Positions 1 through 43,185 of a stretch of 43,185 nucleotides of DNA are shown in pieces. The stretch spans positions 1 through 43,185 of the forward strand of contig CACPAS010000009.1 of assembly GCA_902632055.1 (NCBI GenBank). The letters run 5' to 3'. The first letter of the stretch is position 1, and every line of letters starts with the position of its first letter. A program made the position numbers and the translations under genes. Origin of the DNA: an uncultured OCS116 cluster bacterium (lineage in GTDB: Bacteria; Pseudomonadota; Alphaproteobacteria; Rhizobiales; TMED25). The notes under the pieces are model-generated. The model worked only from the letters and a program-made list of their open reading frames with translations, was not told the origin of the DNA and did not search any database.

Positions 1-642
1 GATTATGTGGGAAAAGGCTTATCAGGTGGAAAACTGATTATTTATCCGAATCCAAAATCAAAAATTAATCCAAACAAAAGTATGATTGTTGGCAATACCG
101 TTCTCTATGGTGGTATCAGCGGTGAATGCTACTTTAGAGGGATAGCTGGGGAGCGTTTTGCCGTGAGGAATTCTGGCGCAATTGCAGTTGTTGAAGGAAC
201 AGGAGATCATGGCTGCGAATATATGACTGGCGGTTGTATAGTTATACTCGGTGAGACAGGAAGAAATTTCGCGGCTGGTATGTCAGGCGGTGTCGCCTAT
301 GTATTAGATGAATTTGATAGATTTACTGCTAGATGCAACCTATCAATGGTTGAACTTGAACCAATTATATCAGAAGATGATTTATTAGAGAGGCTTCAAC
401 ATCAGGGGGGCGACCTTGAAACAAAGGGAAAAGTTGATATATTAAAGTCGATGACGAAATTTGATGCTGAAAGGATATACAAACTAGTTCAAAATCATTA
501 TAGTTATACAGGTTCTGATAAAGCAAAACAGATATTAGACAACTGGGATGAATTCCTACCCAAGTTTGTTAAAGTGATGCCAGTTGATTATAGACGGGCT
601 TTGATTGAGATTGAAAAACAAAAACTTGAATTAGTGAAATAA
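1..642 (+). CDS. gltB: Glutamate synthase large subunit, C-terminal part (5' truncated by window edge)
   Basis: The reading frame is open from base 1 and encodes the last ~213 residues of the NADPH-dependent glutamate synthase alpha chain, which converts glutamine plus 2-oxoglutarate to two glutamates. What is visible is the C-terminal GXGXG right-handed beta-helix domain, seen as repeated glycine motifs ([59 protein letters not shown]). The amidotransferase and FMN/Fe-S synthase domains lie upstream of the window. The GTG at position 7 is an internal valine codon, not a start. gltD follows after 25 nt on the same strand, the usual gltBD arrangement, so the two subunits are probably co-transcribed. 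Identity is clear from the motifs and the neighbour. Confidence 0.95.
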
Positions 643-667
643 GGCATTAGGCTCGAAAGGTTATTAT

Positions 668-2087
668 ATGGGAAAAGTTACCGGTTTTCTTGAAATTGAC
701 AGATATGACAGGAAATACAAGCCTGCTGCTGATAGAGTCAGGAATTTCAATGAGTTTGTAATTCCTCTCAGTGACTCCGAAACAAAAAAACAAGCTGCGA
801 GATGTATGGACTGTGGTATTCCATTCTGTCATAACGGTTGTCCAGTAAACAATCAAATACCCGACTGGAATGATTTAGTATATACTGGGAATTGGGAACA
901 GGCTGCGTCAAATCTTCATTCAACTAATAATTTTCCAGAATTTACTGGGAGAATTTGTCCTGCTCCGTGTGAGGCATCTTGTACGCTAAATATAACAGAC
1001 GAGCCGGTGACAATTAAGACCGTCGAATGTGCTATCGTAGATAAGGCATGGCAAAATGGCTGGATAAGGCCAGTTATTGCCTCTGTTAAAACAGGAAAAA
1101 GAATAGCAATAATCGGTTCAGGACCAGCTGGACTTGCTGCTGCGCAACAGTTAGCCAGACAAGGGCATTCGGTTAGTGTATATGAGAAGAATTCAAAGGC
1201 TGGAGGGTTGTTAAGATATGGTATACCAGACTTCAAAATGGAAAAACACCATATTGATAGAAGGGTTGAACAAATGGAAGCCGAAGGAGTAAACTTCCAT
1301 TTCGATAAAAATATTGGAGTAGATGTAAAATTTGCTGAAATTCAAGAAGATTATGATGCAATCATACTTACGGGTGGTTCAGAAAAACCTCGTGACTTAA
1401 CTATTGAAGGTAGAGATCTTGACGGTGTCCACTTCGCAATGGATTTCCTGCCTATGCAAAATAGGATAGTATCATATGAAATATCCGATAATGAACGTAC
1501 AATATCAGCAAATGGTAAGCATGTAGTTGTAATTGGGGGAGGTGATACGGGGTCTGATTGCATTGGAACCTCTTTCAGACAAGGCGCTCTATCTGTAACA
1601 CAATTAGAGATTATGCCAGAACCACCGGAAAAAGAAAATAAAGAACTGACTTGGCCATTTTGGCCGCTAAAGATGAGAACATCATCCAGTCAAGCTGAAG
1701 GTGCGGCTCGTGACTTTTCTGTATTAACCGAGAGTTTTAAGGGAATTGATGGGATGCTCACCGGCTTAAATTGTATAAAAGTAGATAATAATCTGAAAAA
1801 AAGTTGAAAATTCTGAATTTGAGATAAGGGCTGATTTAGTCCTTTTAGCTATGGGGTTTGTCCACCCAATTTACGAAGGGCTGCTCAAAGAAACCGGTGT
1901 TGATCTTAATGATAGGGGAAATGTTCACGCAAATGATATAGATTATAAGACAAATATCGATAATATATTTGTTGCCGGAGATATGAGACGTGGGCAGTCT
2001 CTAGTAGTATGGGCGATACGAGAAGGAAGACAAGTAGCACATTCTGTCGATAAATTCCTTATGGGGCAAACCAAACTGCCAAGGTAA
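668..2087 (+). CDS. gltD: Glutamate synthase small subunit, split by a one-base frameshift
   Basis: This is the beta subunit of glutamate synthase, which passes electrons from NADPH via FAD and 4Fe-4S clusters to GltB. The N-terminal cluster cysteines are C46, C49, C54 and C58 ([14 protein letters not shown]). The FAD Rossmann motif [14 protein letters not shown] follows near residue 145, and a second nucleotide motif [13 protein letters not shown] lies near residue 290. The first frame stops at 1805-1807. The rest of the protein continues in the +1 frame from about 1803 ([19 protein letters not shown] ... [10 protein letters not shown]) to the stop at 2085-2087. Removing one A from the seven-A run at 1796-1802 restores a continuous protein of about 472 residues, the normal GltD length. 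An AAAGG ribosome-binding site lies 7 nt before the ATG. The lesion may be a sequencing error, a real mutation, or a site rescued by polymerase slippage; the sequence alone does not decide. Confidence 0.9.
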
Positions 2088-2104
2088 TTCAATTAAACAT
2101 TTTC

Positions 2105-2133
2105 TTGACTTTATTTTAATTGGGAAATAATAG
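2105..2133 (+). promoter_or_regulatory. Candidate promoter for rpmJ
   Basis: TTGACT (2105-2110) and TAATAG (2128-2133) are separated by 17 nt and lie just upstream of rpmJ, in a 61-nt gap after gltD. The -35 hexamer is a 5/6 match to the sigma70 consensus; the -10 is weaker (AATAAT at 2126-2131 is an alternative at 15-nt spacing). The background is very AT-rich, so chance matches are common. Confidence 0.4.
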
Positions 2134-2148
2134 TAACTAGGGAAAAAA

Positions 2149-2274
2149 ATGAAAGTAAAGAACTCACTCAAATCACTAAAAAGTAGGCATCGTGCAAACA
2201 GAGTTGTGCGTCGCAAAGGTCGTCTTTATGTTATCAATAAAGTTAACAAGCGTTTCAAAGCAAGACAAGGTTAA
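2149..2274 (+). CDS. rpmJ: 50S ribosomal protein L36, cysteine-free type
   Basis: This is a 41-residue, highly basic protein beginning [15 protein letters not shown] and ending [10 protein letters not shown], which matches the C-minus form of L36 common in Alphaproteobacteria. L36 is a small protein of the large ribosomal subunit. The zinc-binding CxxC...CxxxxH residues of the other L36 type are absent. The ATG is preceded by an AGGG/GGAAAA purine stretch (2139-2146). The gene is shorter than common ORF-length cut-offs and is easily missed by automated callers. A candidate promoter lies just upstream, and an amidohydrolase gene starts 11 nt downstream. Confidence 0.93.
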
Positions 2275-2285
2275 TTCTAAAACCA

Positions 2286-3083
2286 ATGGGAGATCAATAC
2301 CAAGATATTACCCAGCCCTACAATATAATTAAAAAGAAAAATACAAACACACTGCTTATTTGTGATCACGCATCTAACTTAATACCACCAAAATATGAAA
2401 ACTTAGGTCTATCTGAGAAATTATTATCTGAGCATATTTCATATGATATTGGGGCCGCAGGGCTTACACGAAAAATGTGTAATTTAATGAATTCACAAGC
2501 TATACTATCAAATTTTTCACGCCTGCTAATTGATCCAAATAGATCAGTTGACGATCCCACATTGATAATGCGTTTTGCGGATAAATTCATAATACCCGGT
2601 AATAGGTATATTACTAATAATGACACAAGAATGAGAGTGAAAGAGTATTACAATCAATATCATAAAAAGATTGAGGACGTCATAACATCTTCATTGAATG
2701 ACAACACTGTGCCGATATTGATTTCTATTCACTCGTTTACTCGTAAATTCAGGGATAAGATTAGACCATGGGAAATATCAATACTTTGGGACTCTGATGA
2801 CAGAATATCAGCCCCACTTATCAATTACCTGGAATGTGATAATAAGTATGTTATCGGTAATAACCAGCCATATAAGGGTTATTTAAGAGGGGATACATTA
2901 TATACACATGCGACATCCCGGGGATTACCACATGTCTTAATAGAAGTTAGGAATGACTTGATTGCAAATAATGACGGCCAAGAAACGATTGCAAATTACC
3001 TCTCAAAAAAATTAATGCAAGTAATTAATGCAAATAAAAGAAATCTTAGTAAAATAAAGCAATTTGGCACTAGATCTCATTAA
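2286..3083 (+). CDS. N-formylglutamate amidohydrolase family protein
   Basis: This 265-residue protein belongs to the N-formylglutamate deformylase/FGase family (PF05013). Family members hydrolyse N-formylglutamate to formate and glutamate; substrates of the stand-alone copies are less certain. Visible family blocks in order are ICDHASNLIPP (near residue 25), SYDIGAAG, SRLLIDPNRSVDDPTL (near 80), SIHSFTRKFRDKIRPWEIS (near 155), GNNQPYKGY, and RGLPHVLIEVRNDLI near the C-terminus. No histidine-utilisation genes are nearby, so a role in histidine breakdown is not supported here. The stop codon is followed directly by the DUF1244 gene, the pairing seen in other alphaproteobacteria. The ATG used lacks an obvious Shine-Dalgarno and sits 11 nt after rpmJ, so read-through transcription is likely. 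Confidence 0.85.
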   Translation: MGDQYQDITQPYNIIKKKNTNTLLICDHASNLIPPKYENLGLSEKLLSEHISYDIGAAGLTRKMCNLMNSQAILSNFSRLLIDPNRSVDDPTLIMRFADKFIIPGNRYITNNDTRMRVKEYYNQYHKKIEDVITSSLNDNTVPILISIHSFTRKFRDKIRPWEISILWDSDDRISAPLINYLECDNKYVIGNNQPYKGYLRGDTLYTHATSRGLPHVLIEVRNDLIANNDGQETIANYLSKKLMQVINANKRNLSKIKQFGTRSH

Positions 3084-3094
3084 TGGAGGTAGTT

Positions 3095-3334
3095 ATGACT
3101 AATGAGGAAAAGATTAAAGCCGAGGTTTTTGATAGGCTTGTCCTACATTTACAAGGTGATACAGAATTACAAAATATAGACTTGATGAAACTTGCAGGAT
3201 TTTGCAGGAATTGTCTCGCAAAATGGTATATGGAAGCTTCAGCCAGTAAGGCATCTCCAATTGAATATGAGGATGCAAGGAAGGTCATTTATGGTATGCC
3301 ATATGATGATTGGAAAAAAAAATATCAAAAGTGA
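3095..3334 (+). CDS. DUF1244 family protein
   Basis: This 79-residue protein contains the conserved block IDLMKLAGFCRNCLAKWYMEAS (around residues 26-47), the signature of the DUF1244 family (PF06844), common in proteobacteria and of unknown function. The paired cysteines in GFCRNC could bind metal or act in redox chemistry, but that is inference. I chose the ATG at 3095 because a strong GGAGGT lies at 3085-3090. An earlier in-frame ATG at 3083 overlaps the upstream stop codon and would place that Shine-Dalgarno inside the gene. Adjacency to the FGase gene suggests co-expression. Confidence 0.85.
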   Translation: MTNEEKIKAEVFDRLVLHLQGDTELQNIDLMKLAGFCRNCLAKWYMEASASKASPIEYEDARKVIYGMPYDDWKKKYQK

Positions 3335-3389
3335 GTGACTAAAAACTAATCAGAAGATTGCTTCGATACGTATATCTAAAGAGGTTATA

Positions 3390-5183
3390 ATGCTACAGAA
3401 AAAAGTCGATAAATTACCAGAATGGGATCTTACAGATCTCTATGATGCACCAGAAAGTGCCAAATTCATATCGGATATGGAGCAATTGAAAAAAAGTGTT
3501 CAGAATTTTGAAGCAGAGTACAAAAAAAATATTCTTATCAAAAATTCATCAGACAGTGAGAATGTAAAAAGATTAAAAAAATCAATTGTTTTATATGAGG
3601 GTATTTTAAATGCAATGGGTAAATTATCTGGTTTTGCTACATTGCATCACGTGACAGCTACAAGTGACCCGAGTAGAACTAAGTTTTATGGTGATACACA
3701 AGTTAAAATTACCGAAATTTCTAATAAAATAATATTTTATGAGCTTGAGCTTAACAGCCTTCCAGAGGATATGATCGAAGTGTTATTGAATGACAAAGAA
3801 TTGTCGCCTTATAGGTCTTGGTTCGAAAATATAAGAAAATATAAGCCCCATCAGCTGTCTGATGAAGTTGAACAAATATTTCACGACAAAAGCATGACCT
3901 CATTCTCAGCTTGGAACAGGTTATTTGACCAAACAATATCAAACATGAAGGTTGTTATTGATGGTGAGTCAAAGAGCTTAGAAGAAGCATTAAATTACCT
4001 TCTGTCGCCTCTAGAGAAAGACCGAAAAAATGCATTCTTAAGCGTAACAACAAAGCTAAAGGAAAATATTACACTATTTACACACATCATGAATACAATA
4101 TGCCAAGATAAGTCAATATCAGATAAGTGGAGAAAATATAAATACCCACAGCAATCCCGACACCTTGCAAATAATATCGAACCAGAAGTTGTGGATGCAT
4201 TGGTTAGTGCAGTAGAGCTTAACTATACAAATACGAGTCATAGGTATTACAAACTAAAGTCAGAAATCTTAGGTAAGAAGCATCTGGAGAGTTGGGACAG
4301 GAATGCCCCTTTACCAGACACGAAAACAAAAGAAATAAAATGGAGTGATGCAAAAGATATTGTAATTGAGGCTTATGATGAGTTTTCTCCTGATCTTGCA
4401 AAAATTGTTAAGAGATTCTTTGATGATAAATGGATTGACGCGAAAATAAGAGATGGAAAAGTTACTGGCGCGTTTGCTCATCCAGTGACAACTGATACTC
4501 ATCCATACATACTCATGAATTATCAAGGAAAGCCGCGAGATGTAATGACCCTTGCTCACGAATTGGGTCATGGGATACATCAGGTATTGGCGTCAGACTT
4601 AGGACCACTTCTTTCTGACACACCACTGACTCTTGCTGAGACCGCAAGTGTCTTTGGCGAAATGCTAACATACAGAAAGCTCATAAAAAAAACTAAAAAT
4701 GAATTTGAGCGAAAAGTTCTTTTAGCCTCTAAGATTGAAGACATGATTAATACTGTCATCAGGCAAATATCTTTCTATAAATTTGAGCAATTAGTTCATC
4801 AATCCAGAAAAGATGGGGAGCTCACTTCAGAAGATATAAATAATATTTGGTTGGAAACGCAAAAAAATAGTCTTGGTCCTTCAATTAAATTGGATAAACA
4901 GCATAAGTATCTATGGTCATATATACCTCATTTTATTCACAGCCCATTTTATGTCTATGCATACGCATTTGGCGATTGTTTGGTTAATTCTCTCTATTCA
5001 GTTTATGAGAGAGATCGACGCGGATTTGTTACAAAATATACGGACCTATTAGCTTCAGGTGGATCAAAGCATCACAAGGAATTGCTTCAACCATTTAACC
5101 TTGATGCCACTGATCCAAGCTTCTGGAATAATGGGATCTCTCTAATATCAGGAATGATAGATGATCTTGAGAAAATCTGCTAA
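3390..5183 (+). CDS. M3 family oligoendopeptidase F-like zinc peptidase
   Basis: This 597-residue cytoplasmic metallopeptidase belongs to the M3B (PepF/oligoendopeptidase F) clade, which degrades short peptides. The HExxH zinc site is LAHELGHGIHQ with ligands H390 and H394 and catalytic E391. The third ligand is E417 in LAETASVFGEML, at the expected distance. The N-terminal PepF domain is mostly helical, and the C-terminal region carries the family-typical YAYAFGDCL block. No signal peptide is visible. The start ATG follows an AGAGG ribosome-binding site (3379-3383). The stop codon overlaps by one base the ATG of the ABC1 kinase gene, implying translational coupling. Length is normal for the family. 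Confidence 0.92.
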   Translation: MLQKKVDKLPEWDLTDLYDAPESAKFISDMEQLKKSVQNFEAEYKKNILIKNSSDSENVKRLKKSIVLYEGILNAMGKLSGFATLHHVTATSDPSRTKFYGDTQVKITEISNKIIFYELELNSLPEDMIEVLLNDKELSPYRSWFENIRKYKPHQLSDEVEQIFHDKSMTSFSAWNRLFDQTISNMKVVIDGESKSLEEALNYLLSPLEKDRKNAFLSVTTKLKENITLFTHIMNTICQDKSISDKWRKYKYPQQSRHLANNIEPEVVDALVSAVELNYTNTSHRYYKLKSEILGKKHLESWDRNAPLPDTKTKEIKWSDAKDIVIEAYDEFSPDLAKIVKRFFDDKWIDAKIRDGKVTGAFAHPVTTDTHPYILMNYQGKPRDVMTLAHELGHGIHQVLASDLGPLLSDTPLTLAETASVFGEMLTYRKLIKKTKNEFERKVLLASKIEDMINTVIRQISFYKFEQLVHQSRKDGELTSEDINNIWLETQKNSLGPSIKLDKQHKYLWSYIPHFIHSPFYVYAYAFGDCLVNSLYSVYERDRRGFVTKYTDLLASGGSKHHKELLQPFNLDATDPSFWNNGISLISGMIDDLEKIC

Positions 5184-6547
5184 TGAACAACAAATTTACT
5201 GAAGAAAATAATTATACCAAAAGATTATCAAGGTATACGAGTGTTGGAAAAGAGTTTGGTAAATTTACTACAAAATTTCTCTTTAATACTATTATTTCCG
5301 AAAATAAATCTGAAAGAAATGCCTTGGCACTAAAAAATGCGCTTGGTACCCTCAAGGGTCCGCTTATGAAGATTGCGCAATTACTGTCTACCATTCCTGG
5401 TGCATTACCAGCAGAGTATTCAAATGAATTATCTCAGCTGCAAAGTATGGCCCCACCAATGGGTAAGGGGTTTGTGAGAAGGAGAATGATGAGTGAGCTT
5501 GGGACAAATTGGACTGATTCCTTCAGAAATTTTGATTATAGTCCTTTTGCCGCAGCTTCACTAGGTCAAGTTCATAAGGCTGTCACAAAAGAGGGTCGTG
5601 AGGTTGTTTGTAAGCTACAATATCCGGACATGAATTCAGCAGTAGAAGCGGACCTGAAGCAACTAGATGTGATATTTAAGATCAACAAAAATTTAGATCC
5701 AGCTATTGGTACTGATCAAATACGAAAAGAAATTGCTGAAAGGTTACGTGAAGAGCTCGATTATAAGCGTGAAGGAACTCATATGAAGCTATTCGGTGAG
5801 ATACTTAAAGACTATGAAGACATTAGCATACCAAAATTGGTTGATGATCTTTGTACAGAAAAACTGCTTGTTATGACATATTTACACGGTGAACCCTTGA
5901 TGGATTTTAAGAGCTCTACACAATCTGTGAGAAATAAGATTGCTGAGTGTCTATTTAGGGCATGGTGGATACCATTTGGACAGTATGGTGTAATTCATGG
6001 CGACCCACATCTTGGTAATTATTCAATAATTAAGAGAAAAAATGATGTATTGGGCATTAACCTGCTTGATTTTGGTTGCGTAAGGAGGTTTCACCCAGAT
6101 TTTGTAGAAGGGGTAATTAATTTATATGATGGATTGAAATACAATAATCAGCAACTAGTGATTAGCTCTTATGAAAAGTGGGGATTTAAGAACTTAAATA
6201 GAGAATTGATCGATATCTTAAATATTTGGGCTAATTTTATTTACGGTCCACTGCTTGATAACAGAAAGAGAACAGTTGCAGACGGTACAGAACCCGAGCT
6301 TTATGGACGAAAAGAGGCTTTCAATGTTTACCAAGCCCTAAAAGACATAGGTCCCGTTGAAATACCAAGGGAGTTCGTTTTTATGGATAGAGCCGCGATT
6401 GGTCTTGGATCTGTTTTTCTTCATCTAAACGCGAATTTAAATTTGCATGACTTATTTGAAGAAGCGATCGACAACTTTAGTTCGGAAAAGTTATCAAAGA
6501 GACAAGCAAAAATTTTTAAGAAAACAGGTGTTGATTATGGTAGTTGA
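5183..6547 (+). CDS. ABC1/UbiB-like (AarF/ADCK) family atypical kinase
   Basis: This 454-residue protein is an ABC1-family atypical kinase. Relatives (UbiB, COQ8) support ubiquinone biosynthesis and bind or hydrolyse ATP rather than acting as ordinary protein kinases. Visible motifs are the family K-x-x-Q segment (GPLMKIAQLLSTIPG, near residue 60), SPFAAASLGQVHKA (modified Ala-rich nucleotide loop, near 120), GDPHLGNYS (catalytic-loop equivalent, near 275) and LLDFGCVRRF (DFG-like metal site, near 290). The KxGQ glycine appears as alanine. There is no strong C-terminal membrane anchor, unlike E. coli UbiB. The start overlaps the stop of the peptidase gene (TAATG). The substrate cannot be told from sequence. 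Confidence 0.88.
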   Translation: MNNKFTEENNYTKRLSRYTSVGKEFGKFTTKFLFNTIISENKSERNALALKNALGTLKGPLMKIAQLLSTIPGALPAEYSNELSQLQSMAPPMGKGFVRRRMMSELGTNWTDSFRNFDYSPFAAASLGQVHKAVTKEGREVVCKLQYPDMNSAVEADLKQLDVIFKINKNLDPAIGTDQIRKEIAERLREELDYKREGTHMKLFGEILKDYEDISIPKLVDDLCTEKLLVMTYLHGEPLMDFKSSTQSVRNKIAECLFRAWWIPFGQYGVIHGDPHLGNYSIIKRKNDVLGINLLDFGCVRRFHPDFVEGVINLYDGLKYNNQQLVISSYEKWGFKNLNRELIDILNIWANFIYGPLLDNRKRTVADGTEPELYGRKEAFNVYQALKDIGPVEIPREFVFMDRAAIGLGSVFLHLNANLNLHDLFEEAIDNFSSEKLSKRQAKIFKKTGVDYGS

Positions 6548-6627
6548 TCATCATTTTACCCTTGAAAATCGGGCATATTTTGTTTAAATATAAAACATAA
6601 AAATTTAACTTTAGTTGGAAAACATAA

Positions 6628-6738
6628 ATGGATTATGAAGAACACAATAAAACTTATAATGGTTTTATAAAGTTCACAAAATACACAACAATTCTCGTTA
6701 TCCTAATCTTAGTTTTTCTTTTAGTCTTCGTATATTAA
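6628..6738 (+). CDS. aa3-type cytochrome c oxidase subunit IV-like small membrane peptide
   Basis: This 36-residue peptide begins MDYEEHNKTYNGFIKFTKYT and ends in one hydrophobic helix of about 16 residues (TILVILILVFLLVFVY). The pattern of acidic/histidine N-terminus, 'TYxGFIKFxKY' and a single transmembrane helix resembles the bacterial aa3 oxidase subunit IV family (PF07835). In other alphaproteobacteria this family is often encoded directly upstream of the transhydrogenase alpha gene, as here (13 nt before pntAA). It is expected in the inner membrane, associated with cytochrome oxidase. It is about 10 residues shorter than many homologues and was found by reading the gap. No strong Shine-Dalgarno is visible (TTGGAA about 10 nt upstream). 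Confidence 0.72.
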   Translation: MDYEEHNKTYNGFIKFTKYTTILVILILVFLLVFVY

Positions 6739-6751
6739 TTCGTTAAATATA

Positions 6752-7888
6752 ATGCAAATTTCCGTATTAACCGAGTATGATCAATTAGAAACAAGAGTGG
6801 CTTTGTCGCCAGATACGGTAAAAAAACTTGTTTCAAAGGGACTAAACGTCATAATACAATCTGGCTGTGGACAGCAATCAAATTATTCGGACCAGCAGTA
6901 TGAAAATGCCGGCGCAACAGTAACAAGAACAATAAGCGATAAAGTACTTAGCTCTGATATTTTAGTTACAGTAAAAAGACCAGATAGTAAAATTCTCGCA
7001 AAATTAAATAAAAGTGCGATTGTAATTGGTCAAATGGACCCCTACGTAAGCCCAGCCGAGATGGATGAGTTTGCGAAGCATGGACATCAGCTTTTTTCCA
7101 TGGAACTAATGCCCCGTATCACAAGGGCTCAGTCTATGGACGTACTGTCATCTCAATCGAATTTAGCTGGATACAAAGCAGTTATTGATAGTACAGCAGA
7201 ATATAAAAAAGCAATTCCAATGATGATGACGGCAGCTGGGACTATTGCACCAGCAAAAATTTTTATAATGGGTGTGGGGGTAGCTGGGCTCCAAGCGATT
7301 GCGACTGCGAGGCGGTTGGGTGGTATTGTTACCGCTACGGATGTTAGGCCAGCTACAAAAGAGCAGGTAGAGTCACTCGGAGCCAAATTTATTGCTGTTG
7401 AAGATGAAGAGTTTAAGGCTGCTGAAACTGCTGCAGGTTATGCGAAAGAGATGTCAAAAGAGTATCAGGAAAAGCAAAGCCAGCTTGTTTCAGAACATAT
7501 TAAGAACCAAGATATTGTTATCACCACCGCATTAATACCGGGAAGAAAAGCTCCAATACTCATCACCAAAAAAATGGTTGAAACAATGAAAGAGGGTTCT
7601 GTTATAGCTGATCTTGCGACAGAGAGAGGAGGTAATGTAGAAATTGCTCAGCCTGGAAAAAATACCATACATAACGGAGTTACGATATTGGGAACTGAGA
7701 ATTTCGCGAGGCTACTACCAACGGATGCATCAAATTTATATGCGCAGAACGTATTGAAGTTTTTAGATGAAATAATTGATTATGAAAATCGGCAATTATC
7801 AATAAATTATGATGACGAAATAATAAATGGTATTCTAATATCAAGGGGTGGTAAGTTAATGCATTCAATGTATCAGAAGGGAGAATAA
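6752..7888 (+). CDS. pntAA: NAD(P) transhydrogenase subunit alpha part 1
   Basis: This is the soluble NAD(H)-binding domain I of proton-translocating transhydrogenase (378 residues), which transfers hydride from NADH to NADP+ at the cost of inward proton flow. The N-terminus has the alanine dehydrogenase/PNT fold (LTEYDQLETRVALSPDTVKKL). The NAD-binding Rossmann motif is IFIMGVGVAGLQAIATARRLGGIVTATDVR near residue 170. A conserved RxxQxMDVLSSQSNLAGYKAV block is near 125. The gene ends with KLMHSMYQKGE, just before pntAB (2-nt gap). The split alpha subunit follows the Rhodospirillum-type three-gene layout rather than the fused E. coli PntA. Confidence 0.95.
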   Translation: MQISVLTEYDQLETRVALSPDTVKKLVSKGLNVIIQSGCGQQSNYSDQQYENAGATVTRTISDKVLSSDILVTVKRPDSKILAKLNKSAIVIGQMDPYVSPAEMDEFAKHGHQLFSMELMPRITRAQSMDVLSSQSNLAGYKAVIDSTAEYKKAIPMMMTAAGTIAPAKIFIMGVGVAGLQAIATARRLGGIVTATDVRPATKEQVESLGAKFIAVEDEEFKAAETAAGYAKEMSKEYQEKQSQLVSEHIKNQDIVITTALIPGRKAPILITKKMVETMKEGSVIADLATERGGNVEIAQPGKNTIHNGVTILGTENFARLLPTDASNLYAQNVLKFLDEIIDYENRQLSINYDDEIINGILISRGGKLMHSMYQKGE

Positions 7889-7890
7889 TT

Positions 7891-8268
7891 ATGGCTGTCG
7901 AAAAGACAATGACGGATATCGTAGATATGGCACATAATGTTGGATTAATGGGAACAGTTGATCCACTAATGTATAAATTTGCAATATTTATTCTTGCTAT
8001 TTTTATTGGCTATTATGTGATTTGGAGTGTAACACCTGCCTTACACACACCACTCATGTCGGTAACAAATGCCATCTCGTCTGTTATAATTGTCGGCGCA
8101 CTTTTGTCGCTTGGCGCAGAATTTATTGAGGGTCAGACAAGCCTTACAAATTTCTATATTGCAAAGGGCTTTGGTTTCGTCGCGCTAATACTTGCATCTA
8201 TCAATATTTTTGGTGGCTTCTTTGTTACATATCGGATGCTATCAATGTATAAAAAGAAGGTAAAATAA
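7891..8268 (+). CDS. pntAB: NAD(P) transhydrogenase subunit alpha part 2
   Basis: This 125-residue membrane protein is the alpha-chain part of domain II, the proton channel of transhydrogenase. Three hydrophobic helices are visible: FAIFILAIFIGYYVIWSV, MSVTNAISSVIIVGALLSLGA, and FVALILASINIFGGFFVTYRML. The block TPALHTPLMSVTNAISS between the first two is family-typical. It is predicted to sit in the inner membrane with PntB. It starts 2 nt after pntAA with a GGGAG Shine-Dalgarno (7880-7884) inside the end of that gene, and pntB starts 1 nt after its stop, so the three subunits are made from one message. Confidence 0.94.
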   Translation: MAVEKTMTDIVDMAHNVGLMGTVDPLMYKFAIFILAIFIGYYVIWSVTPALHTPLMSVTNAISSVIIVGALLSLGAEFIEGQTSLTNFYIAKGFGFVALILASINIFGGFFVTYRMLSMYKKKVK

Positions 8269-8269
8269 C

Positions 8270-9664
8270 GTGTCTGCTAATTTAATTTCATTCTTATATT
8301 TAGTTTCCGGAATATTTTTTATTTTAGCCCTCAGGGGATTATCGAATCCTGAGTCTGCAAGAATGGGAAACTATTTTGGAATTACAGGTATGATAATAGC
8401 GGCGCTGACAACACTCTTTATATCACCTCCATTTGGTTTGGATTTACTATTACTTTTGGGGGGTCTATTAATTGGTGGTACAATTGGTCTGGTTATTGCG
8501 AAGAAGATAGCCATGACTGCTATGCCACAACTTGTTGCCGCATTTCACTCACTGGTTGGCTTAGCTGCTGTACTGGTTGCATCTGCTGCATTATACGTTC
8601 CTTCATCAATGGGCATAGGCACAGTTGGCGATATTCATCTTGCAAGCTTAATCGAGATGGGCCTTGGTGTAATAATTGGTGCAATAACTTTCTCAGGATC
8701 AATCATTGCATTCCTTAAACTACAAGGATTAATGTCAGGATCACCAATTGTATTTCCAAAGCAACACCTCTTAAATCTTCTTATAGCGATCTCCATACTA
8801 TCTCTTCTTGTTGTGTTTACTATGACTGAGTCTCATACAATTTATTGGACTATCGTATTATTATCATTTCTTATTGGGTTCTTGATTATCATACCAATCG
8901 GGGGTGCGGATATGCCTGTTGTTGTATCAATGCTTAACTCATATTCGGGTTGGGCTGCTGCAGGTATTGGATTCACTCTAGGAAATATAGCCCTTATCAT
9001 AACAGGCGCTCTTGTAGGTTCATCAGGCGCAATATTATCATACATTATGTGTAAAGGAATGAACCGGTCATTTTTCAATGTGATACTCGGTGGCTTTGGT
9101 GGTGAAACATCATCAGCAAGTGGAGGCAGTACAGAAAATCGACCGGTGAAGCAGGGTTCTGCCGATGACGCAGCATTTATTATGAAAAATGCTGGCTCTG
9201 TAATAATCGTGCCAGGATACGGAATGGCAGTAGCGCAGGCACAACACGCACTTCGTGAAATGGTTGATATGCTAAAAGAAGCAGGGGTAAGTGTGTCTTA
9301 TGCCATTCACCCGGTTGCCGGAAGAATGCCGGGTCACATGAATGTCTTGCTAGCTGAAGCTCAGGTGCCATATGACGAAGTATTTGAATTAGAGGATATA
9401 AATTCTCAGTTCAGTCAAACTGATGTTACTTTTGTCATTGGTGCAAATGATGTTACAAACCCTGCAGCAAAAACTGATACTACTAGCCCTATCTATGGAA
9501 TGCCTATCTTGGATGTTGAGAAGTCAGGAACAATTTTATTCTTAAAAAGATCACTAGCCTCAGGATACGCTGGTGTCGAAAACGAATTATTTTTTAGGGA
9601 TAACACAATGATGTTATTTGGTGATGCCAAGAAAATGGTTGAGGATATAGTTAAGGCCTTCTAA
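8270..9664 (+). CDS. pntB: NAD(P) transhydrogenase subunit beta
   Basis: This 464-residue beta subunit has a membrane part of domain II (about nine helices within residues 1-270) and a cytosolic NADP(H)-binding domain III. Domain III shows the fingerprint SVIIVPGYGMAVAQAQHALREM near residue 310, then HPVAGRMPGHMNVLLAEA and GANDVTNPAA. The start is a GTG at 8270, one base after the pntAB stop, with an AGAAGG Shine-Dalgarno (8255-8260) in the end of pntAB. The 3' end overlaps the convergent TPR lipoprotein gene by 14 bp, so no room is left for a conventional terminator between them. Confidence 0.95.
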   Translation: MSANLISFLYLVSGIFFILALRGLSNPESARMGNYFGITGMIIAALTTLFISPPFGLDLLLLLGGLLIGGTIGLVIAKKIAMTAMPQLVAAFHSLVGLAAVLVASAALYVPSSMGIGTVGDIHLASLIEMGLGVIIGAITFSGSIIAFLKLQGLMSGSPIVFPKQHLLNLLIAISILSLLVVFTMTESHTIYWTIVLLSFLIGFLIIIPIGGADMPVVVSMLNSYSGWAAAGIGFTLGNIALIITGALVGSSGAILSYIMCKGMNRSFFNVILGGFGGETSSASGGSTENRPVKQGSADDAAFIMKNAGSVIIVPGYGMAVAQAQHALREMVDMLKEAGVSVSYAIHPVAGRMPGHMNVLLAEAQVPYDEVFELEDINSQFSQTDVTFVIGANDVTNPAAKTDTTSPIYGMPILDVEKSGTILFLKRSLASGYAGVENELFFRDNTMMLFGDAKKMVEDIVKAF

Positions 9665-10487
9665 CCCGTTTTATTTTTATTAATTCCTTTTTTGCTCTAG
9701 CGTTATTACGTTGCTTGGATAAAATTTTTTCATAATCAATTATAGCATCTTCAATCTTATTCAAATTCTTGAGGACGTCCGCCCTGATAAACAGTGCAGG
9801 TACTAAGCTTGGATCGTAGTTAAGCACTTGATTCAGGTCATCTAATGCATTGTGAAGTCTATTTAGCTGATGGTAGGATAAGGACCTATAGTATAAAGCG
9901 GTAACATTATTTGGCTTTAGACTTATTGAGAAGTCAAAATCTTGAATCGCTTCAGCGTGCAATTTGTATCTTTGTTTAATTTTTCCTCGCATCTCGTAAG
10001 CTAAGAAATTTTTCTCGTTATATTTAATTGCATTATCTAAATCACCCAATGCTAATTTTGAGTTATTGATGTCATCGTAGTAGATGGCTCTATTATAGTA
10101 TGCCTTTGAATAATAGGGGTTTATGTTTAATGACATATCAAAATCATCTAAAGCTTGGTCGAAGTTGCCCAATGAATACTGGGCCTCTCCTCTGTAATTG
10201 TAAGCTTCGTATGCCTCTGGATCCGTGCTCAGTATAATAGTAAAGGTATTAATTGCATCGGTGAAATTACTCTGCCGCATATACTCCTTGCCCAATAATA
10301 AATACAGATCTAAATTTTCCTCATCATTATGCAACGCTGATTTTATTGATAAAATACTTTTCTCACTGCTATCGCTTTGGGGGTAAACTGAGTTTGTGTG
10401 GCTTTTTGGGGTCAGATTGTTGGTTGTTGCGCACCCGGTCAAGACGATTAAAACGTAAATGAGTAAGATAATTTTTTTTTTGGTCAT
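9651..10487 (-). CDS. TPR-repeat lipoprotein
   Basis: This 278-residue protein has a lipoprotein signal peptide: basic MTKKK, a hydrophobic core, and lipobox LTGC with the lipidated cysteine at about residue 19. After a polar linker (to about 50) come consecutive tetratricopeptide repeats, recognisable by lines such as AYNYRGEAQYSLGNFDQALDD, KAYYNRAIYYDDINNSKLAL and ALYYRSLSYHQLNRLHNALDD. The organisation resembles NlpI-type TPR lipoproteins, which act as scaffolds for envelope enzymes. No function can be assigned from the neighbours. It is predicted to be anchored to the inner or outer membrane facing the periplasm. Its 3' end overlaps pntB by 14 bp on the opposite strand. Confidence 0.82.
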   Translation of the reverse strand: MTKKKIILLIYVLIVLTGCATTNNLTPKSHTNSVYPQSDSSEKSILSIKSALHNDEENLDLYLLLGKEYMRQSNFTDAINTFTIILSTDPEAYEAYNYRGEAQYSLGNFDQALDDFDMSLNINPYYSKAYYNRAIYYDDINNSKLALGDLDNAIKYNEKNFLAYEMRGKIKQRYKLHAEAIQDFDFSISLKPNNVTALYYRSLSYHQLNRLHNALDDLNQVLNYDPSLVPALFIRADVLKNLNKIEDAIIDYEKILSKQRNNARAKKELIKIKRVRRP

Positions 10488-10569
10488 ATAATAGCAACGT
10501 ACCTAATTTAATAGGTTCCAATCAATAAATTTCACTATTATAGTATAATGAGGGGGCGTTAATATCTAT

Positions 10570-10788
10570 TTAAAATATATTTGAACCATCTCGGAGTAGT
10601 TTTTTTCTTGCAAGCTTTCTGCCTCGCCGAATTGCCTCAGCTTTCTCTCTTGCTCGCTTTTCAGACGGTTTTTCATAGTGATTTCTTAGTTTCATCTCTC
10701 TAAAAATACCCTCTCTTTGCATTTTCTTTTTTAATGCTTTCAGGGCTTGATCAACGTTATTATCTCTCACAGTTACTTGCAACTTCAT
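10570..10788 (-). CDS. rpsU: 30S ribosomal protein S21
   Basis: This 72-residue basic protein starts [19 protein letters not shown], continues [19 protein letters not shown], and has an arginine/lysine-rich C-terminal helix, all typical of S21. S21 binds the 30S platform near the 3' end of 16S rRNA and assists initiation. I chose the ATG at 10788 because homologues start with this segment. An in-frame TTG two codons upstream (10794) is possible; the GGAG immediately before the ATG is too close to be an ordinary Shine-Dalgarno, so the true start is slightly uncertain. It is flanked by two AT-rich gaps of 82 and 95 nt. Confidence 0.93.
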
Positions 10789-10883
10789 CTCCAATTAACG
10801 ATTTATATACGGATAATCCTCTACTTATAACTTATTATATATTTTTGTAAACATAAATAGGACATCTTGTTCAATATATATTA

Positions 10884-11945
10884 TTATTTTAGCTCCTCAA
10901 GAAAATTTACATGTCCCATCTTTCGACCCTTTTTTGTTTCGGTCTTACCGTATATATATATTTTTTCATTTTTTGAGTTACTTTTAGTTTCCCAAATGTT
11001 GATGTCAGCGCCAATTAGGTTTAGCATTTTTGTCTTATAAATCAATTTTGGGGTTAATATCTCTAATCGTGATATAGCCCTGATATGCTGTTCAAATTGT
11101 GAAATGTCAGATCCATCCAGCGTCCAATGTCCTGAATTATGTACCCTTGGAGCTATCTCATTTACTAGTATTGTGCTATCTTTTAATATGAAAAACTCTA
11201 TTGCAAGAACACCAATATAATTTAAATTTTTTATCATCTTTGTTGATATGTCTCTGAGAAAATTTTCAGTTTTTTTATCAATAGATGCGGGAACCTCTGA
11301 GGTATCAAGAATATGATTTTTATGGGTATTTTCAGCAGGCGGATATGTATAAGTATTTCCATAAGTATCACGTACGGATATTGTTGATACCTCAATGTTA
11401 AAATCAATAAATTCTTCTATTATGCATGGTTTTTTTCCAAATTCATGAAATGCTTCCTCTGCCTCTTTTATTGAATTTATTACTCTTTGACCCTTACCAT
11501 CATATCCAAGATGACGGGTCTTCATCACACTCTTCTTATCGTAATTCCAATCGGTAAGATCTGAAATATTTACGACATTAATATATCTATTTGTTGCTAT
11601 TTCATTATCTACACAAAAATTTTTTTCCAACAGACGATCTTGGCTGATTTTAATTGCGTCAGAGGGAGGAAATAATTTATCAGTTTTTGAAATAAAATTT
11701 ATTGTATCTGATGGAATATTTTCAAATTCAACTGTTATGTAATCCACACTCTCCGAGAATTTAAGCAAACTTTGCTTATCGCTGTATTTGGCAATTGTTT
11801 GATAAGTTGAGTACATAAAGGCTGGACTTTCATGATCTGGGCAGTAAATATTTGTTTTAAAACCAAGATTTTTCGCAGCCTCAGCAAGCATCATACCGAG
11901 TTGACCGCCTCCCAATATACCGATAGTTTTCTCTATTTTGGTCAT
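10884..11945 (-). CDS. purK: N5-carboxyaminoimidazole ribonucleotide synthase
   Basis: This 353-residue ATP-grasp enzyme converts AIR, bicarbonate and ATP to N5-CAIR in de novo purine synthesis. The N-terminal motif is [21 protein letters not shown]. The ATP-grasp core includes [13 protein letters not shown] (near residue 140) and [14 protein letters not shown] (near 175). The substrate/metal region is [25 protein letters not shown] (265-290). The start overlaps the end of purE by 4 bp, so purE and purK are translated as a coupled pair, with purE first. Length and motifs are normal. Confidence 0.95.
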
Positions 11946-12415
11946 TTGGGGGTTTTATCTATCGACTTTGTTTGCTTATTTCTATATGTCCTGAGCATAG
12001 TAGATAATTTTTTATCATTTATTGATAGTATTGATATTGCCAATAACGCTGCATTACTAGAGCCAGATGTTCCAATTGCGAGTGTCCCAACGGGTATTCC
12101 TTTAGGCATCTGTACGATAGACAATAGACTGTCAACACCACTTAATAAGTGTGACTCTATGGGAACACCCAAAACTGGTAAGGTTGTCATTGATGCAACC
12201 ATACCTGGGAGGTGGGCTGATCCACCAGCACCAGCAATGATTATAGAATAATTTTTTTCTGCATCTTTTGCAAAGTTATACAATCTATCGGGTGTTCTGT
12301 GTGCAGAAATAATTAATTTGTCGTAATCTTGTTCAAATTCATCAAGAATATCAGCTGCAAACTTCATTGTCTCCCAATCTGACTGTGAGCCCATGATTAT
12401 TGCTATCTTATTCAT
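11942..12415 (-). CDS. purE: N5-carboxyaminoimidazole ribonucleotide mutase
   Basis: This 157-residue class I PurE moves the carboxyl group of N5-CAIR to give CAIR, the step after PurK. Visible motifs are [12 protein letters not shown] (phosphate/substrate loop, near residue 6), [14 protein letters not shown] (catalytic histidine near residue 42) and [24 protein letters not shown] (60-85). It lies 16 nt downstream of the TauE/SafE gene and overlaps purK by 4 bp. Having both PurE and PurK indicates the bacterial two-step route rather than the class II single-enzyme route. Confidence 0.95.
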
Positions 12416-12431
12416 CTACCCAACTCCAATA

Positions 12432-13184
12432 TTAAACTGATATATTTGTGAACCCGTCATATATGAGTTTTATACTCACTAAAAATAACAGAATATAAAT
12501 TATTTCATAGAATATTTTTGTTGGCAGTTTGTTTACAATCCAGATTCCAAAGAAAGTAAAGATCAATGATATTGGAAATAATATAAATGATGTGGTAATT
12601 GTACTCCGATTCATCTCGCCCAACATCATAAATGGAACTATCTTTAGCAAGTTATTCATCCAGAAAAATATCATAAAAGTTCCAGCGTAAGTCCGGTGGT
12701 CAAGCTTTAGCGGTAGAAGATACATTTGGTAAGGTGGTGCGCCAGTTAGTGTGACAAAGCTTGTAAAGCCGGTAATACTCCCCCAGATCGTACCCCTGAA
12801 TACGCTGTGACCCCTCGGTTCTCTCTCTTTAGTAGTTCTCCAGTGGGATATAGTGAAAGATATTGCAATGAAACCGATAATTATTCTTATCCAATTGGGA
12901 TTGACTTGTGATACCAAAATTGCGCCTATTAGGATACCAATAATGGATGTTGGGATTGTTATTAATAGGGTGGTTTTATCAAATGATTTTCGATAAGTCC
13001 AAACCGCAACGAGATCCAATATCAATAGAATTGGCATCAGAACAGCTGCTGCTTGCATTGGTGAAGCAACTATTGCCATTAATGGAACCGCTAGCACACC
13101 AAGCCCTGTGAGCCCTCCTTTAGATAATCCTATGAGAATTACAGAAGGAATAGCCATAGCATAAAATAATGGATCAATTATCAT
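12432..13184 (-). CDS. TauE/SafE family membrane permease
   Basis: This 250-residue polytopic protein has about seven or eight hydrophobic helices. The N-terminal signature (YAMAIPSVILIGLSKGGLTGLGVLAVPLMA) and the mid-protein GSITGFTSFVTLTGAPPYQMYLLP repeat the TauE/SafE (DUF81) pattern of two inverted homologous halves. Family members export or import small anions such as sulfite, sulfoacetate or related organosulfur compounds; the substrate here cannot be assigned. It is located in the inner membrane and lies just upstream of purE on the same strand, but no functional link to purine synthesis is evident. Confidence 0.85.
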   Translation of the reverse strand: MIIDPLFYAMAIPSVILIGLSKGGLTGLGVLAVPLMAIVASPMQAAAVLMPILLILDLVAVWTYRKSFDKTTLLITIPTSIIGILIGAILVSQVNPNWIRIIIGFIAISFTISHWRTTKEREPRGHSVFRGTIWGSITGFTSFVTLTGAPPYQMYLLPLKLDHRTYAGTFMIFFWMNNLLKIVPFMMLGEMNRSTITTSFILFPISLIFTFFGIWIVNKLPTKIFYEIIYILLFLVSIKLIYDGFTNISV

Positions 13185-13225
13185 TTAGCGACATAAATAG
13201 AAGTTTTTTATAAAAAGACTTATGA

Positions 13226-13819
13226 TTATAATTTATCAGTTGTATCTTCTGTTGACTGAAGTGTTTTATTTTCTTTTTGTGCTTCTCGTTCAACTCTTTT
13301 GGCAGCTCTTAAAACTAATTTATCAAGTTCTATCTGGGTACACAGTCCAAGTACAACCGGGTCCTGAGGTTGTATATTCCCGATATTCCAATGGGTCCTA
13401 TTTCTGATAGACTCTATTGTTGATTTTGTCGTGCCCACAAGTCGAATTACTTCACTGTCTTTCAACTCAGGATGATTTCTTACGAGCCATGCAATTGCAG
13501 CGGGTCTATCTTGTCTCCTCGATAAGGGTGTATATTTTTTTTGTTTTTTTGTTGTAATTTCAGGTAGTTCAACAATTGTTTGGTTTAGCTTGAGTGCATG
13601 TTCACTATTATGTTCTGCAGCCTCAAGTTCTATTCTTGTGAGCTCACCAGACATTATTGGGTCCATTCCTCTTATCCCTTGAGCAACGTCCCCATCTGCA
13701 ATCCCTTTCACTTCGAGTGGGTGTAAGCTACAAAATTCAGCTATCTGATCAAATGTTAAAGCTGTATTTTCAACGAGCCAAACAGCTGTTGCTTTCGGCA
13801 TTAGAGGTGTTTGTGCCAT
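13226..13819 (-). CDS. DUF1013/TrcR family cell-cycle transcriptional regulator
   Basis: This 197-residue protein matches the alphaproteobacterial DUF1013 family (PF06242), also named TrcR after a proposed cell-cycle transcriptional regulator. Characteristic stretches are PLMPKATAVWLVENTALTFDQIAEFC at the N-terminus, then HPLEVKGIADGD and RGMDPIMSGELTRIE, and a second helix-turn-helix-like half around residues 100-140 (RPAAIAWLVRNHPELKDSEVIRLVGTTKSTIESI). The two similar WLV...F/L...L segments look like duplicated DNA-binding helices. The C-terminus is charged and probably helical. Restriction of this family to Alphaproteobacteria supports the taxonomic placement of the window. Confidence 0.88.
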   Translation of the reverse strand: MAQTPLMPKATAVWLVENTALTFDQIAEFCSLHPLEVKGIADGDVAQGIRGMDPIMSGELTRIELEAAEHNSEHALKLNQTIVELPEITTKKQKKYTPLSRRQDRPAAIAWLVRNHPELKDSEVIRLVGTTKSTIESIRNRTHWNIGNIQPQDPVVLGLCTQIELDKLVLRAAKRVEREAQKENKTLQSTEDTTDKL

Positions 13820-13897
13820 AATTTACTCCATAAAGTCGGTATATAGAATATTAATATACTAATATTAATTTTGTTTCTATAAATATTCGAAATTTTT

Positions 13898-14875
13898 TTA
13901 TTCTCTGGTAAGGATAATCTTACCAAAATGCTTACCACTTTTCATCAGATCATGCGCTTGATCTGCCTCCTCAAGGTGAAAACTCTTATAAATAATTGGT
14001 TTTATTTTGCCAGCCCCTATTAATGGTAGGATTTTTGATTCTATATCATTTGCTATCGCGGCTTTATACTCTAAATTTTTTGGACGGAGCACAGACCCTG
14101 TGTGAGTCAAACTTTTCCTCATGATATGGGAAAGATCAATTTTACAAAGACTCCCTTTCAGATATGCAATCTGAATAATACGAGCGTTCATTGCTGATAA
14201 AGCATAATTTTTGTTTGTGTAATCTCCGCCAACGATATCTAAGATTACATCTATTTCATTATATTTTGATTTCTTAATTTCTTCATAAAAGTCTTGGTTA
14301 CTATAATTTACTACAAGATCCGCTCCAATTTTGTAGCATCTATTGAGTTTATCTCTATTGCTGGTAGTGGTGATAACATTAGCACCAAATTCCTTTGACA
14401 TTTGAATTGCTGTTGTTCCGATCCCACTTGAACCGCCATGAATGAGAATATTCTCATTTGACTTCAGCTTACCAATCCGAAATATATTATTCCATACTGT
14501 AAAATAAGTTTCAGGTATTGCCGCTGCCTCCCTAAATGATAGATTTTCTGGCATCGGCAAGGTAAGTTCTTGATTTGCCAAGCAATACTCGGCATATCCG
14601 CCGCCTCCAAGAAGTGCGATTACTTTATCACCTATTTTAAATTTTTTAACTTTTGATCCGACTTCACGTACAGTGCCGGAAACCTCCAATCCAGGGTGAT
14701 CTGGAGATCCATCAGGAGGTGGGTGAAGACCATATCTTTGTAATATATCAGGTCTGTTGACGCCGCTTGCTTGTACGTCAATCAATACCTCTCCCTCTTT
14801 GGGACTCGGAATAGTTTTTTTGGCTAGAATAAGTTGACTATTCTTACCGTGATCGACTATGTCTATTACTTTCAT
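13898..14875 (-). CDS. NADPH:quinone oxidoreductase-like zinc-independent MDR protein
   Basis: This 325-residue protein is a medium-chain dehydrogenase/reductase of the quinone oxidoreductase (QOR/PIG3-like) type. The GroES-like N-terminal half contains SGVNRPDILQRYGLHPPPDGSPDHPGLEVSG (35-65). The NADPH Rossmann motif ILIHGGSSGIGTTAIQMSKEFGANVITTT is near residue 143. The structural zinc-binding cysteines of alcohol dehydrogenases are absent, as expected for QORs. It probably reduces quinones or reactive enones using NADPH in the cytoplasm. It lies 44 nt downstream of rpmE on the same strand. Confidence 0.88.
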   Translation of the reverse strand: MKVIDIVDHGKNSQLILAKKTIPSPKEGEVLIDVQASGVNRPDILQRYGLHPPPDGSPDHPGLEVSGTVREVGSKVKKFKIGDKVIALLGGGGYAEYCLANQELTLPMPENLSFREAAAIPETYFTVWNNIFRIGKLKSNENILIHGGSSGIGTTAIQMSKEFGANVITTTSNRDKLNRCYKIGADLVVNYSNQDFYEEIKKSKYNEIDVILDIVGGDYTNKNYALSAMNARIIQIAYLKGSLCKIDLSHIMRKSLTHTGSVLRPKNLEYKAAIANDIESKILPLIGAGKIKPIIYKSFHLEEADQAHDLMKSGKHFGKIILTRE

Positions 14876-14919
14876 TAGAAGTGTTATCTATGGTGTAAGT
14901 TAAATGAGTAATTACAAAA

Positions 14920-15144
14920 TTATTTGCTAACAAGACCTTCAAATTTTTTGTTAAATTTACTAACTCTTCCGCCTCTATCGAGTATTTGTTGAGAGCCCCC
15001 GGTCCATGCAGGATGGCTAGTTGGATCGATATCTAGAGTTAGACTGTCACCCTCTGAACCATATGTCGAATATGTTTCATATTTAGTTCCGTCAGTCATA
15101 ACAACTTGTATTTTATGATAATCTGGATGACCTTGTTTTTTCAT
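14920..15144 (-). CDS. rpmE: 50S ribosomal protein L31, cysteine-free type
   Basis: This 74-residue protein matches alphaproteobacterial L31: [19 protein letters not shown], then [17 protein letters not shown] and [14 protein letters not shown]31 sits at the central protuberance of the large subunit. The zinc-ligand cysteines of the C-plus form are missing, so together with the cysteine-free L36 in this window the ribosome should need no zinc at these two positions. A GAGA-type purine stretch precedes the ATG. It is the gene following the MotA/MotB-like pair. Confidence 0.94.
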
Positions 15145-15215
15145 TTTAATATCTCATATATTTGTCTTCTGTTTATATACAATAATATCCTAAGTACCAC
15201 AAGCCCAAAATTGGT

Positions 15216-16700
15216 CTAGCTTTCAGTGAGTTTTATCTCAATGCGTCTATTTTTCTTGTACGCAATCTCATTATCACCGATTTCTAATGGCATAAACTCG
15301 CCTCTGCCTGTCGCAGCAAGTCTATTTGGCGGAATCCCTGTTTTTATTAGAAAGTCCACAACTGAAATTGCCCTTGAGGCTGATAATTCCCAATTTGACT
15401 CATACCTTGAATTCCTTATTGGGACTTTATCTGTGTGCCCATCAATACGAAGTATCCAATTAATTTCTTCTGGGATTTCATCAATAAGCTCTTGAATTGC
15501 AACTGATAATTTTGCAAGTTGTCTTTGTCCATCTATACCAATATTTGCTTCCCCGCTATCAAAAAGAACCTCGGATTGAAATACGAATCTGTCACCAATG
15601 ATTTTAATATCATCACGGTTACCTATTATTTCTTTAAGCTTTCCAAAAAACTCAGATCTATATTCGGATAATTCTTTTACTCTCTGAGCGAGCGCAACAT
15701 TTAACCTTTTTCCCAAGTCCGCTATTCTTGCCTGTTGATCAATATCTCTTTTTTCGGACTCATCAAGTAGAGCCTGTAATGCTTGCATTTGCTTCTTTAG
15801 CTCTGAAATTTGCATACTTAATATTTGCACTTCATTACCGGATAATTTTGCTTTCTGACCTGTAGATAGTAAAATTGATTTTAATCTTTTAAGTTTTTCG
15901 GTATTTTCAACTTCTTTTTTCCTCAAATCGATAATTATCTGCTCATTGTCTTTTATTAATTTTTCTTGGTCAATTGAGGCCATGTCCATACTTGATATAT
16001 CTGTTTTGAACTGAGACAACAGCTTATCTTGGTTTTTGTTTTTTTCTCTTAAATCAATAATTATTTTTTCTTTATTTTCCAAATCAAAACCTAGTTCATT
16101 GATATTGGTTTGTAGATCTGTTATTTGAATCTCAAAATTTACAATCTTATCTGAATTATTCTTCAGTTGAAGATCTTTTATCTTAAGAAGTGATGCGAGT
16201 TGATTCCTTTCCGATACTAGTTTAATTATTTTTTGACTCCTGAGAGCGGACTCATCTCTTTTTTCGTCAAAGAGTGCAATTTTTTTATCTAATTCGTCCT
16301 GCAGGATAATTATCCTGTCATTATAATCCTCATTAAGTGCAACAACCTCGTCTTGTAAAATTATTACATTTTCTTGGGCTTCCTCGAGTCGGGTGCTTAA
16401 GCTCTCATTTTTTGTGGTAAGATTTGTAACGTCCTGCTCTAAAACTTGTATTCTTGTCACAAATTCTTCATTTTGGGTTTGCTCAAGAGACAATAAAAGA
16501 GATAGCTCGCTGAGTTGATCTTGCAGATCAGATAAGGCATCATCTTTTGATGAGATTTCTGTTGAAAGAAAAAATTGAGATAAAATAAACACTGTTAATA
16601 AGAATATTATGACAAGTAAAATCGTAGCCATTGCATCAACAAATCCAGGCCAATAATTCGCTGTACTACTGTTATTTGATCTTCTTGTGTTTCTGGGCAT
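15216..16700 (-). CDS. MotB/OmpA-like cell-wall-binding protein with long coiled coil
   Basis: This 494-residue envelope protein begins with a short polar cytoplasmic tail and one transmembrane helix (WPGFVDAMATILLVIIFLL, residues 17-35) that carries D22, in the position of the proton-carrying aspartate of MotB/ExbD-type subunits. Residues ~50-360 are almost entirely heptad-like, charged coiled coil. The C-terminal ~110 residues are an OmpA-like peptidoglycan-binding domain: LRIDGHTDKVPI, then YESNWELSASRAISVV, then GIPPNRLAATGRGEF. The design equals a stator B-subunit with a very long periplasmic stalk. The MotA-like partner gene is 33 nt upstream, and no flagellar genes are present in the window. 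Similar proteins are known as conserved alphaproteobacterial 'peptidoglycan-binding' proteins near efp; their role is not established. Confidence 0.85.
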   Translation of the reverse strand: MPRNTRRSNNSSTANYWPGFVDAMATILLVIIFLLTVFILSQFFLSTEISSKDDALSDLQDQLSELSLLLSLEQTQNEEFVTRIQVLEQDVTNLTTKNESLSTRLEEAQENVIILQDEVVALNEDYNDRIIILQDELDKKIALFDEKRDESALRSQKIIKLVSERNQLASLLKIKDLQLKNNSDKIVNFEIQITDLQTNINELGFDLENKEKIIIDLREKNKNQDKLLSQFKTDISSMDMASIDQEKLIKDNEQIIIDLRKKEVENTEKLKRLKSILLSTGQKAKLSGNEVQILSMQISELKKQMQALQALLDESEKRDIDQQARIADLGKRLNVALAQRVKELSEYRSEFFGKLKEIIGNRDDIKIIGDRFVFQSEVLFDSGEANIGIDGQRQLAKLSVAIQELIDEIPEEINWILRIDGHTDKVPIRNSRYESNWELSASRAISVVDFLIKTGIPPNRLAATGRGEFMPLEIGDNEIAYKKNRRIEIKLTES

Positions 16701-16733
16701 GGGTAATACGGTTTTTTTTGGTTAGAAAAATTG

Positions 16734-17681
16734 CTACTTCTTTTTAACTTCGTCGATTATTTTTTTCTGCAACTTATTCTGTTCATTCAGTAGCTTACTT
16801 ATCTCTTTATTTTGATTTTCAATCGTATTTAACACAGCCTTAAATCCACCATTCTTACCACTATTTTCATTATTTAATGTCTTTTCTAATTCAACAAGGA
16901 TTGAGTTCATATCTTTTAAATTTCTATTGAGATAGAAGTTCATTTTAGTGTCAGATCTATCATCATTAATCTCAGTAACAGTAGAAAGCCATTCTTCGAG
17001 CTCATTATAAAATCTATTTTGGGCTTGATTGTATATAAGATCAAAGAAGCCTAGAATTAGAGATCCTGAAAGTCCAAATAATGAAGATGAGAACGCAACA
17101 CCCATTCCTGATAATGGCTTTTCAAGACCTAATTTTAATTCTTCAAACATTACCGAAGCTTCACCAGATCCAATTTTAAGCGTCCCGATTGTTTGTCCAA
17201 TTGAGTCAACGGTGAGCAATAGGCCCCAAAATGTTCCAAGTAAACCAAGAAAAATCAATAATCCAATCATATACCTTGAGTATTCTCGGGACTCGTCAAG
17301 TCTGAAAGAGATTGAGTCCAGTATAGATCTCATTGATGTTGCAGAGAGAGTAATTTCATATTTATGATCTAGCATCATAGTCGCCATTGGCGCAAGTAAA
17401 GACGGTGGTGCGCCTATATCTGCATGATGGTCCCCATTTTGAAAATTATTTACCCATCTGACTTCACGGAATAACTTTATTGTTAACCATAGGATATACA
17501 GTATCCCAAAGCCAAGAACAGAGCTTATAATTGTATTAATAATCGGATTCGTTTGAAATGCCCGAACCAAGTCTTCTTGAATAAACAATATGAAGAACGA
17601 AATTAAAAATATGAAGACCAGCATCCTAAATAAATAAACTCTTGGATGCGTGAAGTTTCTAGAAACAGGAATATCAGTCAT
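16734..17681 (-). CDS. MotA/TolQ/ExbB-like proton channel family protein
   Basis: This 315-residue inner-membrane protein has four predicted helices: LFRMLVFIFLISFFILF (residues 18-34), INTIISSVLGFGILYILWLTI (48-68), MIGLLIFLGLLGTFWGLLLTV (~145-165, with the family-typical G-x-L-G-T-x-x-G) and a last GVAFSSSLFGLSGSLILGF (~195-215). Between helices 2 and 3 is a cytoplasmic segment; after helix 4 comes a polar tail ending in a probable coiled coil (IENQNKEISKLLNEQNKLQKK). The topology and GTFWG motif match MotA/ExbB/TolQ proton-channel subunits. With the MotB-like neighbour it should form a proton-driven complex. It is encoded 31 nt downstream of the IMPase homologue in an apparent efp operon. 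Confidence 0.84.
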   Translation of the reverse strand: MTDIPVSRNFTHPRVYLFRMLVFIFLISFFILFIQEDLVRAFQTNPIINTIISSVLGFGILYILWLTIKLFREVRWVNNFQNGDHHADIGAPPSLLAPMATMMLDHKYEITLSATSMRSILDSISFRLDESREYSRYMIGLLIFLGLLGTFWGLLLTVDSIGQTIGTLKIGSGEASVMFEELKLGLEKPLSGMGVAFSSSLFGLSGSLILGFFDLIYNQAQNRFYNELEEWLSTVTEINDDRSDTKMNFYLNRNLKDMNSILVELEKTLNNENSGKNGGFKAVLNTIENQNKEISKLLNEQNKLQKKIIDEVKKK

Positions 17682-17712
17682 TACTACAAATTCCCCTACT
17701 ACTATTCTTGAA

Positions 17713-18498
17713 TTACTGGTTAATCAAATTGTCGTATATTTTTTGGTTGGATACAATAAAATAATTTTTCTGGCGCTCACCTTTTATGCTTGGGGTATTT
17801 ATTTTTCCTCCCGACTCTTCCAGAATAAGGAGGGATGCAATGACAGAATGCCTACTTTCATTATCACCGATAAAGCAGTTTAATGCACCATTGGATACCA
17901 TGCATATTTCGAGTGATATTGATCCCATTTGACGTATTGAATTAACCGAATTCAAATATTTCAAAAGAGTGTCATCTATATCATTAGTATAAAGATTTAG
18001 ACTTTCATCAATTGCCACCATAGCGTTATCTGAATTTTCTTCGTTAGATATCTTCATTCTGATATTATTATGTCTTGCTGAAATTCCTCTTTCACCGATA
18101 AAAACCTCGTCGGAGATTGGATTATACACGATACTGTTTTGTATAATGTTATCTTTGATATGAGCAATTGTGATGCAAAATAAAGGTATCCCACGCTTGA
18201 AATTCATTTCCCCTTCAAGCGCATTAATTATAAAAGAGTTTTTTGGAATAGATGTTGCATCAAAATCATTTTTTGAGTCGTTAGATATAGGAATAAATTC
18301 GTAACCACTTTTTGAATATTTTGACTCGAGTTCGTCAATTATAAATGACTCAACCTTACTTTTGCTTTTTTGAACAAATTCGTTCTTAGAACTTTTAGAA
18401 TTTTGTAGATTCTGGAGTTCGCCAAAATCACGCCGATATATTTTTGCAACATTCCTAACAATTGCATAAAGAACATTTGTGTTTGGTAGATAACTCAT
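17713..18498 (-). CDS. Inositol monophosphatase-fold protein lacking the metal-binding residues (predicted pseudoenzyme)
   Basis: This 261-residue protein aligns by eye along its length with the inositol monophosphatase (SuhB) family but lacks its active site. The family DPxDGTxNF metal motif reads NALEGEMNF (92-100), followed by the conserved continuation RGIPLFCITIAHIKD. The upstream Glu-Glu metal pair is replaced by FIPISNDS. The C-terminal WDxAAG motif reads SRHSVIAS, although the following LLILEESGGKI is family-like. Other family landmarks such as GSISLEICMVSNGALNCFIG are preserved. The reading frame is intact, so this looks like a maintained, catalytically dead protein rather than a decaying gene. 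It begins 4 nt after efp and is followed by the MotA-like gene, so it may have a structural or regulatory role with one of these. Confidence 0.75.
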   Translation of the reverse strand: MSYLPNTNVLYAIVRNVAKIYRRDFGELQNLQNSKSSKNEFVQKSKSKVESFIIDELESKYSKSGYEFIPISNDSKNDFDATSIPKNSFIINALEGEMNFKRGIPLFCITIAHIKDNIIQNSIVYNPISDEVFIGERGISARHNNIRMKISNEENSDNAMVAIDESLNLYTNDIDDTLLKYLNSVNSIRQMGSISLEICMVSNGALNCFIGDNESRHSVIASLLILEESGGKINTPSIKGERQKNYFIVSNQKIYDNLINQ

Positions 18499-18502
18499 GA
18501 AA

Positions 18503-19066
18503 TTAATCAGCCCTTTTTACATAAGTCATGTCATTTGTATCAACTATAACCATATCATCATTATTTATGAAAGGTGGGACCATAACCCGGATATCATTTT
18601 CCAAAATTGCAGGCTTCGAGGATGATGCCGCTGTTTGCCCTTTGATGGAAGGCTCAGTATCCATCACTCTCAGCGAGACTGTTTCCGGCAATATAACACC
18701 TACAGGACTTCCTTCATACAGCTCTACCTCGACCAGCATACCCTCTTTTAAAAATGCCTTCTTTTCATCTAATATGCTCTGACTTAAGGATATTTGTTCA
18801 TAAGTGTCACTGTTCATAAATATCAGCTCTGTATCACTTGAGTACAAATATTGAAAGTTTTCGGTGTCTATTCTTACCTTTTCAACAATCTCATCTGAAC
18901 GAAATCTTTCATTTAATTTTGTATTATCAATTATAGATTTCATCTCTACTTGATTAAACGCACCGCCCTTACCCGGTTTTACGGCTTGTGTTTTGGTGAC
19001 AACAAATAGTGATCCCTTATGCTCTAGCACATTGCCAATCTTAATTTGATTTCCATTTATTTTCAT
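18503..19066 (-). CDS. efp: Translation elongation factor P
   Basis: EF-P (187 residues) relieves ribosome stalling at polyproline motifs. The N-terminal KOW-like domain carries the loop VKPGKGGAFNQVEMKS, with K33 at the site that is post-translationally modified in many bacteria. The two OB-like domains follow, with a conserved C-terminal stretch GDMVIVDTNDMTYVKRAD-like (here DDMVIVDTNDMTYVKRAD). I cannot see the modification enzymes (EpmA/B or EarP) in this window. The start ATG has an AGAGG-type Shine-Dalgarno about 7 nt upstream. It is the first gene of the efp-IMPase-MotA-MotB group. Confidence 0.95.
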   Translation of the reverse strand: MKINGNQIKIGNVLEHKGSLFVVTKTQAVKPGKGGAFNQVEMKSIIDNTKLNERFRSDEIVEKVRIDTENFQYLYSSDTELIFMNSDTYEQISLSQSILDEKKAFLKEGMLVEVELYEGSPVGVILPETVSLRVMDTEPSIKGQTAASSSKPAILENDIRVMVPPFINNDDMVIVDTNDMTYVKRAD

Positions 19067-19125
19067 AATAACCTCTGAGTATTAAAGAGCGTGTTTCCTT
19101 CTAAATTACAACTCTGACTTGGTAT

Positions 19126-20085
19126 TTATTTCATAAACTTGGGCATACGTAAATAGGTAATGCTATACTCATTCATACGCGGTCTAAAATTTTCAAATTT
19201 CTCAGATGCTATTCTCCTATCGTCAGAGGATAATGTACTCATATTCATATCTAATTCAACATCTGTAACGCCAAGTTGCTTTGCCAATAAATAGTATTCG
19301 TACGCCTTGATGTCATTTTTTATCGTTCCAATACCATAATAATACATTATTGCCAGCTGTTGTAATGCTGGTGGGTAAGCTTTCTGTGCTGACCTTTCAA
19401 GCCAAGTAATAGCAATTTTTTCGTCTTTCTTTATTCCTACTTCATTTAGGATCATTATTGCATAATCATACTCGGCTTCAGTATACCCTTGGTCAGCAAA
19501 TTCAAACATCAAAAGTGCCGCATTCTTTTTATCAATTTTAGTTCCAACTCCGTTGATCTTATATTCAATAAGAGAATATCTTGCTAAATCAAGCTCTTCA
19601 CTAGCTTCGCTTATATATTTATACGCTAATGTCTCATTGCGAGACACATTAATTCCATACCTATGATAAATTGAGAGATAGTATTTTGCGTAAGATGATA
19701 AAAAATTTTCATTGCTATTTTTCAATTCATAAAAATAATCATATGATTTATCAAAATCGGTTTTGTAATGAAAAAGTACTTCCGCTAATTCAAACTTTGA
19801 GTTTTGATCACCGTTATTCATTGACGTTTCATACCACTCAATCGCTGAATCGGTATTACCATTACTAATAAATTTTTTTGCCAACCAATATGCCCATTCA
19901 TTATTATCATGGGTTTTATACAATTTTATTGCTTCATCGATTTCATTGTTATTCAGTAATATTTTGAATTTATCATTTGTAAGATCAGCAGATGCTCCAC
20001 TAAAACATAACAGAAAGATCCCTATTATTAGGAGTGTCTTTTTTGAGGAAAATGCTCTATTTATTTTTCTAAATTTTCTGACCAT
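19126..20085 (-). CDS. Secreted or membrane-anchored Sel1-like repeat protein
   Basis: This 319-residue protein has an N-terminal signal sequence: a basic stretch to residue ~16, a hydrophobic core LLIIGIFLLCF, and a likely signal peptidase I site SGASA-D near residue 34. The remainder consists of Sel1/TPR-like helical repeats, for example NTDSAIEWYETSMNNGDQNS, AALLMFEFADQGYTEAEYDY and AITWLERSAQKAYPPALQQL followed by AIMYYYGIGTIKND. Such repeats mediate protein-protein contacts in the periplasm. The start codon lies inside the 3' end of fba (25-bp overlap), with AGAGGTGA directly upstream, suggesting coupled translation. No specific function can be given. Confidence 0.8.
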   Translation of the reverse strand: MVRKFRKINRAFSSKKTLLIIGIFLLCFSGASADLTNDKFKILLNNNEIDEAIKLYKTHDNNEWAYWLAKKFISNGNTDSAIEWYETSMNNGDQNSKFELAEVLFHYKTDFDKSYDYFYELKNSNENFLSSYAKYYLSIYHRYGINVSRNETLAYKYISEASEELDLARYSLIEYKINGVGTKIDKKNAALLMFEFADQGYTEAEYDYAIMILNEVGIKKDEKIAITWLERSAQKAYPPALQQLAIMYYYGIGTIKNDIKAYEYYLLAKQLGVTDVELDMNMSTLSSDDRRIASEKFENFRPRMNEYSITYLRMPKFMK

Positions 20086-21083
20086 TCACCTCTTGTGGCC
20101 AAACTATTCATTTGAGCTCGGTGTCCAAAAGCTTGTTGTGCCTCCAACATATTTTCATCTTTACCGCCCCAAGTCATTAATGCGCTCTGTTGCAGAGCTC
20201 TCCCATAAGAAAAACTTAGTTTTATATCGGTTTCTTTCATCTTATTCATGATTGATAAATGCTTTGTTGCGTCTAGATCATTTTGCCCACCTGAGAGAAA
20301 ACAAACACCTGGAACAGAATCTGGCATATGCTCTCTAAGACATTTGAGTGTTTGCTCAGCTACTTCAAATTCAGTAGCTTGGTTTTCAGCATTGATACCT
20401 GCTATGACCATATTTGGTTTTAGTATAATTCCTTTCAGGTCAACTTTTGCCTCTATTAACTTTGCAAATACAATATCCAATGTTTTTGATGTGACCTCGT
20501 AGCATTTATCAATTGTGTGCTTTGATTTATCGCCATCCATTAGTATTTCAGGCTCAACAATGGGGACTAATCCATTTTCTTGGCATAATGAAGCATATCT
20601 GGCCAGTGCATCGGCATTTGCGTGAATTGCATAGTCTGTTGGTGTTTTATCAGTTATATTAATAACCGCTCTCCATTTGGAGAATGATGCACCTAGTTGT
20701 TTATACTCGTCAAGCCTCTCTCTCAAGCCATCCAAGCCTTCTGTGATAGTTTCTCCTTCAAAGAGTGATAAAGATTTCGCTCCAGTATCAACTTTGATTC
20801 CAATTAATGTATCAGTTGCGACTAACAAATCAGTCAACTTCTCGCCACTTTGACAATCTTGACGGATTGTTTCATCATATAAAATGACTCCGGATATGTA
20901 GCTTTCCATTGCATCTTTAGTTCGAAAGAGCATTTCTCTGTAATTTCTTCGATTCTCAGGTGTTGATTGTAAATTAATTTGACTAAACCTCTTTGTAATA
21001 GTTGCAGTACTCTCGTCCGCTGCAAGGATGCCCTTTCCATCTTCAACCAATTTTTCAGCAATCTGATGTAAATTATTTTTCAT
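20061..21083 (-). CDS. Class I fructose-bisphosphate aldolase
   Basis: This 340-residue Schiff-base aldolase interconverts fructose-1,6-bisphosphate with DHAP and glyceraldehyde-3-phosphate. It is of the glycolytic, eukaryote-like class I type (PF00274), not the zinc-dependent class II enzyme. Signatures are GKGILAADESTATITKR (near residue 17), LVPIVEPEIL (catalytic-region glutamates, ~172-181) and GIILKPNMVIAG with the Schiff-base lysine K222. The C-terminal part includes VCFLSGGQNDLDATKHL. It is the fourth gene in a compact tkt-gap-pgk-fba run (12-nt gap from pgk), which covers triose-phosphate metabolism. Confidence 0.94.
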   Translation of the reverse strand: MKNNLHQIAEKLVEDGKGILAADESTATITKRFSQINLQSTPENRRNYREMLFRTKDAMESYISGVILYDETIRQDCQSGEKLTDLLVATDTLIGIKVDTGAKSLSLFEGETITEGLDGLRERLDEYKQLGASFSKWRAVINITDKTPTDYAIHANADALARYASLCQENGLVPIVEPEILMDGDKSKHTIDKCYEVTSKTLDIVFAKLIEAKVDLKGIILKPNMVIAGINAENQATEFEVAEQTLKCLREHMPDSVPGVCFLSGGQNDLDATKHLSIMNKMKETDIKLSFSYGRALQQSALMTWGGKDENMLEAQQAFGHRAQMNSLATRGEWSENLEK

Positions 21084-21095
21084 TATTAATTACCT

Positions 21096-22289
21096 TTATC
21101 GCCCGGCATTAATGCTGTTTAAAATTGCTTTTACAGCAGGCAAATCTTTCCCTTCGAGCCATTGTAAGAATGCTCCTCCACCAGTTGAAACATGTGTGTA
21201 ATCCTCATATGTTCCAGCGATATTAATCCCATATATTGTATCCCCACCGCCAATAACCACTTTGGAATTTGTGTCTTTGCATCTTAAAGCTAATTCTTTT
21301 GCAACAGCAACTGTTGATTCGTCAAAGGGTTTGTATTCAATGGCCCCTAGTGGACCGTTCCATATTACAGTATTTGCGTCAGAAATCTCTTCCAGTATGA
21401 TTTTAGATGATTTAGTCCCAAGGTCAAGAATCATGTCATCGATTTCGATTTCGTCTAAAATTTTATTCATTGCATTTGGGGAGTCACCTAATTTTTTTGC
21501 CACCCTCGCATCAATGGGAAGTACTAATTTAACATTGTTCTTCCTCGCTTTATTTATAATATCAATCGCAATATTCACACAACTTTTTTCAAACAGTGAG
21601 GCACCAATATTATTTGAGGTAGCTTTGAGAAATGTATTTGCCATAGCTCCACCGATAATAATTTTATCTACGTTTCTGATCAAGCTATCAAGAAGCTGTA
21701 TTTTAGTTGAAATTTTTGATCCACCAATGATTGCGACGACTGGACTTATTGGATGAGAAAAAGCATCATCAAGGGCCCGTATTTCTTTTTCCATACAAAG
21801 CCCAAAAAAGCTTGGCAGAAATTTAGGAATTCCGCTCAAAGATGCATGCTTTCTATGCGAAGCGGAGAATGCATCATTTACATACACATGACCCATACCA
21901 CTCAACTTTTCTGCAAATTTATTATCATTAAGTTCCTCTTCTGGGAAAAATCTAATATTTTCGAATAAAAATACCTCTTCACGATAATCTGTAATATCTT
22001 CATCCAGTCTATTAATAAATTTGACATCTCTTTTTATCCTTTTTTCTAGCTCGCGCGCAATAGGCTCCATTGATAATGAAATATCAATTTTACCTTTTGG
22101 ACGTCCCCTATGAGTAATTATAATTACTTTAGCACCCATTTTAAGCAGGGTATCGATAGTTGGAATCGACTCGTCGATTCTTGTTGTATCAACAACGACT
22201 TTATCATTTGTTGGCACATTATAATCTGTACGCAATAAGACTATTTTATTCTTGAGGTCTTCATCCCGAAAGCTCTTTATCCGAATCAT
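21096..22289 (-). CDS. pgk: Phosphoglycerate kinase
   Basis: This 397-residue enzyme interconverts 1,3-bisphosphoglycerate plus ADP and 3-phosphoglycerate plus ATP. The N-terminal substrate region reads LLRTDYNVPTNDKVVVDTTRI and ITHRGRPKGK. The family block FLENIRFFPEEE-type (VFLFENIRFFPEEE) is near residue 105. The nucleotide-binding C-terminal half ends with [13 protein letters not shown] and STGGGAFLQWLEGK. It is spaced 15 nt from gap and 12 nt from fba on the same strand. Length is normal, and all key basic residues of the N-terminal domain that I can place are present. Confidence 0.96.
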   Translation of the reverse strand: MIRIKSFRDEDLKNKIVLLRTDYNVPTNDKVVVDTTRIDESIPTIDTLLKMGAKVIIITHRGRPKGKIDISLSMEPIARELEKRIKRDVKFINRLDEDITDYREEVFLFENIRFFPEEELNDNKFAEKLSGMGHVYVNDAFSASHRKHASLSGIPKFLPSFFGLCMEKEIRALDDAFSHPISPVVAIIGGSKISTKIQLLDSLIRNVDKIIIGGAMANTFLKATSNNIGASLFEKSCVNIAIDIINKARKNNVKLVLPIDARVAKKLGDSPNAMNKILDEIEIDDMILDLGTKSSKIILEEISDANTVIWNGPLGAIEYKPFDESTVAVAKELALRCKDTNSKVVIGGGDTIYGINIAGTYEDYTHVSTGGGAFLQWLEGKDLPAVKAILNSINAGR

Positions 22290-22304
22290 AAAATCAATCC
22301 GCCA

Positions 22305-23315
22305 TTATGATAGTGTGCCAATATATTTGGCCATATCACACATTCTTTGTGAAAATCCCCATTCATTGTCATACCATGCCATAACCCTCACGAATGTTTT
22401 ATTAGTGACTCTTGTTTGGTCCAAAGCAATAACTGCTGAATGGCTATCATGATTTAAATCGATAGACACAAGCTTTTCATCTGTTGTCTTGAGAATATTT
22501 AAGAACTGATTATTTGACGCTTGAACAAGAATTTTGTTGATCTCATTAATACTTGTAGCCTGACTCGCAGTAAACTTTAAATCAATAACAGAAACATTTG
22601 GTGTGGGTACACGCATTGCTATGCCGTCTATTCTACCTTTGAGTTGTGGGATTACTTCACCGACTGAAATTGCAGCTCCCGTGGTTGTTGGAATAATTGA
22701 TTGTGCAGCTGACCTTGATCTATATAAATCCTTGTGGTTTCTATCCAGTGTAGGTTGATCACCAGTGTAGGAGTGTATTGTTGTCATGAATGCTGTATCA
22801 ATACCTATTGTATCATTGAGCGCCTTCATCATAGGGGCGAGAGCGTTTGTTGTGCAAGAGGCATTTGATATCACGGTATGCTCTGGCTTAAGTTCCAGAT
22901 GGTTCACCCCAAAGACTGCTGTTTTATCGACGGCATTTGCAGGTGCCGATATTAATACTTTCTTAGCACCGGCATCGACATGCTTAACAGATAATTTCTT
23001 ATCATTAAACTTACCAGTACATTCCAGAACTAAATCAATATTTAGATCACCCCAAGGTATATTTTCCGGAGTCTTAGTGGAAAATTTTTTTATCTGTTTT
23101 TTGTTAATTTCAAAAGAGTCAGAGTCTATTTTTTTTATTTCATCATTTAATGTACCATGTACTGAATCGTATTTTAGAAGATGCATATTTGTTTCGATTG
23201 GTGCTGAGTCATTTATTGCTGCCAACTCAATCGATGGAGTGTGATCCCTTATTATTGCGCGCGCTACATTTCTTCCGATACGACCAAAACCGTTTATTGC
23301 TACTTTTAATGCCAT
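22305..23315 (-). CDS. gap: Type I glyceraldehyde-3-phosphate dehydrogenase
   Basis: This 336-residue enzyme oxidises glyceraldehyde-3-phosphate to 1,3-bisphosphoglycerate. The NAD(P)-binding start is KVAINGFGRIGRNVARAII, with AINDSAPIETNMHLLKYDSVHG at 33-54. The active site is SNASCTTNALAPMMKAL with C154. The remaining signature blocks include TIHSYTGDQPTLD and the C-terminal WYDNEWGFSQRMCDMA. N35-D36 lie where cofactor preference is set, but I cannot settle NAD versus NADP from this alone. It lies 17 nt after tkt and 15 nt before pgk. Confidence 0.96.
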   Translation of the reverse strand: MALKVAINGFGRIGRNVARAIIRDHTPSIELAAINDSAPIETNMHLLKYDSVHGTLNDEIKKIDSDSFEINKKQIKKFSTKTPENIPWGDLNIDLVLECTGKFNDKKLSVKHVDAGAKKVLISAPANAVDKTAVFGVNHLELKPEHTVISNASCTTNALAPMMKALNDTIGIDTAFMTTIHSYTGDQPTLDRNHKDLYRSRSAAQSIIPTTTGAAISVGEVIPQLKGRIDGIAMRVPTPNVSVIDLKFTASQATSINEINKILVQASNNQFLNILKTTDEKLVSIDLNHDSHSAVIALDQTRVTNKTFVRVMAWYDNEWGFSQRMCDMAKYIGTLS

Positions 23316-23332
23316 TTTTTTAAACCAGCTAT

Positions 23333-25321
23333 TTATTTATTATTCAAGATTACATCTATTATGTGTTCTTTGGTAATTTTAAAATTTTTATACAGGTCTT
23401 TATATGGTCCACTTGCCCCAAATGATGACATTCCAATAAATACACCGTTATCTCTTAGTATTTTATCCCAGCCTTGAGAAACACCTGCTTCTATGACCAT
23501 ATTACGACTTGCGTTGTTTATTATAGTTTCTCTGAATTTTTTATCTTGAGAATTGAAATAATCAAGACAAGGCACTGAGTAAACACAAACTGACTTGTTA
23601 CAATTTTCCAATTCTCGGTAAGCTTCTATTGCAATATTCACTTCAGAGCCAGAAGCAAATATTGCAAATTCTGGTTTTTCTGTGTTGGAGGCTACACAAT
23701 ACACTCCATTTTCACAGAGATTATGTTTTGATTTTGTGTCACGGCTCTGTCTGAATTCATCTAAATTTTGTCTTGATAGGGCTATCAAGCTTGGTCCGGT
23801 CCTATTTTTTAATGCTAATTCCCAACATTCAACAGTCTCAATAGCGGATCCAGGCCGAAATACGCTCACATTTGGTATCGCGCGCAGGCTTGATAGCTGT
23901 TCTATTGGCTGATGTGTCGGGCCATCTTCACCTAAGCCGATAGAATCATGTGTTAGAATATATATAACTTGCTGTTGCATTAGAGCTGCTAATCTTATTG
24001 CAGGCCGACAATAATCAGAGAAAATTAGAAAGGTCCCTCCATAGGGAATAAATCCACCATGAAGGGATATGCCATTCATTATTGCGCCCATTGCATGCTC
24101 TCTTATTCCATAATGTATATATCTGCCATATGCTTCAGCTGTTACAGGATTAATATTATCTGTTTTGGTATTATTTGATCCTGTTAAATCTGCTGAGCCA
24201 CCTAGTGTGATTTGTGTGGTGTCATTGATAGAGTGCAGGCAAATCTCTGATGCCTTTCTTGTTGCTATGTTTTGTGGCTTTTCTTTAAGATTTAACTTCA
24301 GTTCATCTAATTTTAAATATACATCTGGATGTATTAGTTTTTCGAATTGATCTAGTAACTCATTTCTAATATTTGGAGACGCTTTTTTAAGCTTGTCATA
24401 CCAAATTTTTCTCTTTTTTTGCCCCCTTGCACCAACATCTCTCCACATCTTCAGAATGTCTGATGGTATTTGAAATTTTTCATACTTAATACCTAACTCT
24501 TTTCTGGTCAGATTATACTCATCATTGCCAAGGGGTGATCCATGAACACTTGCGGTCCCTTGTTTGTTTGGAGATCCATAGCCAATTATTGTTTTACATA
24601 AGATCATTGTTGGTTTTCTAGAATCGTGGGAGTCTTTTATTGCTTCAAAGATTTCGTTTGTGTTATGTCCATTAATTTCTTTAACATTCCAGTTAGACGC
24701 CTCAAATCTTTTAATTTGGTTTGTGGAGTCGGTTTTTGCAATTGGTCCATCTATTGAAATATTATTGCTATCAAAAAGAAGTATTAACTTGTTTAATTTT
24801 AGATGACCCGCAAGGCTAATGGCCTCTTGCGATATTCCTTCCATTAAATCACCATCACCTGCCATAACATATGTCCTATGGTTTATTAAATCATCTCCAA
24901 ATCTTTCAGATAATAATTTCTCTGATAACGCCATTCCAACTGCATTGGCTAAACCTTGGCCCAAGGGTCCCGTGGTCGTCTCAATTCCTTTTGCATGACC
25001 ATACTCCGGATGTCCTGCAGTTTTGGATCCAAGCTGCCTAAAGCTCTTAATATCTTCAAGCGACATATCTTGATATCCAAGTAGATACAATAAAGAATAT
25101 AGGAGCATTGATCCATGCCCACCTGATAAAATAAAGCGATCTCTGTCGATCCAGTCTGGGTCTTTTGCATCGAAATTTAAAAATTCGCTGAATAATACAG
25201 TTGCAACATCGGCCATTCCAAGTGGCAGACCAGGATGCCCACTATTTGCAGTTTCAATAGCATCAATGGATAGTGCTCTAATAGCATTTGCCATTTCTTG
25301 GTGATTAATTTGATTTGACAT
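23333..25321 (-). CDS. tkt: Transketolase
   Basis: This 662-residue thiamine-diphosphate enzyme moves two-carbon units between sugar phosphates in the pentose phosphate pathway. The N-terminal part shows [18 protein letters not shown] (near residue 26) and [18 protein letters not shown]. The ThDP/Mg motif [20 protein letters not shown] runs to an asparagine in [10 protein letters not shown] (~160-195). The pyrimidine-binding half contains [19 protein letters not shown] (catalytic glutamate near residue 408) and [26 protein letters not shown]. It is the first gene of the tkt-gap-pgk-fba operon. It is transcribed away from the DUF4164-zapA genes across a 239-nt gap, so its promoter should be there. 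RuBisCO and phosphoribulokinase are not seen. Confidence 0.96.
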
Positions 25322-25560
25322 ATTTGTATGCTTTTGTATAAAACCCTGCCTTTTTTTTATAATTCAATAAAAAATTTTATCAAACAATATTTACATAATA
25401 GTGAGTATTTCCTGTATAAAATAACGATGAAAAGCATTGATATAGTTGGAAATCTTATTTTTTTTTTATTGCTTTTTACTCTTCATTAATATTATATTTC
25501 TATGGGGACAATGTTTTCATCTAACGTGCAGTGCTAATTGTTAATTGTTTGGGATTTTAA
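25322..25560. other. Divergent intergenic region between tkt and the zapA operon
   Basis: This 239-nt AT-rich gap separates two divergently transcribed operons and must hold both promoters. I see several TATAAT-like strings (for example TATAAAAT near 25415) and a ten-T run near 25460, but no hexamer pair good enough to call. There is one 20-codon ORF on the plus strand (25427-25489) without a convincing ribosome-binding site. No hairpin terminator or known RNA motif is recognised. Confidence 0.5.
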
Positions 25561-25881
25561 ATGAGCCAATATAACTTAAAAAATGAAGTTGACCTAAATA
25601 ATCAAAATCTCGATGGCATAAGCCCGCGCCTTGCATCTGCTTTAGAAAAATTACACACCGCAATTGATCAACTAAAACAAAATAAAGATTTATCAGAATC
25701 AATGTTAAAGGATACAGCTGACATGAAAGGTGAGATAGAGAAACTCAATAATGAAAATATTGGTCTGCTCCATAAATTAGAAGATTTAAAACAAAAAAAT
25801 AGTAAATTGAAGGACGCAAATCAGGAAGTAGAAAGCAGAATTTCTAATATGATTAGAACTTATCGTAATTTTTTAAGATAG
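25561..25881 (+). CDS. Coiled-coil protein, DUF4164-like
   Basis: This 106-residue protein is largely one long alpha-helical coiled coil (SALEKLHTAIDQLKQ, then IEKLNNENIGLLHKLEDLKQ) with no membrane segment. Its place directly upstream of zapA and its size fit the small DUF4164-type proteins found there in many Alphaproteobacteria. Assignment rests mostly on context, since coiled coils align non-specifically. A role alongside ZapA in FtsZ-ring assembly is plausible but inferred. The last residues (MIRTYRNFLR) are basic and may form a conserved end. zapA follows after 37 nt. Confidence 0.6.
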   Translation: MSQYNLKNEVDLNNQNLDGISPRLASALEKLHTAIDQLKQNKDLSESMLKDTADMKGEIEKLNNENIGLLHKLEDLKQKNSKLKDANQEVESRISNMIRTYRNFLR

Positions 25882-25918
25882 AGAATTTTCTTCAGATGTT
25901 ATATTTGTGTAATCTAAA

Positions 25919-26275
25919 ATGGGTAAAGTCACAGTAAATATTAATAACAGAACTTTTCAAATTGCCTGTGAGGATGGAGAGGAGGCTCGGCTAAAAGAGC
26001 TTGCCTCTTTTTTTTCAAGGCATGTTGACCAATTGCAAGGTAGATTTGGCCATATTGGGGATGCTCGGATATATGTGATGGCAGGTTTATTGATTGCTGA
26101 CAAGCTATCTGATGCACTATCGCAAATTGAAGAAATCCAAAATGATGTTCAGCAACTTCAAAAAAAGAATGATATGTTTAAAGAGGATAGCCATTCATTA
26201 GAGGAATTACTCTTAACCGATATCGAGTCACTTACAAATAAGTTAAACGAAATAAATAAATCACTATCGACTTAA
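25919..26275 (+). CDS. zapA: Cell division protein ZapA
   Basis: This 118-residue protein matches ZapA, which cross-links FtsZ filaments. The N-terminal globular domain reads KVTVNINNRTFQIACEDGEE, then LKELASFFSRHVDQLQ, and the C-terminal half is a coiled-coil dimerisation helix (IYVMAGLLIADKLSDALSQI and onward). It is cytoplasmic. The 6S RNA gene starts about 45 nt downstream, followed by the 5-FCL gene. The zapA-ssrS-ygfA order is an old and widespread arrangement, which supports all three calls. Confidence 0.9.
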   Translation: MGKVTVNINNRTFQIACEDGEEARLKELASFFSRHVDQLQGRFGHIGDARIYVMAGLLIADKLSDALSQIEEIQNDVQQLQKKNDMFKEDSHSLEELLLTDIESLTNKLNEINKSLST

Positions 26276-26309
26276 AATAGATTCAAATTTAATTTTTTAA
26301 ATTAAATGA

Positions 26310-26315
26310 TATAAT
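26310..26315 (+). promoter_or_regulatory. -10 element of the 6S RNA promoter
   Basis: A perfect TATAAT lies six to eight nucleotides upstream of the apparent 5' end of the 6S RNA stem (about 26321-26326). No good -35 hexamer is visible at 16-18 nt; the region there is A/T only. Confidence 0.6.
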
Positions 26316-26320
26316 TTAAA

Positions 26321-26465
26321 CGGCTAAGCGACTCGTGAGATAACTATTCCTGGCGCCATAGCAATTCAATTGGGAGCTGACACTGATTCAGATCGTGGTC
26401 TATTTCATTTGGCACCCACCTATATATTAGGAGCCTAGGATTGCAAATCCACGGTCGCTTGGCTT
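26321..26465 (+). ncRNA. ssrS: 6S RNA
   Basis: This 145-nt segment between zapA and the 5-formyl-THF cyclo-ligase gene has the position and shape of 6S RNA, which binds sigma70-RNA polymerase as an open-promoter mimic and represses transcription in stationary phase. The termini pair: AAGCGAC at 26326-26332 is the exact reverse complement of GTCGCTT at 26454-26460, extended by TCGTG with CACGG-type pairing inside and GGCTT nearby outside. The long imperfect hairpin between them contains an unpaired-looking middle, as expected of the central bubble. It has no coding potential. I infer the exact ends from the stem and the TATAAT; they could be off by several nucleotides. Confidence 0.85.
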
Positions 26466-26484
26466 AAAATCATGGATATAGAAT

Positions 26485-27045
26485 TTGAGCTTAGAAAAAA
26501 TAAAAATTGAGAAATCACAACTCAGGGCTCATGCCCTAAAGAAAATAAAGTTAATAAAGCCTTCTGAGAAATTATTTTATGAGAAGAAACTTAAGGAAAT
26601 AGACCTGAGCTTTTTAAGCTTAAATCATACCATTGCCGGGTATTATCCCATCAACAATGAATTAAATATCTTACCATTGCTACACAACCTATCCTCACTT
26701 GGTCACCAGATAGCCCTTCCGTGTATTACAGAGAAGAAAATATTGGATTTTAGAATATGGGATATGAAAAAACCACTTGAGAAGAATCAATATAAAATTT
26801 ATGAACCAATCGATGGTTTGTTATCTGTTCCAGAAACTGCACTAGTTCCAGGGGTGCTTTTCGACACAAGCTTTCATCGGCTAGGATACGGAGGGGGTTT
26901 TTATGACAGAACCATAGAGTATTATAGAAAAAAAAATAACACTAAATTTATTGGTATTTGCTACCCAGCTCAAATTGTATCTAAATTACCTCGTGCAGAA
27001 CATGATCAAAGGCTTGATTTTCTAGTTAATTTAGATGAAATATAA
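26485..27045 (+). CDS. 5-formyltetrahydrofolate cyclo-ligase family protein
   Basis: This 186-residue enzyme uses ATP to convert 5-formyl-THF to 5,10-methenyl-THF, returning a storage folate to the one-carbon pool. Visible motifs are IAGYYPINNELNILPLL (near residue 50), ALVPGVLFDTSFHRLGYGGGFYDR (ATP/substrate loop, ~115-140) and a C-terminal AEHDQRLDFLVN. The only in-frame start fitting the family N-terminus is a TTG at 26485. An ATG at 26472 is out of frame and stops after 12 codons. The gene follows 6S RNA by about 20 nt, so read-through from the ssrS promoter is likely, as in other proteobacteria. Confidence 0.9.
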   Translation: MSLEKIKIEKSQLRAHALKKIKLIKPSEKLFYEKKLKEIDLSFLSLNHTIAGYYPINNELNILPLLHNLSSLGHQIALPCITEKKILDFRIWDMKKPLEKNQYKIYEPIDGLLSVPETALVPGVLFDTSFHRLGYGGGFYDRTIEYYRKKNNTKFIGICYPAQIVSKLPRAEHDQRLDFLVNLDEI

Positions 27046-27080
27046 TTTAGTTAATATGTAATCTCGAACCAGGAATATAA

Positions 27081-27893
27081 ATGCGGGTATTATTTATTGG
27101 TGACATTGTTGGAGAGTCCGGAAGAAGAGTTGTAACTCAAAATCTGAATAGAATTAGGGAAATCTATAAACTTGATTTTGTTATTGCAAATGCTGAAAAC
27201 TCTGCATCTGGATTTGGAATTACAGAGAAAATTCTACACCAGCTAATTGATGCCGGTGTTGATGTTATTACTTCTGGGAATCATATTTGGGACCAAAAAG
27301 ACACATTAATTTATATCGACAGAGAGACCCAATTATTGCGGCCAGCAAATTATCCAGAGGGAACACCGGGTAAGGGTTCATTCCTATATAAAGCTGCAAA
27401 TGGTGAACAAATCCTAGTAATTAATATTATGGGTAGAGTTTTTATGAATCCTTTGGATGATCCGTTCAGGATAATTGATGATATTATTGATAACAATAGC
27501 TTGAATAACGTTGCTGATGCAATCTTTGTCGATTTTCATGCTGAAGCGACCTCGGAGAAATTGGCTATGGGATATTATCTCGATGGAAGGGTAAGTATGT
27601 TAGCTGGCACCCATACACATGTTCCAACAGCAGATGCAAGAATATTGACTAATGGGACTGGTTATATTTCTGATGTAGGTATGAGCGGAGATTACGACTC
27701 TATACTTGGTTTTGATAAGCAAAACCCACTCGAAAAATTCATAACAGGAATACCAAGTGGGCGGTTCATTCCTGCGAAGGGTGAGGGTACACTCTCGGGT
27801 GTATTATTTGAGACAAACGGTAGTGGCTTAATTTCAAGTATTTCTCCAATCAAATTTGGGGGTATATTCGATGATGAGTTACCAGATTTTTGA
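27081..27893 (+). CDS. YmdB/TIGR00282 family metallophosphoesterase
   Basis: This 270-residue protein matches the TIGR00282/YmdB family of calcineurin-like phosphoesterases; Bacillus YmdB hydrolyses 2',3'-cAMP. The metal-binding blocks in order are LFIGDIVGESGRR (near residue 4), NAENSASGFGITEK (near 38), TSGNHIWD (near 68), VDFHAEATSEK (near 150) and GTHTHVPTADARIL (near 177), covering the expected Asp, Asn and His ligands. It is cytoplasmic with no signal peptide. It lies between 5-FCL (35-nt gap) and yebC (47-nt gap); the order ygfA-ymdB-yebC-ruvC is common in Alphaproteobacteria. Confidence 0.9.
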   Translation: MRVLFIGDIVGESGRRVVTQNLNRIREIYKLDFVIANAENSASGFGITEKILHQLIDAGVDVITSGNHIWDQKDTLIYIDRETQLLRPANYPEGTPGKGSFLYKAANGEQILVINIMGRVFMNPLDDPFRIIDDIIDNNSLNNVADAIFVDFHAEATSEKLAMGYYLDGRVSMLAGTHTHVPTADARILTNGTGYISDVGMSGDYDSILGFDKQNPLEKFITGIPSGRFIPAKGEGTLSGVLFETNGSGLISSISPIKFGGIFDDELPDF

Positions 27894-27940
27894 ATATTAA
27901 ATTAACTAATCAATGATAGATTTAGGAAAAGGATACTTTA

Positions 27941-28675
27941 ATGGCAGGGCACTCTAAATTTAAAAACATACAATACCGGAAGGGTGCTCAAGACAAGAAA
28001 AGAGCAAAAATGTTTTCAAAGCTAGCCAAAGAGATTACTGTTGCAGCAAAACTCGGCTTGCCAGATCCGGGAATGAATCCAAGGTTAAGATCTGCTATTC
28101 AGGCTGCGAGGGCACAAAATATGCCAAAAGATAACATTGAGCGTGCAGTAAAGAAAAGCCAAGATGCTGCTGGGGCAAACTTCGATGAAGTTAGATATGA
28201 GGGTTTTGGACCCGGTGGGACCGGCTTCATAATAGAGACACTGACTGATAATAAGAATAGAACAGCAGGTGATATTAGGTCAATATTTACAAAGTGTGGG
28301 GGGAGTCTGGCTGAGACAGGCGCCGTTTCCTTTCTATTTAGCAGGATAGGACTAATTGAGTTTGATCTATCAAAGTCAAGTGAAGATGAAATAATTGAAT
28401 CATCCATTGATCAAGGAGCTGAAGATTGTGATATTTCTGAGGACTGTTATGAAATTTATTGTCAACCATCAGATTTACACTCATTGGGTGAAAAGTTAGA
28501 AAAGGAATTTGGTGATGCCAATTTAATGAAAATAATTTGGAAGCCTGAAAATAATGTTGTTATTGATAGGGATACTTTTACAAAAATTGAGCGCCTGATA
28601 GAATTACTTGATGACAACGATGATGTTCAAGATATTTATTTCAATTTCAATATACCGGATGACTATATTTCATGA
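27941..28675 (+). CDS. YebC/PmpR-type protein, TACO1 family
   Basis: This 244-residue member of the YebC family begins MAGHSKFKNIQYRKGAQD and continues with KRAKMFSKLAKEITVAAKLG, AIQAARAQNMPKDNIERAVKK and RYEGFGPGGTGFIIETLTDN, all diagnostic. Recent work on the family points to a role in translation of difficult (proline-rich) motifs, while older work proposed transcription regulation. It has the usual acidic middle domain and C-terminal VQDIYFNFNI. A good AGGA ribosome-binding site precedes the ATG. The ruvC gene starts 18 nt downstream. Confidence 0.94.
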   Translation: MAGHSKFKNIQYRKGAQDKKRAKMFSKLAKEITVAAKLGLPDPGMNPRLRSAIQAARAQNMPKDNIERAVKKSQDAAGANFDEVRYEGFGPGGTGFIIETLTDNKNRTAGDIRSIFTKCGGSLAETGAVSFLFSRIGLIEFDLSKSSEDEIIESSIDQGAEDCDISEDCYEIYCQPSDLHSLGEKLEKEFGDANLMKIIWKPENNVVIDRDTFTKIERLIELLDDNDDVQDIYFNFNIPDDYIS

Positions 28676-28693
28676 ATAAAGAAGATATACAAA

Positions 28694-29191
28694 ATGCTAA
28701 AGAAAATTATTGGAATTGACCCAGGTCTAATTCATACGGGTTGGGGACTCATAGCTGTTGAAGGGAGTCAAATCAAGCATATTGACCATGGGCTCATAAA
28801 AGTTAAAATAAATCAAGACCTTCCAGATAGACTTAATGACATACATAGAGATTTATCTTTGGTTCTAGATAATTGTTCGCCGGATGAAGCTGCACTTGAA
28901 CAAACTTTTGTTAATAATAATGCACTTTCTAGTCTCAAGCTCGGCCATGCAAGAGGAGTAATTATGTTGTCACTGTCAATCATGAATATTAAGTGCTTTG
29001 AATATGCACCAAATCAGATAAAAAAAAGTATTGTCGGAAAGGGTCATGCGGACAAAAATCAGATTGCCCAAATGGTTAATATCCTTCTTTCAAAAAAAAT
29101 TGATGGTACCTCTGACGTTTCAGATGCTTTAGCAATCGCAATTACACATGCATATCAGAGGCATAATAAAATAGCGAAGGCAATTGCATGA
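28694..29191 (+). CDS. ruvC: Crossover junction endodeoxyribonuclease RuvC
   Basis: This 165-residue Holliday-junction resolvase has the RNase H-like fold. The first catalytic aspartate is in KIIGIDPGLIHTGWG (D9), with an acidic cluster following in DEAALEQTFVNNNALSSLKLGHARG (catalytic glutamate near residue 68). The C-terminal DVSDALAIAITHAYQR supplies the last two acidic residues. It nicks four-way junctions after branch migration by RuvAB. The stop overlaps the ruvA start by 4 bp, so ruvC-ruvA-ruvB form a coupled operon. Confidence 0.95.
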   Translation: MLKKIIGIDPGLIHTGWGLIAVEGSQIKHIDHGLIKVKINQDLPDRLNDIHRDLSLVLDNCSPDEAALEQTFVNNNALSSLKLGHARGVIMLSLSIMNIKCFEYAPNQIKKSIVGKGHADKNQIAQMVNILLSKKIDGTSDVSDALAIAITHAYQRHNKIAKAIA

Positions 29192-29766
29192 TTGCAAAGA
29201 TTAAAGGTAACGTTGAAGCAGTTAATGGTAATTTAGTTATTGTGGATGTACGTGGCATAGGTTATGAAGTACTTTGTCCTGAAAGATCGATTACATCAAT
29301 CGAAGAAAACAAATCGATTTCTCTTTATATTCAGACAATTCTCAGGGATGATACAATTAATCTTTATGGTTTTTTATCTCTTGAAGAAAAGAGGGCATTC
29401 TCGACATTGCAGACTGTTCAGGGCGTTGGCGCAAAATTAGCTATGACAATACTGGGTTTCTTTTCAGTTAAAGAACTTGGAAATCACATTGGAAGCGCAG
29501 ATGAAAAGTCAATTTGCTTAGCTCCTGGAGTTGGCACAAAGGTTGCAAAAAGAATAATTACTGAGCTCAGAGATGCCTACTCAAATCAATCAAATATCTA
29601 TGATAATGAGACCCTGACTAAACGAAATAGTATCAATTCAGCCCTCATCAATCTGGGATACAGTCGTTCGGAAGCACTGAGCCTTATCGAAAAAATAAAA
29701 GATGATATTAGTGATGGGGCTAACATTGAAGATCTTATCAAACAAGCACTGAGGAAATCAGGTTAA
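29188..29766 (+). CDS. ruvA: Holliday junction DNA helicase subunit RuvA
   Basis: This 192-residue protein binds four-way junctions and loads RuvB. The N-terminal OB domain is [31 protein letters not shown]. The central helix-hairpin-helix segments are [27 protein letters not shown] and [21 protein letters not shown]. The C-terminal domain that contacts RuvB is [23 protein letters not shown]. It overlaps ruvC by 4 bp at its start and ruvB by 1 bp at its end. Confidence 0.95.
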
Positions 29767-30734
29767 TGGATAATGATGTAAGAATTTATCGACCTAGGTC
29801 GCTTGATCAATTTATCGGTCAAAACTTAGTTAGAAAAAATTTGAAAGTTTTCATTGAGTCTGCAAAAGAACGCGAAAGCAGTCTCGATCATGTTCTATTA
29901 GCTGGACCACCAGGGCTTGGGAAGACAACGCTAGCGAATATTATTGCCAATGAACTTAATGTAAATATCAGAGTTACTTCTGGACCGCTGATAACAAAGG
30001 CCGGAGATCTTGCCGCAATACTTAGTAATATGGAGCACAATGATGTTTTATTTATTGATGAGATACACAGACTTAGCACTAGCGTTGAAGAGGTTCTCTA
30101 TGCAGCAATGGAAGACTATGTTCTTGACATTCTTATTGGTGAAGGACCCGCAGCAAAGTCAGTTAGGATAGAGCTATCTCCGTTCACGCTGATTGGCGCA
30201 ACAACACGGCTCGGTTTGATTTCCAATCCATTGAGGGAAAGATTTGGGATACCAATAACCCTTGATTTTTACAAAGCTGAAGATCTCACTATGGTGGTAA
30301 AAAAAGCAGCATCTGAGCTGGCAATAATTATTGACGACGAATCTGCCAAGGAAATAGCCTCAAGATCAAGAGGAACGCCAAGAATTGCGAATAGATTACT
30401 TCGAAGGGTTCACGATTACTCTGTTTATAATAGGTTAGATGGTATCAATGCAGAACTCACAAGATTATCTCTGCAAGAACTTGAGGTAGATGATATAGGG
30501 TTGAACTCATTAGACTATAGATACCTCGAATGTATCATAGAAAATTATGACGGTGGACCAGCGGGCATTGACTCTATTGCAGCATCAATGGGCGAGGCTC
30601 GTGATGTTTTAGAAGACGTAGTGGAGCCCTATTTAATACAAAAAGGACTTATAAATAGGACGCCAAGGGGTCGTTTGTTATCACAAAAATCGTCTGCAGA
30701 TATAAAAAATAGACTTAATCAAATCCGTAAATGA
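29766..30734 (+). CDS. ruvB: Holliday junction branch migration ATPase RuvB
   Basis: This 322-residue AAA+ motor drives branch migration. Walker A is [20 protein letters not shown] (near residue 44). Walker B is [24 protein letters not shown] (near 95). Sensor motifs follow in [20 protein letters not shown]. The C-terminal winged helix contains [28 protein letters not shown] and [12 protein letters not shown]. It is slightly shorter at the N-terminus than E. coli RuvB but complete in motifs. Many Alphaproteobacteria place ybgC between ruvB and tolQ; here only a 98-nt gap follows. Confidence 0.96.
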
Positions 30735-30763
30735 CAAAATCTGGTCATATTTTTAGTCTATCT

Positions 30764-30793
30764 TTGATTTTAATTTATATTTAATATTATTAT
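30764..30793 (+). promoter_or_regulatory. Candidate promoter for the tol-pal operon
   Basis: TTGATT (30764-30769) and TATTAT (30788-30793) are spaced by 18 nt in the 98-nt gap between ruvB and tolQ. Each hexamer is an acceptable sigma70 match, but the whole gap is AT-rich and the match may be chance. Confidence 0.33.
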
Positions 30794-30832
30794 TAGAATA
30801 TTACAGAATAACATAGGTGAGATAGTTAATAT

Positions 30833-31570
30833 ATGGATGAGTCGCTAGCCACAACTGACCTTAGTCTTATTGGTCTCTTTTCCGAGGCAGACTTGGTTGT
30901 CAAATTAGTAATGCTCGGGCTCATGATCGCATCAATAATCTCATGGGCAATTATATTTGAGAAATTAATTTTAATTAAATTAGTGAACCGTAATGCAATA
31001 AAATTCTACCGTGATTTTTGGAGCAGCAACATCAATGATATTGATGCCGCATATCGGAATTCAAGAAATAACCCAATGGCTAAAATATTTAATGCAGGCA
31101 TTAAGGAATGGAATACGACCTTCAAAATTCATAAAAATATGTCGATTGATGGTGTTAAGGGAAGAATCGAGAAGGCCATGAATGTTCAGATGAATATTGA
31201 ATTAGATAAACTTGAGAAGAAGTTATTATTTTTAGCATCTGTGGGTTCAACGGCCCCTTTCATTGGTCTATTCGGAACCGTGTATGGTATCATGAATAGT
31301 TTTTCCGCAATTGCAACGTCAAAAAGTACTAATCTCACAGTTGTGGCCCCCGGCATTGCGGAAGCACTCTTCGCAACTGCAATTGGATTATTTGCGGCAA
31401 TACCAGCCGTCATGTTTTACAATAAAATATCAAGCGATATTGCCCGAGTGACATCAAATCTTGAAAATTTCAGTGATGAATTCATTAATTACTTTAGTCG
31501 TCAAATTGACGCTCAAATGGTAGCAGAAGATATTGATGACAATTATCAAATGGATGAGGAAGAGTATTAA
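30833..31570 (+). CDS. tolQ: Tol-Pal system proton channel subunit TolQ
   Basis: This 245-residue inner-membrane protein is the MotA/ExbB-like channel of the Tol-Pal complex, which uses the proton gradient to help outer-membrane constriction at division. Helix 1 is VVKLVMLGLMIASIISWAII (residues ~21-40). A long cytoplasmic segment follows, then helix 2 with LFLASVGSTAPFIGLFGTVYGIM and helix 3 with ALFATAIGLFAAIPAVMFYN; the GTVYGIM motif is typical. It is the first gene of tolQRAB-pal, with tolR 14 nt downstream. The C-terminal tail is short and acidic. Confidence 0.95.
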   Translation: MDESLATTDLSLIGLFSEADLVVKLVMLGLMIASIISWAIIFEKLILIKLVNRNAIKFYRDFWSSNINDIDAAYRNSRNNPMAKIFNAGIKEWNTTFKIHKNMSIDGVKGRIEKAMNVQMNIELDKLEKKLLFLASVGSTAPFIGLFGTVYGIMNSFSAIATSKSTNLTVVAPGIAEALFATAIGLFAAIPAVMFYNKISSDIARVTSNLENFSDEFINYFSRQIDAQMVAEDIDDNYQMDEEEY

Positions 31571-31584
31571 GACCACAATAAATA

Positions 31585-32019
31585 ATGGCTACAAACATCA
31601 AAACATTACCAAACAATAGAAGACGAAGCAGAAAGAACAGTCCAATTTCTGACATTAATGTAACACCTTTAGTAGATGTTATGCTTGTGTTACTGATTGT
31701 TTTCATGGTCACGGCACCATTATTAACCGTTGGCGTCCCAATAGAACTTCCAAAAACGGCGGCTAAGCAAATGACTGATGATAATGAGCCTTTGACCATC
31801 ACCATAGATAAGAATAGTAAAATCTATATTCAAGAATTGGAGATAAATTTTGATGACTTAACTGAGAAACTTGAGGCCATAGGGCAAAGTAATTATGACC
31901 AAAAAATATATATTAATGGGGATAAAGACATCAGTTATGAAGTCTTGATGAGGGTTATGGCGAAAATAAGTTCTTCCGGTTATACATCAATAGGCCTGGT
32001 CACGGATATAGAGTCATAA
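31585..32019 (+). CDS. tolR: Tol-Pal system protein TolR
   Basis: This 144-residue ExbD/TolR-type protein has one N-terminal transmembrane helix, ISDINVTPLVDVMLVLLIVF followed by MVTAPLL (residues ~20-47). It carries the proton-relay aspartate in PLVDVMLV (about residue 32). The periplasmic domain follows (VGVPIELPKTAA ... KIYINGDKDISYEVLMRVMAKI). It works with TolQ to energise TolA. It is encoded 14 nt after tolQ and 1 nt before tolA. Confidence 0.95.
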   Translation: MATNIKTLPNNRRRSRKNSPISDINVTPLVDVMLVLLIVFMVTAPLLTVGVPIELPKTAAKQMTDDNEPLTITIDKNSKIYIQELEINFDDLTEKLEAIGQSNYDQKIYINGDKDISYEVLMRVMAKISSSGYTSIGLVTDIES

Positions 32020-32020
32020 G

Positions 32021-32852
32021 ATGCTATCCAAACCAATATCTATATCAGTTATGCTACATCTATTTTTTGTTGTGATTATAATCACAGGTCTGCCTTCATT
32101 TGAGAGATTTGATGATGCACCAATGTCAATTGTTGAGATTGAGCTAATAAATAATCTTCCAGCAATCACCCAAGAAATTATGGACGAAGATAGTAATCAG
32201 GGCTCTAAATTGGAGAAAAAAAAGTACAGTGCCACGCCCAATGTTAAGCCATCGATGAGGAGCGATGAGTCTAACAATATGAATATTCTTGATAATGAGG
32301 AGCCAATTGAAAAAACTAATAGCTTAGAACAGCAAGACGACGAAAATATTCTGGATTTTTTACCTACACCAGAAATTAAGCCTGAATTGAATAAAATAAA
32401 TGATAAATTATTAACCAATTTAGGTTACGATGAGAATAAAAAGGAAACAAATAAAGTAACGGCACTGCTCGATAAATTTCCGGATGAAAGAGATGTTGGG
32501 GAAATTATCGAAAATATACCAGAAGTGAAAGATTACACAACAGATGCTATTATTACTGCGGGTGAAATATCAAATATGCGAAGCCAAATAGAGATGTGTT
32601 GGAATCCACCCGTGGGGGGTACGAGGGGCTGCAAGCCAGAAAGTACAGGTGATGATTGCACTAAATAAAGATGGTACAATATCAAATGTCGAGCCTGTCA
32701 CAAGAGACACAAATGGACAAAGGGAAGTGGCAATTAATGCTGCTGTGAGAGCTGTTTTAAGCTGTGCTCCATATGAGTTTCCCATTGAAAAATATGAATT
32801 ATGGAGAGAAATAAAGTTTACTTTTGATCCAAGGAATATGTTAGGTGGATGA
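32021..32852 (+). CDS. tolA: TolA-like protein, split by a one-base frameshift
   Basis: TolA links the TolQR motor to the outer membrane. The start has one transmembrane helix ([18 protein letters not shown], residues 5-22). A charged, Asp/Glu/Asn/Lys-rich stalk lies between ~40 and 180, without the long Ala/Lys helix of E. coli TolA. The C-terminal domain begins at [18 protein letters not shown]. The first frame then goes into an unrelated tail that stops at 32666-32668. The proper continuation is in the +1 frame: [17 protein letters not shown] ... [21 protein letters not shown] ... FDPRNMLGG, ending at 32850-32852. Deleting one G from the six-G run at 32614-32619 joins them into about 276 residues. 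The domain-matching cysteines (MCW, LSCAPY) sit one on each side, as in other TolA proteins, which confirms a single gene. Confidence 0.85.
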
Positions 32853-32853
32853 T

Positions 32854-34167
32854 ATGATAAATCAAATGAATAGGCTCATCTTATTATTTTCTTTATTATT
32901 ATTTTTTTCAACTGTTTCACAGGCAGCCTTGGAAATAGATGTCTCAGAGGGGAACTTAAGGCCAATGCCAATTGCAATAACAACGGTTATTGACAAACAA
33001 AATGAGCAGCTAGGTCTCGGCCTTGATATAACAAAGGTTATTGCGAGCGATCTTGCTGGCTCAGGTTTATTCTATCCTATAAATCCAAAAGCATTCCTTG
33101 AGGAAGTTAACTCTGTGGATCGGAATCCAAATTTTAATTCATGGAGAGTAGTAAATGCTGAGGCTTTATTCACTGCAGAGCTTATTTCTGATAATGAAAG
33201 ATTTAGAATAAACTACAAGCTTTGGGACACTTTCAGTGAAAAGTCCCTCGAAGCAAACTATTTAGTTTTTTCAAAGAATAAATGGAGAAACGTAGCACAC
33301 ATGATTGCTGATACCATTTACACCCGCTTAACAGGTGAGAAAGGGTATTTTGACACACAAATTGCCTTTATTGCTGAGAGCGGACCTAAAACTAATAGAA
33401 TGAAAAGATTAGCAATTATGGATCAGGACGGCCAAAATCCTATATTACTGACTTCAGGAAAAGATCTTGTGTTAACACCTAGATTTAGTCCAAATGGTAA
33501 AGAGCTTGTTTATTTGTCATATAGAAATGGTCAGCCGCAAGTATATATTTATGACATTCAATCAAAACAAACCTATGTTGTTGGAACATTTCCAGGCATG
33601 ACATTCGCTCCTAGATTCTCACCTGATGGAACAAAAATCATTATGAGCTTGCAAGAGGGAGTAGGATCAAATTTATTTGAGATGAATTTGAGTAATTTTG
33701 ATAGAAAGAGGTTGACAAATACATCGGATATTAACACAGCTCCAAGCTATTCCCCTGACTCAAGAAATATTGTGTTTGAGTCGGATAAATCAGGCACGCA
33801 GCAGTTATATGTAATGGATGCAGGCGGAGACAATGTGAGAAGGATTAGCTTTGGAACAGGAAGTTACTCCACGCCTGTATGGTCACCTAGAGGTGATTAC
33901 ATTGCTTTCACAAAGATTTCCAAGGGGCGATTTATGATTGGTGTAATGTTCGCAGATGGAAGCGGTGAAAGGATAATTACTGACGGCTTCCACAATGAGG
34001 GACCAACATGGGCCCCAAACGGAAGGGTTTTGATGTTTTTTCGAGAGTCTCCGGGAGAAGATGGCGGTGCCATGATATATTCTGTTGATATTACTGGTTA
34101 CAATGAGAGAAAGATTGAAACACCTGGCTATGCCTCTGACCCATCATGGTCTGCATTAATGAACTAA
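32854..34167 (+). CDS. tolB: Tol-Pal system protein TolB
   Basis: This is a periplasmic beta-propeller of about 437 residues that binds Pal and links it to TolA. An N-terminal signal peptide is visible ([18 protein letters not shown], cleavage after VSQA). The alpha/beta domain follows (to ~165), then repeated propeller blades with the family phrases [51 protein letters not shown] and [17 protein letters not shown] start it at the ATG at 32854, one base after the TolA stop and preceded by TTAGGTGGAT; a GTG three codons upstream (32845) is possible but overlaps tolA. Confidence 0.95.
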
Positions 34168-34264
34168 GTTATCTATTTTTATATTTTTTTTAACATTACA
34201 TCATTTGTTAACATTTACGTGATATCTATTAGTATCATTACTATTTTTAAAGAGGAAATTAACA

Positions 34265-34777
34265 ATGGTATATAAAAAAGCACTCAATCTTTCCGTGACT
34301 TTTTTATTAATTTTCATCCTTACAGGCTGTGCATCAACTCGAAAAAATGTTGAGCAGATCTTATTTGGGGGAGGAAATAATAATGAAGCTGAAATAGTCT
34401 CAAATGCTATTCCTGGATCTTCCCAAGACTTCACAGTAAATGTTGGAGACCGCGTATTTTTTGCAACAAATTCAACAAGTTTAGATGATGACGCAAAAGC
34501 AATACTAGAAAGGCAAGCTTCTTGGTTAGAATTATATCCAGAAATTAGTATCATTGTTGAAGGGCATGCAGATGAAAGGGGTACAAGAGAATACAATATC
34601 GCACTTAGTGCAAAAAGAGCTGATATTGCAGTATCATACCTTGAGAGCCTTGGCATAGCCGGGGATAGGGTTGAAACTGTTCCCTACGGTAAAGAAAGGC
34701 CGGTGGCTGCTTGCTCATCTGAAGCGTGTTGGTCACAAAACAGACGAGCTGTGTCTGTAGTAATCACTGAAGAGTAG
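34265..34777 (+). CDS. pal: Peptidoglycan-associated lipoprotein Pal
   Basis: This is a 170-residue outer-membrane lipoprotein. The signal ends in lipobox LTGC, with the lipidated cysteine near residue 22. After a polar linker, the OmpA-like peptidoglycan-binding domain runs from VGDRVFFATNSTSLDDDA to the end, with the typical IIVEGHADERGTREYNIALS and AKRADIAVSYLESLGI and the DAP-contacting aspartate/arginine positions. A clear AGAGGA Shine-Dalgarno lies before the ATG. It closes the tol-pal cluster; no cpoB/ybgF gene follows. Confidence 0.95.
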   Translation: MVYKKALNLSVTFLLIFILTGCASTRKNVEQILFGGGNNNEAEIVSNAIPGSSQDFTVNVGDRVFFATNSTSLDDDAKAILERQASWLELYPEISIIVEGHADERGTREYNIALSAKRADIAVSYLESLGIAGDRVETVPYGKERPVAACSSEACWSQNRRAVSVVITEE

Positions 34778-34886
34778 TTGGGAAATAATCAGCTAAATAT
34801 TTGAACAACGATATTATATCATTCTATTCCAAGTTATTTGAGGATTAACTTCATCTTTGGTGAACCTAATGATATATTAGTTAATT

Positions 34887-36167
34887 ATGGTAAACGATAT
34901 AAATTTTCCCCTCACGAATAATAGAGTATGTGACTTATTTTCAAGCTTGATAAATAAAGAAAGAATAGCATTAGCAGTCTCGGGTGGTCGGGATAGCATG
35001 GCTTTGATGTATTTAATACATCGCTGGAAAGTTTACTTGGCACTTAATATTGAGGTTGAAGTTCTCACAGTAAACCATAATCTTAGGAAAGCAGCTGATA
35101 CTGAATGTCAATTTGTTTATGAGGTCGCTAAAAATTATGGTTTTAGGCACAAGGTACTGTCATGGGAACACGGACTCATTGAAACTTGTATTCAAGAAAA
35201 AGCAAGAAACGCGAGATACCAGCTGATGGTGGATTACGTTAGGCAAGTAAATATTGACACAATTCTGACAGCTCACACATCAGACGATAATATTGAAACA
35301 TTTATCATGCGTCTTGCAAAAGGGAGTGGACTCGACGGACTCAAATCAATTAACAAGATTCGATATGAGGATGGCGTCAAGATACAAAGACCATTGCTCT
35401 CTTTATCTCGTTCACTGATAACAGATGTTTTGAAGTCATCTGGCAATTTGTGGATAGACGATCCAACAAATAATGATGAGAGTTTTGAGAGAGTGAAAAT
35501 AAGAAATAATATCAACTCCTTATCCAGTCTTAACATATCACCTGCAAACCTGACAAAAACAATCCGACGGCTTGAGAGAGCACATGAGTCAATTGACCAT
35601 ATTACCAACTCAATTTCAAAAAAATTAATTGAAATAAATGATCTTGGATATGCAGAAATTGATTTTGATAAATTACGACATAACCCACAAGAGATTATTT
35701 TAAGGGTATTTGCTAGAGCCCTCACTGATGTCAATGGAGGACATGTATCACTTTCGTCATTGGAGGGTGTGTTTGAGGATTTAACTAAAACAATGAAGAG
35801 CAAGACCTTGAATGGCTGTCAAATAATTCCACAAAAGAATAAATATGTTATAGTGCGAGAGAGCAGGGGAATAAAACCGGTTGGAATAAAAATTAATGAG
35901 CGCATTTCCTGGGACGGAAGGTTTGATGTTCATCTCAAGTCGTGTTACAAAACAAATGTTATAATTGATCAAATTGGTAATGCCAATGATCTTGGGAAAA
36001 TAATAGATGGAACATCTTTTCAAAATATGCCAATGTTTGCATTAAGATCACTGCCTGGTGGATTTGTTGAAGATAAGCTTGTATTACTTCCAAACATACA
36101 CAATATATATAATAAGGGTGATCTTGATGTCACATTTAGGATTAGTGATGAAAAGAAACTCACATGA
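34887..36167 (+). CDS. tilS: tRNA(Ile)-lysidine synthase
   Basis: This 426-residue PP-loop ATPase changes C34 of the CAU-anticodon tRNA-Ile to lysidine, an essential decoding step. The PP-loop is ALAVSGGRDSMALMYLIHRW (near residue 30). Supporting motifs are VLTVNHNLRKAADTE, ARNARYQLM, TAHTSDDNIETFIMRLAKGSGLDGL and RPLLSLSRS. The C-terminal part is poorly conserved, as is usual for the family. The position before ftsH matches many alphaproteobacterial genomes. The ATG lacks a strong Shine-Dalgarno. Confidence 0.93.
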   Translation: MVNDINFPLTNNRVCDLFSSLINKERIALAVSGGRDSMALMYLIHRWKVYLALNIEVEVLTVNHNLRKAADTECQFVYEVAKNYGFRHKVLSWEHGLIETCIQEKARNARYQLMVDYVRQVNIDTILTAHTSDDNIETFIMRLAKGSGLDGLKSINKIRYEDGVKIQRPLLSLSRSLITDVLKSSGNLWIDDPTNNDESFERVKIRNNINSLSSLNISPANLTKTIRRLERAHESIDHITNSISKKLIEINDLGYAEIDFDKLRHNPQEIILRVFARALTDVNGGHVSLSSLEGVFEDLTKTMKSKTLNGCQIIPQKNKYVIVRESRGIKPVGIKINERISWDGRFDVHLKSCYKTNVIIDQIGNANDLGKIIDGTSFQNMPMFALRSLPGGFVEDKLVLLPNIHNIYNKGDLDVTFRISDEKKLT

Positions 36168-36185
36168 AATAAACAGGAGTTAAAA

Positions 36186-38114
36186 TTGGGTGGTTTTAGA
36201 AATATAGTAATTTGGCTGGTCATTGGTTTGTTGATGATGGCTTTATATAATGTATTCCAGTCGTCAAATGAAACAAGAGGCGTAAGCGAAGTAAGCTATA
36301 CCACACTCATCTCAGAGGTATCAGGTGGAAATGTTCGGGATGTTGTTATTACTGGTGATGAAATTACGGGAACTTTCAATGACGGCTCAAGATTTCATTC
36401 CTACTCACCTGAAGACCCTCAATTTATTGAGAGATTAAATGACCAAGGCGTAATAATAAATGTTAAGCCCGTCAGGCAGAGCGCACTATTTTCAATATTC
36501 GTGTCTTGGTTTCCAATGTTATTGCTGATCGCAGTTTGGATATTCTTTCTTAAACAGATGCAAGGCGGTGGTCGCGGCGCGATGGGATTTGGAAAATCGA
36601 AAGCTAAACTACTTAACGAAAAGAAAGGTAAAGTCACATTCAGTGATGTGGCAGGTATTGATGAAGCAAAAGAGGACCTTGAAGAAATCGTCGAATTCCT
36701 AAAAGACCCTCGTAAATTCCAATATCTCGGCGGTAAAATTCCAAAAGGTGCCTTACTTGTTGGACCCCCTGGTACAGGGAAAACATTATTAGCTAGAGCT
36801 ATAGCTGGTGAAGCTGGTGTACCATTTTTTACAATCTCAGGTTCAGATTTTGTTGAAATGTTTGTTGGGGTTGGGGCAAGTAGAGTGCGCGATATGTTTG
36901 AGCAAGCAAAAAGAAGTGCACCCTGCATCATATTCATAGACGAGATAGACGCTGTTGGTAGACATAGAGGTGCCGGACTTGGAGGTGGTAATGATGAGAG
37001 AGAGCAAACATTAAATCAACTTTTAGTTGAAATGGATGGATTTGAAGAAAACGAAGGTATTATACTTATTGCAGCAACAAACAGACCTGATGTATTAGAT
37101 CCAGCCCTACTTCGCCCTGGCAGGTTTGACAGGCAAGTTGTCGTACCAAATCCTGACATAATCGGTCGCGAAAAGATTCTAAAAGTACATGTCAGAAAAG
37201 TTAAGTTATCAGACGAAATAAATTTAAAGGTCATCGCAAGGGGCACTCCGGGGTTTTCTGGTGCGGATCTTGCAAACCTTGTTAATGAAGCCGCATTATT
37301 AGCCGCAAGAAGAGGCAAAAGAGTGATAACACAAGACGAGTTTGAAGATGCGAAAGACAAGGTGATGATGGGTTCTGAGCGGCGAACACTCGTTATGTCT
37401 GATGATGAAAAGAAATTGACCGCATATCATGAGGCAGGACATGCTCTGGTTGCTGTAAAGCAAAAAGCATCAGATCCTATACACAAAGCAACTATAATAC
37501 CAAGAGGTCGAGCTCTTGGCATGGTCATGCGTTTACCCGAGAGAGATCAGCTGTCGATGACTAGAGAAAAACTTAAAGCCGATCTCGCTGTAGCTATGGG
37601 TGGAAGGGCTGCTGAGGAATTGATTTTTGGTGACGAAAAAGTAACATCAGGAGCTCAGTCAGATATAAAGATGGCTACGAATATGGCTAGAGCCATGGTC
37701 ACACAATTTGGAATGAGCGAGATCTTAGGACCTCTATCCTATGGCAATAATGAAGACGAAGTCTTTCTTGGTTATTCGGTAGCAAAAACACAAAATTTAT
37801 CAGAGGAAACACAAAAAATTGTTGATTCTGAAATACACAAACTTGTCGATGAAGGACATAAGGCTGCTACTGAAATTGTTATAGAATACAAAAAAGAACT
37901 TGAAATTATCGCAGAAGGTCTTCTTGAATATGAGACACTATCTGGTGATGAGATATTAGACTTGCTAAAGGGTAAGCATCCGGATAGATCTGATACCGAA
38001 GGGTCTGAAGAGCCTCCGAGTAACCCAACTGCCATACCAACTGAGAATGCTGAAAAGAAAGTGGCGAGCAAGTCAAAAAAAACTCAGAAAATGAAGCCGC
38101 AAACGCAGCCATAA
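36186..38114 (+). CDS. ftsH: ATP-dependent zinc metalloprotease FtsH
   Basis: This 642-residue membrane-anchored AAA+ protease degrades misassembled membrane proteins and regulators. Helix 1 is [18 protein letters not shown] and helix 2 is [19 protein letters not shown] (~104-122), with a periplasmic domain between. Walker A is GPPGTGKT (193-200), and Walker B is [21 protein letters not shown]. The SRH region includes [21 protein letters not shown]. The zinc site is HEAGH (415-419), with the third ligand in the downstream [14 protein letters not shown] region. The C-terminal tail is Lys/Ser/Thr-rich. The start is a TTG with AGGAG 6 nt upstream (36175-36179). Confidence 0.97.
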
Positions 38115-38152
38115 ATCATTCATTATGTTATAAACTTTAGGGATGGTTTTAC

Positions 38153-39499
38153 ATGAATGCTAAAAGATATTTTGGTACGGACGGAATTAGGGGTGTTGCC
38201 AATCAATCACCTATGACCTCTGAAGTTGCTCTAAAAATTGGAATTGCAACAGGATTATTTATATCAAAAGATAAATCACCAAAAAGGGTTATAATTGCGA
38301 AAGATACAAGGTTATCCGGTTATATGTTAGAATCATCACTCACTTCTGGTTTAACCTCAGTTGGGTTGGATGTTTTTTTGCTTGGCCCGATGCCTACCCC
38401 CGCTGTTTCAATGTTGATCAAGTCAATGCGGGCAGACCTTGGTATTATGATTTCAGCATCACACAACACATATGAATATAATGGTATCAAGATATTTGGT
38501 CCAGATGGATATAAACTTGACGATAGTGATGAGTCCGAAATTGAAGATATTATAGAAAATATCGGTAGCTACGACCTCAGCTCTAGAATAATTGGTAAAG
38601 CAAAAAGAATTGATGATGCGCAAGCTCGTTACATAGAGTTCGTCAAGGGTACTCTAGAGAGGGATGTTAATTTCGATGGGATTAAAGTTGTGATTGATAG
38701 TGCTAATGGGGCAGCTTATAAAGTTGCTCCATTGGCTTTATGGGAACTCGGGGCGAAGGTTGTTTCAATTGGAGACAGGCCCAATGGGATAAATATAAAT
38801 CACGAGTATGGATCAACCTCACTCAGTAATTTAAAAAAAGCAGTTCACAATAATAAGGCGGATATTGGGATTGCTCTTGACGGGGACGCAGACAGAATAA
38901 TTGTGATCGATGAGATGGGAGAAATCATTGATGGGGATGCACTTTTGGCAATTATTGCCACGGAGTGGAAAAGATTAGGCAAACTAAAAAAAGACTCTGT
39001 CGTGGCTACAATATTATCAAACATAGGCTTGGACGATTACTTGTCTCGAGAAGAAATGAAATTATATAGAACAAATGTTGGAGATAGGTATGTTTCTCAG
39101 TTTATGAGAGAAAATGGGTGCAATATTGGTGGTGAACAGTCTGGGCATATTATTATAGGCGACTATTCAACAACAGGTGACGGATTATTGGCTGCCATAC
39201 AGATCTTATCTATCATGAAGAAAAGTAATAAGAAAATTAGTGAGCTTGCGCAACTAATAGAAATTGTTCCACAAATTCAAAGAAATTATCGAGTCAGGGA
39301 TTATGAAAAGATAAATACTAAGGAAATAGATGAGATCCATAAAATAGGACAAGAAAGAATTAAAGAAAAAGGGAGGGTATTGGTTCGTCTATCTGGGACG
39401 GAGCCACTCATTAGAGTGATGGGTGAGTCAAAAGATAAAAAATGTCTTAATCAGACACTGGACTATCTCATGGACTTAATTGAGGAACGGTTTAACTAG
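38153..39499 (+). CDS. glmM: Phosphoglucosamine mutase
   Basis: This 448-residue alpha-D-phosphohexomutase makes glucosamine-1-phosphate for peptidoglycan and LPS precursors. The start RYFGTDGIRGVANQSPMT is typical. The phosphoserine loop is MISASHNTYEYNGIK with active S103. The metal loop is ALDGDADRIIVID (near residue 243), and the sugar loop is GGEQSGHIII (near 328). The C-terminal phosphate-binding block is VRLSGTEPLIRVMGE. It follows ftsH by 38 nt, a known pairing. The last 8 bp overlap the convergent EamA gene. Confidence 0.96.
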   Translation: MNAKRYFGTDGIRGVANQSPMTSEVALKIGIATGLFISKDKSPKRVIIAKDTRLSGYMLESSLTSGLTSVGLDVFLLGPMPTPAVSMLIKSMRADLGIMISASHNTYEYNGIKIFGPDGYKLDDSDESEIEDIIENIGSYDLSSRIIGKAKRIDDAQARYIEFVKGTLERDVNFDGIKVVIDSANGAAYKVAPLALWELGAKVVSIGDRPNGININHEYGSTSLSNLKKAVHNNKADIGIALDGDADRIIVIDEMGEIIDGDALLAIIATEWKRLGKLKKDSVVATILSNIGLDDYLSREEMKLYRTNVGDRYVSQFMRENGCNIGGEQSGHIIIGDYSTTGDGLLAAIQILSIMKKSNKKISELAQLIEIVPQIQRNYRVRDYEKINTKEIDEIHKIGQERIKEKGRVLVRLSGTEPLIRVMGESKDKKCLNQTLDYLMDLIEERFN

Positions 39500-40388
39500 T
39501 TTGTCTTTTAGAACCCATTCTTGTCAGGACAATTCCAGCAAGAATCACAAACATTCCAAGAACTTGGTAAAGGCGAATATCTTCTTTTAGCAGTAAACCT
39601 CCGAGAACAACAACATAAACTGGCAAAATATAATGCGTCAGTGATACGAATGTGGGTCCTGCAATCTTTGTGAGATTAAACATAACCATGCTGGCCATTG
39701 CAGTTGAGAAAATCCCCATTAATAGAACTGATATGAACGAAGTTTCAAAAATTCCAATAATAGGGGGACCTTCAAATAGCAGAGCTGTAATCAACGCGAA
39801 ACTTGATGCAAATAAGAAGCTTCCCGAAGTTTTTTGCATTAGCGTAATATTAGGCATAACATTAACAGCGATATTTTGAATAGAATAACCAATTGCTGCA
39901 AGTAATATGGCAATTTGCGATAGCATCTTAAAGTCATTGGATATGAGTGGAATACTTGTTTTCTCAAATAGAAGTATATACAAGCCAAAAAAGCCAACAA
40001 TTACACCAAAGAACTTTAGTCTATTTAATTTTTCTTCGGGTACTAGAAAATGAGCGGCAAGTACTGTAAACAGGGGACCGATACCAAATAGAATTCCACT
40101 AATATTTGTATCTAAATATTGGGTCCCCCAGCAAATAAGAAAGAATGGGAAAAATGCAGTCAGGCCGACCAAAGCCAGCCAAGCCCAATTTATAAGACCG
40201 GTTGGCAAACTCTCACCTCTTAATTTTAAGATAGAATATATTATTATAAACCCAATAGAGAGTCTTAGGGCTACAATCCACAAGGGGCTAAAATCAACTA
40301 GCGCATACTTCGTCAATGCAAATGTAGAACCCCAGAATACAACTAAAAGGGATAAATAAAACCAGTTGGTGAGAGATGAATTTTTCAT
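39492..40388 (-). CDS. EamA/DMT superfamily permease
   Basis: This 298-residue protein has about ten hydrophobic helices in two similar halves, the EamA (drug/metabolite transporter) layout. The N-terminal half includes WGSTFALTKYALVDFSPLWIVALR, the classic first EamA motif. The second half includes a similar SIQNIAVNVM and a final GGLLLKEDIRLYQVLGMFVILAGIVLT. Members export amino acids or other metabolites; the substrate is unknown. It is convergent with glmM (8-bp overlap) and divergent from serC, so an efflux role for amino acids is possible but speculative. Confidence 0.88.
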   Translation of the reverse strand: MKNSSLTNWFYLSLLVVFWGSTFALTKYALVDFSPLWIVALRLSIGFIIIYSILKLRGESLPTGLINWAWLALVGLTAFFPFFLICWGTQYLDTNISGILFGIGPLFTVLAAHFLVPEEKLNRLKFFGVIVGFFGLYILLFEKTSIPLISNDFKMLSQIAILLAAIGYSIQNIAVNVMPNITLMQKTSGSFLFASSFALITALLFEGPPIIGIFETSFISVLLMGIFSTAMASMVMFNLTKIAGPTFVSLTHYILPVYVVVLGGLLLKEDIRLYQVLGMFVILAGIVLTRMGSKRQTS

Positions 40389-40435
40389 TAGATAAAAAAA
40401 TTATAAACTTGGACTTATTGATTATGCCTAAATTT

Positions 40436-40465
40436 ATTACATGTCAAATTAATTAATTTTATAAT
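40436..40465 (+). promoter_or_regulatory. Candidate promoter for serC
   Basis: ATTACA (40436-40441) and a perfect TATAAT (40460-40465) are separated by 18 nt in the EamA-serC gap. Transcription would start near 40472 and include the structured leader before serC. The perfect -10 gives moderate support; the -35 is a 4/6 match. Confidence 0.45.
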
Positions 40466-40489
40466 TGATAAACACGAAGTTTTGCAGTA

Positions 40490-40545
40490 TTAAGGAGATG
40501 GGACAGCTCTCCCCAACGAGAGTCAACTATCTGGAAGGGTAGAGA
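40490..40545 (+). ncRNA. Candidate serC leader RNA motif
   Basis: The sequence just upstream of serC can fold into two hairpins. The first is GGAGA (40494-40498) with TCTCC (40508-40512) around a loop containing TGGGACAGC. The second is CTATC (starting 40526) with GGTAG around TGGAAG. It ends 8 nt or less before the serC ATG. A conserved structured element called the serC motif is described upstream of serC in Alphaproteobacteria, and location and scale agree. I cannot compare to the covariance model, so identity is inferred. The second hairpin lies where it could mask the ribosome-binding site. Confidence 0.6.
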
Positions 40546-40547
40546 TA

Positions 40548-41702
40548 ATGATAGAGAAACCAATTAAAAAAACAAATAGACCACTATTTTCATCTGGTCC
40601 GTGCGCAAAATTTCCAAATTGGCAAATTAATAAAATAGAAACATCTATTTTAGGCAGATCTCACAGAGCAAAAAAGCCGAAGGATTTCATAAATTACTCA
40701 ATCGAGTTAACGGCAGAATTACTTGAGATACCAAAAGACTACAAAGTCGCAATTGTTCCTGCATCGGATACAGGGGCATTTGAGATGGCAATGTGGAATT
40801 TTTTGGGACATATACCCGTTGATGTTTATGCTTGGGAGTCATTTGGTAAAGGATGGGTAACCGATATCATAAAACAACTAAATCTTGAAGATGCAAATGT
40901 TATTGAAGCAGATTATGGTATCCTACCAGATCTGCAATCTGCAAATTCAGATTGTGATATTGTCTTTACTCTGAATGGAACTACTTCTGGAGTGCGAGTA
41001 CCAGACCTTAATTGGATAAAGGATAGTAGAAAGGGCTTGACATTGTGCGATGCGACATCAGGTCTATTTGCTCAAAAGGTTGATTGGAGCAAGCTCGATG
41101 TAACAACATTTTCTTGGCAGAAAGTTCTTGGTGGAGAAGCGCAGCACGGTATGATTATATTATCACCAAAAGCAATTGACAGATTAAATGAGTATAGTCC
41201 CAATTGGCCATTGCCAAAAATCTTTAGAATAAAAAAATCTGGTACAGTTGATGAAAGTATCTTTTCTGGATCAACCATCAATACACCATCGCTTCTATGT
41301 GTTGCAGATTATGTGGCAGCTCTCGAGTGGGCACGTGAAATTGGTGGATTGGATAAGCTGATTGGAATCGCGGACAATAATCTTAACATTATTAAAGATT
41401 GGGTGAATAGAACAGACTGGATAAATTTTTTAGCAAAAGAGGAGTCAACAATATCAAACACATCCGTTTGCCTCGAGTTTTCGTCAAAAACCCCAAATGG
41501 AAACAAAATTGATACATCAAAATTATCAAAGCTTGTCCAAAACATGCTAGAAGAAGAGGGGGTTGCTCTCGACATTGGGGCTTATAGGGATGCGCCTGCA
41601 GGTCTGAGGATATGGACCGGGGCAACAATTGAGCCGGCAGATATTTCCATATTATTGGAATGGATTAATTGGGCCTACTGCATAGCAATAGAAAAGGTTT
41701 AA
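40548..41702 (+). CDS. serC: Phosphoserine aminotransferase
   Basis: This 384-residue class V PLP aminotransferase converts 3-phosphohydroxypyruvate and glutamate to phosphoserine and 2-oxoglutarate. It is of the longer alphaproteobacterial type: N-terminal FSSGPCAKFPNWQ, then ILGRSHRAKKP and VPASDTGAFEMAMWNFLG. The PLP lysine K192 is in TTFSWQKVLGGEAQHGMIIL. The C-terminal RDAPAGLRIWTGATIE is also diagnostic. serA starts 1 nt after its stop, so the two first steps of serine synthesis are one operon under the structured leader. Confidence 0.95.
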   Translation: MIEKPIKKTNRPLFSSGPCAKFPNWQINKIETSILGRSHRAKKPKDFINYSIELTAELLEIPKDYKVAIVPASDTGAFEMAMWNFLGHIPVDVYAWESFGKGWVTDIIKQLNLEDANVIEADYGILPDLQSANSDCDIVFTLNGTTSGVRVPDLNWIKDSRKGLTLCDATSGLFAQKVDWSKLDVTTFSWQKVLGGEAQHGMIILSPKAIDRLNEYSPNWPLPKIFRIKKSGTVDESIFSGSTINTPSLLCVADYVAALEWAREIGGLDKLIGIADNNLNIIKDWVNRTDWINFLAKEESTISNTSVCLEFSSKTPNGNKIDTSKLSKLVQNMLEEEGVALDIGAYRDAPAGLRIWTGATIEPADISILLEWINWAYCIAIEKV

Positions 41703-41703
41703 G

Positions 41704-43185
41704 ATGAATAGGGAAAACACAAAAATGCCAAAAGTACTTGTTTCAGACAAACTTAGTGAAGAGTCTGTAAAAATATTTGAAGATAAAAACATAGAGGTGG
41801 ACTACTTACCTGATATCGGAAAAGAAAAAGAAAAATTAGCAGAAATAATAAAAAACTATGACGGTTTGGCTATAAGGTCAGCAACCAAAGTTACTGAAAA
41901 AGTTTTAAGCAATGCAAAAAAATTGAAGGTAATTGGTAGGGCTGGGATTGGTGTAGATAATGTAGACATCGAAACTGCGACAACGAATGGTGTTATTGTA
42001 ATGAACACACCATTTGGTAATTCAGTTACAACCGCAGAGCATGCAATTACCCTGATGATGTCACTCGCAAGACAAATACCGCAAGCCGATATATCAACAA
42101 AGAGTAGCCTCTGGGAAAAATCAAAATTTATGGGCGTTGAGATTACCGGGAAGACACTTGGAGTCATTGGTTGTGGGAACATCGGTACCATTGTAATAGA
42201 ACGTGCTAAAGGTTTAAAAATGAAAGTGATTGGATATGATCCGTATTTGACAGAAGAGAGAGCTGAGTCAATGGCAATTGAGAAAGTTAAATTAAAAGAG
42301 TTATTCGCTCGGTCAGACTTCATAACAATTCACACACCACTTACAGAACAAACTAAAAATGTTATTAATGCTGATAGCATAAAATTAATGAAACCATCTG
42401 TACGTATTATAAATTGTGCGCGTGGCGGTCTTATCGATGAAAGCGCACTTCTTAATGCGCTGAATCAAGGTAAGATAGCTGGTGCTGCTATAGATGTATA
42501 TCAGGAGGAGCCAGCAAAAAATAACCCATTATTTGAAAATGAAAAAATAATATGTACGCCGCACCTCGGGGCCTCTACAGCTGAAGCACAGGAGAAAGTG
42601 GCTATACAAATTGCAGAACAGATGAGCGACTTTCTTCTGACTGGTGCCATAACTAATGCTATAAATTTTCCATCTGTATCTGCCGAAGAAGCAACATCTA
42701 TGGAGCCATATTTGGTATTGGCAAGAAATCTCGGATCTTTTGCGGGTCAAATAACAGAGAGCGCGCTAAAGAGTGCAAAGATTGAATACGTTGGCAGTAT
42801 AGCCGACATGAATGTTGACTCTCTCACATCTACTATCATTTCTGGCCTTCTGAAGCCGCTATTAGAGGATATTAATATGGTGAACTCTCTTTCAATAGCA
42901 AAGCAAAGAGGTATTAGAATCGAACAGGTAAAAAAAGAGAGCAGCGGTATTTATGGCTCATACATCAGGCTTATCATAGAGTCTGAGCGACAGGAAAGAT
43001 CTGTAGCGGGTGCCGTTTTTTCTGATGGTTCTGCCAGAATTATTCAAATAAAGGGTATAGACATGGAAGCTAAATTTGCAAAACATATGATATACATAAC
43101 AAATAATGATATGCCTGGTTTAGTGGGAAAAATTGGCCACTGCCTCGGATCACAAGGTGTGAATATAGCAAATTTTAATTTAGGA
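41704..43185 (+). CDS. serA: D-3-phosphoglycerate dehydrogenase (3' end beyond the window)
   Basis: This is a long-form SerA; 494 residues are visible and the frame is still open at the last base. It oxidises 3-phosphoglycerate to 3-phosphohydroxypyruvate. The NAD motif is LGVIGCGNIGTIVIERAKG (152-170). Catalytic residues are R240 (NCARGGLIDES), E269 (DVYQEEP) and H287 (TPHLGAST). After residue ~315 comes the ASB-like intervening domain, then the start of the ACT domain (MIYITNNDMPGLVGKIG), the usual site of serine feedback. About 30 residues are missing compared with the family (~525). M8 at 41725, with an AGGGA upstream, is an alternative start. Confidence 0.95.
   Translation, partial: MNRENTKMPKVLVSDKLSEESVKIFEDKNIEVDYLPDIGKEKEKLAEIIKNYDGLAIRSATKVTEKVLSNAKKLKVIGRAGIGVDNVDIETATTNGVIVMNTPFGNSVTTAEHAITLMMSLARQIPQADISTKSSLWEKSKFMGVEITGKTLGVIGCGNIGTIVIERAKGLKMKVIGYDPYLTEERAESMAIEKVKLKELFARSDFITIHTPLTEQTKNVINADSIKLMKPSVRIINCARGGLIDESALLNALNQGKIAGAAIDVYQEEPAKNNPLFENEKIICTPHLGASTAEAQEKVAIQIAEQMSDFLLTGAITNAINFPSVSAEEATSMEPYLVLARNLGSFAGQITESALKSAKIEYVGSIADMNVDSLTSTIISGLLKPLLEDINMVNSLSIAKQRGIRIEQVKKESSGIYGSYIRLIIESERQERSVAGAVFSDGSARIIQIKGIDMEAKFAKHMIYITNNDMPGLVGKIGHCLGSQGVNIANFNLG

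Follow-up and report, generated by a model that had tools for sequence, protein, structure and literature searches.

What process is served by a MotA/MotB-like pair encoded in an efp operon is the question raised by this locus. In the window, i.e. the whole stretch of 43,185 nt that was analysed, four minus-strand genes follow one another, separated by 4, 31 and 33 nt. The leading gene is efp, coding for elongation factor P (18503..19066; Pfam and NCBIfam, exceeding the family cut-off), followed by a gene for an IMPase-fold protein (17713..18498; Pfam match at E 9.2e-23) that has lost its catalytic motifs in the window's family. Then comes A (16734..17681), a motor subunit of the MotA/ExbB/ZorA type of 315 aa with four helices and a helical C-terminal tail, as judged by Pfam, an AF2 model and alignment; its MotA_ExbB match is marginal (24.5 bits vs. 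the Pfam cut-off of 22.9). The last gene, B (15216..16700), codes for a MotB-like protein of 494 aa, assigned by Pfam, NCBIfam and an AF2 model, with an OmpA domain at E 1.2e-13 in Pfam. This is the order given in the original prediction, and all four ORFs were found in place with matching domains; the Asp22 and the C-terminal OmpA domain that it described for the 494-aa protein are also present. No intrinsic terminator was found in 14600-20300, and the count of promoter-like sites in the same region is no higher than in shuffled sequence. The host genome (1.03 Mb, 42 contigs, 77% complete) has two proteins matching PF01618, namely A and one that we read as TolQ. As a separate observation on the IMPase-fold protein, the catalytic DPLDGT motif is gone from all 8 rows in the window's family, of which two are one genome, and it or a near variant is present in 57 of 57 IMPase rows outside that family.

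Both A and B are present in all 14 genomes of the window's family. Of 289 alphaproteobacterial genomes searched with a profile of the family A proteins, 197 have A; it was not found in the other 92 and is therefore dispensable in some lineages. In a draw of 397 genomes across the phylum, matches at E <1e-95 were also obtained in seven genomes outside Alphaproteobacteria. B adjoins A in 29 of 29 class loci, which are best hits and not a random draw. In a scripted count over 80 named loci, B comes after A in 77; these loci too are the non-random best hits of one scan, with two (L083 and L085) on the same contig and some ending at a contig edge. As to the three exceptions, locus L067 stops just past A, and in L111 and L139 we read the stop-to-stop frame of B as starting ahead of A. 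The IMPase gene is near A in 65 of the 80 loci and efp in 55, and the order efp-IMPase-A-B is seen in 52 when counted among labelled genes, between which other genes may intervene. Its recurrence argues that the arrangement is not due to chance. The earlier claim of similar pairs in other Alphaproteobacteria is borne out by these counts, and the co-conservation with efp and the IMPase homologue that it proposed as a check was likewise observed. A homologue of trcR (in Pfam, a transcriptional cell cycle regulator) lies in the fetched stretch of 20 of the 80 loci.

We also checked 12 genomes individually, chosen mostly for small size or a divergent A. The two genes are adjacent in five of them and on separate contigs in six (G100, G126, G083, G143, G017 and G032; 0.7-1.5 Mb), and G018 gave weak OmpA hits only. 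The B matches of the six genomes span both the N-terminal and the OmpA parts of the profile, which indicates that B is retained even where the two genes are not neighbours; it may be added that the A-bearing contig of G032 is only 3.8 kb long. In G070 the A match runs through stop codons and B falls outside the TM motif regex. Relatives were also sought in viral contigs, where 19 stretches fitted a pattern and none encodes a relative. A link to EF-P through polyproline was considered and rejected as a general explanation, PPP being present in only 11 of 94 A proteins (in 7 at a conserved PPxLLAP site) and 2 of 76 B proteins.

The conserved residues were derived from a pool of 170 A and 165 B sequences scoring >200 bits within length limits, of which 94 of 113 A and 76 of 97 B non-redundant sequences make up the alignments. 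Thr150 in TM3 and Ser198 and Ser200 in TM4 (codons of Thr150 to Ser200 at 17082..17234, minus strand) are invariant in 94 of 94 A, and Asp22, Asp424, Asn436, Trp437 and Arg443 in 76 of 76 B. Asp22 is the intramembrane Asp of a WPGFVD motif (codon at 16635..16637, minus strand); Asp424 and Arg443 belong to the OmpA-type peptidoglycan-binding domain (residues 379-484; 15249..15566, minus strand). Thr150 aligns with the Thr of the TolQ GLFGT motif and Ser200 with a Thr in the last membrane helix of TolQ, counterparts which we take to have functional roles in TolQ. A and B therefore show the traits of the MotA/TolQ/ExbB superfamily: a MotA_ExbB domain, albeit marginal, an intramembrane Asp and a polar ring. 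Of the 94 A sequences, 37 fitted a regex for a C-terminal motif, which clearly missed similar tails.

AF2 models were examined as single chains. The model of A (pLDDT 87) has helices at residues 14-33, 46-81, 114-167 and 175-235, then the helical tail, and a single short helix (97-104) between TM2 and TM3. That of B (pLDDT 82, pTM 0.41) consists of a helix at 21-236, a break at 237-244, a second helix at 245-359 and the OmpA domain, and its long periplasmic part (residues 46-359; 15624..16565, minus strand) is predicted to be helical over about 310 residues. With a rise of 1.5 A per residue, the two periplasmic helices would be about 29 and 17 nm long; end to end they are longer than a periplasm usually is wide, and the rod may fold back at 237-244. 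In the window, PGxVD and GHTD are 402 apart, the commonest spacing being 251 and the range 245-538; spacings were scored in 68 of 108 B frames, those holding both regexes, the other 40 being omitted. Hence the long coil of the original prediction holds here and is retained inside the window's own family, but its length is not fixed across orthologues.

Foldseek ranks ZorA, TolQ and ExbB highest for A, with no hit reaching E<=0.001; the VIA Z score is 11.3 for TolQ, ZorA and ExbB, as against about 8-9 for MotA. A designed three-helix bundle reaches a Z of 9.2, above every MotA, and unrelated helical bundles can also give a Z of about 11; the fold by itself is therefore not decisive for the kinship of A. 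A sequence search of the PDB with the A profile returned coiled-coil hits and ExbB at E 0.67, none convincing.

Kinship was judged from a tree of 97 core sequences and 162 columns, midpoint rooted, with several long branches and a bootstrap that had not fully settled. Duplicates (L248, L252) and a doubtful frame (L232) were omitted from it, and two sequences without a match to the A profile (L173, L174) were excised by hand from PADLOC coordinates. Family A groups with a SiiB-like clade and ZorA of the Zorya III type (97/86). The 24 TolQ/ExbB rows form one group (96/90) that excludes A, and A also lies outside a clade of 16 MotA rows; two other MotA-labelled rows, L256 and L263, fall on the same side of the tree as A. 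Twelve ZorA3-type rows, of which PADLOC confirmed one (L234), form a group of their own (100/100) that does not contain the window's A; a divergent family row, L177, joins them (95/73). Family A may have a single origin; its rows were not recovered as a single clade (3 changes). The original prediction had named a place inside flagellar MotAB or ZorAB as grounds for giving it up: A is outside both the MotA and the ZorA clades, and yet is kin to the Zorya III ZorA. In comparison with MotAB, TolQR and ExbBD, the fold class of A is common to all and its ion-path residues are shared with TolQ, but the tree groups are separate. TolR and ExbD are not known to have an OmpA domain, whereas the B of the window has one. 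A survey of stators, in the part accessible, describes non-flagellar B subunits as being without an OmpA domain (PMC12505986).

As regards naming, B scores 376 bits on NF006543 against an NCBIfam cut-off of 305 and stays below the cut-off of the other four PRK09039 models, and all 76 aligned B match each of the five (NF006542 to NF006546) at E<=1e-20. The PRK09039 'peptidoglycan-binding protein' is thus the same family as B, under a name that gives neither a mechanism nor the A partner; the window's B differs in having about 150 residues more between the motif and the OmpA domain than the commonest spacing. In Caulobacter vibrioides, taken as a control, NF006545 matches only below its cut-off; since the window's B is also below that cut-off, the control is uninformative on absence there.

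The one named study of such a pair that we found in the open-licence literature is the work on Komagataeibacter hansenii, an organism without flagella, of which we rely on the accessible parts. It describes a MotA of 348 aa with four TM and an OmpA-type MotB of 321 aa, encoded by neighbouring genes (PMC6570709). On overexpression of motA/motB the cells were longer and chained, with regions indicative of septa, and colony spreading was threefold; GFP fusions gave a signal at the cell pole, and the shape of E. coli was unaltered by the same genes (PMC6570709). The motAB+ cells measured about 3.9 vs. 1.8 um, and the cellulose membrane was less dense (PMC6315621). It should be considered that these phenotypes come from overexpression and not from loss of function, and that GFP foci can be artefacts.

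The published identity of the K. hansenii proteins to Rhizobium and Magnetospirillum proteins, 46% over 98-99%, fits the 48% that we obtained within the family between the B of Magnetospirillum and that of Mesorhizobium, which supports their membership. In the family to which Roseomonas sp. E05 belongs, and which we take to include Komagataeibacter, 71 of 80 genomes have A. In six relatives from that family, chosen for a short A, B is 310-419 aa from the first Met (310-323 in five), and in four of them efp and the IMPase gene lie upstream, with about 0.8-1.0 kb from IMPase to A. The K. hansenii MotA and MotB are therefore probably orthologous to A and B, judging from size, topology, the published identities and the family-wide presence. 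A four-TM A, an OmpA-type B and neighbouring genes are common to K. hansenii and the window; of the two pairs, that of the window has the longer B and the shorter A. Two Rhodobacter proteins from a pull-down (RSP_1880 and RSP_1033) were tried as B and could not be tied to it. The word 'undescribed' in the original prediction has to be withdrawn, as B exceeds an NCBI equivalog cut-off and its probable K. hansenii orthologues, according to the accessible text, have been overexpressed and GFP-tagged.

On this evidence we propose that A and B form an ion-driven 5:2 motor, anchored to peptidoglycan, that serves the envelope at the pole or division site, a reading to which we give an even chance. 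Five A subunits would surround a B dimer in the inner membrane, and an ion would pass via Asp22 of B, encircled by Thr150, Ser198 and Ser200 of A, so that A would turn against B. The OmpA domain at the tip of the long helical rod would hold B to peptidoglycan. With B anchored at the rod end, torque or tension would be applied between membrane and wall, or would be passed inward via the helical tail of A, and the motor would most likely work on the envelope at the pole or where the cell divides. The architecture of the pair (genes, domains, invariant residues, co-occurrence, distribution and predicted fold) is well supported. Stoichiometry, ion and rotation we infer, and with less confidence the role at pole or division, for which overexpression, GFP signals and genomic context speak.

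Two other uses of such a motor compare with this proposal, and we consider both unlikely. In one, the motor would tension the wall over the whole cell as a Tol-like stabiliser of the envelope, with no special link to pole or division. An ion motor combined with a wall anchor would suit this, and the coil, going by the B model, could span much of the periplasm. But Tol-Pal genes are already present in the same genome, with ORFs read as tolQ, tolR, tolA, tolB and pal at 30833-34777 (TolQ also by PF01618), and the GFP signal reported in the accessible K. hansenii text is polar rather than uniform. The Tol-Pal set noted earlier as normal is thus there, except that the tolA frame is broken near 32668. 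In the other use, for which the chances seem to us comparably small, the pair would energise an export or surface process, as SiiAB does for a type I secreted giant adhesin, with cellulose as a possible case in K. hansenii. The position of the SiiB-like clade near A in the tree agrees with this. Three SiiAB-like loci (L246, L247 and probably L244) share the TM core of A, and L246 and L247 also the WPG[FY]VD motif of B; HlyD and RTX genes were found in both of the two loci scanned among the three. The window pair, unlike L246 and L247, is not linked to such genes: a scan of 9 flanking genes gave metabolic genes, trcR, TauE or Sel1 and no secretion gene, and the recurrent partners are efp and the IMPase gene. 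In the accessible account, the motA+ and motB+ K. hansenii strains had a higher cellulose productivity and more colony spreading, but its authors allow that the surface effects may be a consequence of cell length, and the less dense membrane of motAB+ cells also speaks against it.

A role in anti-phage defence, in which disturbance of the wall by a phage would open a ZorAB-type motor and activate a cytoplasmic effector, is in our view very unlikely. It draws on the grouping of A with the Zorya III ZorA in the tree, on ZorA being the first, though not significant, Foldseek match, and on the best PADLOC matches, which are ZorA1 for A (1.7e-14) and ZorB3 for B (4.7e-20). The A-type core and the OmpA-type B are also common to the Zorya III pair and that of the window. 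However, the window's A scores only 51.5 bits in PADLOC, against 1113 for the ZorA3 of L234 and 537 for the ZorA1 of L174. The ZorA of L234 is 729 aa long with a DUF802 and adjoins a DUF2894 gene, the locus being called ZorA3, ZorB3 and DUF2894 ZorF by PADLOC, whereas the window's A has 315 aa and no such neighbour. All 8 neighbours that were scanned are without a PADLOC match at E<=0.001, and no Zorya partner gene is linked. This flanking context and the wide distribution disfavour a Zorya-type defence, and a recurrent efp locus, a broad presence and an occurrence in some genomes of 0.7-1.5 Mb are unlike an accessory defence gene.

For a flagellar function we compared the A and flhA lists, taken as the same draw of 289 genomes: both are present in 126, A alone in 71, flhA alone in 51 and neither in 41, which shows no association (Fisher p = 0.195), with 17 of the 177 flhA matches below that family's cut-off. 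The host genome, at 77% completeness, has no flhA match. MotA carries its FliG-facing domain between TM2 and TM3. That A and B are a flagellar stator, or a spare one, is hardly credible: B is indeed laid out like MotB, with an OmpA domain that comes nearest, outside its own family, to MotS/MotB/MotD (E ~1e-13 for MotS/MotB), but A is found without flhA in 71 of 197 genomes and flhA without A in 51, A branches outside the MotA clade and has one short helix (97-104) where the FliG-facing domain would sit. Three flagellar MotB proteins align with the window's B over 76-178 residues only. The earlier view of A and B as a second energised complex, separate from Tol-Pal and flagellar MotAB, is upheld by the tree position and by these A-bearing genomes without flhA. 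A and B most likely have a housekeeping function in many Alphaproteobacteria, rather than acting as a flagellar stator or in phage defence.

If the motor does work at the pole or division site as proposed, it would be a third core ion motor beside Tol-Pal and flagella, acting on the wall at poles and division sites. We put forward tentatively, and as rather less than probable, that many Alphaproteobacteria possess such a third core wall motor, sharing its ancestry with the Zorya III and SiiAB-like motors, so that the defence motor would have its closest kin in a housekeeping motor of the wall and not in the flagellar stator. The matter deserves attention as 197 of the 289 genomes of the class carry A, among them some as small as 0.7-1.5 Mb in which B is present as well, and functional study is almost absent from the open-licence literature. 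The pair joins a ring of the ExbB/ZorA type to a wall anchor of the MotB type, which is the same mix as in ZorAB. As ZorAB was omitted from the tree of the 2025 stator survey, going by its accessible part (PMC12505986), the family may offer the Zorya motors a comparison outside defence.

Near the A/B pair, which consists of the four-helix MotA/ExbB/ZorA-type motor subunit A (16734-17681) and its MotB-like wall-anchored partner B (15216-16700), both on the minus strand, lies the cell-cycle regulator gene trcR (13226-13819, PF06242). Among 80 named A loci, the best matches of one scan, a trcR homologue was found within the fetched stretch at 20. In six small genomes (loci L303, L304, L305, L306, L308 and L309) A and B are separated, yet both are retained. 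Two MotA_ExbB proteins of another type (L256 and L263) stand apart from the remaining MotA rows in the 97-row tree of A. In Pseudomonadota, MotAB/ZorAB-like pairs also occur at type I secretion loci with HlyD and RTX genes (L246 and L247, which the HlyD/RTX scan covered, and probably L244), and these apparently form a SiiAB-like group. Elsewhere in the window, in the tolA region (32021-32845), the tolA frame stops at 32668 and the TolA C-terminal domain apparently continues in a different frame, which reflects either a true frameshift or an assembly error.

The IMPase-fold gene (17713-18498) was examined by motif comparison. In the window's family its protein has NALEG where DPLDG is expected and the WD metal site is missing, whereas DP[LI]DGT is retained in all 57 rows from outside the family (these IMPase motifs are taken in their usual roles, WD as metal site). 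Judged from sequence, the IMPase-fold protein of this family looks like a pseudoenzyme.
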